Shown here: one piece after another, positions 1-64,000 of the stretch
Layout: every line of letters starts with the position of its first letter
Position numbering within the stretch: position 1 is the stretch's first letter
Assembly (NCBI GenBank): GCA_009773565.1
Contig: WSXY01000002.1
Coordinates: forward strand, 292,463 to 356,462
DNA length: 64,000 bases
Source: Actinomycetota bacterium
Lineage (GTDB): Bacteria; Actinomycetota; Coriobacteriia; Anaerosomatales; Anaerosomataceae
Direction of reading: 5' to 3'
Notes under the pieces: generated by a model
What the model saw: only the letters and a program-made list of their open reading frames with translations
Told to the model about the DNA's origin: nothing
The model's database searches: none
Position numbers and translations under genes: made by a program

Positions 1-489
1 CCCCGCCACACTCCGAAGTGGTACGCTGTGGAGCGGAAAGCGCCCCAGACCTTGCGAGTCTTAGCTCCCCGCCACACTCCGAAGTGGTACGCTCCAGACA
101 CCTATTGGGCGCTCGTGGCGGAAGTCTTAGCTCCCCGCCACACTCCGAAGTGGTACGCTGGCGGGGTCGTGATGGAGAACACGTGCGCAGTCTTAGCTCC
201 CCGCCACACTCCGAAGTGGTACGCTAGTCTCGTGAACACTCCCACGAGGAACCCAGTCTTAGCTCCCCGCCACACTCCGAAGTGGTACGCTGAAGCACAT
301 CATCAGAACAGCGTCATTGAGGTCTTAGCTCCCCGCCACACTCCGAAGTGGTACGCTACGTCATGTGCGGCTACACCGAACTCGTCGGTCTTAGCTCCCC
401 GCCACACTCCGAAGTGGTACGCTAGGTAGGCGTTCATTATGCGGAGAATCGTAGTCTTAGCTCCCCGCCACACTCCGAAGTGGTACGCT
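1..489 (+). CRISPR. Type II-C CRISPR array, left end cut by window
   Basis: The array has seven complete 36-base repeats (58-93, 124-159, 190-225, 256-291, 322-357, 388-423, 454-489) and a 27-base partial repeat at 1-27. They are separated by seven spacers of exactly 30 bases, giving a strict 66-base period. All repeats read identical. The repeat begins GTCTTAGCT and ends TGGTACGCT, the same architecture as the Neisseria-type II-C repeat. The anti-repeat found at 5077-5112 is on the minus strand, so crRNA is read from the plus strand, spacer first and then the repeat 5' part. The array continues beyond the left edge. No degenerate terminal repeat is seen at the cas2-proximal end. Confidence 0.98.
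481..489 (+). promoter_or_regulatory. Extended -10 element at the end of each CRISPR repeat (last copy given)
   Basis: Every repeat ends in TGGTACGCT, which fits the extended -10 pattern TGnTAnnnT. A start site about 7-9 bases further on would lie inside the following spacer. In Neisseria meningitidis II-C arrays, repeats with an equivalent 3' element are known to drive individual crRNAs. Function here is inferred from the sequence and position only. No -35 hexamer is obvious. Confidence 0.5.
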
Positions 490-497
490 AGAGACAC

Positions 498-528
498 AAG
501 AAAGGCCCTGCTGAGCAGGGCCTTTCTT
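498..528. terminator. Bidirectional terminator between array and cas2
   Basis: This is a perfect 14-bp inverted repeat (498-511 and 515-528) with a TGA loop. It starts with AAGAAA and ends with TTTCTT, so it gives a U-rich tail on either strand. It can end crRNA transcription from the left and the cas9-cas1-cas2 transcript from the right. Confidence 0.85.
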
Positions 529-554
529 GCTTGCTACCGATCGAAATCGGTTAT

Positions 555-872
555 TCATAGCCATATCTGTAGCTGTGATGCCACCGTTTTCTCCTGAACC
601 GTCGGCTTTCCCACGAGAAAAAGCATTGACTCATACTGTTTCTCGGTGACCGACATTGCCCTCACGCTCCCCTTCGGCGGGAGGCTTCCCTTGAGCCGCG
701 CTAGGTGCTTCTGCACGCCATCGAGACCGTTGGTAATTCTAGTATAGACCGAGAATTGCATCATGGCGTATCCATCTGCGACCAGAAACTTATGAAACTG
801 CTGATAGGCGCGTTTGTCCGGCTTCGTTCTGACTGGCAGGTCGAACAGCACGATGAGTCGCATGGCTTTCAC
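555..872 (-). CDS. cas2: CRISPR-associated endoribonuclease Cas2
   Basis: The 105-residue protein has the typical Cas2 length and ferredoxin-like pattern. It opens with a hydrophobic strand ending in the conserved aspartate (RLIVLFDLPV, Asp11), followed by a basic helix and a long acidic/basic mix. Cas2 dimers bridge two Cas1 dimers during spacer integration. The gene is last in the minus-strand operon, starts 4 bases after the cas1 stop and ends before the terminator at 498-528. A start at Met4 is also possible. With cas1 and cas9 only, and no csn2 or cas4, this is a II-C adaptation set. Confidence 0.95.
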   Translation of the reverse strand: MKAMRLIVLFDLPVRTKPDKRAYQQFHKFLVADGYAMMQFSVYTRITNGLDGVQKHLARLKGSLPPKGSVRAMSVTEKQYESMLFLVGKPTVQEKTVASQLQIWL

Positions 873-876
873 CTGA

Positions 877-1776
877 CTACTCCGGAAGCAGTTCGGGGAC
901 GACGGCTTGCGCGATCAGCGACGGAAGTGCGAGTGCCGTCGGGTCTCTCTCGGCCATTGCTCTAGCGAGACTTGAGGTTGTTGTTTCGATTGCCGTGAGT
1001 ACTGAGTGCATTTTGTCCTGGATTAGGCACGGAGTCTGCAAGACGGACAAGAGCCTCTGTCTGTCTGCTCGAATCTGGACGTCGGTCTCTTCTTTGATGG
1101 CCAGATAGTCGGCGAACGGACGGTACGGTTCAAGAATGTCATCCGCTAGATTGAATGCGTTCAGCTGACTGTCGTGGTGCACTCCGACGGCCGGATAGAA
1201 GCCATGTCCGACGAGCGACCGGGCAATTGCCGCTCGAAGCACCGCATAGCAGTAATCCAAGGATCCTCCGGGACCTTCCGGTGACCGCCTCGTGGCAGTA
1301 GGAATCAGGCGTCGAAAATAGAGGCGTGCTGCGGCAGCCTCCATACCTGTCACATCGCCGGACTGAACGGCTGCGGAGTACTCGCGTAGTCTGGCCGAGT
1401 CAGTGAGGTGCAGAGCATCTAGGCATGCCGCCTGGTTATCGATCTTAGAACGGATGAGCCGCTGCCATAGTCGTTTTCGCTGTGGTTGTGTCTGGCCCAG
1501 CTGCTGGCGAGTGACGGCGAGCTGCCTGCTGTGCTGACAGCAGGGGAGTAGCAGGCCGGTCGGCATGTGTTTTCCATCGCAAACAGCAACCGCGACCCCC
1601 TGCTCCGTGAGGAGCGAGAGGGCCGCGGCAGAGACGTGCGTCCGTGGGTGCTCGAGAACGAGTACAGCTATATCCTCAAGCGGAATCCGTACCGTACGCT
1701 CTTGGATGACGACAAGCTGACCAGACTGCACGTGCAGCTCGGTCTCATTGCTTATCACCACCGTCCGAAAAGCCAC
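877..1776 (-). CDS. cas1: CRISPR-associated endonuclease Cas1 (type II)
   Basis: This 299-residue integrase captures spacers together with Cas2. Residues fitting the Cas1 catalytic triad are visible: Glu146 in GMEAAAARLYF, a His pair at 200-201 in GVHHDSQLNAF, and Glu216 in ADDILEPYRPF. The length is normal for type II Cas1. The start lies 32 bases inside the 3' end of cas9, so the two are probably translationally coupled. The N-terminal beta-rich domain and C-terminal helical domain both appear intact. The coding strand is less GC-rich than the core genes to the right, consistent with acquisition of the locus. Confidence 0.96.
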   Translation of the reverse strand: MAFRTVVISNETELHVQSGQLVVIQERTVRIPLEDIAVLVLEHPRTHVSAAALSLLTEQGVAVAVCDGKHMPTGLLLPCCQHSRQLAVTRQQLGQTQPQRKRLWQRLIRSKIDNQAACLDALHLTDSARLREYSAAVQSGDVTGMEAAAARLYFRRLIPTATRRSPEGPGGSLDYCYAVLRAAIARSLVGHGFYPAVGVHHDSQLNAFNLADDILEPYRPFADYLAIKEETDVQIRADRQRLLSVLQTPCLIQDKMHSVLTAIETTTSSLARAMAERDPTALALPSLIAQAVVPELLPE

Positions 1777-4700
1777 AGCGCTTCTCCCGTTTCACGACGT
1801 GCACTGATCTGCCGAGAAGGTCGACCTGGTACTTCTCTAGACACACGATGCTCTGAGCCACACCCAGGCCCGATTTCGTCCAAGATGAGTCGGTTGCTTC
1901 GATGCTGATTGCCCCTGCAGCACGGTCCGTCCCCCCAAAGTAGCCGGAGAGGGCTACAATCATGCCGCAACTCTCCCGCACAAGCCTTATCGGGTCATCT
2001 TGGTGAAGACTGAAGACAAACTGATAGGACTCGTCCATCTTGCGCCACTGACTCTCAGGCTTATGCGCCTTGATTGCCATGTTCGGCAGCTCGTCGGCCA
2101 CAGTGTGCTTGACGTAGGTGGGGATCAGATAGTACTTGCCGTCGCACACGAATACGTCGGTTCGGACCATCTTGCCGTTCTTCGCAAGTCCACCACGCAC
2201 CGCAGTCCCACCGCTTGAGGGCTTGTCGGAGATCCGCACCGATCGAACCAACGGGGCCTTGCGGCCAAGCCGGGTCGGCTTGTGGAACGGCTCGGCGAAC
2301 GCCTTCGCGGCGTCACCGTCGAATTCCGCCAGGCGTGACTTCAACGCCTCATAGAGAGTTCGGTCCTGCACTCGTCCAACCATCAACTCCAGAGTCTTCG
2401 CAGTGAGATCAACAAGACGCACCTTCTTGCTGGTGACCGTGCGTCCCTTCGCATCTTCGCCTTCGATGCGCTTCACAGTCTCCCCATGGACCTCTCCGCG
2501 GACTGTCCGGTTTGGCATTCTGCTCACGAGAATCGGCTGTAGTTCGAACTCGCTCGCGGCAATCTCGCCGAAAGGATCCTCGCCAAATCGGGCGGAAAGT
2601 CGTTCGCCCAGGCTGCTGGCGAACCCCTCCCATGGCTCCGGCACATGTTTGGCGGGCACTATCTCGCCAGTCGCAGGGTCGAAGTACTCGCCATTTTTGT
2701 TACGTAACGGGCGGACGGAGAAGAAGCGACTCACCTTCTGAACCATGCTTCGGGTCGTTGCGGCAATGACCGCCGCGTCGAGCGCATGATGCAGGTCCCC
2801 TTCCGCACGGACCTTCTGAAGCTGCCATGCCGTTCTTAGGTATGCGGTTGCCCGTCCGTTGACGGTCATTACAGGTGCCTTGCTGTCGCCCGAGAACTGC
2901 AGGTTATCCTCGACAAAACTCTTGAAGAAACGCGCGATGTACTGGGTGTCTATGAGGTTGCGCTCGCGGAACTCATCTGACGCCCGTTCGTCGAAGTCCT
3001 TTCGCAGAAGGCGTTCTTGTTTGGGCCGACGAAGATGCATCGAAAGCACGCGTTCCTCGTATTCATGCAAGCGGTCAGCATCTCCGCCCAGATACTCAAA
3101 CGGTGTCCGCTCGCGCTTGTTCCGATTCTCGGCCGTGGTGACGAGCACCTTGTTCATGTAGCCGTCATCGAACGAGCGGGAGTGGGGAAGGATGTGGTCC
3201 ACTTCGGCAATCCCCGGCTCGCCTGAGAGCATTCGCTCAGGGTCAATGTATGCGCCGCTATAGGCGCACCGACCACCCTGCTCCTTCCATAGTTTGAACT
3301 TCACGATGTCGAGCGGACGCGGGCGTTCGATGCCGTAGTCATCTGCCAGTTGGTCGAGGATTGAATCATTGCGAGACCTGTTCTCCTTCTGCATCTTCTC
3401 AATCTGTTTACGATCGTCGGACGAACGTGCCACGTCGCGGGCCAGCTCGATGTGGAGCTGCTCAATCGGGCCATACTCGTCGATGATCGCGTTGAGTACC
3501 TTACGCGTCTGGGTCAGAGCTCTGAGAACGACGGGGTTGCGGAGTTCTTCCGTCGGAATCGCCGGAAGCTTCGAGTGTCGCTCGCTATCGGATCGCTGTG
3601 AGTGATGGAACCCGGCCGCCTCACATGCTTCCGAGTAGGGGAGACCGTCTTCCATATGGGGCAGAATCGCGCGCAGTGTGTTTTGCGACAGATGCCCATT
3701 TCCTGAGAAGCGCAGTTGGGCGAGCGCATCAACGGCTTCATCGGAAAGCCCGAGCATCTTCAGTTCTCGACCGATGGATTCGTCGTACTTGAAGTACGTG
3801 AGAATCTCAGCCACTGCGTCGAGCAACTGAGTGTCTGAGGAAAGCGCGCTCCATACCTCGGGCGGACACTCGGAGAGCGCCTTGTGCATCTCGTGCCAGG
3901 CCTTCGGAGCGGGGATGGTCTCCTTTGTCTCCGCAGTAAGGTCATCGGGATCACGGCTGTAGCGAACACCCACAAAGCGGGCGTCGGTGGGCAGTTCGCA
4001 TAGCTTTCGGATATTGGCATAGGTGAGTTTCGTGACTCTATTGAAGGCCTTGTCGATAACGACTTCGCGCTGTTCGGCATCAAGGCTGATGCGGCTACCT
4101 GATGTGCCCAGGGTGTAGCGAACGTTGTGGAGTTTGTCGACAAGTCGGAATCGCTCGAATGTCGGGCACGCCAGTGGAATCCGTCGGTTCGTGCGGTCGA
4201 TAGAGCAGCGGCCGACCTTATCCCTGAGAGCGTCGCCCTCGAGGATTGATGCCTGAGTTTGAAGAATCTCGAGGTAGGTCTCCTCGATTTGGGGAGTGGC
4301 GAACGCGTTACCTAGAGTTCGTTGTGCGGCGAAGAGTTGTGCGACTTCATCTAGAACAAGTTCGCGCGAAACGACTGCCCTGTAGTCGCCCTTGTTTCGT
4401 CGCGACTCCTGGAACCGTTCATCAAGCCACAGCATCTCACCTGCTGTGCGGTACTTATGCTCGGACATGTGAGCTGCATTCTGGGCAATTGCAGCCTTCA
4501 CAACACCGTCATCGTCCTTCGCGGATTCCTTCGTCGTTTGCTTCATGGAGCGGTAGCCGCGTCGCTTACAGATCTGACTCAACACGCGTGCCCACTCGAT
4601 TTCTGTTAGGAGTCGATCGAGACCTTCGGCCCGCAGTTGGTATGGAGTGGTGTCGCCGGCGATTGGCGTGAACACGGTGCTGAGGTCGTCGGGCGCAATC

Positions 4701-4936
4701 ATTCCACTCGACGTTAGAAGTTCACGGAAGTCCTGCATGCGGGCGCGGCGTCGGTGTAGCCGACGGCGGCTTGAGCGCGCGAGACGTCGCGGGAGCGCGA
4801 GTGACGCGCCAGTCTTCGGATCCTCTGCCTTGCGAAACGTTCGCACCCCGAGACCTTTGATTTCGCACGACTCTGGATCGAGGACTGCCCACCCCACAGA
4901 AGCGATGCCGATATCCAGGCCAACGTGTGTACCCAT
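1745..4936 (-). CDS. cas9: Type II-C Cas9 RNA-guided endonuclease, compact
   Basis: This 1063-residue effector is of AnaCas9/NmeCas9 size. RuvC-I holds Asp8 (VGLDIGIASVGWAV). An Arg-rich bridge helix spans about 50-67. RuvC-II holds Glu497 (LHIELARDV). The HNH domain has Asp580-His581 and Asn604 (EVDHILPHSRSFDD and ENRNK). RuvC-III holds His717 and Asp720 (HHALDAAVIAA). All catalytic residues are present, so cleavage of both strands is expected. I chose the ATG at 4936, after a run of six G, because it gives the usual short N-terminus. In-frame starts at 4993 (ATG) and 4999 (TTG) would add 19-21 residues. The C-terminal PAM-interacting region (from about 850) gives no PAM prediction by eye. 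Confidence 0.97.
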   Translation of the reverse strand: MGTHVGLDIGIASVGWAVLDPESCEIKGLGVRTFRKAEDPKTGASLALPRRLARSSRRRLHRRRARMQDFRELLTSSGMIAPDDLSTVFTPIAGDTTPYQLRAEGLDRLLTEIEWARVLSQICKRRGYRSMKQTTKESAKDDDGVVKAAIAQNAAHMSEHKYRTAGEMLWLDERFQESRRNKGDYRAVVSRELVLDEVAQLFAAQRTLGNAFATPQIEETYLEILQTQASILEGDALRDKVGRCSIDRTNRRIPLACPTFERFRLVDKLHNVRYTLGTSGSRISLDAEQREVVIDKAFNRVTKLTYANIRKLCELPTDARFVGVRYSRDPDDLTAETKETIPAPKAWHEMHKALSECPPEVWSALSSDTQLLDAVAEILTYFKYDESIGRELKMLGLSDEAVDALAQLRFSGNGHLSQNTLRAILPHMEDGLPYSEACEAAGFHHSQRSDSERHSKLPAIPTEELRNPVVLRALTQTRKVLNAIIDEYGPIEQLHIELARDVARSSDDRKQIEKMQKENRSRNDSILDQLADDYGIERPRPLDIVKFKLWKEQGGRCAYSGAYIDPERMLSGEPGIAEVDHILPHSRSFDDGYMNKVLVTTAENRNKRERTPFEYLGGDADRLHEYEERVLSMHLRRPKQERLLRKDFDERASDEFRERNLIDTQYIARFFKSFVEDNLQFSGDSKAPVMTVNGRATAYLRTAWQLQKVRAEGDLHHALDAAVIAATTRSMVQKVSRFFSVRPLRNKNGEYFDPATGEIVPAKHVPEPWEGFASSLGERLSARFGEDPFGEIAASEFELQPILVSRMPNRTVRGEVHGETVKRIEGEDAKGRTVTSKKVRLVDLTAKTLELMVGRVQDRTLYEALKSRLAEFDGDAAKAFAEPFHKPTRLGRKAPLVRSVRISDKPSSGGTAVRGGLAKNGKMVRTDVFVCDGKYYLIPTYVKHTVADELPNMAIKAHKPESQWRKMDESYQFVFSLHQDDPIRLVRESCGMIVALSGYFGGTDRAAGAISIEATDSSWTKSGLGVAQSIVCLEKYQVDLLGRSVHVVKREKRCGFSDGGDKQ

Positions 4937-5017
4937 GAGACCCCCCAGTCGTGGCGACATACTAGTTGACAGATTGACCCAAGGGTCTGACATAGACAAA
5001 TACCACTCGTGTTCCCC

Positions 5018-5131
5018 CTACAAAAAGGACGACCCGGTGATCGAAATCACCGGGTCGGAGCCTTACGCTTTCGCTTATCCTAGCAAGCCCGCCACACTCC
5101 GAAATGTTACGAGGACTGGATTCGCAAGCGC
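5018..5131 (-). ncRNA. tracrRNA
   Basis: The minus strand at 5077-5112 is an imperfect reverse complement of the CRISPR repeat. Sixteen bases pair perfectly with the repeat middle (CCCGCCACACTCCGAA). An internal loop follows, then eight more pairs with the repeat 5' end (two are G-U). Downstream come a small GCGAAAGC hairpin and an 11-bp hairpin (5031-5041 with 5046-5056, UUCG loop), then a U run (5022-5026), forming the terminator. The 5' end is set by the promoter at 5138-5166, giving an RNA of about 114 nt. The gene is divergent neither from cas9 nor antisense to it: it lies just upstream on the same strand. Confidence 0.9.
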
Positions 5132-5137
5132 TCGTTG

Positions 5138-5166
5138 AGCCTAACACCGAGCTGTGACATTGACAA
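5138..5166 (-). promoter_or_regulatory. Promoter of tracrRNA
   Basis: Read on the minus strand, TTGTCA (5161-5166) is followed after 17 bases by TAGGCT (5138-5143), with an extended -10 TG one base before it. The predicted start is near 5131, just ahead of the anti-repeat. Confidence 0.7.
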
Positions 5167-5272
5167 CGGTTCAACTGATCCCGCTAGTGAGTCCACTCTA
5201 CTTTGACGGGCGACGCGGGACCAAGGTGGGCTCCTGTTAAGCGCCCACTCCAACCGAGTCGCCGCGCTCCGC

Positions 5273-5278
5273 TACAAT
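5273..5278 (+). promoter_or_regulatory. Candidate -10 box upstream of hom
   Basis: TACAAT lies 53 bases before the hom start. No good -35 box precedes it at 17 bases. The stretch 5167-5272 contains no gene I can support. It has a weak inverted repeat (GTGGGC at 5226-5231 with GCCCAC at 5243-5248). A second one, GTGAC/GTCAC at 5301-5314, lies in the leader. Confidence 0.4.
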
Positions 5279-5330
5279 GGATTCACTGTGTTGCCTAATC
5301 GTGACACCGGTCACTTCTCTGGAGGATTCC

Positions 5331-6617
5331 ATGCGTACAGTTCGAGTCGGCCTCATCGGCCTTGGCACCGTCGGTAGTGGCGTTGTGGAGATTCTCAGTC
5401 GCCATCGCGCTGACTTTGTCACGCGCGCGGGCGTGGACGTTGAGATAACGCGTTTCGCCGATCGCTCCGAGGAGCGCTTTGCCGCACTGGGCCTCCCGGC
5501 AGACGCCTGCACCACCGATGCCGCCGACGTCATCGCTGACCCGGACGTCGACATCGTCATCGAGCTCATCGGCGGGACCGGCGTAGCGCGCGGTGTCGTG
5601 CTCGATGCCCTCGCGGCCGGCAAGAGCGTCGTGACCGCCAACAAAGCGCTCATGGCCAGCCACGGGCGAGAGGTCATGGACGCCGCGGATACCCACGGCG
5701 TGGATATCATGTTCGAGGCTGCGGTCGGCGGGGGCATCCCCATTATCGGCCCCCTCAAGCACTCGCTCGTCAGCAACGAGATCACGGCGGTCTACGGCAT
5801 CGTTAATGGCACAACGAACTACATGCTCACGCGCATGGCCGAGAACGGCCTCAGCTACGGTGCCGCACTCGCAGAGGCGCAGGAGCGCGGATTCGCCGAG
5901 GCAGACCCGACCGCTGATGTTGACGGCCTCGATGCTGCGGCCAAGATCGCGATTCTCTCGTCCATCGCCTTCAACTCACGCGTGACGTTCCCGCAGGTGC
6001 CCGTCGAGGGTATCCGCTCACTTGCACCCGAGGACATCGCGTACGCATTCGAGATGGGCTACGTCATCAAGCTCATGGCGATCGCGCGACGCGTCGAGGG
6101 CGGCATCGACGTCCGCGTCCACCCGACGATGATCCGCGAGGACCACCCGCTTGCGAGCGTCTCGGGCGTCTACAACGCCATCTACGTCGTTGGCGATTCG
6201 GTTGGCGAGACGATGTTCTTCGGCGAGGGTGCCGGCTCGTTGCCCGCCGCGTCGGCAGTAGTCGGCGACGTCATCGAGGTCGCCCGGCACATCCAGAGCG
6301 GCTGTCTCGCGCTTGTGGGCTGCACCTGCCACGAGGAACTCGCCGTGCGTGATGTGGGCGAACTTGTGACCGAGTACTACGTCCGGCTGCTCGTGGCCGA
6401 TGAACCCGGCGTGCTCGCGGCCGTCGCCAGCGTCTTCGGCAACCATGGCGTCTCGATCGCATCCGTCATCCAGAAGCGGACGACCGATGTCGGCGCCGAG
6501 ATCGTGTACGTGACCCATCGGGCGTCCGAGCGGTCCGTACGTGCCGCGCTCGATGAGATCGAGGCGCTCGAAGTGGTTGATTCGGTCGGCTCCATCATTC
6601 GCGTCGAAGAGCTGTGA
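5331..6617 (+). CDS. hom: Homoserine dehydrogenase
   Basis: This 428-residue enzyme reduces aspartate semialdehyde to homoserine with NAD(P)H, the branch step to threonine and methionine. The N-terminal Rossmann motif is GLIGLGTVGSGVV. The catalytic domain carries the family motif GGGIPIIGPLK and a substrate-binding acidic loop (FAEADPTADVDG). The last 75 or so residues form an ACT domain (LLVADEPGVLAAVASVFG), which usually mediates threonine feedback inhibition. The ATG at 5331 follows GGAGG at 5321-5325. An upstream in-frame ATG at 5279 lacks such a site. The stop overlaps the thrB start by four bases (GTGA), so hom-thrB is an operon. No thrC is present in the window. Confidence 0.96.
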   Translation: MRTVRVGLIGLGTVGSGVVEILSRHRADFVTRAGVDVEITRFADRSEERFAALGLPADACTTDAADVIADPDVDIVIELIGGTGVARGVVLDALAAGKSVVTANKALMASHGREVMDAADTHGVDIMFEAAVGGGIPIIGPLKHSLVSNEITAVYGIVNGTTNYMLTRMAENGLSYGAALAEAQERGFAEADPTADVDGLDAAAKIAILSSIAFNSRVTFPQVPVEGIRSLAPEDIAYAFEMGYVIKLMAIARRVEGGIDVRVHPTMIREDHPLASVSGVYNAIYVVGDSVGETMFFGEGAGSLPAASAVVGDVIEVARHIQSGCLALVGCTCHEELAVRDVGELVTEYYVRLLVADEPGVLAAVASVFGNHGVSIASVIQKRTTDVGAEIVYVTHRASERSVRAALDEIEALEVVDSVGSIIRVEEL

Positions 6618-7549
6618 CGGCTCCCGTGACTGTTCGCGTCAGGGTTCCGGCATCCTCGGCCAATCTGGGCCCGGGCTACGACGCCTTCGGACTTGCGCTC
6701 GCGCTCTATGACGATTTCGAGGCAGTGCATGCGGATGCGTGGTTCCTGGAGGTAAGCGGCGAGGGTGCCGGAGAGCTTCGTACCGACGGGGACAACGAGG
6801 TCGCCCGGGCGATTCAACGTGTGTTCGCGGAAGTCGGCTACACCGGTGCAGCGCGCATTCGCTGCGAGAATGCGATTCCGGTTGGTCGGGGACTCGGTTC
6901 CTCGGCTGCTGCTATCGTCGGTGGTCTGCTGTTGGGTAACGAGCTTGCGGACGCCGGGCTCTCCAACGAGCGACTCTTCGAGCTCGGCGCCGAGCTTGAG
7001 GGGCATCCCGACAATGTCGCGGCCGCGCTCTTCGGCGGGTTCACCGTGTGCTGGCGCGATGGCGACACGCCGCGCGTCAGGCGCATCGAGCCCGGCGGTG
7101 GGCTTGCTGCGGTCGTCGCACTCAGCGATGCCGTGCTCCCGACCTCCGAGGCTCGCCAGGCGTTGCCTGAGACCGTGCCACACGAGGATGCTGCGGCAAA
7201 CGTGGCCCGTGCGTCACTTGTCGCACTCGGCGTCGCCCTCGGCGATGAGCCGATGTTGAGCGCCGGGCTGCACGATCGCATCCACGAGCCCTATCGCGCG
7301 GCCCTCATTCCCGATATGGCGGAGATCCGTGACGTCCTCGTTTCGAGCGGCGCATGCGGAGCGGCCCTTTCGGGAGCCGGTCCTACGGTGATCGGACTCG
7401 TGAGTGGCGCCACCGACGATGACGCACTGGTCAGAGCGCGAGGAGTTGCCGATACCGCTCACGCGCGCATCGTGGCTACCTCCGGCAACCGCCGCATCAT
7501 GGCGGTTGGCGTGGAGCGCGTCGGCACGCAGATCGTGTGCGAGGGGTGA
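6614..7549 (+). CDS. thrB: Homoserine kinase
   Basis: This 311-residue GHMP-family kinase phosphorylates homoserine with ATP for threonine synthesis. The N-terminal VPASSANLGPGYDAFGLAL is the ThrB signature. The GHMP ATP-binding loop is GRGLGSSAAAIVGG (about residue 92), and the C-terminal GHMP motif is SGAGPTVIGL. It starts with GTG inside the hom stop, so it is translationally coupled to hom. The length is normal for the family. Confidence 0.95.
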   Translation: MTAPVTVRVRVPASSANLGPGYDAFGLALALYDDFEAVHADAWFLEVSGEGAGELRTDGDNEVARAIQRVFAEVGYTGAARIRCENAIPVGRGLGSSAAAIVGGLLLGNELADAGLSNERLFELGAELEGHPDNVAAALFGGFTVCWRDGDTPRVRRIEPGGGLAAVVALSDAVLPTSEARQALPETVPHEDAAANVARASLVALGVALGDEPMLSAGLHDRIHEPYRAALIPDMAEIRDVLVSSGACGAALSGAGPTVIGLVSGATDDDALVRARGVADTAHARIVATSGNRRIMAVGVERVGTQIVCEG

Positions 7550-7554
7550 GCGCC

Positions 7555-8814
7555 GTGCGCGATGGAGCCCCAGCGCACCCGCAGCGCCTCGATGCCTTCG
7601 AGTGGTCGGTCGTCGCGCTCTTCATCGCCATCGCGATGAAAGACGGCATCCTCCTCGTGCGCTTCCCCTTCCAGGTCAACCTCTTCTACTTCGGCGTTAC
7701 CGTTGCGGCAATCCTCGGCGGGCTGAAGGCGCTTCGTGCGGTGCGCGACGGTTGGCGACCGAAAGGCGTGACCGACCCGGCACTGTGGGTCTTCGGCACG
7801 CCATTTCTCGCGGGCCTCTGGTCGGTCATACAGTCTGCAGACCGCCCCACGACGTTTCTCTACAGTCTTCGGCTTATGGTGCTCTGGCTTGTTGCGGCTC
7901 TGATCATCAGCGCGTGCGCGCGCGAGGTCGTGCGTCTGCGCGCGTTGACAGCGTTCGTTATTGGTGCGGTTGGCGCCACGGCTGTCGGCTACCTGCAGCG
8001 CTTCGTGCCCGCGCTCGGACTCGGAACCGCGAACACACAGCTTCTCTTCGGCGAGTCCGTCACCCGGCCGGCAGGCTTCTATCTCGATGCGAACTTCTAC
8101 GGCATGTACTTGGCCGCGGCATGTCTCGTGGCGCTCGGACTCGCCGCTGTGGCGTCAACGAATGCGCGGCGTGCTTGGTGGCTTGTCGCCTCCGCCGTCA
8201 TGGTGCCGATCATCATCTCGACGTATTCCCGTACCGTGTGGCTGGGGCTTGGCGTCGGCATCGTCATGATGCTTGTGCTCTCGCCATGGCGGGTGCGTGT
8301 GTCGATCGTCGCCGTGATCGCGGTCTCCGTGGCCATCGGTGTGGCCTTCATGGGGTCAAGCGGGGTTTCGCAGCGCGCTGCATCCATCGCCCAACCGACG
8401 AAGCCCGGCTCCAACGCGACGCGGTACCTTATGGCCCGGGCGTCGGTCAACATGATGCTGGATCGGCCCATCTTCGGTACGGGGCTTGAGGCATATGACG
8501 ACGTCTACCCGGCGTACCGACTCCCCGGAGCCGAGACCGAAGTCTCGCATCCACACCAGCTTCCGCTGGCGTTCGTCGTCGAGACCGGCATCGCCGGACT
8601 GCTCGCCGAGTTGGCGCTTGCCGCGTTGCTGGTGTGGCGCGGTCTTGCACGGCTACGACGCAAGACGCTCTACGATGTCGGGCTCGTCGCGGCACTGGTG
8701 GCCATCGCGCTCGGGACGTTCCTGCAGTACTTCTTGTACTACGAGGTTATGTGGTTGCTCGCCGCGCTCATCTGCGTTCCGGTATCAGCGAAAGCTGTCT
8801 CGGATACGGCCTGA
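7555..8814 (+). CDS. O-antigen ligase/polymerase-like polytopic membrane protein
   Basis: This protein of about 419 residues has some ten hydrophobic segments and a large extracytoplasmic loop. The loop holds the Wzy/WaaL-type pattern, including GTGLEAYDDVYPAYR and HPHQLPLAFVVETGIAGLL. Such proteins join or polymerise lipid-linked glycans on the outer face of the membrane. I chose GTG at 7555 because AGGGG (7542-7546) sits 8 bases upstream. A GTG at 7546 overlapping the thrB stop is possible. It is unusual for such a gene to be coupled to hom-thrB. A second family member lies at 46996-48477. The acceptor is unknown. Confidence 0.8.
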   Translation: MRDGAPAHPQRLDAFEWSVVALFIAIAMKDGILLVRFPFQVNLFYFGVTVAAILGGLKALRAVRDGWRPKGVTDPALWVFGTPFLAGLWSVIQSADRPTTFLYSLRLMVLWLVAALIISACAREVVRLRALTAFVIGAVGATAVGYLQRFVPALGLGTANTQLLFGESVTRPAGFYLDANFYGMYLAAACLVALGLAAVASTNARRAWWLVASAVMVPIIISTYSRTVWLGLGVGIVMMLVLSPWRVRVSIVAVIAVSVAIGVAFMGSSGVSQRAASIAQPTKPGSNATRYLMARASVNMMLDRPIFGTGLEAYDDVYPAYRLPGAETEVSHPHQLPLAFVVETGIAGLLAELALAALLVWRGLARLRRKTLYDVGLVAALVAIALGTFLQYFLYYEVMWLLAALICVPVSAKAVSDTA

Positions 8815-8861
8815 CGTCTCGCCTTCAGCAGAGCGCGCAAGGTTTCGGGGGCGGCCGCATC

Positions 8862-8892
8862 TTGACGGATACCCGTCGTTTAGGGGAACAAT
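8862..8892 (+). promoter_or_regulatory. Candidate promoter of the cDPG operon
   Basis: TTGACG at 8862-8867 is followed after 19 bases by AACAAT at 8887-8892. The spacing is longer than ideal. It is the only promoter-like element in the 142-base gap before the metallophosphoesterase. Confidence 0.35.
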
Positions 8893-8956
8893 AGAGTATT
8901 CCAACCTTCTCGTGCCGGACTCCGGGCACACCTCGCACTATTCCGCTGGAGGTAAC

Positions 8957-9763
8957 GTGGGCGAAGAACGGCCGATTCTCATCGCGCAGGTATCTGACCT
9001 GCACTGCGGCTCGCAGTACCACATCCCGAGCCTGGCGACGCGCGTCGTCGATGAGATCAACGAGCTCAAGCCCGACGTGCTTGCGGTCACGGGCGATCTG
9101 ACAGACATGGGTTTTCGCCAGGAGTTCAAGGTCGCCCAGCGCCTCATCTCTCGCATGGATGTCGAGAAGGTGATGATCCTTCCCGGCAACCACGACGCAC
9201 GCAACGTCGGCGACATGCATTTCGAGGAACTCTTCGGTGCCCGGTCGACGGAACTCGCGCTGCCCGGTATTCGCATTCTCGGACTCGACTCATCGGAGCC
9301 CGACCTCGACGGCGGTCGCATCGGTCGCGAGCGCTATCGCTGGATCGAGGAGCGTTTCTCGAATCCCGATGAGTTCAAGATCGTCTGCCTGCACCACCAC
9401 CTGCTTCCTGTTCCGGGCACCGGTCGTGAGCGCAATATCGTCTTTGACGCCGGCGACCTGCTGCGCGTGCTGACCTCGAGCGGCTGCGATATGGTCTTGT
9501 GCGGCCACAAGCACGTGCCGCACGTGTGGCGGCTCGAGAACATGGTCGTCGTCAACGCCGGAACCGCGTGCTCATACCGTCTCCGGGGGAAGACCAAGGC
9601 GTCCTACAACATCATCGAGATCTATTCCGACCATGTGCGCATCGTCCTGAAGCACCCCTTCGGCGAGCCCGAAGTGGTCGCTGACTTCGATCGCGCATCG
9701 CGTCACGCATGCGTGTGGAGTCCCGGTTCCGAGCGCGACGCAAACTGCGGTGAGGGCGTATGA
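8957..9763 (+). CDS. Calcineurin-like metallophosphoesterase
   Basis: This 268-residue cytoplasmic protein has the complete set of dimetal phosphoesterase motifs: SDLHCG (residue 13 on), GDLTD, PGNHD, a histidine run LHHH, and GHKHVPHVW. It resembles class III cyclic-nucleotide phosphodiesterases. The GTG start at 8957 follows GGAGG (8948-8952). Its stop overlaps the start of the cyclic 2,3-diphosphoglycerate synthetase gene by four bases. The substrate cannot be read from the sequence. The coupling suggests it hydrolyses cyclic 2,3-diphosphoglycerate or a related phosphoglycerate, but that is inference. No secretion signal is seen. Confidence 0.88.
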   Translation: MGEERPILIAQVSDLHCGSQYHIPSLATRVVDEINELKPDVLAVTGDLTDMGFRQEFKVAQRLISRMDVEKVMILPGNHDARNVGDMHFEELFGARSTELALPGIRILGLDSSEPDLDGGRIGRERYRWIEERFSNPDEFKIVCLHHHLLPVPGTGRERNIVFDAGDLLRVLTSSGCDMVLCGHKHVPHVWRLENMVVVNAGTACSYRLRGKTKASYNIIEIYSDHVRIVLKHPFGEPEVVADFDRASRHACVWSPGSERDANCGEGV

Positions 9764-11100
9764 GCACGGCCGTTGCGCTCATCGACGGCGAGCACTACCC
9801 GCCGGTCGTCCGTAGCGCGCTCGAGGCGCTTGCCGAGGAGTACCACGTCGTGGCCGCTGCGTTTGTCGGCGGCACCGAGAAGGTCGATCCCGCGTCCGGA
9901 GATGCATACGGCGTCCCGGTTGTGCGGGCGGCCACCGCCGCAGATGCGCTTCGCATGGCGATCGAGCAGTACTGGCCGCAGGTGATCGTCGATCTTTCCG
10001 ACGAGCCGATCCTGAGCGCCGCCGACCGCTTCCGTCTCGCATCCATCGCGCTCGAGGCAGGCGTGACGTACCGCGGGGCCGACTTCATCTTCACCCCGCC
10101 GTCGGCGTCGCTCGTGCTCCAGACGCCGACGCTCGCGATCATCGGTACCGGCAAGCGCGTCGGCAAGACGGCGTTCTCCGCATACGTCGCGCGGCACCTC
10201 AAAGCAAGCGGACGCAACGTGGTCGTCCTGGCGATGGGGCGCGGCGGTCCCGCCGAGCCGGAACTCATCCGGGGCGACGAGGTTGCGCTCACGACCGAGG
10301 ACCTTCTCGCGCTCGCCGCGCTCGGCAAGCACGCCTCATCGGACAATTACGAGGATGCCGTCATGAGTCGCGTGACGACCGTCGGTTGTCGGCGCTGCGG
10401 CGGCGGTATGGCAGGGGAGACGTTCTTCAGCAACGTGGAGGAAGGCGCCCGTCTCGCGGACGGTCTCGGCAAGGATCTCGTCATGCTCGAAGGCTCGGGA
10501 GCTGCTATCCCGCCAGTCGCGGCGGACGCGACCATTCTCGTCGTCGGCGCGAGCCAGGGCGCCGGCTACATCCGCGATTACTTCGGACCGTTCAGAGTCG
10601 CGCGCGCCGACGCCGTCATCATCGCCGGGGTCGGGGATGCTTCGGCACGCGCCGAGGAGGTCGCCGAGATCCGCTCGGCCATTCACGAGTTGCGGCCTGA
10701 CGTGCCGGTCGTCGCCATCACGCTCCGACCCGCGCCGATCGAACCCGTCGAGGGCCGACGCGTGTTCTTCGCGACGACAGCTCCGGCAGCGGTGCTTCCC
10801 ACACTCGTGCGGTATCTCGAGGACACCTACAGCTGCACCGTTGTTGCAGCGAGCGCACACCTGTCGAACCGCACGCTGCTTCGCGCGGATCTCGCGGCTG
10901 CGGTGGGCACGTTCGACGTGCTTCTCACCGAGTTGAAGGCAGCCGCGATCGACGTCGTTGCAGCCGCGGGCGCGGAAGCCGGTGTGCCGACGGTTCTCTG
11001 CGACAACCTGCCGGTCACGGTGGACGGCGACGACATCGGCCCGGTCATCGACACCACCGTTGCGCTTGCTTTTGAGCGCTGCGGCGCGAGGAGCGCATGA
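9760..11100 (+). CDS. cpgS: Cyclic 2,3-diphosphoglycerate synthetase
   Basis: The 446-residue protein matches the archaeal cDPG synthetase family in length and layout. An N-terminal Rossmann-like domain of about 120 residues is followed by a P-loop domain (GTGKRVGKTAFSAYVARHL, about 131-149). Further signatures are MGRGGPAEPE, GCRRCGGGMAGETF and LEGSGAAIPPVAAD. In methanogens this enzyme uses ATP to form the cyclic anhydride of 2,3-bisphosphoglycerate, an osmolyte, thermoprotectant and phosphate store. The next gene encodes 2-phosphoglycerate kinase, which makes its substrate, so the pair forms a complete route from 2-phosphoglycerate. The start overlaps the phosphoesterase stop. The assignment is from remembered family features. 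Confidence 0.85.
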   Translation: MSTAVALIDGEHYPPVVRSALEALAEEYHVVAAAFVGGTEKVDPASGDAYGVPVVRAATAADALRMAIEQYWPQVIVDLSDEPILSAADRFRLASIALEAGVTYRGADFIFTPPSASLVLQTPTLAIIGTGKRVGKTAFSAYVARHLKASGRNVVVLAMGRGGPAEPELIRGDEVALTTEDLLALAALGKHASSDNYEDAVMSRVTTVGCRRCGGGMAGETFFSNVEEGARLADGLGKDLVMLEGSGAAIPPVAADATILVVGASQGAGYIRDYFGPFRVARADAVIIAGVGDASARAEEVAEIRSAIHELRPDVPVVAITLRPAPIEPVEGRRVFFATTAPAAVLPTLVRYLEDTYSCTVVAASAHLSNRTLLRADLAAAVGTFDVLLTELKAAAIDVVAAAGAEAGVPTVLCDNLPVTVDGDDIGPVIDTTVALAFERCGARSA

Positions 11101-12053
11101 TGCCAAACACCAACCTCCCGCCGATCCTCATCAAGGACGAGAAGCACGGCCTGCCCTACAGTAAAGGCCTCATGGCGCAGTCCTTTACGGCGACCGGCCT
11201 CTCCCCGGCGCGCGCGTATCTCGCCGCACAACGTATCCAGGACGACATGCGCGCCCGGGACCTCAAGCAAGTCTCGATGGCCGAACTTGTCGAGATGTCC
11301 GTCGCCGTGCTCGAGGAGCAGGCGGGCCCCGAGTTCGCCCGGCGTTACCGCAGCCTTCGCGAGATTGCAAACCTCGACCGTCCGCTCGTCATCCTCATCG
11401 GCGGGACGACCGGCGTGGGCAAGTCGACCATCGCCACGGAGATCGCTCACCGGCTGGGAATCACGCGTATCGTCTCGACGGATTCCATCCGGGAGGTGAT
11501 GCGTGGTATCTTTACACGAGAACTCATGCCTGCCATCTATGAGAGTTCGTTTAACGCATGGCGCGGGCTTCGGGTTCCAGTCCCTCACGGTGCCAATCCT
11601 GTTATCGTCGGATTCCGCGAACAGACCGCTGCGGTCATCACCGGCATCAGGTCGCTCATCGAGCGGGCGTCGATCGAAGGCGAAAGCCTTGTCATCGAGG
11701 GCGTTCACATGGTCCCCGGTTACATCGAGCCTTCGCAGTTCAAGAGTGCGTCCGTCGTGCAGTTGCTCGTGGCGGTGGACGACGAAGAGGCTCACCGCAG
11801 CCACTTTTACATCAGAGAGGTACAGACGGACGGAACTCGTCCGTTCGAGAAGTACCGGGCGAACTTCGGGAACATCCGGCTCCTCGGCAGGTATATCGAG
11901 GATCTTGCCGTCGAGCACGGCATCCCGATCGTCCACAGCCACCAACTCGACCGCACGGTCGCCGAGGTGCTTGAACTTGTTGTCAACGCGGCCATCCGCG
12001 GAGACGACCGGACCGCGACACCGCGGATAGACCCCGCGGGAGAAGGAGCGTAA
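11097..12053 (+). CDS. pgk2: 2-phosphoglycerate kinase
   Basis: This 318-residue kinase converts 2-phosphoglycerate to 2,3-bisphosphoglycerate. Residues 1-90 form an ATP-cone-like domain (KHGLPYSKGLMAQSFTATGL), as in archaeal 2PGK. A P-loop kinase domain follows (GGTTGVGKSTIATEIAHRLG, about 100-119), with the DSIRE substrate-site motif. The ATG ATG start overlaps the synthetase stop (ATGA), so expression is coupled. The gene ends 6 bases before tal. Together with cpgS it supplies cyclic 2,3-diphosphoglycerate. Confidence 0.88.
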   Translation: MMPNTNLPPILIKDEKHGLPYSKGLMAQSFTATGLSPARAYLAAQRIQDDMRARDLKQVSMAELVEMSVAVLEEQAGPEFARRYRSLREIANLDRPLVILIGGTTGVGKSTIATEIAHRLGITRIVSTDSIREVMRGIFTRELMPAIYESSFNAWRGLRVPVPHGANPVIVGFREQTAAVITGIRSLIERASIEGESLVIEGVHMVPGYIEPSQFKSASVVQLLVAVDDEEAHRSHFYIREVQTDGTRPFEKYRANFGNIRLLGRYIEDLAVEHGIPIVHSHQLDRTVAEVLELVVNAAIRGDDRTATPRIDPAGEGA

Positions 12054-12059
12054 GCGCAC

Positions 12060-12722
12060 ATGAAGTTCTTCCTGGACACGGCGAATATCGCCGAGATCGA
12101 AGAGGCCGCAAGCTGGGGCGTGCTTTCGGGAGTCACAACAAACCCGACCCTCTACGCCCGCGAGGGTGGCAAGCTCGCCGACTTCCACGGCCACCTCAAG
12201 CGCATCTGCGACATCGTCGATGGCCCCGTCAGCGGTGAGACCGTCGGCCTCACGCGCGATGAGATCATCCGCGAGGGCGTGGAGCTTGCAGCGCTTGCTC
12301 CCAACCTCATCGTGAAGGTCCCGACCATGCCCGAGGGCCTCGCGGCAACCAAAGCGCTCTTCGACATGGGCATCAAGGTCAACATGACCCTTTGTTTCAC
12401 GGTCCCGCAGGCAATTCTCGCGGCGCGCTCCGGCGCTGCGTACGTCTCGCCGTTCGTGGGCCGCTTCGACGACATCTCCGAGGACGGCATCGACCAGCTC
12501 GAGCAGGTCGTTATCGCACTCGATAACTATGACTTCGGGCACGATGTCGAGGTTATCGCCGCCTCGATCCGTAGCGCGAACCACGTGACGAAGGCCGCTC
12601 TCATGGGCGCCGATATCGCCACGGTGCCCTTCTCGGTACTCAAGAACCTCGTCAAGCACCCACTAACCGATCGTGGCCTGGAATCGTTCCTCGCCGACTG
12701 GGAGAAAGTGAAGAACGCATGA
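12060..12722 (+). CDS. tal: Transaldolase, TalC/FSA subfamily
   Basis: This 220-residue Schiff-base aldolase has the catalytic lysine in NLIVKVP (about residue 85), the N-terminal FLDTANIAEI and the conserved TTNPTL and VSPFVGR motifs. The length is that of the small TalC/fructose-6-phosphate aldolase group, which in Gram-positives usually acts as transaldolase in the pentose phosphate pathway. It lies 6 bases after pgk2, and its stop overlaps the rho start (ATGA). Confidence 0.93.
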   Translation: MKFFLDTANIAEIEEAASWGVLSGVTTNPTLYAREGGKLADFHGHLKRICDIVDGPVSGETVGLTRDEIIREGVELAALAPNLIVKVPTMPEGLAATKALFDMGIKVNMTLCFTVPQAILAARSGAAYVSPFVGRFDDISEDGIDQLEQVVIALDNYDFGHDVEVIAASIRSANHVTKAALMGADIATVPFSVLKNLVKHPLTDRGLESFLADWEKVKNA

Positions 12723-14071
12723 GTTCACGTCCCCGCAAGCGTGGCCGCCGTGGTGGCGCGCCGCAAGCAGAAGCCGTCGTACCCTCCATCACGCGCGAGG
12801 AGCTTGCCACCAAAACGGTGACCGAGCTCCGTCAGATGGCCGCCGAACTTGAGCTCGACGTCAAAGCGCTCAAGAAGAAGGACGAGATCATCGAGGTCGT
12901 CTACGAGGCCAAGGTCAAGGCCGAGGGCTTCATCGACATCATGGGTGTTCTCGACGTTCTGCCCGAGGGTTACGGCTTCATCCGGACCAACGGCTACCTG
13001 CCCGGTGACCGCGACGTCTACTGCTCCATGTCGCAGGTCCGGCGCTTCGAGCTCCGGCGTGGTGACCTCGTCAAGGGCCAGGTGCGCCCGCCCAAGGAGA
13101 CCGAGAAGTACTCGGCGCTCCTCAAGGTGAGCTCGATCAACGGCCTCGAGCCCGAGGCGGCCAAACAGCGCAAGAACTTCAAGGACCTCACGCCGGTCTA
13201 TCCTGATGACCGCCTGCGCCTCGAGCACGGTGCGCAGTTTATGACGACGCGGGTCATCGACCTCGTCGCCCCCATCGGCAAGGGCCAGCGTGGCCTCATC
13301 GTCTCGCCGCCGAAGGCCGGTAAGACGACCGTCCTCAAGGACATCGCGGCTGCTATCACCGCCAACAACCCCGAGGTCTACCTCATGTGCCTCCTCGTCG
13401 ACGAGCGTCCCGAGGAAGTCACCGACATGGAGCGCTCCATCCATGGCGAGGTCGTTTCCTCGACCTTCGACATGCCGTCCGAGAACCACATCGCCGTCGC
13501 GGAGCTCGTCATGGAGCGCGCCAAGCGTATGGTCGAAAGCGGCTACGACGTCGTCATCCTGCTCGACTCGATCACCCGCTTGGCCCGCGCGTACAACCTC
13601 GCGACGCCGGCATCCGGTCGTATCCTTTCCGGCGGTGTCGATTCGACGGCGCTCTACCCGCCCAAGAAGTTCTTCGGCGCGGCGCGCAACATCGAGTTCG
13701 GCGGGTCGCTCACGATTCTCGCGACCGCGCTCGTGGATACGGGCTCCAAGATGGACGAGGTCATCTTCGAGGAGTTCAAGGGCACCGGTAACATGGAGCT
13801 CCGCCTCGACCGTGGTATGGCCGATCGCCGTATCTTCCCGGCAATCGACGTCGTCACGTCCGGCACCCGTAAAGAAGAGCTCATCCTGGATCCGATGGAG
13901 GCGCCGTTCGTATGGGGCCTTCGCCGAATCCTGCACGGCGTGGACTCCTCGGAGCGCGCCCTCGACATGCTCATCAAGGGCCTCAAGCAGACTCCGTCCA
14001 ACCAGGAGTTCCTCACCAAGATGGCCAAGCGCGCCGACGACAAGCGCGTCAACAACGGTATCGAACTCTAG
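12719..14071 (+). CDS. rho: Transcription termination factor Rho
   Basis: The 450-residue hexameric helicase has the Rho N-terminal fold ([20 protein letters not shown]), the RNA-binding cold-shock-like domain ([15 protein letters not shown]), Walker A ([15 protein letters not shown], about 197), Walker B ([14 protein letters not shown]) and the Q/R-loop region. A short basic N-terminal tail is present. The long acidic insertion common in many actinobacterial Rho proteins is absent. It is translationally coupled to tal and thus appears to share the cDPG operon transcript. No terminator separates them. Confidence 0.97.
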
Positions 14072-14079
14072 ATTTGCGA

Positions 14080-14109
14080 TTGCCCGCTTTGTGGGAGCCG
14101 TGCTATCCT
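14080..14109 (+). promoter_or_regulatory. Promoter of rpmE
   Basis: TTGCCC (14080-14085), an 18-base spacer and TATCCT (14104-14109), preceded by TGC to give an extended -10. The predicted start is near 14116. Confidence 0.6.
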
Positions 14110-14115
14110 AGCCCG

Positions 14116-14168
14116 GCTGTCCCGGCACCTGGTCGGAAACCAGGTGCATTCTCGGAGGTGAATCGGAA
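14116..14168 (+). promoter_or_regulatory. rpmE leader with hairpin, candidate L31 autoregulatory site
   Basis: The short leader contains an 8-bp hairpin (14125-14132 with 14140-14147, 7-base loop). It stands just before the GGAGG ribosome-binding site at 14154-14158 and has no U tract, so it is not a terminator. L31 leaders are known families of ribosomal-protein autoregulatory RNA in several phyla, including Coriobacteria. Membership here is inference. Confidence 0.45.
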
Positions 14169-14588
14169 GTGCGTAAAGGTATCCATCCCGACTATGTCGA
14201 TTCCAAGGTCGTGTGTTCGTGTGCGAACACGTTCATGACCCGCTCGACAAGTCCGGAACTGCACGTCGAACTGTGCAACAAGTGCCACCCGTTCTACACC
14301 GGCCAGCAGAAGTTCGTCGACACCGGTGGTCGCGTCCAGCGTTTCTCCGACAAGTTCGGTAACGCCGCGCAGGCCGCTCTCGACAAGGAAGCTGCGGTCA
14401 AGCAGGCACGCGTGAAGGCCGCCGAGGAGTCCGCCGAGGTCGCCCGCAAGGCGCGCGAGGTCAAGGACGCCGAGAAGGCAAAGAACGCTGCCAAGCACGA
14501 GGTCGCGGAAGCGGTCAAGAGCGGCGACGCCACTGCCGACGTCACGGAGAGCGCTGAAGAGTCGCCCGCCGAGGAGACTGCGGAGTAG
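14169..14588 (+). CDS. rpmE: 50S ribosomal protein L31 with long C-terminal extension
   Basis: Residues 1-68 are a normal zinc-type L31 with two CxC/CxxC ligand pairs (CSCANT and CNKCHP) and the core [11 protein letters not shown]. The remaining 70 or so residues are an Ala/Lys/Glu-rich, low-complexity helix-forming tail that ends acidic, doubling the usual 70-residue length. The GTG start follows GGAGG. The gene has its own promoter after rho and a terminator at 14614. A role for the tail on the ribosome is not known. Confidence 0.93.
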
Positions 14589-14613
14589 TCGTAGCCAAAG
14601 CACTGGTATGATG

Positions 14614-14645
14614 AGGAGGCGAGCTTGCTCGCCTCCTTTGTTTTC
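14614..14645 (+). terminator. Intrinsic terminator after rpmE
   Basis: A 10-bp GC-rich stem (14614-14623 with 14628-14637, CTTG loop) is followed by TTGTTTT. Confidence 0.85.
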
Positions 14646-14678
14646 GGAGCGGCCGATGCCGCGCTTGAGGGGCACTCG

Positions 14679-15362
14679 ATGGACGTCGTACTGCTCTACC
14701 ATACGCCCGACCCTGAGCGGGCCGTTGCCGCGGCCGCGAGGCTCTGCTACGCACCTGTCGGGGCTGCGGAGCTTCTGGAGAGCATGTCGGACGAAGCCGT
14801 CGCCAAGGTGCTCAAGATCATCATCACGTCGGGGCATCTCTCGGCGCTCGAGCACGCGTCGTACACGTTCGCGATCGACGGTGTCTCGCGCGCGCTCACG
14901 CACCAGCTCGTACGGCATCGGCTGGCCAGCTACAACCAGCAGTCGCAGCGCTACGTCCGCTACGACGGCGAGCCCGCGTTCATCGAGCCTCCCGTGGTTG
15001 CCGCTGATGCCGCAGCACACGAGATCTTCGTTTCGGCCACTGAGGCCGCGTTTGCTGCCTACAAGCAGCTTCTCGACGCCGGCATTCCGGCCGAAGACGC
15101 ACGCTACCTGCTCCCGAACGCCATGGAGACGAAGATCGTCGTCAGTATGAACATCCGGGAGCTGCTGCACTTCCTGGAGCTCCGGTGCTGCAAGCGGGCG
15201 CAGTGGGAGATACGCGCGCTCGCGCTTCGCATGCTTGAACTCGTCGAACCGACCGCACCGTACATCTTCCTGGACGCCGGGGCCTCGTGCCGCCGGGGTC
15301 CGTGCCGAGAGGGCAAGATGACGTGCGGTGACCCCTACCCGAAGGCGCCCAAACGTGACTGA
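14679..15362 (+). CDS. thyX: Flavin-dependent thymidylate synthase
   Basis: This 227-residue enzyme makes dTMP from dUMP using FAD, NADPH and methylenetetrahydrofolate. The ThyX signature RHRLASYNQQSQRY is present (about residues 77-90). LLPNAMETKI and the C-terminal ELLHFLELRCC, which includes substrate-binding Arg, are also present. The ATG at 14679 follows GAGGGG. An in-frame TTG further upstream lies in the terminator and is rejected. The stop is 8 bases inside the next ORF. No thyA is seen in the window. Confidence 0.95.
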   Translation: MDVVLLYHTPDPERAVAAAARLCYAPVGAAELLESMSDEAVAKVLKIIITSGHLSALEHASYTFAIDGVSRALTHQLVRHRLASYNQQSQRYVRYDGEPAFIEPPVVAADAAAHEIFVSATEAAFAAYKQLLDAGIPAEDARYLLPNAMETKIVVSMNIRELLHFLELRCCKRAQWEIRALALRMLELVEPTAPYIFLDAGASCRRGPCREGKMTCGDPYPKAPKRD

Positions 15363-16341
15363 GAAGAGCACCGTGTCCAAGCCCTCGAACCACACGCATA
15401 TCGGCGGCCAGGCCGTCCTCGAAGGCATCATGATGCGCGGCAAGTACAACTGGGCGATCGCCGTGCGCGAGCCCAGCGGCGCGATCTACACCGAGGAGCA
15501 CGATCTCGTCACGGCGGCCACCAAACACGCGTGGCTCAAGTTGCCCGTGATCCGCGGGATGTGGGGTTTCTACGAGACGATGGTCCTCGCGATGAAGGCC
15601 TTCGGCATCTCCGCCGAGCACGCCGGCGAGACCGAAGAGGAGCAGCTCTCCGCGAAGGAGATCGGCTTCACGATGGTCCTTGGCCTCGGCCTCGCGATCG
15701 GGCTGTTCATCGTGCTGCCGGCGGTCGTTACCAACCTGCTCGTCGGTTCCTCGATCGAGAAGCCGCTGATGTGGAATATCGTCGACGGCATCCTCCGTCT
15801 TGTAGCGTTCTTCACATACATCTGGGCGGTCAGCCGCATCAAGGATATCCACCGGGTGTTCCAGTACCACGGCGCCGAGCACAAGACGATCCACGCATAC
15901 GAGAACGGCCTGCCGCTCACGCCCGAGAACATCCAGAAGTACGAGACGCTCCACGTGCGGTGCGGCACATCGTTCCTGCTCATGGTGATGGTCATCGCGA
16001 TCCTCGTGTTCTCGCTCATCCCCGGCAAGGTCATCCTCGCGGCGTGGGGCGTGTCGGCCAAGGGCTGGATCCTGCTGTTCAACATCGGCACGCGGATCCT
16101 CTTGCTGCCGCTCATCGCCGGACTCGCCTACGAGGTCTCCGTGAAGTGGGCGGCAAATCATGCCGAGAACCCCTTCGTGAAGGCCATCATGTGGCCGGGA
16201 ATGCAGTTGCAGCGCATGACGACTGCCGCGCCTGACGACAGCATGGTCGAGATCGCGGTCGCCGCGATGGAGCTTGTCGTCGCGCGGGAAGCCCGCGAGG
16301 CCGGTGGGCCCGAGGTCGTAGCGATTCCCGCAATCGACTGA
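15355..16341 (+). CDS. DUF1385 family (YqhQ-like) membrane protein
   Basis: The 328-residue protein opens with the DUF1385 motif GGQAVLEGIMMRGK and later shows YHGAEHKTIHAYENG and RCGTSFLLMV. These are His/Cys-rich positions thought to bind metal. Three or four hydrophobic segments span about 105-240. Members usually lie beside prfA and prmC, as here. Function is unknown; a thyX-prfA context is conserved in several Gram-positives. Start: GTG at 15355 overlaps thyX; a GTG at 15373 is an alternative. Confidence 0.85.
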   Translation: MTEKSTVSKPSNHTHIGGQAVLEGIMMRGKYNWAIAVREPSGAIYTEEHDLVTAATKHAWLKLPVIRGMWGFYETMVLAMKAFGISAEHAGETEEEQLSAKEIGFTMVLGLGLAIGLFIVLPAVVTNLLVGSSIEKPLMWNIVDGILRLVAFFTYIWAVSRIKDIHRVFQYHGAEHKTIHAYENGLPLTPENIQKYETLHVRCGTSFLLMVMVIAILVFSLIPGKVILAAWGVSAKGWILLFNIGTRILLLPLIAGLAYEVSVKWAANHAENPFVKAIMWPGMQLQRMTTAAPDDSMVEIAVAAMELVVAREAREAGGPEVVAIPAID

Positions 16342-16383
16342 TCGGGCTCTGACGTGGCAGGACGCTTGCTTCCGCAGAACCCC

Positions 16384-16815
16384 ATGGATGACACAAAGAC
16401 AACAGGCGTCGAGGCCAACCTCCGGGTTCAATTCGCGCTGGCTGCGTTCATGTGGACGGCTGCGTCGGTCATGCTCGGTGTCCGGGGGGCGGGGTGGCTC
16501 GCTCACGCGCACTTCGGGCTCGCGCTCGCCGCACTCGCGCTGACCCTCGGATGGCTCAAGCAGCGCTTCATCATGAGTGGCGTCGCTCGCGGCGCGGTCG
16601 AGCGCATACGTGCGCGCGACCCGCGTGCGAGCGCGCTCGGATTCTTCTCGGTCAAGACCTGGTTGACGATCGCCGTGATGATGGGCGCGGGCATCGCGCT
16701 CCGCGTGTCCGGCGTTTTGCCTCCAACGCTTCTCGGAACGCTCTACACGACGGTTGCGACGGGCCTCCTGCTGGGCAGTCGCACCTTCTGGATTGCCGCT
16801 GTCCACGCCGCCTGA
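16384..16815 (+). CDS. Hypothetical membrane protein
   Basis: A protein of about 143 residues with four predicted membrane helices: LAAFMWTAASVMLGVRGAGW, the stretch LALAALALTLGWLK, TWLTIAVMMGAG and the C-terminal stretch near LGTLYTTVATGLLLG. Basic loops lie between helices 2 and 3. I do not recognise a family. Starts at ATG 16384 and GTG 16354 are both possible, and neither has a strong ribosome-binding site. It sits between the DUF1385 gene and prfA. Confidence 0.65.
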   Translation: MDDTKTTGVEANLRVQFALAAFMWTAASVMLGVRGAGWLAHAHFGLALAALALTLGWLKQRFIMSGVARGAVERIRARDPRASALGFFSVKTWLTIAVMMGAGIALRVSGVLPPTLLGTLYTTVATGLLLGSRTFWIAAVHAA

Positions 16816-16839
16816 GTGCGGACTGCCTGTTCTCGGGCG

Positions 16840-16848
16840 TGATACAGT
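16840..16848 (+). promoter_or_regulatory. Candidate extended -10 upstream of prfA
   Basis: TGATACAGT fits TGn plus TACAGT and lies 62 bases before the prfA ATG. No clear -35 box is present. Confidence 0.4.
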
Positions 16849-16909
16849 ACTCTCCTAGAGCCGCACACGCGGCGCTTCGCACACCACTCACCGGAGGAAT
16901 CCGAACATC

Positions 16910-17977
16910 ATGCGCGAGAAGCTTGAACAAATCCTTGGCTCCTACGACGATCTGACCGCGAAGATGGCCGACCCGGCTGTCTTCTCGGACCAGAAGGAAT
17001 ACACGCGTATCGCGAAGGAGCACCGCAGCCAGACCCAGGTTGCGGAGGCCATCCGCACCTACCTCGGCGTGCTCGACGGCATCGCCGATGCCGAGGAGAT
17101 GCTGCGCTCCGAGCCCGACGCCGAGATGCGCGACATGGCGCGCGACGAGCTCGACGAGCTCCGTACCCGTGCCGAGAAGCTGGACGCCGACCTCCAGGTC
17201 ATGATGCTTCCGAGCGACCCCAACGACGAGAAGAACATCATCGTCGAGATCCGCGGCGGTGCCGGCGGTCAGGAGGCGGCGCTCTTCGCGTCCGAGCTCT
17301 ACCGCATGTACACCCGCTTCGCCGAGTCGCAGAAGTGGAAGGTCGAGGAGCTCGATATGAGCGAGTCGGAGATCGGCGGCGTGAAGGAAGTCTCCTTCTC
17401 GATCAAGGGCAATAAGGTCTACTCGAAGATGAAGTTCGAGTCGGGCGTTCACCGCGTCCAGCGGATTCCCGTTACCGAGTCCGGAGGACGCATCCATACA
17501 TCGACGGCGACCGTTGCCGTGCTGCCGGAAGTCGAGGACGTCGAGGTCGAGGTCCGCATGGAGGACCTGCGCATCGACGTCTACCGCTCAAGCGGCCCCG
17601 GCGGTCAGTCGGTCAACACGACCGACTCGGCGGTTCGCATAACGCACCTGCCGTCCGGTCTCGTGGTGCAGTCGCAGAACCAGAAGTCGCAGCTCCAGAA
17701 CAAAGACGCCGCGATGCGGGTTCTCCGCGCGCGCCTCTACGAGCAGGAGCTTGAGAAGCAGCTTGCCGAGCAGGGCGCCGAGCGCCGCAGCCAGATCGGC
17801 AGCGGTGAGCGCTCCGAGAAGATCCGCACGTACAACTTCCCGCAGGACCGCGTGACCGACCACCGTATCGGACTCACGGTGCACAACCTGCCGGGGGTGC
17901 TCATGGGCGATATCGGGGAGCTGGTCGAAGGGCTTGTCGCCGCCGACCGTGCTGCGAAGCTGGCGGCGGTGGTGTAA
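16910..17977 (+). CDS. prfA: Peptide chain release factor 1
   Basis: This 355-residue factor releases the nascent chain at UAA/UAG. It has the GGQ motif in [17 protein letters not shown] (about 228-244) and the codon-recognition tripeptide PVT in [12 protein letters not shown]. Conserved [17 protein letters not shown] is present too. The ATG follows GGAGG. It is followed without a gap by prmC, the methylase for its GGQ glutamine. Confidence 0.97.
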
Positions 17978-18859
17978 GTGGCCGAGCGCGCCTGGACCTG
18001 TAAAGACGCGCTCGATTGGACAACCGAGTATCTCGGCCGCAAGGGAGACGAGCATCCGCGACGCTCCGCCGAGTGGCTCCTCTCGGCCGCGACCGGTCTT
18101 TCTCGCGTGGAACTCTACGCCTACTTCGATCGACCCCTGTCTCCCGATGAGCGCGCGAAGTTCCGCGCCTCGATCGAGCGCCGCGCTGCCGGTGAGCCGC
18201 TGCAATACGTGACCGGCGAGATGCCCTTTCGTCACCTCGTGCTGCATGTCGAGCCGGGCGTGTTCATTCCGCGCCCGGAGACCGAGGTGCTCGTCGACGC
18301 GGTGCTCGAAGCGATTCGCGAGGTGCAGGAGCCACTCGTTGCGGACCTGTGTACGGGATCGGGGGCAATTGCTGTCTCGATCGCGCACGAGCATCGCGGC
18401 GCTCGCGTGTGGGCGTCTGATGTCAGTGAGCAAGCGGTCGAGGCCGCTCGTCGGAATGCGCTGTACGCGGACGTCACCGACAGGGTACAAATGTTCCAGG
18501 GAGACCTGTTCGCTCCGATTCCGGAAGATCTCGCAGGGCGCCTTGTGGCGGTTGTCTCAAATCCGCCATACATCCCGACCGGCGACCTACCGGATGTGCC
18601 GAACGAGGTTCTCGGTTTCGAGCCGAAGACCGCCCTCGATGGGGGTCTCGACGGGCTCGACGTGGCACGAAGGATTGCGGCGCAGTCTCTGGAGTGGCTC
18701 ATGCCAGGCGGGTTTCTTGCAATGGAGCTGGATGAGACTCGAGCGGCCGTCATGGCCGACGAGATGCGCGCCGATTATGCTGGTGTTTCGGTCCGCAAGG
18801 ACCTGACCGGACGGGACCGGATCGTGGTGGGCAACACACGGGAGGCGAGGCAACTATGA
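17978..18859 (+). CDS. prmC: Release factor glutamine methyltransferase
   Basis: This 293-residue SAM-dependent enzyme methylates the GGQ glutamine of release factors. The catalytic NPPY motif (SNPPYIPTGDLPDV) and the SAM-binding DLCTGSGAIAVSIA are clear, preceded by a helical substrate-binding N-terminal domain. Its GTG start abuts the prfA stop, and its stop overlaps the tsaC start (ATGA). Confidence 0.95.
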   Translation: MAERAWTCKDALDWTTEYLGRKGDEHPRRSAEWLLSAATGLSRVELYAYFDRPLSPDERAKFRASIERRAAGEPLQYVTGEMPFRHLVLHVEPGVFIPRPETEVLVDAVLEAIREVQEPLVADLCTGSGAIAVSIAHEHRGARVWASDVSEQAVEAARRNALYADVTDRVQMFQGDLFAPIPEDLAGRLVAVVSNPPYIPTGDLPDVPNEVLGFEPKTALDGGLDGLDVARRIAAQSLEWLMPGGFLAMELDETRAAVMADEMRADYAGVSVRKDLTGRDRIVVGNTREARQL

Positions 18860-19500
18860 GCAAGGTGATACACATCGACCCCGACAACCCCTCGGCGGAA
18901 GCGATCAATCTCGCGGCGACGGTACTTCGAGAAGGCGGCATCGTAGTCTTCCCGACAGAGACTGTCTACGGGATCGGCGCTTCCGCTACCTCGTGTATCG
19001 GGCCGCAAGAGATCATCGATATCAAGATGCGTCCAAAGAACAAGCCGCTTCCCTGGCTGGTAGAAGATGAGAACGCGCTCGACGTCTATGGCGTCGACGT
19101 TCCCGAGTACGCCCATCGCCTGGCCCGTGCGTTTTGGCCCGGCGCGCTTACGATCGTCGTTCACGCTGCACAGGTCGTCGTCCCCGAGTTCCGCGATGAT
19201 CGCGGAGCGGTCGCCCTGCGCTGCCCCGACCATGAGGTCGTCCAGGAGCTTATCCGGGCATCCGGCGGAGCGATCATCACCACGTCCGCAAACACCTCGG
19301 GACTTCCTCCCGCGGCATCTTTTGAGGCGCTCGAGGCACGTATCATCGCCTCGGCCGACCTGACCCTCGATGGCGGCGAGACGCTGCATAAGCTCGCCTC
19401 CACCGTGGTTGACTGCACCGGTACCGAACCCGTGGTGACGCGGGAAGGCTCGATCTCGGCAGCGCAGGTGCTCGCGGCCGCTACCGGCCTCGACGCCTAA
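18856..19500 (+). CDS. tsaC: L-threonylcarbamoyladenylate synthase (Sua5/YrdC family)
   Basis: This 214-residue YrdC-domain protein makes threonylcarbamoyl-AMP for the t6A modification of ANN-decoding tRNAs. The nucleotide-binding pattern FPTETVYGIGASAT and the KMRPKNKPL basic motif (about 57-65) are visible, as is TSANTSG. It is the short TsaC/YwlC form, without a C-terminal Sua5 domain. It is coupled to prmC, and a strong hairpin follows. Confidence 0.92.
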   Translation: MSKVIHIDPDNPSAEAINLAATVLREGGIVVFPTETVYGIGASATSCIGPQEIIDIKMRPKNKPLPWLVEDENALDVYGVDVPEYAHRLARAFWPGALTIVVHAAQVVVPEFRDDRGAVALRCPDHEVVQELIRASGGAIITTSANTSGLPPAASFEALEARIIASADLTLDGGETLHKLASTVVDCTGTEPVVTREGSISAAQVLAAATGLDA

Positions 19501-19513
19501 AGCGCGTTCGTCT

Positions 19514-19522
19514 TGCTACAAT
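19514..19522 (+). promoter_or_regulatory. Extended -10 for rpiB
   Basis: TGCTACAAT gives a perfect extended -10 starting 64 bases upstream of rpiB. The predicted start (about 19529) lies in the following inverted repeat. Confidence 0.5.
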
Positions 19523-19559
19523 GCGGAAGGCGGCCATCGCCGGTCGCCTTCCGCATTTC
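19521..19559 (+). terminator. Terminator after tsaC
   Basis: A 12-bp inverted repeat (19521-19532 with 19545-19556) is followed by TTCGTTT. Confidence 0.75.
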
Positions 19560-19577
19560 GTTTCCAGAGGAGTCTTC

Positions 19578-20027
19578 ATGCGTCTCAGTCTCGGCAGTGA
19601 TCACGCCGGATTCGCCCTCAAGGAGCAGGTGAAAGCGTACCTGCAGCACAAGGGGTACGAGGTCACCGACGTCGGCACCACGAGCGAGGATTCGGTCGAC
19701 TACCCCGACTACGCTGAGCAGGTCGGGAAAGCCGTAGCAGCTGATGAAGCTGACTTCGGCGTTCTTGTGTGCGGCTCCGGGCTCGGTATGGCGATCGCCG
19801 CCAACAAAGTGCCCGGCGTTCGGGCCGTCCAGTTGATGGACACCGAGATGGCGAAGATGTCTCGCATGCACAACGACGCGAACGTCGTCACACTCGCGGG
19901 ACGCTATACCGAACCTGAGAAGGCCGAGGCGATCCTCGACATGTTCCTGACGACGCCCTTCGAAGGCGGCCGTCACCAGCTTCGCGTCGACAAGATCACG
20001 GCAATCGAGCACGAGAACGAACAGTAA
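19578..20027 (+). CDS. rpiB: Ribose-5-phosphate isomerase B
   Basis: This 149-residue LacAB/RpiB protein interconverts ribose 5-phosphate and ribulose 5-phosphate. It has the start motif LGSDHAGFALKEQVKAYL, the catalytic cysteine loop VCGSGLGMAIAANK and the basic pair near HNDANVVTLAGR. The ATG at 19578 follows GAGGAG. The upstream in-frame ATG at 19521 lies in the hairpin and is rejected. It is clustered with glyA and upp, linking pentose phosphates to nucleotide supply. Confidence 0.95.
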   Translation: MRLSLGSDHAGFALKEQVKAYLQHKGYEVTDVGTTSEDSVDYPDYAEQVGKAVAADEADFGVLVCGSGLGMAIAANKVPGVRAVQLMDTEMAKMSRMHNDANVVTLAGRYTEPEKAEAILDMFLTTPFEGGRHQLRVDKITAIEHENEQ

Positions 20028-20054
20028 GGTCCTTGAGAGAGAGGTAGTCCCGGC

Positions 20055-21973
<1,919 letters not shown>

Positions 21974-21990
21974 CAGGCGGGGGAGAGTAC

Positions 21991-22443
21991 ATGCCACGCC
22001 CGTCCTGGGATGAATACTTCATGTCGATCGCGCGGCAGGTTGCCGAGCGTTCGACCTGTTTGCGACGCTCGACAGGTGCGGTGCTCGTGAAGGACAAGCG
22101 CATCCTGTCGACCGGATACAACGGCGTCCCGTCGGGTCTCCAGCACTGCGAGGCCACCGGATGCCTGCGAGAGCAGCGCGGCATCGCCTCCGGCTCGCAC
22201 CACGAGCTCTGTCGCGGCATCCACGCCGAGCAGAACGCCGTCATCCAGGCAGCCCGTCACGGAATCGCCATCGACGGCTCGACCGTCTACTGCACTCACC
22301 AGCCGTGCGTCTTGTGCGCGAAGATCCTGCTGAACGCGGGTGTCGTCAGTATCGTCTACCGCGAGGCGTATCCCGATCCGCTCTCTGAAGAGCTGCTTGC
22401 CGAGGCGGGACTCGTTCCCCGCTGCATCGGCGGCGACAACTGA
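21991..22443 (+). CDS. dCMP deaminase (ComEB family)
   Basis: This 150-residue zinc enzyme deaminates dCMP to dUMP, the ThyX substrate. The zinc site is [11 protein letters not shown] with PCVLCAK. A second Cys/His cluster ([19 protein letters not shown]) fits the extra zinc of dCMP deaminases. The stop overlaps the next start by one base (TGATG). Confidence 0.92.
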
Positions 22444-23519
22444 TGGTCGCCCTGCAATACAGCGCGGTGATCGTGGCTGCCCTCGCGACCACACTCGCCA
22501 TCACGCCGCTCGTCAGGCTCGTGGGAGTCCGGTGGGGGATCGTCGCGCATCCGGGTGGACGTCACGTCCACAAGGGGCTTGTACCGCGTATCGGCGGCGT
22601 TGCACTGTTTCTTGGCTTCACCGTCGCCGTTCTTGTCGACTACCTCGGCGAACGGTTCTGGGGTTGGCAGGGAGCGATGCTCCGGGTCGGCAAGCCGATG
22701 CTCGGCCTGCTCGCCGGCATCGCCGTCATCTTCTTGGTGGGCGTGCTCGACGACATCATCGAGCTCAGCCCCGGGAAGAAGCTTCTCGGTCAACTGGCCG
22801 CAGCCGGCATCGTGATCGCGTGCGGGGTGCGTATCAGCTTCATCAGCAACCCGTTCGGCGGAGATGTCGTCTCGTTGAGTCCCGTGATCGCGGTGCCGCT
22901 TACGCTGTTCTGGATCGTCGGTTTTACGAACGTGATCAACCTCATCGATGGTCTTGACGGGCTTGCCGCAGGCATCTCGGGAATCGCCGCGCTGAGCTTT
23001 CTCATCCTTGCCGCGCAAAGCAACGTGCTTGCCGCAGGTATTCTCGCCGCTGCACTTCTCGGGGCGTGCGTCGGTTTCCTCAAGTACAACTTCAACCCCG
23101 CGAGCATCTTCATGGGGGACTCGGGCGCGCTCTTCTTGGGCTTCACACTCGCGTGCGTGTCACTCCTTGGCGTCATGAAGTCCGTGGCGGCCATCACATT
23201 GGTCGTGCCGCTGCTCATCATCGGGGTGCCGATCTTCGATACGTTCTCGGCAATCATCCGGCGGAGCCGTCACGGACAGCCCATCCAGGCTGCCGATAAG
23301 GGTCACATCCATCACCGGCTTCTGGGCCGCGGATTCAACCAGCGCCAGACGGTGCTCATCATCTATGTCTGGTCGGTGGCGCTCGCATTTGGCGGCTACG
23401 CTATGCGATGGGCACCGCCGATATGGCGGTTCGCCACGCTCGTGTTGCTCGCGTCGATGTCGGGCCTGATGGCGTACTGGCTCGGCCTCTTTGAGGCCGC
23501 CCATCACGAGGACGAGTAG
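22443..23519 (+). CDS. Undecaprenyl-phosphate sugar-1-phosphate transferase (TagO/WecA type)
   Basis: This 358-residue membrane enzyme with about ten helices transfers a HexNAc-1-phosphate from a UDP sugar to undecaprenyl phosphate, starting wall glycopolymer or O-chain synthesis. It shows the family motifs GVLDDIIELSPGKK (DDxxE), NLIDGLDGLAAG, MGDSGALFLGF and the C-terminal HIHHRLLGRG. The priming enzyme fits the downstream glycopolymer genes at 33737-41634. It is coupled to the dCMP deaminase gene by overlap. Confidence 0.92.
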   Translation: MVALQYSAVIVAALATTLAITPLVRLVGVRWGIVAHPGGRHVHKGLVPRIGGVALFLGFTVAVLVDYLGERFWGWQGAMLRVGKPMLGLLAGIAVIFLVGVLDDIIELSPGKKLLGQLAAAGIVIACGVRISFISNPFGGDVVSLSPVIAVPLTLFWIVGFTNVINLIDGLDGLAAGISGIAALSFLILAAQSNVLAAGILAAALLGACVGFLKYNFNPASIFMGDSGALFLGFTLACVSLLGVMKSVAAITLVVPLLIIGVPIFDTFSAIIRRSRHGQPIQAADKGHIHHRLLGRGFNQRQTVLIIYVWSVALAFGGYAMRWAPPIWRFATLVLLASMSGLMAYWLGLFEAAHHEDE

Positions 23520-23568
23520 CCCGCCGCGGAGCACGTTGCCGTGCCGTCGGCATCGGCGTCGAATTCCC

Positions 23569-23598
23569 TTGTTGCGCCGAACTCCTTTGCTGTATAGT
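23569..23598 (+). promoter_or_regulatory. Promoter of the ATP synthase operon
   Basis: TTGTTG (23569-23574), an 18-base spacer and TATAGT (23593-23598). The start is predicted near 23605. Confidence 0.6.
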
Positions 23599-23604
23599 GA
23601 GCAC

Positions 23605-23755
23605 GCTTTCCGAGGTCACCCCCCGGCCGGAAGGCGCCTCCCATGGTGGTTCGGGCCTGTTCATGAGGCCAGGACCCGACGTGCTGCAGGTCGCTCACGG
23701 GGTGACGTCGCAAAAGCGCGACTGACAACGGTGTGCAGACAAGAGGAGCAGCGTC
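23605..23755 (+). promoter_or_regulatory. Structured leader of the atp operon
   Basis: This untranslated stretch of about 150 bases contains an 8-bp long-range helix (23615-23622 with 23699-23706). Inside it is a two-part hairpin: 23648-23652 pairs with 23672-23676 and 23654-23658 with 23666-23670. It ends at the AAGAGGAG site at 23741. It has no U tract. A regulatory role is inference. Confidence 0.4.
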
Positions 23756-23809
23756 CTGGGCGGAGCATCCGACATCACCCCTGCTCTCTTCGGCTCGCCT
23801 GCATTCGTC

Positions 23810-24079
23810 ATGCTCGGCGGCGCCGTTCTCGGCGCGATTCTCGCGGCCGGAGCCCGGGTAAGCGTTGGACGTATCACTCCCGACGATCCGATCGGGGGAA
23901 TGGTCCAGGCAGCGGCGCTCAACTTCCTCGTCATGATGGTCGCTTTCGGGTCGCTTCTAGCTGTCTTCATGTTTGCGCGCAGCGCCATGTTCGTCTTTGG
24001 TGCTTCGCTTGTGTCCGGCTTCCTGGTCGTGGCTGTCGTCTGGTTCCTGGGCGCGGCACGGACCCAGAACGCTCACTAA
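23810..24079 (+). CDS. atpI: AtpI-like subunit of the ATP synthase operon
   Basis: This small hydrophobic protein has three or four membrane segments (VMLGGAVLGAILAAGA, AALNFLVMMVAFGSLLAVFMF, VFGASLVSGFLVVAVVWFLG). It sits at the AtpI position ahead of atpB; AtpI assists c-ring assembly. From the first canonical start (ATG 23810) it has 89 residues, but no ribosome-binding site precedes that ATG. The frame is open upstream to a stop at 23723. A CTG at 23756, 7 bases after a strong AAGAGGAG, would give 107 residues with a more natural N-terminus. Confidence 0.7.
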   Translation: MLGGAVLGAILAAGARVSVGRITPDDPIGGMVQAAALNFLVMMVAFGSLLAVFMFARSAMFVFGASLVSGFLVVAVVWFLGAARTQNAH

Positions 24080-24095
24080 GGGAGGGAGTCCATCT

Positions 24096-25183
<1,088 letters not shown>

Positions 25184-25214
25184 CCACACGACGCCGTCGT
25201 TTCGGAGGTAACGC

Positions 25215-25715
25215 ATGGATGCACTGATTCCCAAGATGCCCGAGATCCTCGTCGCACTGACGTCTTTCCTCGTGCTCTTCGTGATCCTCGGCAAGTTCGC
25301 GTTCCCGCCGGTCACGAAGATGCTCGACGAGCGCGCGGAGAAGATCCGCGAGTCGCTGGAGAAGGCGGAAGAGACGCGTGTCGAGGCTGAGCGTCTGCTC
25401 GAGGAGTACAAGGTCCAGATGGCCGAGGCACGCGCCGAGGCCGGCAAGGTCATCGAGCAGGGCCGCACTGTGGCCGAGAACATGAAGAACGAGATCATCG
25501 CAAAGGCGCGCGAGGAGGCCGAGTCCGAGCGGACGAAGGCCATCGAGTCCATCAGGGCCGAGAAGCTCGCCGCTATGGCCGAGCTGCAGGCATCTGTCGC
25601 CGACCTGTCGGTGGCCGTTGCGGGCAAGATCATCGGCCAGCAGCTCTCGGCTGCCGATCACGCGGCGCTCATCGAGCGGTCCATCGCAGAGGTGGGTAGC
25701 CTGCATGAGAACTAA
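25215..25715 (+). CDS. atpF: ATP synthase F0 subunit b
   Basis: The 166-residue stator subunit has one N-terminal membrane helix (EILVALTSFLVLFVILGKFAF), then a long charged coiled-coil helix. It overlaps atpH by 11 bases. Confidence 0.95.
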   Translation: MDALIPKMPEILVALTSFLVLFVILGKFAFPPVTKMLDERAEKIRESLEKAEETRVEAERLLEEYKVQMAEARAEAGKVIEQGRTVAENMKNEIIAKAREEAESERTKAIESIRAEKLAAMAELQASVADLSVAVAGKIIGQQLSAADHAALIERSIAEVGSLHEN

Positions 25716-26262
25716 CGAGCTCGTGGAGACCTACGCACGCGTGCTGTTCGACCTCGCCGCACTCGCGGATTCGGTCGATGTGGCCGACGAGGGTCTGCGC
25801 AGCGTCGTGAAGGCTGTCCGGGGTAACGTCGATCTTCGCGACGCGCTCACCGACACCGCCCTGCCGGCGGAGACGAAGCGCGGCGTGCTGCGCGACATCT
25901 TCGGCGAAGAGGTGTCGCCGGAAGTACTCGCGGTCGTCACGCTCATGGTCGATCGCGGACACGCGGATCGCCTCGGCGAGCTCGCGTCGATGTTCGGGAC
26001 GGTCGCCGAGAAGGAGCGTGGTGTTGTCGTGGCAGAGGTCACCTCAGCGGTGGCCCTGACCGACGACCTTCGCGCCAAATTGATCGACAAGCTCACGACC
26101 GCCATTGGAGGAGCCGTGTCACTGCGCGAGAGCGTGGACCCGGCGATTCTCGGCGGTATCGTCATCCGGGTGGCCGGGCGCGTGCTCGACGGCAGCGTTA
26201 CGGCGCAGCTGCGAGACCTGCGTCAGGCACTCCTGACCGCACGCCAGGGAGGTGAGGCATAA
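25705..26262 (+). CDS. atpH: ATP synthase F1 subunit delta
   Basis: The 185-residue stator subunit has the N-terminal helical domain (ELVETYARVLFDLA) and the C-terminal motif ILGGIVIRVAGRVLDGSV. I chose the ATG at 25705, after GAGGTGG, over an upstream TTG inside atpF. Confidence 0.94.
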   Translation: MRTNELVETYARVLFDLAALADSVDVADEGLRSVVKAVRGNVDLRDALTDTALPAETKRGVLRDIFGEEVSPEVLAVVTLMVDRGHADRLGELASMFGTVAEKERGVVVAEVTSAVALTDDLRAKLIDKLTTAIGGAVSLRESVDPAILGGIVIRVAGRVLDGSVTAQLRDLRQALLTARQGGEA

Positions 26263-27831
26263 GTGGCTGAGATCACCGCCAGCAGAATCGACGCGGTACT
26301 CAAAGCGCAGCTCGAAGCGTTCAAGTCCTCCGTCGACGTGCGTGAGGTCGGTACGGTCATGCAGATCGGCGACGGAATCGCTCAGGTCGACGGCCTTAAG
26401 GGCGCGATGGCCGGTGAACTGCTCGAGTTCGTGAGCAGCGACGGCAAGACTGTCATGGGCATGGCACTCAACCTCGACCGCGATAAGGTCGGCGCGGTGC
26501 TTCTGGGCGAGACTTCGCTCATCGGAGAGAACGACCAGGTCCGCACGACGGGTCGTATCGTCGAGGTGCCGTCAGGCAAGGGTTTCCTCGGTCGTATCGT
26601 CAACCCGCTCGGCGAGCCGATCGACGGCCGCGGCCCTATCGAGGCCGAGGGCATTCGTCCGGTCGAGTTCCGCGCGCCCGGTGTCATCGAGCGCAAGGGC
26701 GTCCATGAGCCCATCCAGACCGGCATCATGGCTATCGACTCGATGATCCCCGTCGGTCGTGGCCAGCGCGAACTGATCATCGGCGACCGCCAGACCGGCA
26801 AGACCGCAGTTGCGATCGACGCGATCATCAACCAGAAGGGTGCGGGCGTCATCTGCATCTACGTTGCGATCGGTCAGAAGGCTTCGACCGTCGCCGGTGT
26901 CGTTGAGACACTAGAGACCTATGGCGCGATGGAGTACACCATCGTCGTCCACTCAAGCGCATCGGATCCCGCCCCGCTGCAGTACATCGCGCCTCTGGCC
27001 GGTTGCGCCATGGGTGAGTACTTCATGTACAACGGCGAGGATGGCAAGCCCGCGAACAAGGACAACCCCGGCCGCGCGGTGCTCTGCATCTACGACGACC
27101 TCTCCAAGCAGGCCGTGGCGTATCGCCAGATGTCCCTCACGCTCCGCCGCCCGCCGGGCCGCGAAGCGTATCCGGGCGACGTCTTCTACCTCCACAGCCG
27201 TCTGCTGGAGCGTGCCGTCAAGTTGAGCGACGAGAACGGCGGCGGTTCGCTGACGGCTCTCCCGGTCATCGAGACGCAGGCCGGTGACGTGTCGGCGTAC
27301 ATCCCGACGAACGTCATCTCCATCACCGACGGACAGATCTTCTTGCAGTCCGACCTGTTCTTCCAGGGCGTCCGTCCCGCCATCAACGTCGGCATCTCGG
27401 TGTCGCGCGTCGGCGGCAACGCCCAGATCAAGGCGATGAAGCAGGTTGCCGGCTCGCTTCGCCTCGACCTCGCGCAGTACCGCGAGCTCGCCGCGTTCGC
27501 GCAGTTCGGCTCCGATCTCGACAAGACCACGCAGTCGGTTCTCAACCGCGGCGCGCGCCTCGTCGAGCTGCTCAAGCAGGGTCGCTATGTCCCGATGACG
27601 GTCGAAGACCAGATCATCGTCATCTTCGCGGGCACCAAGGGTTACATCGACGACCTCGCGGTTGAAGACGTTCTCCGGTACCGCAGTGAGCTGCTCGCGT
27701 TCATGCGCAGCGTGCACCCCGAAGTTGGCAACGTCATCGGCTCGGAGAAGAAGCTTTCCGACGAGACCATCGAGCAGCTCAAGGCCGCACTTGCCGAGTT
27801 TGCCGGGCAGTTCTCGGGAGGCCGGGAGTAG
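26263..27831 (+). CDS. atpA: ATP synthase F1 subunit alpha
   Basis: The 522-residue subunit is regulatory and nucleotide-binding. It has Walker [10 protein letters not shown] (about residue 170), the N-terminal beta barrel and the signature [17 protein letters not shown]. The GTG start abuts the atpH stop. Confidence 0.97.
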
Positions 27832-27833
27832 TC

Positions 27834-30154
<2,321 letters not shown>

Positions 30155-30167
30155 GAGGCCATTGCAC

Positions 30168-30593
30168 ATGGCACGCACTCTACTCTGTGAGATCGTCACG
30201 CCTGAGCGCATCGTCTACACCAACGAGGTGGAGATGGTGATTGCTCCGACGCTTGATGGTGAGATCGGCATCCTGCCGCTCCATGTTCCGCTTGTGACGG
30301 TGTTGGCCGCCGGTGAACTCCGCGTCCGGTATAACCACAGCAAAGATGTCGAGTGGTTCGCCATCTCTGGCGGCTACCTGCAGGTCCACGAGGACAAGGT
30401 CATCGTCCTCGCCGATAACGCGCAGGTGGCGTCGCAGATCGATGTCGAACGTGCCAGGCTCGCCAAGGAGACGCTTGAGTCCCGGATGCGCGACCTGAAC
30501 GAAGCGGCAGCTGATGCGGCTGACCGGGACACGTGCGAGTTCGACCTCAGATGGTGCGAGACGCAGCTGAAAGTTGCCGAGAAGCGCGCCTGA
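30168..30593 (+). CDS. atpC: ATP synthase F1 subunit epsilon
   Basis: The 141-residue subunit has the N-terminal beta sandwich (GEIGILPLHVPLVTVLAAGEL) and a C-terminal helical hairpin. The last 20 residues have two Cys and go beyond the usual end. The ATG at 30168 lies 9 bases after GGAGG. A terminator follows. Confidence 0.95.
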   Translation: MARTLLCEIVTPERIVYTNEVEMVIAPTLDGEIGILPLHVPLVTVLAAGELRVRYNHSKDVEWFAISGGYLQVHEDKVIVLADNAQVASQIDVERARLAKETLESRMRDLNEAAADAADRDTCEFDLRWCETQLKVAEKRA

Positions 30594-30613
30594 GGCGCAC
30601 CAGCTACAGCTTC

Positions 30614-30650
30614 GAAGCGGCGACTCCGAAAGGGGTCGTCGCTTCCTTTG
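30614..30650 (+). terminator. Terminator of the atp operon
   Basis: A 14-bp stem (30614-30627 with 30632-30645, GAAA loop, two G-U pairs) is followed by CTTTG. Confidence 0.8.
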
Positions 30651-30681
30651 TGGCTGTCGACGTTTGCTCACACGGGGACGC

Positions 30682-30687
30682 TATACT
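30682..30687 (+). promoter_or_regulatory. Candidate -10 of the acyltransferase gene
   Basis: TATACT lies 70 bases upstream of the GTG start. No good -35 box is seen. Confidence 0.4.
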
Positions 30688-30756
30688 GGTCGCGGATACC
30701 CCGCGCCTGTTGGCAGCTCTAGTCGATGTCGAGTCCGTCCCGAGGAGATTATTGGT

Positions 30757-31872
30757 GTGACGAACGTTCCGGTGACGAGAGTCGAGTCCGTGCGGGAGCG
30801 CGTGCCTGAATACGATAGTGCGCGAATCGTCTCAATCGCGTGTGTCGTGCTTATACATGTGATTGCTCAGTACGTCACGCCCGACGTCCGCAACGTCGGT
30901 GTCAATCGACTGATCATGTTCATCAGTCGGGAGTTGCGTTTCGCAGTACCGATGTTTGCGATGCTCACCGGTGCGCTCATATGGACTCGTTCGCCGGGAC
31001 AATCGAGAGAATGGGCGGCGTTCTTCTCGCGCCGCTTTATGGTCGTGCTCGTTCCTTATCTTGTTTGGTCCGCCATATTTGTTTCTGTCGGTGTCTACCT
31101 CGGAGTCAAGCCCCTGGGCTCGCTCACACGGGTCGTTCAGGATCTTCTGCTGGGCACCACCTGGTACCACCTCTATTTCGTGCCGATCATTGCGGGCATC
31201 TACCTTTTCGCGCCTCTCGCTCAAGCAGTGTATCGGCGCAGTGCGGTCGGACTGGTGGTCGTAGCGTGTCTGGTTGGTATGGTGACTCCGACCGTGCTCG
31301 CGCGAGTAGAACTGCATCCCGAGACAGCATTCAAGCTCGTTTCGCTCGTGACGAGTTATCTGCCTTACGCGGCATTCGGTGCGTGGTACGCAAGTCTTCG
31401 TCAGGACGGCTCGCGTGTCGTTGTCCGAGTGTGGCCGATGCTCCTCGCGGCTGGTTTCGGCTTTCGGGCCTGGGTGATACTGGGGGATCTGTCCCGTATT
31501 CCGGTCTACCTCAGCGCCCTTGCGAATCTGATGGGATACCTGTTGCCCTCACTTGGCGTTCTCGGACTCGCGGTAGTCGTGTCAGAGCGTTGGCCAAAAC
31601 TCGGATCACGTGTCGCCCCATGGGCGCCATGCGTCTTCGGTGTGTACCTGGCGCACCCGCTCGTGCTGCTCGTGATCGAGCGCACCATGCGGGCGGTCGG
31701 GGCATCCCCGACGGCGAGTATCTCGCTGATGGCTGCGGTTTGGCTGGTCACCACGGTCGGATGCTTTGTCGCAGTGAGGCTCGTATCGAAGGTAGGGTGG
31801 CTGTGGTGGCTTCATGGCGTGCCCCGGCGATCCGCCTCCATCAGTGACCAGATGGCGCGACATCTCAGTTAG
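30757..31872 (+). CDS. Acyltransferase 3 family membrane protein
   Basis: The 371-residue protein has about ten helices. It opens with the family motif YDSARIVSIACVVLIHV, which contains the catalytic-type histidine, and has a conserved RFAVPMFAMLTGAL segment with an Arg. Such proteins transfer acyl groups, often acetyl, to wall glycans or lipids. The GTG at 30757 follows GAGGAG. It is monocistronic between the atp terminator and the murA promoter. Substrate unknown. Confidence 0.85.
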   Translation: MTNVPVTRVESVRERVPEYDSARIVSIACVVLIHVIAQYVTPDVRNVGVNRLIMFISRELRFAVPMFAMLTGALIWTRSPGQSREWAAFFSRRFMVVLVPYLVWSAIFVSVGVYLGVKPLGSLTRVVQDLLLGTTWYHLYFVPIIAGIYLFAPLAQAVYRRSAVGLVVVACLVGMVTPTVLARVELHPETAFKLVSLVTSYLPYAAFGAWYASLRQDGSRVVVRVWPMLLAAGFGFRAWVILGDLSRIPVYLSALANLMGYLLPSLGVLGLAVVVSERWPKLGSRVAPWAPCVFGVYLAHPLVLLVIERTMRAVGASPTASISLMAAVWLVTTVGCFVAVRLVSKVGWLWWLHGVPRRSASISDQMARHLS

Positions 31873-31909
31873 CAGTGGGGTGACCGTCGGGTGACGCATG
31901 AGGCCCGCG

Positions 31910-31938
31910 TTGCTCGTCTACTCCGGCTCGGCTACCCT
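31910..31938 (+). promoter_or_regulatory. Promoter of murA
   Basis: TTGCTC (31910-31915), exactly 17 bases and TACCCT (31933-31938), 36 bases before the murA ATG. Confidence 0.55.
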
Positions 31939-31973
31939 TGATGCGTCCGTGCACCGCTTCCGATAGGAGCCCC

Positions 31974-33239
31974 ATGCCAGAATCCATCCTCGTCACTGGC
32001 GGTCGTCGGCTCTCGGGTTCAGTCACCGTCGGCGGTGCGAAGAACTCCGGCCTCAAGCTGATTGCGGCGGCGTTGCTCGCACCCGGCGTGACGACTATCC
32101 GCAACATGCCCGACATCGCCGATGTCGATACCATGTCCGATGTCGTCGCGGGTTTGGGCGCGCGCGTTCACCGCGAGGCTCACACGCTCGTCGTCGATGC
32201 CACGGAGCTGTCGTCGTACGAGGCACCCTACGAGATGGTCGCAAAGATGCGCGCCTCGATTATCGTGCTAGGCCCGCTCCTCGCGCGGCTCGGGCGCGCG
32301 CGTGTTGCTATGCCCGGCGGCTGCAATATCGGTTCCAGGAAGATCGATCTGCACCTGCGCGGCCTCGCACAGCTCGGTGTGGAGATCACGAGCGGGCACG
32401 GCTACATCGACGCCGCCGCACCGGCGGGTATGCGCGGAGCGCACATCATTCTCGACTTCCCGAGCGTCGGCGCGACCGAGAACCTCCTCATGGCGGGCTC
32501 TGCGGCTAGCGGCACCACCGTTATCGAGAACGCCGCGCGTGAGCCGGAGATCCAGGACCTCATCGCGTTCTTGAATTCGATGGGAGCGCGTATCGAGGGC
32601 GCAGGCACGTCGACCGTCACCGTTGAGGGCGTGAGCGAGTTTCACCCGACCGATCACTCTGTTGTCGGTGATCGCATCGAGGCGGGCACCTTCCTTGTCG
32701 CGGGGGCGCTCGCGGGGGGTTCCGTCACTGTTCGTGGTGCCGACCCCGCACACCTGGAGCTTGTCCTTTCGAAGATTGCCGCCGCCGGCGTTGACGTATC
32801 CACCGGACCCGGCGAGGTGACGGTGCGTCGTGACGGGCCGCTTCGCGCCGTCGACCTCGCCACGCTCCCGTACCCTGGCTTCCCGACGGACATGCAGCCG
32901 CAGTTCATGGTGCTCACATCCGTCGCCGAAGGCACGAGCGTCATCACCGAGAACGTCTTCGAGAGCCGGTTCATGTTCGCCGACGAACTCACGCGTATGG
33001 GCGCGGACGTAACGATCGAGGGCCATCGCGCGCTCGTGCGTGGGGTGTCGTCGCTCTCGGGCGCGCCGGTCAAGAGTCCCGATCTCCGGGGCGGTGCCGC
33101 GCTCGTTCTCGCAGGCTTGGTCGCCGAGGGGCAGACTGTGGTCGGTGACGTCCACCACATCCTGCGTGGCTATGAGGCGTTTGTCCCGAAGCTCACCGCG
33201 CTCGGGGCCGATGTCACCTTCATCGACCCGGACGCGTAA
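31974..33239 (+). CDS. murA: UDP-N-acetylglucosamine 1-carboxyvinyltransferase
   Basis: The 421-residue enzyme adds enolpyruvate to UDP-GlcNAc, the first committed step of peptidoglycan. The substrate motif GGAKNSGLKLIAAALLA and the catalytic cysteine loop PGGCNIGSRKIDLHL are both present. The Cys form is expected to be fosfomycin-sensitive. The ATG at 31974 follows AGGAG. The atp operon-murA order is shared with many Gram-positives. fabZ follows after 15 bases. Confidence 0.97.
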   Translation: MPESILVTGGRRLSGSVTVGGAKNSGLKLIAAALLAPGVTTIRNMPDIADVDTMSDVVAGLGARVHREAHTLVVDATELSSYEAPYEMVAKMRASIIVLGPLLARLGRARVAMPGGCNIGSRKIDLHLRGLAQLGVEITSGHGYIDAAAPAGMRGAHIILDFPSVGATENLLMAGSAASGTTVIENAAREPEIQDLIAFLNSMGARIEGAGTSTVTVEGVSEFHPTDHSVVGDRIEAGTFLVAGALAGGSVTVRGADPAHLELVLSKIAAAGVDVSTGPGEVTVRRDGPLRAVDLATLPYPGFPTDMQPQFMVLTSVAEGTSVITENVFESRFMFADELTRMGADVTIEGHRALVRGVSSLSGAPVKSPDLRGGAALVLAGLVAEGQTVVGDVHHILRGYEAFVPKLTALGADVTFIDPDA

Positions 33240-33254
33240 GAGGGGAGACACAGC

Positions 33255-33680
33255 ATGCTTGATACCGCTGCAATCAAGGAGATCATCCCGCACAGAGACC
33301 CGTTCCTTCTCGTCGATCGCGTTGACGAGCTGGTCCCGGGCGAAAGCGCCGTCGGCTACCTCGATGTGCGAGAAGATGCGTTCTGGGTGCCCGGCCATTT
33401 TCCTGACTACGCGGTCATGCCGGGCGTGCTCATCGTTGAGGCGCTCGCGCAGGTCGGTGCGGTCGCGCTCCTCTCGCTCCCTGAGAACCGAGGGCGAATC
33501 GCTCTATTCGCGGGTATCGACAAGGTCCGCTTCAAGCGGCAGGTGCGCCCCGGCGACACGCTCCGGCTCGAGTTGACCGTCACCAAGATGCGCGGTCCCA
33601 TCGGTTTCGGAACCGCCAAAGCCACCGTTGATGGCCAGCTGGCCTGCTCCGGAGAGCTCATGTTTGCGATACAATCCTAA
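33255..33680 (+). CDS. fabZ: 3-hydroxyacyl-ACP dehydratase FabZ
   Basis: The 141-residue hot-dog enzyme removes water from 3-hydroxyacyl-ACP in fatty acid synthesis. The motifs [14 protein letters not shown] and [20 protein letters not shown] carry the catalytic His and Glu. It is co-transcribed with murA. Confidence 0.96.
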
Positions 33681-33736
33681 GGTTGTTCTGCAAAGGGGCC
33701 GCACGTCGCGCGGCCCGTCGGGAGGAGTACTGCACG

Positions 33737-35032
33737 ATGGGACTTTTTGAGCGGATCGAGGACGGCAGCGCTGTGCTTGGCGTCGTTGGCCTTGGCTACG
33801 TTGGCCTTCCCCTGGCCGTTGAGATGGCGAAGGCGGGACACCCGGTCATTGGCCTGGATGTCTCGGCCGAGAAGGTCGCCCTCATCAACGCCGGCACCAG
33901 CTACATCCCGGACGTTCCCACCGAAGAACTCGCGGAGCTTGTCTCGCGTGGTCTCATACGCGCGACCACCGACTTCTCCGCGGCCGCTGAGACTGACGCG
34001 ATTGCCATCTGCGTGCCGACGCCGCTCGACGAGATGAAGGAGCCCGATACCTCCTTCATGGAGAAGGCATCGGCCGCCATCACGCCGTACCTGCACGCCG
34101 ACATGCTCATCACTATGGAGTCGACGACCTACCCCGGCACCACCGAGGAAGTCATCCAGCCCATCCTCGAGGCATCAGGTCTCAAAGTCGGCGAGACGCT
34201 CTACCTCGCCTTCTCGCCCGAGCGTGTCGACCCCGGCAACCCGACCTTCCAGACGAGGAACACTCCGAAGGTCGTCGGTGGCGTTACCGCCGAGTGCACG
34301 CGCCACGCGGTCGCCCTCTACAGCCGCTTCATCAACACGGTCGTCCCGGTCTCCACGACCCGTGCTGCCGAGATGACCAAGCTGCTCGAGAACATCTTCC
34401 GCAGTGTGAACATCGCCCTCATGAACGAGCTACTCATGCTCTGCGAGCGGATGGACATCAACCTCTGGGAGGTCGTGGACGCCGCGAAGACCAAGCCGTT
34501 CGGGTTCATGCCGTTTTACCCGGGTCCGGGTCTGGGTGGTCACTGTATCCCGATCGACCCGTTCTATCTCGCCTGGAAGGCGCGCCAGTACGACTTCCAC
34601 ACCGAGTTCATCGAGCTCTCGGGCAAGATCAACGAGAACATGCCGTACTACGTCGTCACCCGCCTGATGGAGGCGCTCAATACGCAGCGCAAGTCGCTCG
34701 GTGGCAGCAAGGTCATGGTTCTCGGCGTCGCCTATAAGGGCGACATCGACGACATGCGCGAGTCTCCGGCGATCAAGGTCGCCGAGCTCATCATGGATAA
34801 GGGCGCCGACCTCGTGTATCACGACCGGTTTATTCCGGAGTTCAATGCGGGCGGCGTTTCGGTCATGCGTGTCGATCTTACCGCCGAGACGCTGGCCGCC
34901 GTCGATGCCGTGGTGGTCATCACCGACCACAGCGAAGTCGACTACGCGCTTGTGGTCGAGAACGCGGCACTCATTCTCGACACTCGCAATGCACTCAAGG
35001 CCTTCAGCGATCCTAAGGTGGTGCGGCTGTGA
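33737..35032 (+). CDS. UDP-N-acetyl-D-glucosamine 6-dehydrogenase (WbpA-like)
   Basis: The 431-residue UDP-glucose/GlcNAc dehydrogenase family protein has the Rossmann motif GVVGLGYVGLPLAVEMAKAG. It also has CVPTPL, the catalytic cysteine in GPGLGGHCIPIDPFYL and the C-terminal VLGVAYKGDIDDMRESPA. It oxidises C6 of UDP-GlcNAc to the uronic acid. The ATG follows GGAGGAG. A TACAAT box (33670-33675) and a 7-bp hairpin lie in the 56-base gap after fabZ. The neighbours (WbpB, D, E, I types) point to UDP-2,3-diacetamido-mannuronic acid rather than a simple ManNAcA route. Confidence 0.88.
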   Translation: MGLFERIEDGSAVLGVVGLGYVGLPLAVEMAKAGHPVIGLDVSAEKVALINAGTSYIPDVPTEELAELVSRGLIRATTDFSAAAETDAIAICVPTPLDEMKEPDTSFMEKASAAITPYLHADMLITMESTTYPGTTEEVIQPILEASGLKVGETLYLAFSPERVDPGNPTFQTRNTPKVVGGVTAECTRHAVALYSRFINTVVPVSTTRAAEMTKLLENIFRSVNIALMNELLMLCERMDINLWEVVDAAKTKPFGFMPFYPGPGLGGHCIPIDPFYLAWKARQYDFHTEFIELSGKINENMPYYVVTRLMEALNTQRKSLGGSKVMVLGVAYKGDIDDMRESPAIKVAELIMDKGADLVYHDRFIPEFNAGGVSVMRVDLTAETLAAVDAVVVITDHSEVDYALVVENAALILDTRNALKAFSDPKVVRL

Positions 35033-36057
35033 CCGGTACGCCAGTTCGTGTCGGGGTTGTCGGGTTCGGTTACTGGGGCCCCAACCTCGTCCGCAATCTC
35101 GACAGGCTCGGCGATGCGCAGCTTGTTGCCGCGTGCGACCTCTCAGAGGCGAATCTCGCCAAGATATCGGCGCTCTATCCCTCTGTCGAGGCGACGACCG
35201 ACCTCGACCGCATGCTCGCCGACTACAATCTCGACGCCGTCGTTGTTGCGACAAGCGCGCCCAGTCACTTCGCGATCGCGTCGAAGGTCATCGCGGCCGG
35301 CAAGCACTGCTTCGTCGAGAAGCCCCTTACCCTGACGTCGGCGGACTCTGAGGCGCTCGTCCGGGCGGCCGACGAGCGCGGCGTCACGCTCATGGTCGGG
35401 CACCTTATGGAGTACCACTCCGCCATTAACTGGATCAAGAACCACATCGCCACCGGTGACCTCGGCGACGTGCTCTACGTCTACATGCAGCGCCTCAACC
35501 TCGGCAAGGTTCGTACCGAGGAGAACGCGTTTTGGTCGCTCGCCCCGCACGATGTGTCGATCGTTCTCTACCTCCTCGGCGAGATGCCCGATTCGGTCTC
35601 CGCGAACGGCGCCGCGTACGTCACCCCCGGCGTGCAGGACACGGTCTTCGCCAACCTGCATTTCCCGAGTGGCAAGATGGCCAACATCCACGTGAGCTGG
35701 CTCGACCCGCACAAGGTGCGCAAGCTGACGATCGTCGGCACCAAGAAGATGCTCGTGTTTGACGACATGGAAGCGACCGAGAAGATCTGGATCTACGACC
35801 GCGGTGTCGGCGAGCCCACGTCCGCGCTTTCCTACGGCGAGGACCTCACGCTACGCTTCGGCGATATCACGGTACCGTTCATCAAGATGACCGAGCCGCT
35901 CGGCCTCGAGGTCCAGCACTTCCTCGACTGTTGCCGCAGTGGCGAGACGCCCCGTAGCGACGGTCGCGACGGCCTTCGAGTCGTTCGCATCCTCGAGGCG
36001 GTCGGGGAGTCCATGGCGGCCGGGGGCGCACCCGTCGTCACCACGGTGGAGGTGTAG
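35029..36057 (+). CDS. Gfo/Idh/MocA oxidoreductase (WbpB-like 3-dehydrogenase)
   Basis: The 342-residue protein has the N-terminal NAD-binding GVVGFGYWGPNLVRNL and the conserved EKPLTL lysine motif, with a C-terminal substrate domain. In the WbpA-E pathway such an enzyme oxidises C3 of UDP-GlcNAcA. It starts with GTG overlapping the previous stop. Confidence 0.85.
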   Translation: MTGTPVRVGVVGFGYWGPNLVRNLDRLGDAQLVAACDLSEANLAKISALYPSVEATTDLDRMLADYNLDAVVVATSAPSHFAIASKVIAAGKHCFVEKPLTLTSADSEALVRAADERGVTLMVGHLMEYHSAINWIKNHIATGDLGDVLYVYMQRLNLGKVRTEENAFWSLAPHDVSIVLYLLGEMPDSVSANGAAYVTPGVQDTVFANLHFPSGKMANIHVSWLDPHKVRKLTIVGTKKMLVFDDMEATEKIWIYDRGVGEPTSALSYGEDLTLRFGDITVPFIKMTEPLGLEVQHFLDCCRSGETPRSDGRDGLRVVRILEAVGESMAAGGAPVVTTVEV

Positions 36058-36059
36058 CG

Positions 36060-36863
36060 GTGTCCTCGGGCATCCTCGTCCACCCCGCAGCGAAGATCGG
36101 CGAACGTTTCGCACCATCTCCGCACTCAGTCATCGACCAGGGCGTCACGATCGGTGATGACGTCACGATCGGCTCTTTCACCCACGTTTGCGCCGGAGCT
36201 GTTCTCGGCGACGGCACGGTCATCGGCGATCACGTCACGATATGTGCCGGGGCGACACTTGGCGCCGGCTGCACCGTTGCGGACTTTGCCATCGTTGGCA
36301 AGCGCCCCAAGCTGGGTCCGAAGTCGACGGCCAAAGGCGGCGAGCTGCCAGGCCTCGTGCTTGGCGACGGTTCCTCGGTCGGCAGCCACACGGTGCTCAT
36401 GGCCGGGTCGGTCTTCGGCAGCGCGTGCATCGTTGGCGATAACGCCGGAGTCCGTGAACGCTGCACCATCGGCGACTCCGTCGTTGTCGGCAGAAGCGTC
36501 ACCGTCGAGAACGACACCTCTATCGGCTCGCGTACGAAGATCCAGAGCGGCGCGTACATCACCGCGTACGTCACGCTCGAGGAAGACGTCTTCATCGCCC
36601 CGATGGTCGTCACCACGAACGACAACTACATGGGACGCACCGAGGAGCGCTTCAAGCACCTCAAGGGCTGTACCGTACGCCGTGGTGCGCGTGTTGGCGG
36701 CGGTTCGCATATCCTGCCTGGCATCGAGATCGGCGAGGAAGCCTTCGTGGCGACCGGAGCAATCGTTACCAGGGACGTTGCACCACGAATGCTCGTTATG
36801 GGGGCTCCCGCGAAACCTGTTCGCGAGGTCGCGGCGGAGGAGCTTCTCGAGAACCAGAAGTGA
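36060..36863 (+). CDS. Left-handed beta-helix N-acetyltransferase (WbpD-like)
   Basis: The 267-residue protein is built almost wholly of hexapeptide repeats (for example IGDDVTIGSFTHVCAGA, and VVVGRSVTVENDTSIGS). It ends with the acetyltransferase pattern VGGGSHILPGIEIGEEAFV. A loop insertion includes the TTNDNYMG segment. It likely acetylates the 3-amino group made by the aminotransferase. It is longer than classical WbpD (about 190 residues), with an extra N-terminal coil set. The GTG follows GGAGG. Confidence 0.82.
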   Translation: MSSGILVHPAAKIGERFAPSPHSVIDQGVTIGDDVTIGSFTHVCAGAVLGDGTVIGDHVTICAGATLGAGCTVADFAIVGKRPKLGPKSTAKGGELPGLVLGDGSSVGSHTVLMAGSVFGSACIVGDNAGVRERCTIGDSVVVGRSVTVENDTSIGSRTKIQSGAYITAYVTLEEDVFIAPMVVTTNDNYMGRTEERFKHLKGCTVRRGARVGGGSHILPGIEIGEEAFVATGAIVTRDVAPRMLVMGAPAKPVREVAAEELLENQK

Positions 36864-36962
36864 AGTCCCGGTAACGGCTCGGTCACACTGGGCCACAAGG
36901 GACGACAAGTAAGGCAACATTACAGGGCTACGACCGCGTTTGCGAAGGAGACGGAATCACCT

Positions 36963-38066
36963 ATGGGCATCCCTCTGCTTGACCTCAAGGCACAGTACCT
37001 GGAACTCAAGGACGAGCTTGATGCCGCAGTTACCGACGTGATGGCCAATGCGGCATTCATCGGTGGCCCCAAGGTCAAAGGACTTGAAGCCGCCATCGCC
37101 GAGTACTGCGGGACCAAGCACGCGGTCGCGTGCGGAAACGGCACCGACGCGCTGTTCCTCATTCTCGCGGGCATGGGTATCGGCAAAGGCGACGAGGTCA
37201 TCACCACGCCGTTCACCTTCTTCGCGACCGCCGAGGCAATCGCCCACGTCGGCGCGACGCCGGTCTTCGTCGACATCGAGCCGGACACGTACAACATGGA
37301 CGTCTCGAAGATCGAGGCTGCGATCACCGAGCGCACGAAGGCGATCATGCCCGTGCACATCTTCGGTCAGTGCGTCGACATGGAGCCGCTTCTCGAGATC
37401 GCAAACAGGCACGGCCTGAAGGTCATCGAAGACGCATGCCAGGCTATCGGTGCCACCTACAAGGGCACAATGGCCGGAGCGCTTGCCGACGCCGCTGCCT
37501 TCTCGTTCTTCCCGAGCAAGAACCTTGGCTGCGCCGGAGACGGCGGCATCATCACCACTGACGACGATGAGCTTGCTGCCAAGTGTCGGAAGCTCGCCTC
37601 GCATGGTACGACGAAGAAGTACTTCCACGACACGCTCGGCGTCAACTCGCGGCTGGATTCACTGCAGGCCGCTATTCTGCTCGTCAAACTGCCGCATCTC
37701 GACGCGTGGAATGCCCAGCGCCGCGCCGCCGCAGCCATCTACGACGAACTGCTCGCCGGCGTGAATGGGATCGACCTGCCCGCTGCGCGAGACTATGGTG
37801 TGCCGGTCTACCACCTCTACATCGTGAAGTCGACGCGCGCGGATGAAATCATGGACGCGCTCAAGAACGCCGGCATCGGAACCGCACTCTACTATCCGCT
37901 CGCGCTTCACGAGCAGGAAGTCTTCGAGTATCTCGGCTACGCGGCCGAGGATCTGCCGGTCGCTGCCTCGTGCGATGGCACGACGCTGGCGCTTCCGGCG
38001 TTCCCCGGTATCACGCGTGCGCAGATCGAAGAGGTCGTTCAGGTCCTCAAGGGGGTTCTCGCCTAA
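36963..38066 (+). CDS. DegT/DnrJ/EryC1 sugar aminotransferase (WbpE-like)
   Basis: The 367-residue PLP enzyme transfers an amino group to C3 of the 3-keto sugar nucleotide. The PLP lysine lies in SFFPSKNLGCAGDGG (about residue 185). The N-terminal LLDLKAQYLELKDEL and the GNGTDALFLIL motif are typical. The ATG follows GAAGGAGAC. The 99-base gap before it may hold a weak internal promoter. Confidence 0.88.
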   Translation: MGIPLLDLKAQYLELKDELDAAVTDVMANAAFIGGPKVKGLEAAIAEYCGTKHAVACGNGTDALFLILAGMGIGKGDEVITTPFTFFATAEAIAHVGATPVFVDIEPDTYNMDVSKIEAAITERTKAIMPVHIFGQCVDMEPLLEIANRHGLKVIEDACQAIGATYKGTMAGALADAAAFSFFPSKNLGCAGDGGIITTDDDELAAKCRKLASHGTTKKYFHDTLGVNSRLDSLQAAILLVKLPHLDAWNAQRRAAAAIYDELLAGVNGIDLPAARDYGVPVYHLYIVKSTRADEIMDALKNAGIGTALYYPLALHEQEVFEYLGYAAEDLPVAASCDGTTLALPAFPGITRAQIEEVVQVLKGVLA

Positions 38067-39143
38067 GTGAAGGTCGTATCAGTCGTCGGGGCACGTCCGC
38101 AGTTTGTGAAGGCATCGCCCGTTTCCCGGGCGCTGCGTGAGCGTCACACCGAAGTGCTGGTCCACTCGGGGCAGCACTATGACCGCGGCATGTCCGACGT
38201 GTTCTTCGAGCAACTCGGTATTCCCGAGGCAGACATCAACCTCGGTGTCGGGTCGGGTTCGCATGCGGCTCAGACCGCTGAGATGCTCGTGAAGCTCGAG
38301 ACGGTGTTCCTTGATGAGTCTCCGGACGTGGTCCTCGTCTACGGGGACACGAACACGACGCTTGCAGCCGGTCTCGCCGCAGCGAAGCTGGGAATCCCCG
38401 TCGCGCACGTTGAAGCGGGCCTGCGTTCGTTCAATCGCTCCATGCCCGAGGAGATCAATCGGGTCCTGGTCGATCACGTTTCCGACCTGCTGCTCTGCCC
38501 GACGTCTGCTGCGGTGGCGAATCTCGCCGCAGAGGGAATCACTGCGGGCGTAGAGCTCGTGGGCGACGTCATGCTCGACACTGCAAATCGCTTCGGCATG
38601 GAGCCGGCCGACGAGACGCTCGCGCGGTTCGGCCTCTCAAGCGATGGCTACTACCTGGCGACCGTTCACCGGGCGTCGAACAGTGACAGCGCCGAGAATC
38701 TTGGAGCAATCATCGACGCGTTCGCCGTGCTCGACCGGCCGGTGCTGTGGGCGATCCACCCCCGCACCACCAAGAACATCGACGAGTTCGGCCTGCGTGG
38801 CCGCCTCGACGAGGCCGTCAACATCAAGCCGGTACCGCCGGTCTCCTACATCGAGACACTCGCGTTGCTTCGTAACGCGGCGGGGCTGCTGACCGACTCC
38901 GGCGGCATGCAGAAGGAGGCGTACTTTTTCGCCGTTCCGTGCATCACGCTGCGTGTCGAGACCGAGTGGGTTGAGACCGTCGAGCTGGGTTGGAACACGC
39001 TTGTCGGCGCGGACAAGGCCCGGATTGTCGCCGCGGTGTCCGCACTCGCGCGGCCGGGGCAGCATCCGCCCGTGTACGGTGACGGACACTCGGCTGAGGC
39101 GCTGGTTTCGTGCCTGGAGCGGCGCTACGGAGGTCTCGCATGA
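38067..39143 (+). CDS. UDP-HexNAc 2-epimerase, non-hydrolysing (WbpI/WecB-like)
   Basis: The 358-residue enzyme has the epimerase motifs GARPQFVKASPVSRAL, VHSGQHYD and VYGDTNTTLAA. The acidic active-site segments HVEAGLRSFNRSMPEEINR and TDSGGMQKEA are present. In this context it should epimerise UDP-GlcNAc3NAcA to UDP-ManNAc3NAcA; WecB activity is the alternative. The GTG abuts the previous stop. Confidence 0.88.
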   Translation: MKVVSVVGARPQFVKASPVSRALRERHTEVLVHSGQHYDRGMSDVFFEQLGIPEADINLGVGSGSHAAQTAEMLVKLETVFLDESPDVVLVYGDTNTTLAAGLAAAKLGIPVAHVEAGLRSFNRSMPEEINRVLVDHVSDLLLCPTSAAVANLAAEGITAGVELVGDVMLDTANRFGMEPADETLARFGLSSDGYYLATVHRASNSDSAENLGAIIDAFAVLDRPVLWAIHPRTTKNIDEFGLRGRLDEAVNIKPVPPVSYIETLALLRNAAGLLTDSGGMQKEAYFFAVPCITLRVETEWVETVELGWNTLVGADKARIVAAVSALARPGQHPPVYGDGHSAEALVSCLERRYGGLA

Positions 39144-40201
39144 CGGCAAAGCAAGGACAGGCCCGTCGCGTGTGGATCGACATGACGAACTCTCCGCACG
39201 TACTCGTGCTGCGCCCCATCATCGCGGAGCTCGAGAATCGCGGCTGGGAAGTCGTGGTGACCGCGCGCGAGTTCGCGCAGACGTTGCCGCTGCTCGCGCG
39301 TTTCGGCATCCCACACACGGTGATTGGTCGTCATCGCGGCAAGCGGCTCACGGCCAAGGCGTTCGGCATGCTGTCGAGGACCGCGGCGATGGTGCGCTTC
39401 GGGTTTGGGAAGGGTTTCTCGCTCGCGCTTTCGCACGCCAGCAATGACTTGCCGGTCGCGAGCAAGCTGCTCGGCATCCCGCACGTCACGATGTTCGACT
39501 ATGAATTCGCCAAACTCTCGCACTCGATCAACGTGCGCTTTTCTGCAAAGGCGCTCGTACCGGATGCGATCAGCGTCGAGGCGCTCGCGCCGTACGGTGG
39601 CACTCCTCGCAAGGTGGATCGGTATCCGGGCCTCAAAGAGGAGTACTATCTCGCGGATTTCGTGCCGGACCCGGGTGTGCTCGAGACGCTCGGTCTCGAT
39701 ACTTCGAAGACGATCATTGTGCTTCGGACGCCGCCATCCATGGCGGCGTATCACCGCATGGAGAACCCGATATTCGATGATGTCTTGCGGCGCATCGCAG
39801 CGCGCGATGACACGCAGGCTGTGGTGCTTCTGCGCACACCCGATCAGCGAGCGGGCGTTGCGGACCTGAATGCCAGCAACATCGTGATTCCGACCGAGGT
39901 CGTCGACGCGCAGAGCCTCGTCTACTACGCGGACCTCGTTATCTCGGGTGGCGGCACGCTCAACCGTGAGGCCGTTGCGCTCGGGACGCCTGCATACACA
40001 GTCTTCCAGGGCATTATGGGCGCCGTCGACAAGGACCTTATCACCCAAGGGCGTTTGCATTGTCTGGAGTCGGCCGAGGATCTCATCTTCGATAAGAAGC
40101 CATCATCAGATGATCGCGTGCGTCGCGATGTCGGTGACCTTGTGGACCGCATCACCGCAGTTGCGAAGCCCGCAACCCCAGAACGGGCTGTGACACGGTA
40201 A
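39140..40201 (+). CDS. DUF354 family protein, GT-B-like
   Basis: The 353-residue protein opens with VWIDMTNSPHVLVLRPII, typical of DUF354, and later has the UDP-sugar-binding-like VISGGGTLNREAVALGTPAY. The fold resembles GT-B glycosyltransferases. It overlaps the epimerase stop by four bases and the LCP start by one. It is probably a glycosyltransferase using the uronic acid made by the preceding five genes. That is inference from context. Confidence 0.8.
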   Translation: MTAKQGQARRVWIDMTNSPHVLVLRPIIAELENRGWEVVVTAREFAQTLPLLARFGIPHTVIGRHRGKRLTAKAFGMLSRTAAMVRFGFGKGFSLALSHASNDLPVASKLLGIPHVTMFDYEFAKLSHSINVRFSAKALVPDAISVEALAPYGGTPRKVDRYPGLKEEYYLADFVPDPGVLETLGLDTSKTIIVLRTPPSMAAYHRMENPIFDDVLRRIAARDDTQAVVLLRTPDQRAGVADLNASNIVIPTEVVDAQSLVYYADLVISGGGTLNREAVALGTPAYTVFQGIMGAVDKDLITQGRLHCLESAEDLIFDKKPSSDDRVRRDVGDLVDRITAVAKPATPERAVTR

Positions 40202-41634
40202 TGGGTAAGCACGTCGCACGCACCACATCCAGACGCAGGGGCGCCGCGAGGCCCGCAGAGGTCGAACGACTCGCTCCCGCTTCCACATCTTCCGAGAGCC
40301 GGGGAGAGCAGCTGAAGCGTCGCAGTCGTCTGGACTACGGTGAGCGCCGACGTCGTGTCGTGAGAAGGAAGCGGGTTGCTCTCGGCTGCCTGGCAATCTT
40401 CCTGATCCTTGCCTGCGCAGGTGCGGCCACTGCGTTCTTCTATGTGCGCGGCCTCGATAACAACATGCAGAAGAGCTTCAAGACTGACGTCAAGGCGAAC
40501 ACCGCGCTCGACAAGCCCGCATCCGAGAAGAAGGATCAGCCGTTCTACATGATCCTCATGGGTGTTGACAGTCGGGAGATCGGTGAGGCCTCGCGTTCGG
40601 ATACGATAATCGTTGTGCGAGTCGACCCACCCCAGCAGCGGATCACGCTCATCTCGATTCCACGGGATACCCGGGTGAGAATTCCCGGGCATGGCACGAC
40701 GAAGATCAACGCTGCTCACGCGTACGGTGGTCCAGCGCTCGTCATTGAGACCATCAAGGAAGTCACGGGACTGCCAATCGCGCACTATGCAGAGGTGGAC
40801 TTCAAGGGATTCAAGGATGTTGTCGACGCGCTCGGAGGAGTGACAGTTGACGTCCCAGAGGACATTTACGACATCAAGGCCGCCAATCATGTCAAAGCCG
40901 CAGCTCGCATCTCTGCCGGTGTCCAGAAGCTTGATGGCGGCAAGGCGCTCACCTTCGTCCGCTCAAGGGCGTTCCCTCGCGGGGATCTTCAGCGCGTTGA
41001 GAATCAGCAGACATTCCTGAAAGCGGTGCTTGATCAGACGCTTCAGCCGGGCAACATCCTTCGACTTCCCTCGGTGGTCAGCGCGATGGCGAAGAGTTCG
41101 ACGACCGATATGTCCGTTGGCGACATGGTTCGTATCGCCGATCAGATGAAGGGCATGAAGTCCGGAGATCTTGAGGGCGTTACGATGCCCGGTGAGCCCA
41201 AGATGATCAGCGGTATCTCGTACGTTGTGATGGATACCGAGGGTTTTGCGAAGATGCTCGAGCGCGTCAAGAGCGGTCAGCCGGCCGAGGCGAGTAACCT
41301 GTCCACCGCTACAGCGGAGCCCGCTCAGATTACCGTTGCCGTTCGCAATGGCGCAGGACTTGAGGGCGTTGCCAATGACGCTTCGTCGAGGGTCGGCGTT
41401 CTGGGGTTCGACGTTCAGGAGACCGGCAACATGAATCAGTTCGTGTACAAGGAGACGCTCATCGTCTACAAGAAGGACAAGAAGCCCGCCCAGCTCCTCG
41501 CAGAAATGCTTGGAAAGGGGAGGGTTGTCGCCTCGAACGGGGTGTATTCCTTTGACACCGATGTCTTGCTCGTCGTCGGCAAGGATTGGGGACCACTTCG
41601 GCCGAGACGTACGAATCAGATTCCGATCAGGTAG
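40201..41634 (+). CDS. LytR-CpsA-Psr (LCP) family glycopolymer ligase
   Basis: The 477-residue membrane-anchored protein has a basic cytoplasmic N-terminus and one membrane helix (about 58-78). The LCP domain carries RSDTIIVVRVDP, ISIPRDTRVRIPG and KINAAHAYGG, with the pyrophosphate-binding Arg and Asp residues. A LytR C-terminal domain spans about 375-465. LCP enzymes move wall glycopolymers from the undecaprenyl carrier to peptidoglycan. The position suggests it attaches the polymer made by the upstream cluster. Confidence 0.93.
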   Translation: MGKHVARTTSRRRGAARPAEVERLAPASTSSESRGEQLKRRSRLDYGERRRRVVRRKRVALGCLAIFLILACAGAATAFFYVRGLDNNMQKSFKTDVKANTALDKPASEKKDQPFYMILMGVDSREIGEASRSDTIIVVRVDPPQQRITLISIPRDTRVRIPGHGTTKINAAHAYGGPALVIETIKEVTGLPIAHYAEVDFKGFKDVVDALGGVTVDVPEDIYDIKAANHVKAAARISAGVQKLDGGKALTFVRSRAFPRGDLQRVENQQTFLKAVLDQTLQPGNILRLPSVVSAMAKSSTTDMSVGDMVRIADQMKGMKSGDLEGVTMPGEPKMISGISYVVMDTEGFAKMLERVKSGQPAEASNLSTATAEPAQITVAVRNGAGLEGVANDASSRVGVLGFDVQETGNMNQFVYKETLIVYKKDKKPAQLLAEMLGKGRVVASNGVYSFDTDVLLVVGKDWGPLRPRRTNQIPIR

Positions 41635-41643
41635 CCATTCCAT

Positions 41644-41676
41644 GGGCCGCTTGTTCCAGGCAACGGCCCGTCGTTT
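41644..41676 (+). terminator. Possible terminator after the LCP gene
   Basis: GGGCCG (41644-41649) pairs with CGGCCC (41664-41669), extended by TTG/CAA with one bulge. Only a short T-rich tail follows. Confidence 0.45.
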
Positions 41677-41703
41677 GCTGACGAATGTGGACGGATGTAG
41701 TAT
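41675..41703 (+). promoter_or_regulatory. Promoter of the SpoIID-like gene
   Basis: TTGCTG (41675-41680), 17 bases and TAGTAT (41698-41703). Confidence 0.55.
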
Positions 41704-41760
41704 TGGACTATCTCCTAACACCGCGCGTCGTGAAGACGGGCGCGAAGGGTGTTGCAATTG

Positions 41761-43980
41761 ATGAAGAGAGACAGCCGTAGTAGTAGTCGTAGCCGTGGAT
41801 CGATTCTCGCGGTGTTGCTTGCCGTATTCGTGTTTTCCTCGCCGCTCAGCGCTTCGGCGGCTTCCTTCACGTTCATGAGTCGCGGATTTGGTCATGGCCT
41901 TGGCATGAGCCAGTACGGGGCCAAGGGCTTTGCCACTGCGGGCTACACGTACGATGTCATTCTCCGTCACTACTACGGCAATCAGGGCACCGACCCCAAG
42001 ACGGTCGTAACCAAATTCACGAGCGAGGCCAGCCGCGACGTGAACGTTGACCGTGCGGCAAACTACGGCACGGGGGGCAACGCCGGGTTCACGAAGGCGT
42101 CGTGGACGCTTCGGCCGGGCATGGTCGGATCCGCGCTTGCGGTCTACGGCTCGGGCGCAGCAACCACGACCGTGGACGGGTGGTCGACGTTCACCGCCGA
42201 GGGCAACACGATCCGGTGGAGGCGACCAAGTGGCGTCGAAACGACGTATTCCGGCACGATCGCGGTCTGGGGCGCCTCTGGTTCGCCGCGTCTCACGCAA
42301 GTCCTCGATGCCGTCGGTATGTACAGCGAGCAGAACATGCGCTTCCGCGGCGAGCTGCGCCTTACCGCCTCGGGTGGGATGATCAAGCTTGTCAACCGGG
42401 TGACGATGCCGGAGTACCTCTACGGCGTGGTGCCCCGCGAGTCGCCGGCTTCGTGGCCGATGGAGGCTCTCAAGGCACAGGCTGTTGCTGCTCGCGGGTA
42501 CGCGCGGACGTCGACGCGCACCGAGTTGTACATCGACACGCGTGATCAGGTCTACGGAGGACACTCGAGCGGCCTGGATCGCACCGCTCCGGAGATGCAC
42601 GAGAACAGCCGCACCAATGATGCGGTCGATCAGACGCTCGGGCGTTGCGTCACCTACAACGGAAAGATCATCCGCACGTACTTCATGTCGACGTCCGGGG
42701 GCTATACCGAAAACAACGAGAGCGTCTGGGGGAGCACGCCGCTCCCGTACCTTCGCGGCGTACCTGATCCTTACGAGGCTTCGGCCGGGTCAGTAAAGCA
42801 CTCCTGGACATACTCGACGTTCACCGATGCCGATGTTCGAAACAGGCTCATAGCGGAGGGAGTCTCCGTGAGCTCGTTGCCAAACCCCATTGCCGGTATT
42901 CGAGGCGGTAGCCGCGGCGTATCCGGTCGTCCGATGCGTATCGAGTTCATCAGCACGACTGGTGCGGTCACCGCAATTGAGGGTAGCACCCAGATGGACC
43001 GGTTCAAGCGAGCCCTGAACTTCGTCGATCGTTGGTTCTACGTGAACTACCGGACGGGCCGCATCGCCGGCGTGGATCGCTATGATACATCGGCCGTGTC
43101 GTCCAAGCGGGTCTTCGGGCCCGCTGCGGCGCAGGCGCGGGCTGTGATTATCGCCAACGGTATGGCGCCGGCTGATGCACTGACCGCGTCCGCCCTTGCA
43201 GGTGCGGTCGGCGGAGCACCGATACTGCTGACCGCCCCGGGTGGACTCTCGACGAGTGTTGCCGCCGAGATCACACGCCTCGGTGTGACGACCGCCTACA
43301 TCGCTGGCGGGACGGGCGTGGTGCCCGCGGCAATCGAGGAGCAACTTCTCAACACGGGCGCGGTGACGCGGGTCATTCGACTTGCGGGATCCGATCGATA
43401 CGGGACCGCGCGGGCAATAGCGGTCGAGGTCAAGCGCCTCAAGGCCGGCACGGAAGTCATCGTCGTGAGCGGTGAGAGCTATGCCGATGCAGTTGCCGCT
43501 TCCGGCTTCGCGTACGCCAAGTCCATCCCGATTGTTTTGGTGCGGACCAAGTCGATCCCGCCTGATTCAGTCGCAGCCCTTGTCGCGCTCGCGCCTACCT
43601 CGTCGCTTGTCATCGGTGGGTCCGGCGTCGTTGGGGATGTGGTGTTGGGCAAGCTGCCCAGTGCGAAGCGGATTGGCGCCGGAATCGATCGCTATGACTC
43701 GGCAAGGCAGCTCGCCATCTATCTGACGACGCAACGCGGGTTCAACTGGGGCAGCGTGTATGTGGCGTCGGGGCCGTCGCTGGTTGACGCGCTGTCCATC
43801 GGGCCGGTCGCAGGTTACAACCAGAATCCGCTGTTGTTTGCGAAACCGTATGAGCTTCCGTCTGCTACGGCACTTGAGCTTACGGCGCGGAAAGGGACGA
43901 TTCTGCATGTGCACATGGCAGGCGGAGAAGGCGCACTTTCCGGGTGGGTGCAGGGCCAGATCGAGTCTGTTCTGGAGTAG
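41761..43980 (+). CDS. Secreted SpoIID/LytB-domain protein with three cell-wall-binding repeats
   Basis: The 739-residue protein has a signal peptide (about 1-34, basic then a hydrophobic stretch ending SASAASF). A GHGLGMSQYGAKGFATAG motif follows at about 44-61, then a SpoIID core (YLYGVVPRESPASWPMEALK, about 218-430). Three cell-wall-binding type 2 repeats occupy the C-terminus, each beginning with a DRYD/DRYG motif (near 440, 545 and 642). SpoIID proteins are lytic transglycosylases of denuded glycan. The GHGxGMSQ motif is normally at the C-terminal end of the domain; here it precedes the core. Starts at 41749 (GTG) and 41752 (TTG) are possible. Confidence 0.88.
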   Translation: MKRDSRSSSRSRGSILAVLLAVFVFSSPLSASAASFTFMSRGFGHGLGMSQYGAKGFATAGYTYDVILRHYYGNQGTDPKTVVTKFTSEASRDVNVDRAANYGTGGNAGFTKASWTLRPGMVGSALAVYGSGAATTTVDGWSTFTAEGNTIRWRRPSGVETTYSGTIAVWGASGSPRLTQVLDAVGMYSEQNMRFRGELRLTASGGMIKLVNRVTMPEYLYGVVPRESPASWPMEALKAQAVAARGYARTSTRTELYIDTRDQVYGGHSSGLDRTAPEMHENSRTNDAVDQTLGRCVTYNGKIIRTYFMSTSGGYTENNESVWGSTPLPYLRGVPDPYEASAGSVKHSWTYSTFTDADVRNRLIAEGVSVSSLPNPIAGIRGGSRGVSGRPMRIEFISTTGAVTAIEGSTQMDRFKRALNFVDRWFYVNYRTGRIAGVDRYDTSAVSSKRVFGPAAAQARAVIIANGMAPADALTASALAGAVGGAPILLTAPGGLSTSVAAEITRLGVTTAYIAGGTGVVPAAIEEQLLNTGAVTRVIRLAGSDRYGTARAIAVEVKRLKAGTEVIVVSGESYADAVAASGFAYAKSIPIVLVRTKSIPPDSVAALVALAPTSSLVIGGSGVVGDVVLGKLPSAKRIGAGIDRYDSARQLAIYLTTQRGFNWGSVYVASGPSLVDALSIGPVAGYNQNPLLFAKPYELPSATALELTARKGTILHVHMAGGEGALSGWVQGQIESVLE

Positions 43981-44109
43981 GACGGCTGCGGTCTCGCCGT
44001 ACGGCGTGCGGCGTTCCGGGCTTCACGCGGGGCGTCAAGCGGCGTGGCGGCTGTGCCGATACATCTAACGTGTGTCGTGCGCCATCCGTCCAGCAAAGGG
44101 TGTCTCAAA

Positions 44110-46392
44110 ATGAAGCGATTCCTCGCTGCGGTTCTGGTGTTCTCGCTCGTTGTCCCGTTTCTTGCGGTCGGTCTGCCCGATTCCGCGTTTGCCGCGTATA
44201 CTCCGCCAGCCTTGAAGGTTGCGTTTGTTCGGTCTACCGCCACCCAGGCCTGGGTTGATTCCTATCACCGGGGCTACGGCGTCTTGTACAAAGAGGACGC
44301 GCTGTACAACTACCTGGTGCGGGCCGGCTGGGATGTGACGTCCATATCCGATGCTGACCTTGAGAATATCGACACGCTGCGCCAGTACGACGTTGTGGTG
44401 CTCATGTGGGTGTTCGCCATGTCGCCCAACGCGGCAAACACGGTGGTTAGATACGTTGGCGAGGGCGGAGGCGTGGTCGTTCCGTATGCGTCGCCTCGCG
44501 TCGCCCCGGGCGTGGGTGGGTCTGAGACCGGGGATCACTGGGTCAGGATCATGAACTATGAGGGCTGGGAATGGGGTCCGCTCTCGGAGGTCTACCAGAC
44601 CATGTTCATCGACGATGTCGGCGCGCTCAAGTACGTCGCACGGCCGACCTGGGGTGATCCGATCGTCACAGGCGCGTCATCGATATTGCAGTCGAGGGGA
44701 CTCGATGCAAGCGATATGAGCCTGTGGCGAAACCAGAACCCGGGCTCATGGATCGAGTATGTGCGGCCGCTCACCGGAAACGTAAATGCGGTGAAATTCA
44801 TGAGCCTCTCGCAGCTTACGGCTCCGAATGTTTCAAACAACTACAACATGAGCAACGGACCAGGCGCGGTTCGATCGAACTATCTCAAGGGACGTTCGGC
44901 GTATTTCTACTTCTCGCCGACCGATTTCATAATCAATCAGGACGGTAGCGGTAATCAGACCTTGCCCACCGGAGTTCGGCAGAGCGATATCGCGGGCGCC
45001 TACATTGAGTCAGCGATCGTGTGGGCTGCCGGTACCGGCGGGCGCCCCGGGGCGCTCATACGGGATGGCAAGACGTATGCGACCATCAACGTTTCGAGTA
45101 GCGGGATCTATGCGAACCATTACATTGCCAACACGGGAAACGTGACGGTCACGGGTACCCTCTACTTTCGCGTGTGGGACCCGTCAGGACGCCTCGTGAA
45201 GCAGGCGGTCCGGTACAAGATCGGTCGTGAGCCGGGTAGCACGTATCGATACTCGCAGTCATATACCACTTCGAGGCTTGCCTCCGGCAGGTACCGTGTT
45301 GAATTTGAATACGCCACGACCTATCCGAAGTACGAGCGCCGCTACGTTGAGTTCGCGAACGTGTACCGCAGCCAGGGAACAGGCATCCCAACCAGCCGCG
45401 ACTATGTGAAGACGACCGGCCCCTTTGTGGTTGACCCGCGGATTACGCGAAGCGCGGGCATCAACAGGTACTCCACGTCGCTTGCCATCGCTGACGCGGC
45501 CGGCGGCTATCCCCGCGCGGGAGGGTATGTCGTGATCGCTGGCGGCGACGGGCCGGACGCCCTTGCGGCATCAAGTATCGCCGGCTCGTACGACGCACCA
45601 CTCATCCTGACCGATGCAACGACACTTTCTGCGGCGACGGATCTGTGGTTGCAGGCGCCGGCAAGGGGCTTCCAGAAAGCAATCATCGTCGGTGGACGGG
45701 GCGCGGTGTCAGATGCCGTGCAGGCGAGGCTCGAGGAGATCTTTGGTGCTGCGGATGTCACCCGCATTGCGGGAGATGATCGCTACAGTACCGCAGCCGC
45801 TGTCGCAGTTGCACTCAAGGAGCGGCTCGGCAGCGCCTATGATGGCGGGATGATCGTGACGAACGGTTCGGCACTCGTCGATGCAGCGGGGGCTAGCGCG
45901 ATCGCATACGGGCGCAGATGGCCGATCCTGTACGTAGGCAGGGACGAGATCCCGACCAGCACCGCTGATGCGATGGCGCAGCTCACTTCTGGCGTTCGGT
46001 CGCCATCCGCCTGGATCGCGGGTGGAACCGGCGTGGTTGGCGACGGGGTCTCGGCGGACATCGCGAGCAGGGGCGTCACCGTGCAGCGTGCGGCCGGAAC
46101 CGATCGCTACGACACCGGCGCGCGGTTCGCTGATCTCGCTACCGCATCGGGCTCGACATGGTCACTTCTTGGCATCGCGTCAGGCGTGAATCTTGCGGAT
46201 GCACTTTGTCTCGGTAGCTACGTTGGGCGTACCGATGGCGTCATACTCCTGACGAATGGTCAGTCACTCCCCACGCCCAGCGCCACCCGCATTCGCGCCC
46301 ACAAGAGCGAGATCGTCACGGTGACGGTCGGCGGCGGATTCGGGGCGGTAGCGGATGATGCCTGTGCGGCAATCTTGAATCTGTTGCCGTGA
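44110..46392 (+). CDS. Secreted protein with three C-terminal cell-wall-binding repeats
   Basis: The 760-residue protein has a signal peptide (about 1-33, ending SAFA-AY). An N-terminal Rossmann-like domain (LKVAFVRSTATQAWVDSY to about 230) resembles secreted glutamine-amidotransferase/ThuA folds. A beta-sandwich stretch follows at about 320-430. Three cell-wall-binding type 2 repeats start near 447, 552 and 655 (NRYST, DRYST, DRYDT). Catalytic residues are not recognisable. It follows the SpoIID-like gene by 129 bases, where I see no gene. Start chosen at ATG 44110; an upstream GTG at 44044 is not supported. Confidence 0.82.
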   Translation: MKRFLAAVLVFSLVVPFLAVGLPDSAFAAYTPPALKVAFVRSTATQAWVDSYHRGYGVLYKEDALYNYLVRAGWDVTSISDADLENIDTLRQYDVVVLMWVFAMSPNAANTVVRYVGEGGGVVVPYASPRVAPGVGGSETGDHWVRIMNYEGWEWGPLSEVYQTMFIDDVGALKYVARPTWGDPIVTGASSILQSRGLDASDMSLWRNQNPGSWIEYVRPLTGNVNAVKFMSLSQLTAPNVSNNYNMSNGPGAVRSNYLKGRSAYFYFSPTDFIINQDGSGNQTLPTGVRQSDIAGAYIESAIVWAAGTGGRPGALIRDGKTYATINVSSSGIYANHYIANTGNVTVTGTLYFRVWDPSGRLVKQAVRYKIGREPGSTYRYSQSYTTSRLASGRYRVEFEYATTYPKYERRYVEFANVYRSQGTGIPTSRDYVKTTGPFVVDPRITRSAGINRYSTSLAIADAAGGYPRAGGYVVIAGGDGPDALAASSIAGSYDAPLILTDATTLSAATDLWLQAPARGFQKAIIVGGRGAVSDAVQARLEEIFGAADVTRIAGDDRYSTAAAVAVALKERLGSAYDGGMIVTNGSALVDAAGASAIAYGRRWPILYVGRDEIPTSTADAMAQLTSGVRSPSAWIAGGTGVVGDGVSADIASRGVTVQRAAGTDRYDTGARFADLATASGSTWSLLGIASGVNLADALCLGSYVGRTDGVILLTNGQSLPTPSATRIRAHKSEIVTVTVGGGFGAVADDACAAILNLLP

Positions 46393-46430
46393 CGTAGCCT
46401 GGCAGTGTCGCGTTGCCCCGAGGCGGTGGA

Positions 46431-46436
46431 TATACT
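46431..46436 (+). promoter_or_regulatory. Candidate -10 of the DUF4330 gene
   Basis: TATACT lies 63 bases before the GTG at 46499. No convincing -35 box is present. Confidence 0.35.
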
Positions 46437-46498
46437 ACCGTAGTTAGTTCGGCGGCTTCGCCGACATACCCCTGACTGCCCTCGTGTGTGGAGGAACC

Positions 46499-46996
46499 GT
46501 GAAACTGCTCGATGAGAAGAATCGCATCTTCGGCATCGTGAATCCCGTCGATCTTGTCGCGATCATGCTGGCCGTGCTGGTTGTGTTTGTGCTTGCAGCA
46601 GTGCTCTTTGGGAAGACCCCGACGGGGTCCATGACGTCGGCTGGCGAGGATACGATTGAGATCGTCTTGAAGGGCACCGTGCCCGTGTATGCCGACTATC
46701 AGTTCAAGGCGGGTCAGGAGATCAGCCGTGTCAGCGGGGCTGGAGTCATGGGCACTGTCACAACCTTCACCGTTGTTCCGGCAATCAAAGAGGCGTACAC
46801 ATCGGAAGGCGTCGGGATTGAGGCGGTAAGTCCAATTTCATCAGAAATCACGCTGGTTGTTCGCGGCACGGGTTCGATTACAGACGTCGGTGCAAGCATC
46901 GGGGCCGAGCGGATTCGCCAGAACCAGACGTTTGATGCGCAGATGCCGCACTTCCAGATGCCCGTCTCCGTGGTTTCGGTCAGGCAGGTCGACTGA
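46499..46996 (+). CDS. DUF4330 family membrane-anchored protein
   Basis: The 165-residue protein begins with the typical KLLDEKNRIFGIVNPVDL, then has one membrane helix (VAIMLAVLVVFVLAAVLFG) and an extracytoplasmic beta-rich domain. The GTG at 46499 follows GGAGG. It is coupled by a TGATG overlap to the O-antigen-ligase-like gene. Function unknown; the position suggests a role in polymer export or ligation. Confidence 0.8.
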   Translation: MKLLDEKNRIFGIVNPVDLVAIMLAVLVVFVLAAVLFGKTPTGSMTSAGEDTIEIVLKGTVPVYADYQFKAGQEISRVSGAGVMGTVTTFTVVPAIKEAYTSEGVGIEAVSPISSEITLVVRGTGSITDVGASIGAERIRQNQTFDAQMPHFQMPVSVVSVRQVD

Positions 46997-48477
46997 TGCT
47001 CGAGCGCTCATCGAGCTCGAGTTGGGCAGGTTGGCTCGCTCTTGTGGGTACGGCGTTCGTTCTCGTGTTCGCACCACTGTATCCGGGTCGCATCACACTT
47101 GCGGGCATTCCTCTCGACACGGTTATTCTGACGGTTCCAATCGCGATTCTCTTCGGGATTCCGCTACTGGCGCGTATCGGCCCCGAGGGGTTTCCGAGAA
47201 TCGGTATTGAGTTGCCGGCAATCGTCTTCCTTGGCTGGGCCCTTCTCAGTGCAGTATTTACAGGTGCGCAGGCTTCCGTCATCGCGACATGGGTACGCTA
47301 TGCGTCGTACTTGATGCTGGTCTGTGTTGTTGCGGCGGTCGCTGTGGATCCCGCCCGCCGGCGAATGATGCTCTGGATTCTTGTGATCGTCGGTTCTGTT
47401 ACGGTCGTGCACGGATTCTGGCAGTACGTGAACCCGACCGTCTATATCGGTATGGATGGGCTTGATACCAGTGTTGCCACTCGCGTCTTTGCGACATTCG
47501 AGAACCCTAACTTCTACGCGGAGTTCTTGGTTTTGGTCTTTGCGGTCACACTCGCGCTTGTGTTCGCTGAGAAGGGCGTGCTGCGCTATATAGCGATTGT
47601 CCTACTTGTAGCGCAGGCGATGGCACTCTTGCTCACGTACACGCGCGGTAGCTGGCTTGCACTTGCACTCGGGCTTGGAATCGTCGTGCTTATGATTGAT
47701 GCAAGACTGATCTGGCCTTTCGTGCTCTCCGGGGCAGCCATCGTGCCCTTTGTTCCCGGAGTCCTCGACAGGGTGGCTTCGATCTTTTCGCTCGAGGGCA
47801 CAGCGAGCTTTCGGCTGAAGCTCTGGGAAGTCGCAGGTGAGTCAATTGCGGAACGGCCGCTCTTTGGCGCCGGGCTCGGCCGTTTCTACGACGCATTTAG
47901 AGCCACGGTGCTTTCGCATCCCGAAATCACCCTTGGCTATCTCAGTTACGGTGCACACAATTCGTACTTTCAGCTTGCCGCCGAAGTGGGCATCCTGGGT
48001 GGCATCGCGTTCGCGTGGATGGTCTTCGGGTCGTGTCGCATGGGAGCTTTCTACAATATGCGGATGGCCGGCGATATGCGCTCCCGCCTCGTGAACGCGG
48101 CACTCACCGCCGGACTTGTGGCGTTTGCAGTCAATGCGTTTACCAGCAACGCCTTCCAGCACCCGCGCGGCGCCGTCTTCTTCTTCGTACTTGTGGGAAT
48201 TCAGGCAGGAGTCGGGGCGGAGTTTTGGAGTTCGCCTGCAGTCGCTCGCGTGCGCGTTCGCAAGGCCGGAACGGCCTGGGCCACATCCTATGCGGCGCGT
48301 GTCTACGGAAGCATCGAGGGTGTGGTGGGAGCGATGCTCCACACAAGCGTTACCCGCTGGCTCCTCGCGCATGAGCCGATTGGTGGCGGGCGACTGCTGG
48401 CCACGAGTCGCGTTGCACGGGTAGTCATCGGAGAGGGCTCCGCCGGGCGAGGCGAGGCCCTACCAGGGGATGGGTAG
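46996..48477 (+). CDS. O-antigen ligase family protein
   Basis: The 493-residue polytopic membrane protein has about eleven helices. The Wzy_C/WaaL-type region includes FENPNFYAEFLVLVFAV, LLTYTRGSWLALALGL and the periplasmic loop ERPLFGAGLGRFYDAF with AHNSYFQLAAEVG. A cytoplasmic tail of about 90 residues follows. It likely polymerises or ligates a surface glycan. The next gene is a glycosyltransferase 6 bases downstream. Confidence 0.87.
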   Translation: MLERSSSSSWAGWLALVGTAFVLVFAPLYPGRITLAGIPLDTVILTVPIAILFGIPLLARIGPEGFPRIGIELPAIVFLGWALLSAVFTGAQASVIATWVRYASYLMLVCVVAAVAVDPARRRMMLWILVIVGSVTVVHGFWQYVNPTVYIGMDGLDTSVATRVFATFENPNFYAEFLVLVFAVTLALVFAEKGVLRYIAIVLLVAQAMALLLTYTRGSWLALALGLGIVVLMIDARLIWPFVLSGAAIVPFVPGVLDRVASIFSLEGTASFRLKLWEVAGESIAERPLFGAGLGRFYDAFRATVLSHPEITLGYLSYGAHNSYFQLAAEVGILGGIAFAWMVFGSCRMGAFYNMRMAGDMRSRLVNAALTAGLVAFAVNAFTSNAFQHPRGAVFFFVLVGIQAGVGAEFWSSPAVARVRVRKAGTAWATSYAARVYGSIEGVVGAMLHTSVTRWLLAHEPIGGGRLLATSRVARVVIGEGSAGRGEALPGDG

Positions 48478-48483
48478 CGGCTC

Positions 48484-49611
48484 ATGCATCCAAACCCCGA
48501 AACAGCATCTCCAGCGCAGCGCCTACTGGTCGTCTCCAATATGTGGCCAAGCGAGAAGAACCCCGTATTCGGTGTCTTCGTTGCGAGGCACGTGCAGGCG
48601 TTGCGAATGCAGGGCGCCGAGGTGCAGGTCGTAGCCAATACCGATGCGCGAACTGGTCGAGTTGCCGCCGCGCGGAAGTACTTCTCGCTGCTCATTCGGG
48701 CCGTTGCCGCCGCCAGGAGAGGCCGGTTCGATGCTGTTGTCGGCCACTACCTGTATCCCACGGCAGCGATCGCTCGATTCATCGCGAGTATGGCCGACGT
48801 GCCGCTCGTTCTGGTCGCACACGGGAGTGATACGCAGTCGGTCGGTCGCGCGGACTTCTTCGGGCGAAAGGGCCGAGAGGCACTCTCCGCCGCGGCGCTC
48901 GTCGTCACGGTCTCGACGGCGCTTCGCGACAACCTTCGTGAGAGGAATCTCCTGCCCGTCGGAGTGCAGTCCGCGGTCATCAATATGGGAGTGGATGACA
49001 CGGTCTTCTTTCCGCGTGCGTCTGCTCGCGAGCAGCTTTGTGGCGACGCCGATGAGCGGGTGGTCTTGTTCGCGGGGAATCTCGTGAAGTCCAAGGGGAT
49101 CGACCTGCTCCTCGAGGCGTTCTTCAGCCTTCTCGACGCCGATTCTGCGGATCGACTCATCCTTGTCGGCGAAGGGCCGCTACGTGGGTGGATCGAGCAG
49201 CGTATCTCTGACGTTACGGTGCGCGAAGGCCGTCCCGATCCGGCGCAACGAGTCACGCTGACCGGCCGCCTGCACCAGCACGATCTCGCGCTTTGGATGG
49301 CTGCTGCGGATGTCTTCGTATTACCGAGTCGCACAGAGGGGCTCGGGTTGGTGCTCCTCGAGGCGATGGCCTGCGGTACGCCGTGTGTCGCAAGCCGTGT
49401 CGGCGGCATTCCCGAGGTGCTCGATGCGCCAGCATGTGGTCGGCTTGTGTCACCCGATGATGCGGGTGCCCTCGCCGGTGCGATTGCCGAGGTGCTCGTC
49501 TCGGGCAAGGACTCATTCGGGGAGGCGTGCATCGTGCAGGCTTCACACCATAGCGTCACCGCCAAGGCGCTCGAGATGATCCAGGCGATAGAAGGGGTGA
49601 TCCGACGGTGA
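48484..49611 (+). CDS. Glycosyltransferase family 4
   Basis: The 375-residue GT-B protein has an N-terminal NMWPSEKNPVFGVFVARHV and a C-terminal nucleotide-sugar site. The site includes FAGNLVKSKGIDLLLEAF and the EX7E-like run TEGLGLVLLEAMACGTPCVA. It overlaps punA by four bases (GTGA). Donor and acceptor are not readable. Confidence 0.9.
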   Translation: MHPNPETASPAQRLLVVSNMWPSEKNPVFGVFVARHVQALRMQGAEVQVVANTDARTGRVAAARKYFSLLIRAVAAARRGRFDAVVGHYLYPTAAIARFIASMADVPLVLVAHGSDTQSVGRADFFGRKGREALSAAALVVTVSTALRDNLRERNLLPVGVQSAVINMGVDDTVFFPRASAREQLCGDADERVVLFAGNLVKSKGIDLLLEAFFSLLDADSADRLILVGEGPLRGWIEQRISDVTVREGRPDPAQRVTLTGRLHQHDLALWMAAADVFVLPSRTEGLGLVLLEAMACGTPCVASRVGGIPEVLDAPACGRLVSPDDAGALAGAIAEVLVSGKDSFGEACIVQASHHSVTAKALEMIQAIEGVIRR

Positions 49612-50444
49612 TCGACATGAAGGCGGAAGCGAAGGCGCGCTTTGACGCGACGGTGGCGGCAGCCGACGCCTTGCGTGCGGCGAGTGGTGGCGTGACCCCG
49701 CGAGTGCTGGTCATCCTCGGCAGCGGGCTTGATGGCGTTGTGGGAGAGACCCGTGTCGTTTCGACGCTGTCGTTTGCTGACGTTCCCGGATTTCCGCCTC
49801 CCACGGTGGAGGGCCACGCCGGTCGGTTTGTGTTTGGCTACGCCGGTGAGACGCCAATCCTCATCATGCAGGGCAGGGTTCATCTGTACGAGGGGCATTC
49901 ACCTGAGGTCGTTGCGCTGTACATGCGCGCGGCGCGCCTACTAGGCGCCTCTACGTTGGTTGTGACAAACGCTGCAGGCGGCGTGAATCCGGCCTATCAG
50001 CCCGGCGAGATCATGCTTATCGAGGACCACATCAACCTTACGTTCACGAGCCCGCTTGTGGGCCCGAATGCCGATGAGTTCGGTCCGCGCTTTCCGGCGA
50101 TGGTGGGCGCCTACACTCCGGAGCTGCGGGAGCGCGCCAGGGCGATTGCGACCGACCTTGGCATCCCGATTCGCGAGGGTGTCTACGCGGGCCTCCTCGG
50201 GCCCGCCTACGAAACGCCTGCCGAGGTTGCGATGATTCAAACCCTTGGTGCGGATGCGGTCGGTATGTCGACGGTGCCCGAAGTCATCGTGGCGGTGCAT
50301 GCGGGTATGCGAGTTCTCGGATTCTCGCTGGTGACGAACGTAGCCGCCGGGAGCGTGCACGGTCATGAGGAAGTGCTCGCAGCATCTGCTGCGGCAGCGC
50401 CTACACTTGCCCGGCTCGTCGCTGGTATACTTACGACTCTCTGA
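49608..50444 (+). CDS. punA: Purine-nucleoside phosphorylase I
   Basis: The 278-residue trimeric-class PNP cleaves purine nucleosides with phosphate. Motifs seen are ILGSGLDGVVGE, GRVHLYEGHSPEVVA, VTNAAGGVNPAYQPG, GPAYETPAEVAM and the purine-binding VTNVAAG with Asn. The Asn and GMSTVPEV favour PNP over methylthioadenosine phosphorylase, but the mtnA neighbour leaves the latter possible. It starts with GTG in the glycosyltransferase stop. Confidence 0.92.
   Translation: MIDMKAEAKARFDATVAAADALRAASGGVTPRVLVILGSGLDGVVGETRVVSTLSFADVPGFPPPTVEGHAGRFVFGYAGETPILIMQGRVHLYEGHSPEVVALYMRAARLLGASTLVVTNAAGGVNPAYQPGEIMLIEDHINLTFTSPLVGPNADEFGPRFPAMVGAYTPELRERARAIATDLGIPIREGVYAGLLGPAYETPAEVAMIQTLGADAVGMSTVPEVIVAVHAGMRVLGFSLVTNVAAGSVHGHEEVLAASAAAAPTLARLVAGILTTL
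50423..50431 (+). promoter_or_regulatory. Extended -10 for ahcY
   Basis: TGGTATACT is a perfect extended -10 inside the end of punA, 73 bases before the ahcY ATG. The leader 50438-50504 shows no SAH riboswitch consensus. Confidence 0.5.
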
Positions 50445-50504
50445 TGAATACGCGGCGCCGTTTTGCGCGCCTCCCGGTTGAATGACTCGAAAGGAGCACT
50501 TTCA

Positions 50505-51764
50505 ATGAAGCATCACGTGAAAGACCCATCGCTCGCGGCGGCAGGCAAGGCGCGCATCGAGTGGGCCGACAAGGATATGCCGGTTCTCGCAAGCATCCGC
50601 GAGCGTTTTGAAGCGGAGAAGCCGCTCAAGGGCATCCGCATCGCCGCGTGCCTGCACGTCACCACCGAGACCGCGAACCTCATGCGTACGCTCAAGGCCG
50701 GCGGCGCCGAGTGCGTCCTCTGTGCGAGCAACCCGCTTTCGACCCAGGATGACGTCGCGGCCGCGCTCGTGAGCGAGTACGGCATCAGCACGTACGCCAT
50801 CAAGGGCGAGGACACCGAGAGCTACTACGCGCACATCGACGCCGCGATCGCCTTCAAGCCGCAGATCACGATGGACGACGGCGCGGACGTCGTCGGCCGC
50901 ATCCACGCCGAGTTCCCCGAGGCGCTCACGGGCATCCTCGGCGGCACCGAGGAGACGACCACGGGCGTCATCCGTCTCGCAGCCATGGCCGATGACGAGG
51001 CGCTCAAGTACCCGATCATCGCCGTCAACGAGGCGAACACGAAGCACCTCTTCGACAACCGCTACGGTACCGGCCAGTCGACCATCGACGGCATCATCCG
51101 CGCCACGAACCGCCTCATCGCAGGACGCACCGTCGTTGTCACCGGCTACGGCTGGTGCGGCCGCGGTGCCGCGATGCGCGCTGACGGTCTCGGCGGCAAC
51201 GTCGTCATCTGCGAGGTCGACCCGCTCAAGGCCCTTGAGGCCGTCATGGACGGCTACCGCGTCATGCCCTCGATCGAGGCTGCCAAGATCGCCGACATCT
51301 GGATCACCGTCACGGGCGACCTGCACGTCATCGGCCGCGAGCACTTCGAGGTCATGAAGGACGGCGCGATCATCTGCAACTCCGGTCACTTCAACGTGGA
51401 GATCGACATTCCCGCGCTGCGCGAGTACGCGGTTTCCGAGCGCGAAGTGCGCCCGCTCGTCGAGGAGTTCACGTTTGCCGATGGCCGCCAGGTCTTCCTT
51501 CTCGCCGACGGTCGCCTCGTGAACCTCTCATGCGCCGAGGGCCATCCCGCCTCGGTTATGGATATGAGTTTCGCCAACCAGGCGCTCTGTGCCGAGTTCA
51601 TGGTCGAGAACTGTGTCGACATGGAAGCCGGTGTGTACGAGGTTCCTCAGGAGATTGACGAGGAAATCGCCGCGCTCAAGCTGGCCGCGATGGGTGTCGA
51701 GATTGATGTGCTGACCGAGGAGCAGGAGAAGTATCTGAGCTCATGGCAGGAAGGCACCGTCTAG
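50505..51764 (+). CDS. ahcY: Adenosylhomocysteinase
   Basis: The 419-residue NAD-dependent enzyme hydrolyses S-adenosylhomocysteine. Visible are the substrate residues in [27 protein letters not shown], the NAD motif [13 protein letters not shown] and [12 protein letters not shown]. It is the shorter bacterial/archaeal form. The ATG at 50505 follows AAGGAG. It regenerates adenosine and homocysteine; punA and mtnA beside it handle related adenine salvage. Confidence 0.96.
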
Positions 51765-51781
51765 GATTGTTCGGACCACAT

Positions 51782-51812
51782 CGGGCCGGCGGGAAACTGC
51801 CGGCCCGTGTTC
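51782..51812 (+). terminator. Hairpin between ahcY and mtnA
   Basis: A 9-bp GC stem (51782-51790 with 51799-51807) is followed by TGTTC. It is probably a terminator or attenuator. Confidence 0.6.
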
Positions 51813-51831
51813 GTATCAGGGGAGAGGGCGC

Positions 51832-53058
51832 ATGGCAATCACGGATATTCCCCGCACGATCTGGTGGGAGGACGGCAAGGTCGTTCTCGTCGATCAGTCA
51901 CGGCTGCCGCTACAAGGCGATCTGCTCGTCTGCAACACCTACGACGGCGTCTGCCACGCAATTAGCGGCATGGCAGTTCGGGGGGCACCCGCTCTTGGCG
52001 TGGCCGCCGCCCTTGCCGTGGCGCTCTGGGCCACCACTGCGGGCGCGGTAATCGACGACACGGAGACGTTCCTCGCAGAGCTTGATCGTGTTGCCGACGA
52101 GATCGCCGGAACGCGACCGACGGCGGTGAACCTCGCGTGGGGTGCCGAGCGTATGAAGCGTTTCGCGCGCGACAACGCCGATGTCGGCCTTGACGAACTT
52201 CGCGAGCTCATCCTGATCGAGGCGAACGCAATCCGCGATGAGGACGAAGCGCGCAACCGCGCTATCGGCGCCAACGGCGCGGAGCTTATCGAGCCCGGCA
52301 GCCGCGTGCTCACGCACTGCAACGCCGGTTCGCTCGCGACGGCGTACTTCGGCACGGCGCTTGGCGTGATCTTCTCGGCGCACGAGCAGGGCAAGATCGA
52401 GGGTGTGTGGGTCGACGAAACACGTCCGGTGCTTCAGGGCGCGCGTCTCACCGCGTGGGAGCTCAAGCTTGCGGGCGTGCCGCACAAGCTCATCACCGAT
52501 AACATGGCCGCGAGCATCATGCGTGCCGGTCTGGTCGATGCTGTCATCGTTGGCGCCGACAGGATCGCTGCCAACGGCGACGTCGCGAACAAGATCGGAA
52601 CCTACGGGCTTGCGGTGCTCTGCAAGGAGCATGGCATCCCGTTCTACGTTGCGGCGCCGACATCCACGGTCGACCTCACGCTCGAAAGCGGTGACGACAT
52701 CGTCATCGAGGAACGAGATCCCCGCGAAGTCACCGGCGTAACGGTTTCGGGCATCATCGAGCCCGATTCCGCATCGGCATTGCGCGCGTTCGACATGCTC
52801 ACCGATGCCGGGGCGTACGAGGTGCCGATGAAGAAGGGTCACCAGCTGGTGATCGACCGCAAGGGCGGCGCGTACAAGTTCGACGGATGGTTCCGGATAG
52901 CGCCTCCCGGAGTCGAGGTCTATAACCCCGCCTTCGACGTGACGCCTGCGGCGTACGTGACCGCAATCATCACGGAGCGGGGCGTTGTCCGTGCGCCGTA
53001 CATCGAGACGCTTGCCTCGGGGTGCTGCGGGTCAGGCGCCATTCACGAGCTGGGCTAG
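51832..53058 (+). CDS. mtnA: Methylthioribose-1-phosphate isomerase
   Basis: The protein belongs to the eIF2B-like MtnA family and isomerises methylthioribose 1-phosphate in methionine salvage. It shows the catalytic Cys in LTHCNAGSLATAYFGTALG and Asp in VIVGADRIAANGDVANKIG. At 408 residues it is longer than usual (about 350). The extra C-terminal part (about 335-408) includes KGHQLVIDRKGGAYKFDGW before the closing TPAAYVTAIITERG. No other mtn gene is in the window, so 5-deoxyribose disposal is a possible alternative role. Confidence 0.9.
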   Translation: MAITDIPRTIWWEDGKVVLVDQSRLPLQGDLLVCNTYDGVCHAISGMAVRGAPALGVAAALAVALWATTAGAVIDDTETFLAELDRVADEIAGTRPTAVNLAWGAERMKRFARDNADVGLDELRELILIEANAIRDEDEARNRAIGANGAELIEPGSRVLTHCNAGSLATAYFGTALGVIFSAHEQGKIEGVWVDETRPVLQGARLTAWELKLAGVPHKLITDNMAASIMRAGLVDAVIVGADRIAANGDVANKIGTYGLAVLCKEHGIPFYVAAPTSTVDLTLESGDDIVIEERDPREVTGVTVSGIIEPDSASALRAFDMLTDAGAYEVPMKKGHQLVIDRKGGAYKFDGWFRIAPPGVEVYNPAFDVTPAAYVTAIITERGVVRAPYIETLASGCCGSGAIHELG

Positions 53059-53067
53059 GCGAGACAG

Positions 53068-53976
53068 GTGTCAATCAGCGCGCTGCTTCCGGTGATCGCG
53101 GGCGTGCTCGCGTATGTCGGGCTCGGGGTGCTGCTTCGGAAGACGAAGCTACTGACCCCCGAGGACTCGAAGCCCCTCAACACGCTCCTCATCTACGTCG
53201 CGCTTCCGGCCCTCGTCTTCACGACCATTCAGCCCACCGTGCCCGACGGGCGTCTCGCCATCCTGCCGGGGATCGCATGGCTGGTGGTGATCGCGGGCAT
53301 CGCCATCGCGTGGGGACTCACCAGGCTTCTTCATCTTGAAGGACCGACCGCGGGGGCTTTCATCCTCGTCGCAGTGTTCGGGAACACCGCGTACATCGGC
53401 TATCCGGTTGCGTCCGCACTCCTGGGGGACGCGGGTCTCGTGCGCGCGATCTTCTCTGATCTGTTCGGCAACACGGCCGCGATCATCACTCTGGGCGCGC
53501 TTGTGGCGAGTCATTACGGAGAGCACGAACTCAAAGTGAACCCACTACGAGAGATTCTGACCTTCCCGCCATTCATCGCGCTGGCGCTTGCCCTGGTTCT
53601 CCGGTCGGTTCCCGTTCCGGAAATGGTTGGTTCCTGGTTAGGCGCGCTCGGTAAGCTTGTCGTGCCGCTGATCATGATCTCGGTCGGGCTGTCGCTCAGA
53701 CCGAAAAGTGTCGGAGAGCATCTTTCGAAGATCGCTGCGATAGCGGGTGTGAAGCTTGTCGTGTTGCCGCTTCTTGCACTCGCGATCGGGACGCTCTTGA
53801 CGCACGACGTGTCGACGCTGCGCATCGCCGTGCTCGAGGCAGGGGTACCGTCGATGATGTTCACGCTGGTCTTTGGCATGCGATTCAAGTTGGATATCGA
53901 CCTTATCGCCTCGGCGATTCTGGTCACGACCGTGGGCGCGATAGTGACGATTCCGCTTTTGCAGCTGCTCGTCTAG
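53068..53976 (+). CDS. AEC (auxin efflux carrier) family transporter
   Basis: The 302-residue membrane protein has ten helices in two five-helix halves. The family motifs NTLLIYVALPALVF, FGNTAYIGYPVA and VPLIMISVGLSL are present. AEC proteins export organic or amino acids. Start GTG at 53068, 9 bases after mtnA. Substrate unknown. Confidence 0.88.
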   Translation: MSISALLPVIAGVLAYVGLGVLLRKTKLLTPEDSKPLNTLLIYVALPALVFTTIQPTVPDGRLAILPGIAWLVVIAGIAIAWGLTRLLHLEGPTAGAFILVAVFGNTAYIGYPVASALLGDAGLVRAIFSDLFGNTAAIITLGALVASHYGEHELKVNPLREILTFPPFIALALALVLRSVPVPEMVGSWLGALGKLVVPLIMISVGLSLRPKSVGEHLSKIAAIAGVKLVVLPLLALAIGTLLTHDVSTLRIAVLEAGVPSMMFTLVFGMRFKLDIDLIASAILVTTVGAIVTIPLLQLLV

Positions 53977-53997
53977 CGTCCGCCGGATGGGGGCGTT

Positions 53998-54672
53998 GTG
54001 AGCATCTTTGTCGCGCTTGCAGAGGTGTTCTCGCCCATTCGGTGTGCGGGGTGTGATCTACCGGGTGCAGTGCTCTGCCCTGCATGTGCCGGGGAGTTGC
54101 CGCTTATCGACGCGAGGTGTTCATGTCGGCGTTGCGGCGCGGATTGCGGCCGGCGCGAATGCGGCGAGTGTAGAGATCGCGACTTTGCGTTCACCCGAGC
54201 CGTGTGCGCGGGGCGACTTGAACCGCCATTGTCGCGATTGATCACGGTTCACAAGGATGCCGGTGAGCGCCGGTACGCAGCCGCCCTTGGCGAGTTGCTT
54301 CTGAGCGCGTGTGAGCCGTGGCGGGGGTGGCCTGACGCCGTGAGTGCCATCCCGCCGTCAAGGGAGGCCCTCGCTCGGCGTGGCTTCGATCACACCCGTG
54401 TGCTTGCGAACACGGTAGCCACAGGATTGGGGATCCCGGTCGTGTCATTGCTCGGGGTTGCGCGCCGGCAAGATCAGCGTGCGCTGACGCGGGAGCAGCG
54501 CTTCGCGAACATGCAGGGGTCGTTTCACCTGCAGCCCGGTGCACAGCCGCGAGGACGCATACTGCTGGTGGATGACGTATTCACGACCGGAGCAACGCTC
54601 GACGGAGCGGCGAGAGTGCTCCTGGCCGCAGGCGCGGATGAGGTCAGGGTTGCTGCTGTCGCTCGAGCTTGA
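53998..54672 (+). CDS. comF: ComF family phosphoribosyltransferase-like protein
   Basis: The 224-residue protein has an N-terminal zinc-finger-like cluster (CAGCDLPGAVLCPAC, then CSCRRCG and CGECRD). A phosphoribosyltransferase domain follows, with RRGFDHTRVLA and the PRPP loop ILLVDDVFTTGATL. ComFC proteins act in natural transformation. It commonly neighbours raiA/hpf; here raiA lies 5 kb away. Confidence 0.9.
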   Translation: MSIFVALAEVFSPIRCAGCDLPGAVLCPACAGELPLIDARCSCRRCGADCGRRECGECRDRDFAFTRAVCAGRLEPPLSRLITVHKDAGERRYAAALGELLLSACEPWRGWPDAVSAIPPSREALARRGFDHTRVLANTVATGLGIPVVSLLGVARRQDQRALTREQRFANMQGSFHLQPGAQPRGRILLVDDVFTTGATLDGAARVLLAAGADEVRVAAVARA

Positions 54673-54684
54673 AGAGGCCTCCGG

Positions 54685-55104
54685 CTATCGCGCTCTGCGT
54701 CGCAGGTTCCCGAGAAGCACGGTGCCGACGACGATGCTTGCGAGAGCAGCCCACGGTCCAAAACCCGATGCGCCGGCATTGCTCAAGGTCGAAACAAGCA
54801 CGATGCCGAGAACCGCTCCCGCGAGCGCACCGGCGTAGCCCTTTGCGAGCGAGTAATGCGACCGTCTTGAGAATCGGGCGAGAACCCGGGGGCCAAGCGG
54901 GGCACCTACGACGATGCCGATGAGGCCACCTGTAAGAAGCCGGGCGATGTCCTGGAGACCCTGCGTTCCGGAGATGTAGTCGAGTCCCCATCGGGCGGCG
55001 AGTCCAAAGACCACTGCAAGCGCCGCCCCCGAAAGAAGCGAAGCCGCCGCCTCAAGCACGTAGTCGAGAGCCGTCGATTCTAGTGGCTGTTCGTTGCCCG
55101 TCAT
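54685..55104 (-). CDS. Hypothetical membrane protein
   Basis: The 139-residue protein has about four helices (LLSGAALAVVFGLAARWG, DIARLLTGGLIGIVVGAPLG, GYAGALAGAVLGIVLVS, WAALASIVVGTVLLG). The start at 55104 follows GGAGG on the minus strand. The longer frame upstream runs through the RNA locus and is rejected. It is convergent with comF (12-base gap). No family recognised. Confidence 0.7.
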   Translation of the reverse strand: MTGNEQPLESTALDYVLEAAASLLSGAALAVVFGLAARWGLDYISGTQGLQDIARLLTGGLIGIVVGAPLGPRVLARFSRRSHYSLAKGYAGALAGAVLGIVLVSTLSNAGASGFGPWAALASIVVGTVLLGNLRRRAR

Positions 55105-55194
55105 CGTTCCTCCGTCATGGTGCGAGTGTTGCTCGGGACACGTCCAACTCGGCCGCCAGCAGCGATGCGCGTGAGGCAAGGATAGCGGTTTTCC

Positions 55195-55203
55195 TGCTAC
55201 ACT
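55195..55203 (+). promoter_or_regulatory. Extended -10 for the structured RNA
   Basis: TGCTACACT fits TGn plus TACACT. A start 7 bases on is 55210, the first base of the RNA's closing helix. Confidence 0.6.
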
Positions 55204-55209
55204 TCTCCA

Positions 55210-55459
55210 TGCTTCCATCCGGGTCTGTGGTTGCGGGCGCGCAAGCGCCTCAGTCCAAGGTAGACGCGGCCGAAAGGACCCACGTAAGCCGGCGGTTCGC
55301 CGTCGCGCGAGCATGGCGCGTCTTAGGGGTAAGTCGTACCGTCCGGTCCAACCATCCCGGTTGGCGGGCGAGAGGGCCGGTAGTGAGATAACATCAAGCG
55401 GAAGCTCCGGTACGCGAGTGTGGGGCCAAAGACCAGGTCAGCCGGATGGAAGCACTTTT
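55210..55459 (+). ncRNA. Structured RNA of about 250 nt, candidate raiA-motif RNA
   Basis: The ends pair perfectly over 13 bp (55210-55222 with 55442-55454), followed by CTTTT. Inside are several hairpins. 55236-55240/55245-55249 has a GCAA tetraloop. 55290-55294/55298-55302 is a 5-bp stem. 55348-55353/55359-55364 is enclosed by 55337-55344/55374-55382. 55262-55268/55317-55323 is a long-range stem. No convincing ORF fills it. Tetraloops, a multibranch layout and promoter match indicate a real RNA. It lacks RNase P, SRP and tmRNA signatures. The raiA RNA motif, known in actinobacteria near raiA and DNA-uptake genes, fits the position between comF and raiA; that identity is inference. Confidence 0.6.
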
Positions 55460-55486
55460 CGAAGTCTGAACGGAAGGACGCAGATC

Positions 55487-56329
55487 ATGCACTTGAGGCG
55501 GGTAGTAGCGTTAGTACTCAGCGCTGCGGTGCTGTTGTCTGTCGGAGGGTGCGGCGCCAAGAAACAGGCGACTCTCACACCGAAGATCGCCCCACCGGTG
55601 ATTGCCGCTGAAGGCGTCCTGCGTGCGGGCGTGGACCTCTCGTATCCGCCATTCGCCGGAGAGGCGGGCGGCAAGAAGGTCGGCATCGACGTTGATGTGG
55701 CCGCAGCCGTTGCCGAGCGCCTCGGTCTGCGTCTCGAGGTCGTGGACATCAAGTCTGCCGACGTTCCCGCGGCTCTGAAGGCGAAAACGATTGATATCGC
55801 GCTCGGCGCCGTACCGATCGCCGATGCGGTGCTCGCCGACGTCACCGTGGCGGGCTCGTACTTCACAGATGGTCCGGGTCTGTTCTCGATGGTTGCGAGC
55901 GGGGCTCCTGCGCCAACCATCAAGCAGGATGGACTCGCCAAACTCAGGGTCGGTGCGCAGCAGGGATCCGCCGTCTTCTGGGCTCTAGAGTCCGCATATG
56001 GCGAGGGTTTTGTCGCCGCGTCGCCGGCAGTTCGTGGGGCTTTTGAGGCGCTGAGTGCCGGGAGTCTGGACGTCGTTGCCGCCGATGCAGTCGTAGGTGC
56101 CTACCTGGCCCGCGACTTCCCGGGCGTGGCGTTCGTCGGGCAGTACGGCTCAGCCGAACCGCTCGGCGTCTTGGTGGCGAAGGATGACAGCGCCCTAGAG
56201 TCAGCGATTCGAGGAGTACTCGATGTGCTGTCTTCCGAAGGTGTGCTCGATGCGATTCGCACTAAGTGGGTAGGGGCGCTGCCGGTTCTCGAGGCAGAGG
56301 CATCCGGGGACACATCCACGACTCCGTAG
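55487..56329 (+). CDS. Amino-acid-type solute-binding lipoprotein, normal domain order
   Basis: The 280-residue protein has a lipoprotein signal (LLSVGGC, Cys22) and then the usual type II binding fold (AGVDLSYPPFAGE at about 47-60). The lobe-2 acidic residue is in VVAADAVVGAYL. The usual TxxR carboxylate-binding motif is replaced by PIADAVLADV (about 110-119), so a standard alpha-amino-acid ligand is doubtful. ATG 55487 follows GGAAGG. It lies directly after the structured RNA and ends in its own terminator. Confidence 0.85.
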   Translation: MHLRRVVALVLSAAVLLSVGGCGAKKQATLTPKIAPPVIAAEGVLRAGVDLSYPPFAGEAGGKKVGIDVDVAAAVAERLGLRLEVVDIKSADVPAALKAKTIDIALGAVPIADAVLADVTVAGSYFTDGPGLFSMVASGAPAPTIKQDGLAKLRVGAQQGSAVFWALESAYGEGFVAASPAVRGAFEALSAGSLDVVAADAVVGAYLARDFPGVAFVGQYGSAEPLGVLVAKDDSALESAIRGVLDVLSSEGVLDAIRTKWVGALPVLEAEASGDTSTTP

Positions 56330-56356
56330 GGCCAGATCTGCGTGAAGCGCTATTCG

Positions 56357-56387
56357 ACGACTCGCGCTGCGTGCGCGGGTCGTTTTT
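56357..56387 (+). terminator. Terminator after the first binding protein
   Basis: An 11-bp stem (56357-56367 with 56373-56383, one U-G pair) is followed by TTTTT. Confidence 0.9.
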
Positions 56388-56450
56388 GCATAATGCGGCT
56401 GACCAGACGCATACTCAAGCTGGGCTATCACACCTGTGCGGTAATTGCGC

Positions 56451-56456
56451 TATAGT
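56451..56456 (+). promoter_or_regulatory. Candidate -10 for the transporter unit
   Basis: TATAGT lies 65 bases before the second binding-protein gene. No clear -35 box is seen. Confidence 0.45.
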
Positions 56457-56520
56457 TATGCACCGTGGGTTGGATAAGCGCCACCTGGCGCTTGGAATAT
56501 CAGCATCTGAAGGAGGTTCC

Positions 56521-57396
56521 ATGAGCAAGACCGGCAAGATTTTCGCGCTCCTCATGGTCTTCGCGCTCCTCGTCAGCGCACTTGCGCTCGGCGGTTGTGC
56601 GAAGAAGGACGAGGGAACAGGCACCACGCCGCCCCCGGCCGAGAAAGTCGGAATCAAGAGTGTTGACGACCTCAAGAAGGGCGACAAAGTCGCCGTTCAG
56701 TCCGGTACGACCGGTGAGGGTTGGGCGAAAGAGAATCTTGAGCCCAAGGGCATCGTTGTTGTTCCTTACGACGACGTGCTGCTTGCCTTCTCGGCCCTTC
56801 AGGCCGGCGACGTCCTCGGCGTCATCAACGACCTGCCGATTTCGCAGGACGTTGTGAAGGATCAGACCCGTGGTCTCGAGATCGTTCAGGAGATCACCAC
56901 CAACGAGGCGTACGGCTTCGCGTTCAGCAAGAAGAACACGGTTCTGCGCGACTCCGTTAACTGGGCGCTCGCGGAAGTCATCAAGGATGGTTCTTACAAC
57001 ACGATCTACGCCAAGTGGTTCGGTTCTGAGCCCATGTCAATGCCCAAGGCTGTCAGCGGCATCACCGCCAAGCCCGCGGGTGAGCTCAAGACTCTTACCG
57101 CCGGCAAGATCATCCTCGGCTCCGACACTGCCTACCCGCCGTTCGAGAACGTCGAGGGTGGAGCAACGGTCGGCTTTGACGTCGATCTCATGGCTGCAAT
57201 CGCGGCCAAGCTCGGTCTGACGTCTGAGTTCAAGAGCTACAAGTTCGACGCTCTCATCACCGGCGTTCAGGCCGGCAGCGAGTTCGACATGGTCGCATCT
57301 GCCATGACGATCACCGATGAGCGCAAGCAGTCGATCGACTTCTCGGATCCTTACATCAACTCGAACCAGTCACTTGCGGTCAAAAAGGCTCAGTAG
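56521..57396 (+). CDS. Circularly permuted amino-acid-binding lipoprotein
   Basis: The 291-residue protein has a lipoprotein signal (LALGGC, Cys26). Residues 43-168 match the second half of a HisJ/GlnH-type binding protein: DLKKGDKVAVQSGTTGEG, VINDLPIS and YGFAFSKKN, ending IYAKWFG. Residues 190-289 match the first half: ILGSDTAYPPFE, TVGFDVDLMAAIAAKLG, AMTITDERKQ and SIDFSDPY. The order is thus swapped, with a linker at 169-189. Ligand residues are kept (Thr63-64, Asp104, Tyr205, Arg268), so a functional amino-acid binder is likely. The ATG follows AAGGAGG. Confidence 0.92.
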   Translation: MSKTGKIFALLMVFALLVSALALGGCAKKDEGTGTTPPPAEKVGIKSVDDLKKGDKVAVQSGTTGEGWAKENLEPKGIVVVPYDDVLLAFSALQAGDVLGVINDLPISQDVVKDQTRGLEIVQEITTNEAYGFAFSKKNTVLRDSVNWALAEVIKDGSYNTIYAKWFGSEPMSMPKAVSGITAKPAGELKTLTAGKIILGSDTAYPPFENVEGGATVGFDVDLMAAIAAKLGLTSEFKSYKFDALITGVQAGSEFDMVASAMTITDERKQSIDFSDPYINSNQSLAVKKAQ

Positions 57397-57421
57397 CCTG
57401 ACTGTGTGACGTAGTATGCTA

Positions 57422-57448
57422 GGGGCCGGTGGCTGAGCCACCGGCCCT
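57422..57448 (+). promoter_or_regulatory. Intercistronic hairpin
   Basis: An 11-bp perfect stem (57423-57433 with 57437-57447, TGA loop) has no U run. It stands between the binding-protein and permease genes. Such hairpins often protect the upstream mRNA and lower permease output. Confidence 0.6.
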
Positions 57449-57476
57449 GATGCATTCGCTCTTCCGAGGAGGCGGC

Positions 57477-58766
57477 GTGAACTCTAAGCTTCGGAATGCT
57501 TTGTGGTATGCGGCACTCGCGATTGCCGGCGTTGTCATCGGCGCGCTGCTGCTTACCATGGTCGGGCCGGGGCGTGTCCTCTATAAGGACCCCCCACGAC
57601 GCGGAACGACCGATATCGTTGATGCCGTCTACCTCATCTCGCCCACGCGAGACACCCTTACGATCGGCAGCCGACAGGCCGACATCGTGCCCCGGAAGGC
57701 TGTCCTCGCAGACAATCTCGCCGTCACGCTGACGCGCACGCCTGCGGGCGGAGGAATGGGCAAGAGCACCTGGGCTGTCGCCGCCGAGGAAACGAGTCCG
57801 ACACCGGTGCTCCTGAACGGTGCGGTGCCCGCCGCCGGAGCCACGCTGAAAAGCGGCGATGTCCTCACCGTAGGCGGCCTCAAGATGACGTTCGATGGCG
57901 GCCGTCGGGGGCTTCTCGGCGCTGTCGACTGGTGGGAGGCGGGTAAGGTTTCCCACCTCTTCGCTTCACCACAGGTCATAGCTGAGGCCTTCCCGATCCT
58001 TCTCGCGGCGTATCCGATCTCTCTTGTCGCCGTATTCCTCTCATTCATTCTCGCGATTCCGGGCGGACTCGCCCTGGCGTTCATGAAGATGGCCAAGTCG
58101 CGCTGGTTCCGCTTTCCGGCGACAGCCTACGTGGACTTCGTCCGAGGCACGCCCATCTTCCTGCAGATTCTCCTGGTGTTCTTCGGCCTGCCGCTCATGC
58201 CGCCGTGGCAGGCGCTTGTTAGTGCGTTCCCGCAGATCAACGACGCGGGCCTGCTAGGGGTTTCTAACTCCATGTGGCTGCGAGTACTCGTCGTTCTTGC
58301 CTTCAACTCGGCAGCGTACATGGCCGAGATCTTCCGTGCCGGCATCCAGTCGATCAACAAGGGGCAGATGGAGGCCGCGCGATCGCTTGGCATGAGCACT
58401 GCGGCCGCGATGGCGTTCATCATCATCCCGCAGACCGTGCGCCGGATTCTGCCGACGATGATGTCCGAGTTCATCTTGCTCTTCAAAGACACGTCGCTCT
58501 TCGCGGCTGTCGGACTACCCGAGATCGTCATGCGTGCGAGAGAGGTCGCTTCGACCCGGCTCAACGTTTCAGGATACTTGCTCGCAGCGGTCTTCTATCT
58601 GGTCATCACGATTCCGCTAGGTCGCTTCGTCCAGCAACTGGAGAACCGGCTTGCGGCATCTGAGGGTGGTGGAGCGGCGACGTTCCACAAGAGCACCGAG
58701 GACAATCTCGAGAACGCCGCGAAGATCAAACAGGGCCTGGCAGCTCCGACCGCGGATCGGGTGTGA
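57477..58766 (+). CDS. Amino-acid ABC transporter permease with inserted FHA-like domain
   Basis: The 429-residue protein has membrane helix 1 at about 8-29. A soluble region at about 45-140 reads like an FHA domain ([11 protein letters not shown], then LLNG, then [16 protein letters not shown]). The HisM/GlnP-type permease core starts at about 165, with the EAA loop [20 protein letters not shown] (299-318). By topology the extra domain should face outside. Key FHA phosphate-binding residues look degenerate. GTG 57477 follows GAGGAGG. A 45-residue charged tail ends the protein. Confidence 0.9.
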
Positions 58767-59518
58767 TGATGATGACTTCCAACGGAAGCGAGCCGATCGT
58801 CCGCCTTCGGGGCCTCAAGAAGAACTTCGGCGAGCTTGAGGTGCTTAAGGGCGTCGACATGGACGTCAAGAAGGGCGAGGTCGTCGTCATTCTCGGTCCC
58901 TCGGGATCGGGCAAGTCGACGCTCCTGCGCTGCGTGAACCGGCTTGAAGAGCCGACGGGCGGAGAGATCTGGTTCGAGGACGTACAGGTCAACTCGCCCA
59001 AGACCAACATCAACGAGGTGCGCGAGAAGATCGGGATGGTCTTTCAGTCCTTCAACCTCTTCCCGCATCTGACCGCCAAGGGCAACGTCATGCTCGCCCA
59101 GCGCAAGGTTCTGAAGCGTTCCAAGGATGAGGCGGATCGCGTCGCGATCGAGCAACTTGAGCGCGTCGGCCTTGGTGACCGCGTCGACTACTATCCCGCG
59201 CAGCTGTCCGGTGGCCAGCAGCAACGTGTGGCAATCGCGCGCGCACTTGCGATGGACCCGCATGTCATGCTCTTTGACGAGGTCACGTCGGCGCTCGATC
59301 CCGAACTCGTTCGAGGCGTACTCGACGTCATGAAGCAGTTGGCGCTCGCCGGCATGACGATGCTCGTCGTGACGCACGAGATGGGCTTCGCGCGTGAGGT
59401 GGCAAGCCGCGCCGTCTTCATGGATGGCGGCGTTATTGTCGAGGAAGGCACGCCGGAGCAGGTCTTCGATCACCCGCGCAATGAGCGCACCAAAGACTTC
59501 CTCGGGCACATCAGTTAG
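58766..59518 (+). CDS. Amino-acid ABC transporter ATP-binding protein (GlnQ type)
   Basis: The protein of about 250 residues has Walker [10 protein letters not shown], the Q-loop [13 protein letters not shown], signature [15 protein letters not shown], Walker [13 protein letters not shown] and the switch His in VVTHEMG. Four start codons follow each other (GTG 58763, then ATG 58766, 58769 and 58772). The ATG at 58766 overlaps the permease stop (TGATG). Confidence 0.95.
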
Positions 59519-59534
59519 ACAACTACGCAAACAC

Positions 59535-59576
59535 ACCCGCGAACGGCGCTTGTCGCGCTGTCTCGCGGGTATGTTT
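59535..59576 (+). terminator. Terminator of the ABC cassette
   Basis: ACCCGCGA (59535-59542) pairs with TCGCGGGT (59563-59570), with an inner GCGC pair, followed by ATGTTTA. Confidence 0.6.
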
Positions 59577-59579
59577 ATA
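59550..59579 (+). promoter_or_regulatory. Candidate promoter of raiA
   Basis: TTGTCG (59550-59555), 18 bases and TTTATA (59574-59579). It overlaps the preceding hairpin. Confidence 0.45.
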
Positions 59580-59608
59580 CATGTCCGCATCAACGTAGGA
59601 GGCCCACG

Positions 59609-60148
59609 ATGAAGATGATCATCAAGGGAAGGCACATGGATGTCACCCCTGCCATTCGTGAGTATGCAGAGGAGAAGATCGGTCGAATCGCCAAGGTTCT
59701 CGACAGCATGATCATGAGTGCCGAGGTGGAGCTGTTCACGGAGCGCAATCCCTCGATCGAAAACGGACAGGTCGCGGAAGTCACGGTCTACACGAAGGGG
59801 CACGTGATTCGTGCCAAAGAGGCATCGTCGGATATGTATGCGGCGATCGACCTCGTTTCGGACAAGCTTGAGCGGCAGGTCAAGAAGTACAAGACGAAGA
59901 TCATCGACCGTCACAAGGTTGCGCCCGTGTTGGTGCCGGCTGAGCCGCTCGTTCCCGAGAAGTCTGATGAGCGCGTTATCGTGAAGACCAAGATCCTTGA
60001 GGTCAAGCCGATGTCGCCGGAAGAAGCGATTCTGCAGCTGGAGTTGCTCGGGCACGATTTCTTCGTATTCTCGTCTGCTGAGACTGAAGAGATCAGCGTT
60101 CTCTACCGCCGAAACGATGGAGACTACGGACTGATCGAGCCGCGCTAG
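59609..60148 (+). CDS. hpf: Ribosome hibernation-promoting factor, long form
   Basis: The 179-residue protein has an N-terminal S30AE domain (MIIKGRHMDVTPAIREYAEE). A linker and the C-terminal dimerisation domain (KPMSPEEAILQLELLGHDFF) follow. Long HPF forms 100S ribosome dimers in stationary phase. The ATG follows GTAGGAGG. Confidence 0.95.
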   Translation: MKMIIKGRHMDVTPAIREYAEEKIGRIAKVLDSMIMSAEVELFTERNPSIENGQVAEVTVYTKGHVIRAKEASSDMYAAIDLVSDKLERQVKKYKTKIIDRHKVAPVLVPAEPLVPEKSDERVIVKTKILEVKPMSPEEAILQLELLGHDFFVFSSAETEEISVLYRRNDGDYGLIEPR

Positions 60149-60172
60149 ATCGACGGTTTTCACGCTTTTGCG

Positions 60173-60206
60173 ATGAAGGGGCGCCTGGCGCCCCTTCATA
60201 CTTTGT
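60173..60206 (+). terminator. Terminator after hpf
   Basis: A 12-bp stem (60173-60184 with 60188-60199) is followed by ACTTTG. A smaller inverted repeat, CGAGTT/AACTCG, lies at 60211-60225. Confidence 0.8.
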
Positions 60207-60238
60207 GACTCGAGTTACGAACTCGTGTGCGCTTATGG

Positions 60239-60268
60239 TTGACACACACGAAATGCCCAGACTATCGT
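60239..60268 (+). promoter_or_regulatory. Strong sigma-A-like promoter
   Basis: TTGACA (60239-60244), 18 bases and TATCGT (60263-60268). The start near 60275 lies after the in-frame GTG at 60270, which supports the GTG at 60351 as the gene start. Confidence 0.65.
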
Positions 60269-60350
60269 TGTGGCCAGAAGTCCCATCCCGGTCGCAATCG
60301 CTCCACACGTCGTAGACCAGTCGAAGCACAGGACGAAGCAGGGGGTCGGA

Positions 60351-61010
60351 GTGGACAACGTCGCATCGGCGGCTGTTATCGCCGAGATTGAAGAAGTGCT
60401 TTCTCAAGTCGCCGAGATCAAGGCGGCGCGCGTTGTTGCCTCCAGCGGGGGCTCCATCGAGGAGATTCACGTTCTCGCGTTACCGACCAAGAGCCCGAAG
60501 CAGTTGGTGCGCGACATCGAGTCTACGATCATGGCGGCGTTTGGTATCGCCGTCGATCACAAGGTCATCTCGATCGCCCAGCTTGGGGCGGACATTCTTC
60601 CAAAGTCGGACGTGAAGGTTCAAGCTCGCGCCCTCATCCGCGGAATCACAGCGGATGTCAGCGGCGTCATCGCCACCAGTACGGTGACGCTTGAACTGGA
60701 AAGCGACCTCTACGTTGGCAAAGCCAGCGGTCCGGCGAGTCAGACCGGACGACAGCGCCTCGTCGCGCAAGCGACCCTCAATGCCGTCGAAGACTTCCTC
60801 CAGGGAACGATGAGCTTTGCGCTGGAGGATGTTGAGATCGTGCGCCTCGGCAGAGAATCGGTGGCCGTGTCGTGCGTGGTTCTCGTGACCTCACTTGGAG
60901 AGCAAGCGTTTTCCGGGTCAGCACTGGTACGACAGAACGAGAAAGACTCCATCGTCAAGGCGACCTTGGATGCCATCAACAGACGTCTCGGGTTCTTGAC
61001 AACATCATAG
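60351..61010 (+). CDS. Protein of unknown function, two-domain
   Basis: The 219-residue protein is soluble, without signal or membrane segments. Residues 1-85 form an alpha/beta unit (SIEEIHVLALPTKSPKQLVR, then ESTIMAAFGIAVDHKVISIA). The C-terminal part (about 95-219) has two strand-helix units ending DSIVKATLDAINRRLGFL. It is vaguely like the regulatory domain of isopropylmalate synthase, but I do not assign it. GTG 60351 follows a GGGGG run. Single-gene unit with a strong promoter. Confidence 0.7.
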   Translation: MDNVASAAVIAEIEEVLSQVAEIKAARVVASSGGSIEEIHVLALPTKSPKQLVRDIESTIMAAFGIAVDHKVISIAQLGADILPKSDVKVQARALIRGITADVSGVIATSTVTLELESDLYVGKASGPASQTGRQRLVAQATLNAVEDFLQGTMSFALEDVEIVRLGRESVAVSCVVLVTSLGEQAFSGSALVRQNEKDSIVKATLDAINRRLGFLTTS

Positions 61011-61108
61011 AATCTCAATTTGGGCCAACGCCGTGAACAACGGTTTGAATACCTGTCAGCACACGAGTGAGCGGAGCGGACAGGGTTCTTCCATTACTAG
61101 CGGGATGG

Positions 61109-61139
61109 GAGAAGACCACACCGAAAAGGGGGTCTTCTC
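61109..61139 (+). promoter_or_regulatory. Hairpin covering the ribosome-binding site of a small ORF
   Basis: GAGAAGACC (61109-61117) pairs with GGTCTTCTC (61131-61139). The purine-rich site AAAAGGGGG (61125-61132) lies in the loop and stem, directly before the ATG at 61142. Confidence 0.5.
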
Positions 61140-61141
61140 AC

Positions 61142-61216
61142 ATGAAAAGAATTGCTATCCTTCTTGCTTCACTCGCCGCTCTCGTTCTCAGTGGCGGCGC
61201 AAACTTCAGGATGTAG
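61142..61216 (+). CDS. Small ORF: signal-peptide-like, 24 residues
   Basis: The ORF encodes a basic start, a hydrophobic run (AILLASLAALVLSGG) and stops eight residues later. It looks like a signal peptide without a mature part, so it is either a tiny secreted or leader peptide or the remnant of a lost lipoprotein gene (LSGG where LSGC would be a lipobox). It lies 57 bases upstream of the HD-GYP gene. The 130 bases before it (61011-61141) hold only the hairpin just described and a CCTGTC/GACAGG inverted repeat. Confidence 0.35.
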   Translation: MKRIAILLASLAALVLSGGANFRM

Positions 61217-61273
61217 CGTTAGGTGCGTCAAACGGCGTTGGCCCGACTACCTTTTCTTCCGAAGCGAGAGCCG

Positions 61274-62575
61274 ATGCCGAGTAGGTATAAGGTATACGTC
61301 ATCGCCCTTGCTGTAGCAGGGGTATTTGTTATGTGTCTCTATGATTGGCCAGCCACCGCGTGGAATCACTGGCCGTTAATTGCCATACTTGTTGCACTCA
61401 CACTTATTGCCGAAAACCTGGCCTTCGACTTGCCTGTTATCGGTTCCGTGTCACTCGCTTTTGCGTTTGACTACGCGGCCCTGAACTATGCTGGGCCTAT
61501 CGCAGCAGCCATAGTTGTGGTTGCCGGTACCGTGACTTTGCGAGATCTGCGTGAGCACAAGTCCGCATGGGTCGTGGCGTTCAATATGCTGCAGCTGCCG
61601 CTTGGCGTCTTGTTGGCCGGAATCGTCTACCTTGAGCTTGGCGGGGTTCCACTCACTCTCGCGTTGGATACAGGCGCCCCCGCCCAGTTGTCTCTGGTGG
61701 CCGCGTCGGTGAGCGCTGTCGTTCTGTTCACCCTGAATGTCCTTATGGTCAGCGTCGGCATCTCATTTGCGAGGCGTATGTCACTTCGGGATGTGTGGCG
61801 GCTGCAGAACACGGCGATGTATTCGGTGAGCTTCGTTGGTCTTGCGCTGCTCGGGGTTCTAATGGCCCAGTTGATGTTGGCCGCAGGATGGGTGGGCATT
61901 CTGCTCCTGCTATTTCCGCTTGCGGTCGCCCGCCAGACTTTCCAGGTGTACCAGAAGCTCACTGATGCATACTCTCAAACGATCAAATCGTTGATTTCTG
62001 CGATTGAGGCTAAGGATCCGTACACGCGTGGTCACTCCGAGAGGGTCGCCGGTTATGCTCGTCTCATCGGAGAGGGAATCTCCTTACCCGGGCCCACACG
62101 TCAGACGCTGGAGTTCGCTGCGCTGTTGCACGATGTTGGGAAGATAGGCGTTCACAACGACACGCTGATGAAGCAAGACGCGCTGACGCAGGCGGAGTTT
62201 GCGCAGATTCGCAGGCATCCGGATGTCGGTAGGTCCGTGCTGGAGGCTGTCGAGTTTCTTGAAGATGTTGTGCCAATCGTTCATGCACATCATGAGCGAC
62301 CCGATGGCACTGGGTATCCGCAGGGGTTGAGTGCTGACGAGATACCGCTCGAGGCGCGAATTCTTGCTGTTGCGGATTGTTTTGATGCGATGACTTCAAA
62401 TCGCGCCTATCGCAGGCCGATGAGCCTTGATGATGCGCGAGCCGAATTGCTCAGGGTTGCCGGCAGTCAGCTAGACACCCAACTTGTTCGGGAGTTTCTA
62501 TCTCAGGTCTCTGCAGACGGCGATATCGAATCGCTCGTGGAAAGAACGGGGGCCGCAGTTGCAGATCCTCTCTAG
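61274..62575 (+). CDS. Membrane HD-GYP phosphodiesterase
   Basis: The 433-residue protein has six or seven membrane helices (about 8-222) and a cytoplasmic HD-GYP domain. Metal and catalytic motifs are complete: GHSERVAGYARLIG (253 on), HDVGKIG (286-292), HAHHERPDGTGYP (337-349) and ADCFDAMTSNRAYRRP. It probably hydrolyses cyclic di-GMP or a related dinucleotide. ATG 61274 has a weak site; an upstream GTG (61223) is less likely. The next gene overlaps its end. Confidence 0.9.
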   Translation: MPSRYKVYVIALAVAGVFVMCLYDWPATAWNHWPLIAILVALTLIAENLAFDLPVIGSVSLAFAFDYAALNYAGPIAAAIVVVAGTVTLRDLREHKSAWVVAFNMLQLPLGVLLAGIVYLELGGVPLTLALDTGAPAQLSLVAASVSAVVLFTLNVLMVSVGISFARRMSLRDVWRLQNTAMYSVSFVGLALLGVLMAQLMLAAGWVGILLLLFPLAVARQTFQVYQKLTDAYSQTIKSLISAIEAKDPYTRGHSERVAGYARLIGEGISLPGPTRQTLEFAALLHDVGKIGVHNDTLMKQDALTQAEFAQIRRHPDVGRSVLEAVEFLEDVVPIVHAHHERPDGTGYPQGLSADEIPLEARILAVADCFDAMTSNRAYRRPMSLDDARAELLRVAGSQLDTQLVREFLSQVSADGDIESLVERTGAAVADPL

Positions 62576-63785
62576 GAATGAAGCTGGGTTCTTCGCGTTC
62601 AACCTAGTATTGGCAGCGGCAGGTCTAGGCGTAGCTCTGGCACACGTCTCTGGGTTGGGCAGCATTAACCTCAACACTGCGTTGGTCTTCACGGTTGCGT
62701 ATGCACTCATTGATGCGATGAGCGTTAGGTTATCTCGCGGGGATACGGTCTTTGTTGATGGTGCAATCGCGCTTGCATCAGCGATTCTTTTGGGTCCGGC
62801 AACGGCCGTCACAACGTGTTTGTTGGGAGTTGTGCTAGGTGCGACCTTTGATACTCGGAACAGGAAGGCCCTAGTAGCGCGATTAAGCGAGATCCTTAGA
62901 AGGCCGTTGCTGGTAGCGGGCCTCGCCTATCTGTCGAGCACGAGTTTAGATTTAGGGAGACTCGCTGGTGGTGACGCTCGAGCTCTGCTCATTGTGATTG
63001 CGCTGGGCTTCCTGTATGCGGCGGCCGATTTTGTGCTTCTTGTCGTCGGCGTGTCTCTTGAAAAGAGCCAGAGCCTCGTTAGCTCTGCGACAGGCCTGAT
63101 GCGGTCACTATCCGCCCTCTACGCGGCACACGTGTCGCTTGGTGTAGCGACCGTCCTGCTGTTTCCCAGTGGTCGTCTCTGGGGGCTGGCTGTGATGATT
63201 GCCCTGGTCTTGCTGATTCAGTACAGCTTCAACCTCTTGCTCAAGACTAGAGGTGCCTACGGGGAGACAATTCAGGCACTTGTCCGTGCCAGTGAGCTGC
63301 AGGCTGGGAGTGACGGGCAGGGCCATTCTCAGCGAGTGGCAGACATGGCTGTGAGCGCAGGCCGATCGATGGGATTGTCGAGCAGCACGCTTGAGAGGCT
63401 GAATTACGCCGCGATGCTGCACGAGATTGGCCGAATTGGCATTGAAGAACCGGCTTCAAGCGCGATAGCGTCGGCTGACTATTCGACGCGTGGGGCGGAC
63501 ATAGTGCTCCGTATTCCGTTTCTCGAGTCAACACAGGCAATGATTCGGCACCAATGTGCTGACTCATCGGCTCTAGATGCGAATCTGAGTCGCGATGAGG
63601 CGATCTGCGCTCAACTTATCGGCGTCTGCTGTCTACTCGACCGAACTATGCCTGAGCGCTCGAGACGCTGGCGGAGTCACGAATCATCAGCGGTACGGCT
63701 CCGAGAGTTCGCCCCCGGGTTGGATGACGAGGTCTTGGATGCGGTCGCGAAGACAGTTATCAGAGATATGCGACCCGCCGGCTGA
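62559..63785 (+). CDS. Membrane protein with degenerate HD domain
   Basis: The 408-residue protein has the same plan as its neighbour: about seven helices, then an HD-type domain. GHSQRVADMAVSAG is kept, but HD is changed to HE (LHEIGRIG, His288-Glu289) and the HHE and GYP motifs are missing. It is probably a non-catalytic partner or sensor. The start is most likely TTG 62559 after GGGGG, overlapping the previous stop by 17 bases. The longer frame from 62484 lies inside the neighbour. Confidence 0.75.
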   Translation: MQILSRNEAGFFAFNLVLAAAGLGVALAHVSGLGSINLNTALVFTVAYALIDAMSVRLSRGDTVFVDGAIALASAILLGPATAVTTCLLGVVLGATFDTRNRKALVARLSEILRRPLLVAGLAYLSSTSLDLGRLAGGDARALLIVIALGFLYAAADFVLLVVGVSLEKSQSLVSSATGLMRSLSALYAAHVSLGVATVLLFPSGRLWGLAVMIALVLLIQYSFNLLLKTRGAYGETIQALVRASELQAGSDGQGHSQRVADMAVSAGRSMGLSSSTLERLNYAAMLHEIGRIGIEEPASSAIASADYSTRGADIVLRIPFLESTQAMIRHQCADSSALDANLSRDEAICAQLIGVCCLLDRTMPERSRRWRSHESSAVRLREFAPGLDDEVLDAVAKTVIRDMRPAG

Positions 63786-63928
63786 CCGTAAGAGGTTCGG
63801 TCCAGATCTAACTTCATTACATGCAGGAGCCTTCGCAGTCTTCCGCAAGACATACTCCTATGCGTGCATGCCGTCATTGGCTATACTCCTCTCACCCTCA
63901 GGACGATCTCCCAGGTTGGGGGAGGAAA

Positions 63929-64000
63929 TGGGAGACAGGCCGCAGGTCGGTGTACCGGAATACGGTTGCGTCGTCAGACGAGAGAGGCTTCTGCGCGTCT
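63929..64000 (+). CDS. Start of a further gene, cut by window end
   Basis: The ATG at 63929 follows GGGGGAGG after only two bases and opens a frame of 24 residues to the edge (beginning MGDRPQVGVPEYG). A TATACT box lies at 63882-63887. The 143 bases before it (63786-63928) hold nothing else I can support. The product is unknown. Confidence 0.4.

Follow-up and report, generated by a model that had tools for sequence, protein, structure and literature searches.

A 2023 structural paper treats cyclic 2,3-diphosphoglycerate (cDPG) as restricted to hyperthermophilic methanogens (PMC10690619), although Methanobrevibacter smithii is on the list given in an earlier review (PMC1224877), and thermophilic ammonia-oxidising archaea are reported to carry genes for cDPG synthetase (cDPGS) (PMC7819960). 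The archaeal compound has a rapid turnover and has been discussed as storing carbon and phosphate, and hydrolysis of cDPG is known in Methanothermobacter thermautotrophicus as a membrane-bound activity (PMC1224877). For the cDPGS of Methanothermus fervidus (PDB 8ork/8oru), De Rose et al. named the residues that bind 2,3-diphosphoglycerate (2,3-DPG), ADP and Mg2+ (PMC10690619). We found no paper in the open-licence literature that ties cDPG synthesis to Actinobacteria; nor did our search of that literature return a published role, in line with a preliminary description of the locus studied here, which spoke of an unrecognised one. In automated databases, proteins of this kind may already bear the name cDPG synthetase.

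Here we analyse a stretch of 64,000 nucleotides (the window) from a member of the actinobacterial order Anaerosomatales. It carries homologues of cDPGS and of 2-phosphoglycerate kinase (2PGK), preceded by a metallophosphoesterase gene. We consider it probable that the cDPGS and 2PGK genes make cDPG. This confidence rests on the observed gene identities, conserved catalytic residues, gene order and co-occurrence, from which we infer the activities.

A predicted cDPG synthetase and 2-phosphoglycerate kinase

The preliminary description reported adjacent genes matching cDPGS and 2PGK, and both open reading frames are present on the forward strand. The cDPGS frame runs from 9760 to 11100 (446 amino acids, stop codon TGA at 11098–11100) and was identified by its match to PDB 8oru/8ork, and the 2PGK homologue runs from an ATG at 11097 to 12053 (318 amino acids) and was identified by NCBIfam PRK04220/PRK12337. 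The two frames overlap by 4 nucleotides. The span given earlier was right for both genes but left out the phosphoesterase gene directly upstream (8957–9763).

Searching the PDB sequences with phmmer matched the window cDPGS to 8oru/8ork over residues 5–433 (423 bits, E = 1.3e-125) and to 9sxb, itself deposited as a cDPGS (353 bits). The protein is thus homologous end to end to a biochemically proven cDPGS. Its identity to the M. fervidus enzyme is 48.6%; that enzyme is about as far from 9sxb (49.6% identity) as from the window protein. No Pfam or NCBIfam model matched the window cDPGS at E 0.001, which may partly explain why such proteins went unremarked. Using M. fervidus numbering carried over by alignment, we found that the window protein keeps all ten binding residues (E45, K46, K145, R146, K149, T150, D208, T353, E404 and K406), and these are unvarying in 115 aligned cDPGS sequences except for a single T353S. 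The Walker A residues K145, R146, K149 and T150 and the Mg2+ ligand D208 correspond to K132, R133, K136, T137 and D195 of the window protein and are identical in 115 of 115 sequences. The substrate contacts E45 (with K46) and K406, and the nucleotide contact E404, correspond to E40, K41, K393 and E391. In M. fervidus, E45 and K46 come from the opposing protomer; the window cDPGS has both. We therefore predict that it catalyses the ATP-dependent cyclisation of 2,3-DPG. Unlike its M. fervidus counterpart, the window gene is actinobacterial and sits in an operon with a kinase and a phosphoesterase, and its host lineages include mesophiles.

The adenosine contact E305 of M. fervidus is Gly292 in the window protein, Asp in 9sxb and Glu in 103 of the 115 sequences. 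This position lies on the nucleotide side and is not catalytic; it varies in the family and is not a defining residue. Nucleotide preference is possibly altered by Gly292. In the numbering used, P335 of PMC10690619 aligns to F335, and P337 close by is invariant.

The window 2PGK matched PRK12337 with 320 bits and PRK04220 with 305 bits over nearly its whole length, covering positions 6–296 of the 306 in PRK04220. These scores fall below the curated equivalog cut-offs (603 for PRK12337, 283 bits short; 343 for PRK04220, 38 bits short), and the PRK04220 cut-off was passed by none of 61 relatives, so our claim is that the protein works like a 2PGK rather than that it is a curated member. A model for mevalonate-3-phosphate 5-kinase matched more weakly (85 bits). 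In common with the NCBIfam 2PGKs, the window kinase has an ATP-cone-like N-terminal region (about residues 20–90) and a P-loop kinase domain (about 94–302) with the Walker A motif GGTTGVGKST; the ATP-cone family was matched weakly in 36 of 37 2PGK family members. Through this N-terminal region, synthesis may be gated by the adenylate level. In a fold search, an AlphaFold model (pLDDT 89.5) came closest to gluconate, UMP/CMP and adenylate kinases, with Z reaching 15.6, a mix that does not point to one substrate, and a PDB sequence search returned no solved 2PGK. The kinase is predicted to phosphorylate 2-phosphoglycerate at the 3-position. With catalytic residues intact, the two homologues support the complete two-step route in an actinobacterium that had been proposed.

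A metallophosphoesterase as candidate hydrolase

The upstream gene (8957–9763, forward strand) encodes a calcineurin-like metallophosphoesterase of 268 amino acids. Its start, assigned from the sequence, is a GTG at 8957 that follows a Shine-Dalgarno GGAGG at a distance of 5 nucleotides; at the other end, the stop and the cDPGS start share 4 nucleotides (ATGA). The protein matched Pfam Metallophos (PF00149) with 63.6 bits against a cut-off of 21.5. In 43 aligned sequences, the metal motifs DxH, GD, GNHD and GHxH are invariant, as are four additional arginines (Arg82, Arg124, Arg157 and Arg210), which would suit a polyanionic substrate. Profile searches found Rv0805 and GpdQ (E 8e-16), and the fold of the AlphaFold model (pLDDT 85.9) matched purple acid phosphatases, GpdQ and Rv0805 in a tie at Z of about 23. 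The phosphoesterase shares the calcineurin-like fold and metal-ligand motifs of Rv0805 and GpdQ, which are class III metallophosphoesterases, but is only about 20–24% identical to them, and differs in its own invariant motifs (GRIGRER, PGTGRERN and LRLRG) and its strict association with cDPGS.

From gene order and co-occurrence, we tentatively propose that this protein hydrolyses cDPG or 2,3-DPG, an assignment to which we give slightly less than an even chance. The candidate substrate follows from context, being the highly anionic phosphate compound that its partners cDPGS and 2PGK would produce. The reaction proposed here is the one described for the M. thermautotrophicus hydrolase (PMC1224877). 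That activity is membrane-bound, whereas the window phosphoesterase has no obvious membrane segment. Two to three copies of the phosphoesterase family occur in four genomes (G075, G343, G120 and G108) and in those of one family (f30); the extra copies are about 45–52% identical and lie away from cDPGS.

Gene order and distribution

All genes around the module lie on the forward strand. Upstream are genes for homoserine dehydrogenase (hom, 5277–6617) and homoserine kinase (thrB, 6614–7549), both named from sequence and synteny, and for an O-antigen-ligase-like membrane protein (7537–8814, Pfam Wzy_C), which occupies this position between thrB and the phosphoesterase in some members of the order only. 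Downstream, 6 nucleotides past the 2PGK stop, begins fsa (12060–12722), a fructose-6-phosphate aldolase/transaldolase-like gene placed by synteny and by TIGR00875 (256.8 bits, above cut-off). Its stop overlaps by 4 nucleotides the start of rho (12719–14071), which encodes transcription termination factor Rho, followed between 14169 and 17977 by rpmE-like, thyX-like and DUF1385-like genes, a small membrane open reading frame and prfA; rho and this last group were named from sequence and synteny. A promoter scan gave no hit, and sites resembling terminators were no more frequent than expected by chance.

We compared neighbourhoods by tblastn in 32 other families, each represented by one or two loci. 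Most of these loci showed the cluster [hom, thrB]-phosphoesterase-cDPGS-2PGK-fsa-rho-rpmE-DUF1385-prfA. The phosphoesterase lies immediately upstream of cDPGS in 34 of 40 family loci and in 42 of 46 within the order, and 2PGK lies immediately downstream in 35 of 38 and 44 of 46, respectively. Three families (f20, f54 and f58) have no adjacent phosphoesterase and carry a copy elsewhere in the genome, and in f30 the 2PGK is divergent (35–38% identity) and unlinked. Two f30 loci (L107 and L135) have the phosphoesterase and cDPGS near rho, with fsa not found in the cluster. In one locus of family f84 (L131), cDPGS is followed by a 2PGK gene of opposite orientation, with the phosphoesterase at a distance of about 0.9 kb.

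Within the order, cDPGS and 2PGK were each present in 57 of 61 genomes, and the same four lacked both. Across the phylum, we used an even sample of 296 Actinomycetota genomes, with thresholds of E < 1e-30 for a strong 2PGK match and E <= 1e-25 for the phosphoesterase. In counts not corrected for shared ancestry, cDPGS was found in 163 of 296 genomes and a strong 2PGK match in 163 (about 55% each); the two occurred together in 160, which is 160 of the 166 genomes with either. The phosphoesterase was present in 162 genomes, of which 159 also had cDPGS. All three genes were found in 156 genomes and none of the three in 128 (raw counts as above). Within the same class, cDPGS was absent from all listed genomes of other families. 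A metagenome-assembled genome titled Slackia heliotrinireducens from African mines (L043) carries a 51–54% identical cDPGS, and its Slackia label may be wrong. Among 72,556 plasmids we found no cDPGS and only distant 2PGK-like matches, in Deinococcus and Meiothermus, and viral contigs yielded no relative.

Inheritance of the module

In a tree of 51 sequences, arbitrarily rooted and with two solved cDPGS as its only non-actinobacterial references, the window cDPGS grouped with its order (SH-aLRT 100) and was nested among actinobacterial sequences, while the solved pair fell at the edge, close to several small-genome families. As far as a tree with those two outside references reaches, this phylogeny speaks against a recent transfer. 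Pairwise divergence among cDPGS, 2PGK and the phosphoesterase was correlated (r 0.72–0.79), and divergence of each of the three was correlated with that of rho (r 0.56–0.70; Mantel p 0.001). Nesting within the order and divergence that tracks rho argue for a module that is old and mainly vertically inherited in many Actinomycetota lineages. Recent archaeal transfer into the window genome, which the preliminary description had suggested, is not supported: about 55% of sampled Actinomycetota carry the genes, and the cluster is shared between families, in addition to the nesting and the rho correlation. Given a tree that holds only two non-actinobacterial sequences, the genes may have crossed between the domains in the distant past, to or from archaea.

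Proposed role and alternative explanations

In the scheme that we propose, 2PGK would convert 2-phosphoglycerate and ATP to 2,3-DPG, and cDPGS would spend a second ATP to close an internal pyrophosphate, giving cDPG. The phosphoesterase would most likely open cDPG or dephosphorylate 2,3-DPG, so that carbon and phosphate flow back into gluconeogenesis. The three genes would then form a module for cDPG turnover, a regulated branch off gluconeogenesis. The role that we take as most likely is storage combined with that of an anionic K+ counter-solute. That a dynamic reserve of phosphate, carbon and energy is the main role is a suggestion that we hold with rather less than even confidence.

Instead of acting on cDPG or 2,3-DPG, the phosphoesterase might share the operon by coincidence and hydrolyse cyclic nucleotides or glycerophosphodiesters. 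These are the substrates of its nearest solved relatives, with Rv0805 and GpdQ closest by profile and tied with purple acid phosphatases by fold. However, its co-occurrence with cDPGS is near exact even in families in which the copy is not adjacent, and its arginines are invariant in addition to the generic metal motifs, and we regard this alternative as rather unlikely. A different substrate for the kinase and synthetase, leading to another cyclic or linear polyphosphate in place of cDPG, would be compatible with the scores below the curated 2PGK cut-offs and with a 2PGK superfamily that includes mevalonate-3-phosphate 5-kinase and plant Lpa1 (phytic acid synthesis). Yet all residues named as substrate contacts in M. 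fervidus cDPGS (E45, K145, R146 and the Mg2+ ligands) stay the same throughout the alignment, and a genome with one of the two genes nearly always has the other, which makes this explanation improbable.

It is barely credible that 2PGK exists to provide 2,3-BPG as a cofactor for dPGM, the cofactor-dependent phosphoglycerate mutase. The direct product of 2PGK is 2,3-BPG, which primes dPGM. However, the window genome encodes a 2,3-BPG-independent mutase (iPGM, 687 bits), and no dPGM scored above cut-off; supply of a mutase cofactor is thus probably not the reason why 2,3-BPG is made, and cDPGS would be left unexplained. iPGM is also reported for the two cultured members of the order that have been described, the mesophile Anaerosoma tenue and the thermophile Parvivirga hydrogeniphila, in a paper in which the word diphosphoglycerate is absent (PMC9686372). 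We rejected the cofactor hypothesis on the presence of iPGM with no dPGM over cut-off. That this lineage took over the pathway from thermophilic archaea and uses it for an osmolyte or thermoprotectant would fit the archaeal origin of the characterised enzymes (PMC10690619) and the thermophily of one of those two cultured members; the other is a mesophile growing at 14–42 °C (PMC9686372). Against it stand that mesophile, a cDPGS carrier whose record is labelled palsa, the phylum-wide spread and conserved cluster, and a synthetase that is nested inside its order and diverges in step with rho. We judge it very improbable, and the mesophile and the palsa-labelled carrier make a role confined to heat protection unlikely. 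The assembly of the window genome contains no 16S rRNA. Our best reading is that hosts of the cDPG branch live in both hot and temperate habitats.

Implications for the Actinomycetota

Taken more broadly, these data raise the possibility, which we advance tentatively and at somewhat less than even confidence, that cDPG is common in many Actinomycetota, temperate and hot, with a dedicated metallophosphoesterase hydrolase and an ATP-cone-gated kinase, and that the route known from archaea is one offshoot of a more widespread system for phosphate, carbon and energy storage. With both mesophiles and thermophiles of the order in culture, the question of cDPG can be tested at once, and the phosphoesterase gene offers a specific candidate for cDPG breakdown. 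If the pathway is intact in over half of the sampled Actinomycetota, cDPG would be a far more general metabolite, and a pathway of such generality would weaken the view of cDPG as mainly a thermoprotectant.

Follow-up and report, generated by a model that had tools for sequence, protein, structure and literature searches.

A raiA (ModT) RNA held closely ahead of a solute-binding lipoprotein gene in Coriobacteriia

We analyzed a window of 64,000 nucleotides (64 kb) from an Actinomycetota bacterium of the class Coriobacteriia and found at 55210-55454 (+) a genuine raiA (ModT) RNA, an identification that we hold to be practically certain. The window copy has the pseudoknotted fold of the family, with covariation, and a conserved extended -10 promoter stands at the proper distance from it. 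Across the class, the position of the RNA is fixed closely ahead of a gene for a solute-binding lipoprotein, with no terminator between them, a new context for this family. The raiA RNA is widespread in bacteria, and its three-dimensional structure has been solved while its biochemical role has not. The structures are described in PMC11751092 and PMC12286853.

Identity of the RNA

We searched the full 64-kb window against the covariance models of Rfam 15. Positions 55214-55450 (+) matched raiA (RF03072) at 159.6 bits (E 4.8e-40), above the curated gathering threshold of 101.3 bits and over the whole model (1-209 of 209). This was the sole Rfam match in the entire window, with no match to RNase P, SRP, tmRNA or other riboswitches, and the host genome holds one copy of the RNA. 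As is characteristic of the family, which is found near comFC and/or raiA/hpf, comF lies 0.5 kb upstream and hpf 4.2 kb downstream.

An initial annotation of this DNA had proposed a structured RNA of about 250 nt at 55195-55459, which proves correct within a few bases, and had described it as lacking the signatures of RNase P, SRP, tmRNA and common riboswitches, in agreement with the Rfam search. Its guess of raiA, made from the position between comF and hpf alone, is borne out by the RF03072 match, by all helices and both pseudoknots, and by the RNA's presence in 89 of 99 relatives; the covariance-model search it had suggested gave a clear raiA match and none to another RNA family. The identity rests on the model match and on covariation, not on single-sequence thermodynamics.

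Fold and covariation

Single-sequence folding was rejected as proof of structure, the minimum free energy being not unusual for the composition (z -1.05, not significant; 36 of 200 shuffles fold equally well), and covariation was used instead. The published secondary structure (P1-P8, with seven pairs in pk-1 and two in pk-2; PMC11751092) was mapped by hand via the Rfam consensus numbering onto the window copy. Pairing was then scored in 57 distinct relatives, aligned with MAFFT and fitted to no structure. In this alignment 93.1% of cells are paired, where column shuffles give 83.5% and slid controls 32-43%; this measure would be biased when taken alone because the structure mapping leans on the window sequence. 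Double changes, which are unbiased, occur on both sides of 43 of the 72 pairs, the result of a comparison among relatives that the initial annotation had also called for; doubly changed cells number 442 against 140 in shuffles, and three pairs of pk-1 are among those with double changes. The covariation score is 0.354, against 0.174 in shuffles and at most 0.117 in slid controls. Unaided, RNAalifold recovers P1, P2, P3, P6, P7 and the base of P8.

In the window copy, standard pairs stand at 72 of 72 mapped positions, and all helices of the published cryo-EM structure can form along with both pseudoknots. The RNA is bounded by the closing helix P1, 13 bp between TGCTTCCATCCGG (55210-55222) and CCGGATGGAAGCA (55442-55454), with 12 pairs of helix 1 changed on both sides. 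The 5' strands of P1b and P1c (55225-55232; helices 1-2) pair with 55439-55441 and 55431-55435, P1c being 98.6% paired in relatives. P2, optional in the family, is a GGCGC-GCAA-GCGCC hairpin (55236-55249) in which five of five pairs covary. The P3a/P3b hairpin (55253-55279) is 99-100% paired, and its loop provides the 5' half of pk-1, AGACGCG (55262-55268), which forms seven Watson-Crick pairs out of seven with CGCGTCT in the pk-loop (55317-55323; 96.2% of cells paired). The 5' strand of P4, CCAC (55280-55283), pairs with 55420-55423; this helix is invariant in the 57 sequences and therefore uninformative for covariation. P5 (55288-55308), a hairpin with a UUCG loop, has eight pairs in the window copy and 65.6% of cells paired in an alignment that is ragged there, and pk-2 joins UG (55314-55315) to CA (55427-55428; 94.7% of cells paired). 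The 5' strand of P6, CGTAC (55335-55339), pairs with 55410-55414 in a helix that is 100% paired and has three covarying pairs; it is followed by P7 (55340-55370; 98.6% paired), with a variable apical extension, and by P8 (55374-55407), with an internal GUA/GAA loop that is E-loop-like (base 97.8% and upper part 93.8% paired). Every pair of P3, P4 and the P1 clamp with its internal loop is thus present, with 93.6-100% of cells paired in relatives, as is the P6-P7-P8 domain of variant 2, whose base helices are paired in 98-100% of cells.

The Clostridium acetobutylicum raiA RNA of the cryo-EM structures 9CXF and 9ELY is likewise of variant 2 (P6-P7-P8), with a 7-bp pk-1 and a 2-bp pk-2; the window copy differs from it by P2 inserted at the J1c-3a junction, which has G-C-G instead of G20-A21-A22, and by a shorter P8 tip. 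With Clostridioides difficile ModT it shares a whole-length RF03072 match, P1, P3-P8, pk-1, pk-2, the conserved unpaired bases, comF upstream and hpf nearby. Unlike ModT, it has the optional P2 and an extended P7, is followed by SBP1 rather than hpf, has no intrinsic terminator, and comes from a class whose tested genomes lack Spo0A. OLE, ROOL and GOLLD resemble raiA as large structured bacterial RNAs with no gene-specific cis role known, but they are separate families, and raiA is a monomer by cryo-EM whereas those are multimers (PMC12286853).

Promoter

An extended -10 promoter element, TGCTACACT (TGcTACACT; 55195-55203, +), is recognized by its sequence and its recurrence across the loci of the class. 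It lies about 6-7 nt 5' of the closing helix in the window copy and in most relatives, and the predicted +1, at about 55210-55211, is the first base of that helix; the initial annotation had likewise seen a 13-bp helix beginning at the start predicted from an extended -10. TGNTANNNT ends 5-7 nt 5' of P1 in 75 of 90 loci, where 0.2 would be expected from shuffles. At several loci (L092, L093, L095 and others), the comF stop codon TAG falls inside the extended -10 of the RNA (TGGTAGAAT), so that the 3' end of comF overlaps with the promoter of the RNA.

Distribution and gene order in the class

Of 99 relatives in the class, 89 had a match above the cut-off; in the phylum, 76 of 198 genomes had a match at E <= 0.001, 74 of them above the cut-off. 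The 10 relatives with no raiA match still had none under laxer filters. Six of these were checked further: in three (G025, G062 and G046), SBP1 stands at or near a contig start, likely reflecting an assembly gap instead of true absence, as though the contig had broken inside the RNA. G038, which is 98% complete, lacks a comF match, its SBP match is distant, and the RNA may be truly absent from it. One assembly (G066, 5% estimated contamination) has two distinct raiA copies on two contigs (L035 and L045), which probably represent two organisms. The loci share descent, so locus counts are not counts of independent events.

In the window, the RNA is preceded by a gene for a comF(C)-type phosphoribosyltransferase (53998-54672, +; PF00156 and synteny). 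It is followed by a Shine-Dalgarno sequence, GGAAGG (55472-55477, +), and by SBP1 (55487-56329, +), encoding a lipoprotein solute-binding protein of the SBP_bac_3 type (PF00497, E 6.4e-19; lipobox) and starting 33 nt past the raiA helix as counted to 55453. SBP2, the permease and the ATPase of an amino-acid-type ABC transporter follow (56521-59518, +; PF00497, PF00528 and PF00005), and then hpf, for a RaiA/HPF ribosome hibernation factor (59609-60148, +; PF02482 and PF16321). The comF-hpf setting of the initial annotation stands insofar as comF is upstream and hpf near, but the next gene is that of the SBP_bac_3 lipoprotein and not hpf, which is 4.2 kb off.

Three other features of this region were observed. 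SBP2 (56521-57396, +) looks circularly permuted, with the SBP_bac_3 C-lobe (model 140-258) preceding the N-lobe (36-126) in one open reading frame, a lobe order common to 18 of 68 SBP2 homologues. The permease (57429-58766, +) has about 200 residues with no Pfam match ahead of BPD_transp_1, parts of which appear FHA-like by eye. Between comF and the RNA, an open reading frame on the minus strand (54685-55104) has no Pfam match and is 52-57% conserved in G008, G015, G023 and G026.

The window's order, comF - RNA - SBP1 - (SBP2, permease, ATPase) - hpf, is found across loci of the class, with a shorter comF - RNA - SBP1 - hpf order of the Atopobium/Olsenella type. The next gene is of the SBP type (SBP_bac_3) in 87 of 90 Coriobacteriia loci: by a simple ORF/SD rule, which may misplace starts, 80 are SBP1-like, 7 SBP2-like and 1 is hpf, the remaining 2 being neither. 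Each of the 54 SBP proteins chosen as representatives has a PF00497 match, and a simple pattern detects a lipobox in 76 of the 90 next-gene products. The SBP start lies at most 50 nt from the raiA helix in 75 of the 90 loci, with a modal gap of 28-29 nt; in window coordinates, these gaps are measured from 55453, which leaves the helix one pair shorter than its full 13 bp.

Two scans found no intrinsic terminator downstream of P1 in the window, where about 33 nt separate the RNA from SBP1, and no sigma-70-like plus-strand promoter was found between RNA and gene. Terminator-like hairpins between RNA and gene occur at 4 of 90 Coriobacteriia loci; among the matches listed, they number 0 of 27 in named Coriobacteriia and 24 of 63 in loci grouped as "other", group sizes that do not stand for frequencies. 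Because the SBP gene begins within 50 nt and terminators are rare, the raiA RNA is probably the 5' part of the SBP1 mRNA, and we consider it quite likely that the two are on the same transcript.

Other lineages carry different genes after the RNA. A zf_Tbcl zinc-binding gene follows it at no fewer than (at least) 29 Clostridia loci, 26 of the 29 listed lying within 50 nt and 3 having a terminator-like hairpin; at L115, L120, L146 and the 26 other listed loci, the RNA mostly lies 28-44 nt before the gene for this small treble-clef zinc protein (PF13451 plus PF23477), so that the close and mostly terminator-free arrangement is seen in a second lineage. In several other Actinomycetota, which show this close arrangement too, the gene is hpf, at a gap of 32-47 nt, and in Veillonella it is a separate amino-acid ABC operon behind a terminator. 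A clear hairpin plus U-run stands 17-50 nt past P1 in several clostridia and in Veillonella.

Function

C. difficile ModT is abundant, stable and trans-acting, and cells that lose it leave growth later, sporulate less and have more c-di-GMP (PMC11706538). Probing revealed protein-dependent changes that suggest a bound protein, ModT was complemented in trans in two clostridia, and raiA orthologs were interchangeable (PMC11706538). The initial annotation called the function of raiA unsettled, which still holds for its activity, but there is now this clostridial literature on trans action, growth transition, sporulation and c-di-GMP (PMC11706538).

Spo0A was found in 0 of 25 RNA-bearing genomes of the class that were tested, and 7 of the 25 had no GGDEF match, the window's own genome having 10. 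Sporulation and c-di-GMP roles therefore cannot be the general function of the RNA, which leads us to reject c-di-GMP as a general target, and the reported clostridial phenotypes must lie downstream of something more basic. The ribosome hibernation factor was considered as a constant partner and set aside: hpf is present in 24 of the 25 RNA-bearing genomes, a co-occurrence that is uninformative because hpf is near-universal in controls too.

To our knowledge, no actinobacterial copy of raiA has been tested experimentally, since Acetohalobium arabaticum belongs to the Bacillota. It is the source of the "Actinomycetota" ortholog of PMC11706538 and is placed in the Bacillota by NCBI taxonomy.

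We propose that a housekeeping-type promoter would produce one transcript, with the raiA RNA first and SBP1 after it. Held in compact form by the P1 clamp, pk-1 and pk-2, the RNA would be spared by nucleases or cut free, and the freed RNA, stable and probably protein-bound, would accumulate and act in trans, timing exit from growth as reported for clostridial ModT. SBP1 would be expressed by read-through from the raiA promoter. We judge this reading as a whole, in which a structured RNA acts in trans after release from a transcript shared with SBP1, to be probable, and on the narrower question of whether the RNA acts mainly in trans we lean toward that view. Release from a shared transcript with action in trans would explain the trans data, the absence of a terminator and the changing neighbors; downstream genes that differ (SBP, zf_Tbcl, hpf) and are often equally close argue against a single cis target under the control of the RNA. 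The spacing to SBP1, which is nearly constant, could count against release as a sign of cis control.

With such control, the RNA of the Coriobacteriia would be a cis-acting leader too, its fold sensing a metabolite or growth signal and setting how the SBP1 mRNA is translated or elongated. RF03072 has the Rfam type "Cis-reg; riboswitch", which is consistent with a leader, as are the short modal gap and the missing terminator. Accessibility of the Shine-Dalgarno sequence is 0.43 compared with 0.48 with shuffled spacers (lower in 43 of 67), and complementarity between the P1 5' strand and the Shine-Dalgarno region is 5.9 compared with 5.4, both small differences that are uncorrected for the base composition of P1. 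Against this, the spacer conserves no base except the Shine-Dalgarno sequence across the 90 loci and so appears to have no conserved expression platform; a search there for a conserved anti-SD or terminator switch showed nothing beyond that sequence and marginal occlusion of it. Trans complementation in two clostridia (PMC11706538) also speaks against a leader, as does the lack of the consistent downstream regulon of a cis riboswitch, the gene being SBP, zf_Tbcl, hpf or an ABC operon depending on lineage. We regard a class-specific leader as unlikely.

It is also rather improbable, in our assessment, that the RNA is a separate transcript ending at P1 through Rho or another terminator, with SBP1 expressed by, for example, read-through from comF. 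Clostridial and Veillonella copies do carry their own intrinsic terminators 20-50 nt past P1, including that 3' of C. difficile ModT (PMC11706538), but the RNA-SBP1 spacer has none, and only four U follow the P1 helix in the window, with no U-run conserved in the class. The idea that the structure arose by chance from GC-rich intergenic sequence, with which a folding energy no better than that of shuffles would agree, is refuted by the RF03072 match (E 4.8e-40), by covariation with its slide controls and by conservation of the RNA across the class, and its probability is negligible.

Release from a shared transcript remains our preferred reading. A more speculative one, which we consider doubtful, is that the Coriobacteriia raiA is a dual RNA, both an obligatory 5' leader through which expression of the SBP lipoprotein gene is coupled with the RNA's state and, once released, a trans regulator of the growth transition; if true, nutrient capture would be tied to growth arrest through one transcript.

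The raiA/ModT RNA is among the few widespread RNAs of solved structure that lack a known biochemical role. Coriobacteriia offer a natural experiment, with RNA-bearing genomes that have no Spo0A and some that have no GGDEF match at all, from which it follows that neither sporulation nor c-di-GMP control as such can be the basic job of raiA. Its tie to an amino-acid-type binding protein, with no terminator between, leads to specific predictions on RNA processing and effects in cis, for which the transcriptomes of cultured Coriobacteriia can be read.

What the first reader, a model, noticed from the sequence alone, without database searches (positions are those of the whole stretch)
56521..57396. 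Naturally circularly permuted amino-acid-binding lipoprotein
The two halves of a HisJ/GlnH-like binding protein occur in reverse order after the lipobox. The second-half signatures (QSGTTGEG, VINDLPIS, AKWFG) come first. The first-half signatures (SDTAYPPFE, GFDVDL, AMTITDERK, DFSDPY) follow. All usual ligand contacts are present, so this is not decay. A tandem duplication followed by loss of the outer halves would explain it. Permuted binding proteins are well known as engineered sensors; a native transporter component would be notable.
Basis: partly seen in the sequence, partly recalled or inferred. Interest (0 to 1): 0.85.

Follow-up and report, generated by a model that had tools for sequence, protein, structure and literature searches.

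The report
Naturally circularly permuted amino-acid-binding lipoprotein
A bacterial nutrient-catching protein has its front and back halves swapped; close relatives carry the normal version at the same chromosomal address, and the same protein was rearranged several separate times in this bacterial phylum, which makes it a natural test of how far this kind of protein can be rewired and still work.

Summary
Window 56521-57396 encodes a 291-aa lipoprotein in which the second half of a family-3 (HisJ/GlnH-type) binding protein precedes the first. It is not an assembly artefact. The same order occurs in 23 of 69 genomes of the window's order in class Coriobacteriia, including a single-contig 100%-complete genome. 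dN/dS is 0.06-0.17 and all 28 permuted proteins found keep a lipobox. A deeper AlphaFold2 model has pLDDT 91.8.

Canonical-order homologues (up to 70-78% identity per half) sit at the same address, comF-[SBP1-SBP2-permease-ATPase]-hpf. The internal junction still carries the canonical C-terminal tail followed by a canonical mature N-terminal linker, as permutation by tandem duplication predicts.

Four further lineages outside the order are permuted (one with two genomes). Trees, AU tests and lineage-specific junction scars require at least three independent origins, probably four or five, with two cut sites. Every event moves the lipid anchor from lobe 1 to lobe 2. In the order, permuted SBP2 is inherited with its permease but not with SBP1 or flanking genes.

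Natural permutants of other binding-protein classes are published (TpMglB-2; OpuAC versus ProX). This is therefore a new, unusually recent and recurrent variant of a known kind. Ligand and binding are untested.

The parts
56511..56516 (+). AGGAGG ribosome-binding site of SBP2
   Evidence: read directly in the sequence
56521..56598 (+). signal peptide and lipobox (ALALGGC, lipidated Cys26)
   Evidence: sequence; a lipobox is present in 28 of 28 permuted proteins
56650..57024 (+). canonical second half (lobe 2, hinge 2 and the C-terminal helices of lobe 1), residues 44-168, placed first
   Evidence: phmmer against solved chains; VIA 43-171 on GlnPQ SBD1 124-251, 1.7 A
57025..57045 (+). internal remnant of the canonical C-terminal tail (SEPMSMP)
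   Evidence: canonical orthologues end ...WFGAEPLSIP-stop
57046..57096 (+). linker resembling the canonical mature N-terminal linker, without a signal peptide
57097..57393 (+). canonical first half (N-terminal part of lobe 1 and hinge strand 1), residues 193-291, placed last
   Evidence: VIA 188-284 on TmArgBP domain 1, 1.9 A
56521..57396 (+). SBP2: circularly permuted amino-acid-binding lipoprotein, 291 aa plus stop
55487..56329 (+). SBP1: divergent canonical-order family-3 SBP lipoprotein of the same operon
57429..58766 (+). ABC permease (PAAT type) with an extra N-terminal TM and extracytoplasmic domain
   Evidence: PF00528, TIGR01726; N-domain has no Pfam match
58763..59518 (+). ABC ATPase, closest NCBIfam model GlnQ

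Best explanation
SBP2 is the functional solute-binding lipoprotein of a polar-amino-acid ABC importer whose chain has been circularly permuted at the first lobe-lobe crossover. Shown: the gene order, its conservation, canonical orthologues at the same locus, purifying selection, the tail-plus-linker scar at the new internal joint, and independent recurrence in other lineages. Inferred: the permutation arose by tandem duplication and fusion of the gene, then loss of the first half of copy 1 and the second half of copy 2. The protein refolds into the usual two-lobed Venus flytrap and delivers a polar amino acid to the downstream permease. The rewiring has two consequences. The lipid anchor now leads into lobe 2 instead of lobe 1. 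Only hinge 2 still links the lobes covalently at the crossover; hinge strand 1 has become the C-terminus and must dock non-covalently.
For: Both halves are present once each in swapped order. 23 of 69 genomes of the order carry the same arrangement, one of them a single contig. The operon address AEC-comF-[SBP1-SBP2-permease-ATPase]-hpf is shared with canonical-order genomes, whose homologues are up to 78% identical in the first half and 70% in the second. dN/dS is 0.06-0.17. Motif residues are invariant in a 10-row alignment, among them Q60, S61, G62, T63, T64, D104, D202, F242, T263 and R268. The model has pLDDT 91.8 and pTM 0.80. The longest sequential structural matches are to OpuAC (201-211 residues over 39-291, rmsd 4.5-5.6 A), itself a published permutant relative to ProX (PMC2395249). 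Junction scars are lineage-specific. Independent origins are supported by AU tests that reject single origins: all 27 permuted, p=1.6e-9; order+G619, p=2e-52; order+G382, p=1e-4.
Against: No binding or transport measurement exists. AlphaFold2 with only 10 permuted rows gave pLDDT 64; confidence rose when canonical half-rows were added, and these inform each half but not how the halves pack. Foldseek gives no single high-TM match, as expected for a permutant against sequential alignment. No L2-L1-L2 intermediate was found. Support for the 23-member clade is moderate (SH-aLRT about 90; 90/75), and in the first-half tree alone it is not one clade (3 changes). The four lineages outside the order are probably MAGs judging by fragmentation, three of them represented by one genome.
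Confidence: 0.87

Rival explanations
1. Permutation by fission and fusion: the gene split into separately secreted half-genes that later re-fused in the opposite order, without a full tandem duplication.
For: It would also leave canonical tail plus canonical linker at the internal joint.
Against: No split half-genes were found at any of the loci examined. Adjacent or fused tandem copies of the intact family do occur in the class (L014, L163, L099).
Confidence: 0.12
2. Domain-swapped oligomer: the permuted chain does not close on itself, and lobe halves are exchanged between two molecules in the membrane.
For: Hinge strand 1 is cut and the joint linker is long. A domain-swapped dimer is published for the arginine-binding protein of Thermotoga (PMC4022495, title and abstract seen).
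Against: The monomer model is confident in both halves. The canonical tail and linker give a joint of over 20 residues between the old termini.
Confidence: 0.1
3. Assembly artefact or pseudogene.
For: The titled relatives are MAGs.
Against: 28 in-frame proteins with lipobox, 23 of them in the order including one single-contig genome; low dN/dS.
Confidence: 0.01

Closest known systems
HisJ/GlnH/LAO-type family-3 (cluster F, type II) amino-acid SBPs, e.g. GlnPQ SBD1, ArtJ
   Same: Homologous in both halves, conserved motif residues, PAAT permease and GlnQ-like ATPase partners
   Different: Halves in reverse order; anchor leads into lobe 2; one covalent crossover predicted instead of two
TpMglB-2 (Tp0684) of Treponema, 'Type Ic / cluster Bc' (PMC4990184)
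   Same: Native, lipid-anchored, circularly permuted SBP of an ABC importer
   Different: Type I sugar-binding fold, different cut, and by that paper a divergent permuted part (13% identity over the last 100 residues); here canonical homologues of about 70% identity occupy the same locus and the event recurs
Glycine-betaine-binding proteins OpuAC versus ProX (PMC2395249)
   Same: Type II SBPs related by natural circular permutation; OpuAC gives the longest sequential matches to the model
   Different: Deep structural relationship (<24% identity); no recent canonical sister or junction scar in what was read
GlnPQ-type tandem SBD1-SBD2-permease fusions (6h30)
   Same: Contain the L2-L1 adjacency and illustrate a possible tandem precursor; also seen in L099
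   Different: Two complete canonical domains, not one permuted domain

Membership tests
Bacterial SBP family 3 (PF00497) by homology | significant profile match above the curated cut-off | tested here: met
   E 5.8e-37, 126.8 bits against a cut-off of 26.4, in two stretches
Bacterial SBP family 3 (PF00497) by homology | operon with PAAT permease and ATPase | tested here: met
Bacterial SBP family 3 (PF00497) by homology | conserved ligand-contact positions | tested here: met
   invariant in 10 permuted orthologues; the identification of these positions as contacts rests on recall of GlnBP/HisJ structures
Bacterial SBP family 3 (PF00497) by homology | binds a polar amino acid | not testable with these tools
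   needs ITC or DSF on purified protein
Classical HisJ/GlnH topology (lobe1a-lobe2-lobe1b order) | N-terminal half precedes C-terminal half in the chain | tested here: not met
   reverse order; canonical orthologue L076 as control
Classical HisJ/GlnH topology (lobe1a-lobe2-lobe1b order) | closes into one two-lobed type II fold | tested here: inconclusive
   pLDDT 91.8 model, halves superpose at 1.7-1.9 A; inter-half packing not checked on coordinates
TpMglB-2 'Type Ic/cluster Bc' | type I (cluster B) sugar-binding protein | tested here: not met
   the sequence matches family-3 type II amino-acid SBPs
GlnPQ-type tandem SBD fusion | two complete SBDs fused to a permease | tested here: not met
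   one copy of each half; own start and stop codon

The most novel reading that the evidence does not exclude
Permutation is adaptive and convergent. In the same importer component, at least three and up to five independent events in Actinomycetota moved the lipid anchor from lobe 1 to lobe 2 to change how the tethered binding protein docks on its permease, and the permuted protein then spread together with a matching permease.
Probability: 0.3. Interest if true: 0.82.

Novelty: new variant of a known kind. Interest (0 to 1): 0.66.

Why it matters
Published natural permutants of binding proteins are deep relationships, where the effect of permutation cannot be separated from general divergence. 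Here permuted and canonical versions at one locus differ by as little as 22-30% per half. They form matched natural pairs to ask whether a Venus flytrap needs two covalent hinges, whether the anchored lobe matters for docking, and how permutation proceeds step by step. Native permutants evolved to work in a membrane-anchored importer would also be useful scaffolds for sensors that are now permuted by design.

Tried and rejected
Single origin of all permuted forms: rejected by AU tests. Single origin of the three family-f25 members is NOT rejected (p=0.08 for two of them; p=0.39 for all three) although they use two cut sites; G091 with the order is also not rejected (p=0.42), although its cut differs and its junction resembles another paralogue (G085, second copy). 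First AlphaFold2 run (10 rows) was poor, pLDDT 64, and its fold search was not used. Searches of viral contigs for extra alignment rows found nothing. A plasmid search gave one both-halves hit, annotated as a substrate-binding protein/permease of Enterococcus, so a both-halves match alone is not proof of permutation. Extending to another phylum failed because the tool takes no such centre. The idea that the permease's extra N-terminal domain is needed for permutation was dropped: G060, G065 and G039 lack it, and G378, G382 and G619 have other N-termini. Literature searches (9 used) found no natural permutant among family-3 amino-acid SBPs, but subscription journals are mostly not covered.

Full report
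WHAT IS THERE. The ORF at 56521-57396 encodes 291 aa: signal peptide, lipobox (ALALGGC), short linker, then the canonical second half of a family-3 binding protein (residues 44-168), a joint, and the canonical first half (193-291). Pfam and NCBIfam profiles match in two stretches in swapped order. The canonical orthologue L076 gives one continuous match to the same NCBIfam models. In the PDB search each half aligns separately with solved amino-acid-binding proteins; the only long single-stretch match spans the border between the two tandem domains of GlnPQ, 6h30. That match is a useful caution, since a both-halves hit can come from a tandem protein. Here the ORF has its own ribosome-binding site, signal peptide and stop and carries each half once.

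NOT AN ARTEFACT. The same arrangement is found in 23 of 69 genomes of the window's order, spread over seven families, including a single-contig 100%-complete genome (G002). The nearest titled records are Coriobacteriia or Actinomycetota MAGs. Pairwise dN/dS among permuted orthologues is 0.06-0.17. A lipobox precedes the first half in 28 of 28 permuted proteins found in all lineages. The motif residues (Q60-T64, D104, D202, F242, T263, R268) are invariant in a 10-row alignment; that these are the ligand contacts is from knowledge of GlnBP/HisJ, not tested.

SAME LOCUS, BOTH ORDERS. In almost all genomes of the order the operon SBP1-SBP2-permease-ATPase lies between comF (and an AEC-type transporter) and hpf, whether SBP2 is permuted or canonical. 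The gene names comF, AEC and hpf are read from the translated sequences and gene order, not from a profile search. Canonical orthologues reach 78% identity in the first half and 70% in the second (L076). This is a matched pair at one address, not a remote similarity.

HOW IT AROSE. At the internal joint the window protein reads WFG-SEPMSMP-KAVSGITAKPAGELKTLTAGKI. The closest canonical relatives (families f2, f7, f13) end WFGAEPLSIP-stop, WFGADPLSIP-stop or WFGAPPLSIP-stop, and begin after the lipobox with Pro/Glu/Ala-rich linkers leading to TLTEGKI or TLTPGRI. So the old C-terminal tail and the old mature N-terminus are joined with the signal peptide removed, as permutation by duplication predicts (mechanism reviewed in PMC3320104). 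A tandem canonical SBP-SBP-permease fusion occurs in the same class (L099), and adjacent intact copies occur in L014 and L163. No half-truncated intermediate was found, so fission-fusion is not excluded.

IT HAPPENED MORE THAN ONCE. Outside the order, permuted SBP2 genes were found in G382 (same cut), G378 and G773 (cut about 28 residues further on, so that the first strand and helix of lobe 2 are at the C-terminus), G091 (a similar later cut) and G619 (another family of the phylum, same cut as the window). In ML trees of the rotated halves, the order's permuted proteins form one clade of moderate support (90/75). G619 is sister to the canonical G427 (97/87) inside a 100/99 group, and the others fall among canonical relatives; at least five changes of state are needed. 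AU tests reject one origin for all permuted forms (p=1.6e-9), for the order plus G619 (p=2e-52) and for the order plus G382 (p=1e-4). They do not reject one origin for G382+G378+G773 (p=0.39), nor G091 with the order (p=0.42). The scars agree with separate origins: G619's joint is YFPDQEVPDYSD (canonical G561 ends YFPDQELPPYASE, G427 YFPEQDLPDYASE), and the f25 joints are FPGVSVPKL, FPGVSIPAL and FPDVSPPSL (canonical FPGVTPPSLR, FPGVTAPSLKG). At least three origins are firm; four or five are likely.

STRUCTURE. A first AlphaFold2 run on ten near relatives was poor (pLDDT 64). Adding canonical half-proteins as separate rows gave pLDDT 91.8 and pTM 0.80. Residues 43-171 superpose on GlnPQ SBD1 124-251 at 1.7 A over 126 residues, and 188-284 on TmArgBP domain 1 at 1.9 A over 95. 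The longest sequential matches are to OpuAC (201-211 residues, 4.5-5.6 A). OpuAC is one of the glycine-betaine-binding proteins reported as a circular-permutation family with ProX (PMC2395249), so these matches fit the permuted topology. Half-to-half packing was not inspected on coordinates. From the known type II fold (knowledge, not computed here), the cut at hinge 1 leaves only hinge 2 covalent, puts hinge strand 1 at the C-terminus and shifts the lipid anchor to lobe 2. In every permuted lineage found, including the later cut, the anchor precedes lobe-2 sequence.

INHERITANCE WITH THE PERMEASE. Mapped on gene trees from the order, the permuted/canonical label needs 11 changes on SBP1, 11 on comF, 11 on hpf and 10 on the AEC gene, but 2 on the permease membrane domain and 5 on the ATPase (shuffled means 13-18). 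SBP2 and its permease therefore tend to move as a unit inside a locus whose other genes follow a different history. This suggests functional matching, though simple linkage in one recombination tract would look alike.

MECHANISM. Most likely SBP2 is a normal Venus-flytrap receptor in rewired form, delivering a polar amino acid to the PAAT permease and GlnQ-like ATPase downstream (families; ligand not determined).

NOVELTY. Natural permuted binding proteins are published: TpMglB-2, a type I glucose-binding lipoprotein ('Type Ic', PMC4990184), whose authors also raised membrane anchoring as a possible driver, and OpuAC versus ProX. Nothing found in the held literature describes one among family-3 amino-acid SBPs, one with canonical homologues of about 70% identity at the same locus, or recurrence. 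I rate it a new variant of a known kind.

Noticed in passing
55487-56329: SBP1, the upstream paralogue kept across the order, lacks the Arg of the TDERK motif (IADAVLAD) and has altered GTT and NDLP motifs, so it probably binds something else or has a regulatory role.
   Followed up: partly
57477-57950: The permease has an extra N-terminal TM plus an extracytoplasmic domain with no Pfam or PDB match and an FHA-like sequence pattern (by eye). In the order it was detected only in permuted-SBP2 genomes; several canonical lineages have an unrelated-looking N-domain (DUF2808 match in L054).
   Followed up: partly
L099 3795-6824 (-): One 1009-aa protein in family f22 fuses two canonical SBP domains (L1-L2-L1-L2), a further extracytoplasmic stretch and the permease.
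   Followed up: partly
L101, L177 and L102 (G378, G773, G091): A second kind of permutation with the cut about 28 residues into the second half, seen in two related f25 genomes and in one distant genome.
   Followed up: yes
model m531ec6ea6054 residues 138-283: The top VIA match, Plasmodium falciparum PfVFT1 (5jkq), aligns its residues 30-197 in the permuted order lobe1b-lobe1a, so this eukaryotic Venus flytrap protein may also be a natural permutant cut elsewhere.
   Followed up: no
L006 and L059 (genome G025): One genome assembly holds both a permuted and a canonical copy of the operon on different contigs; contamination is estimated at 7%, so this may be two organisms.
   Followed up: no
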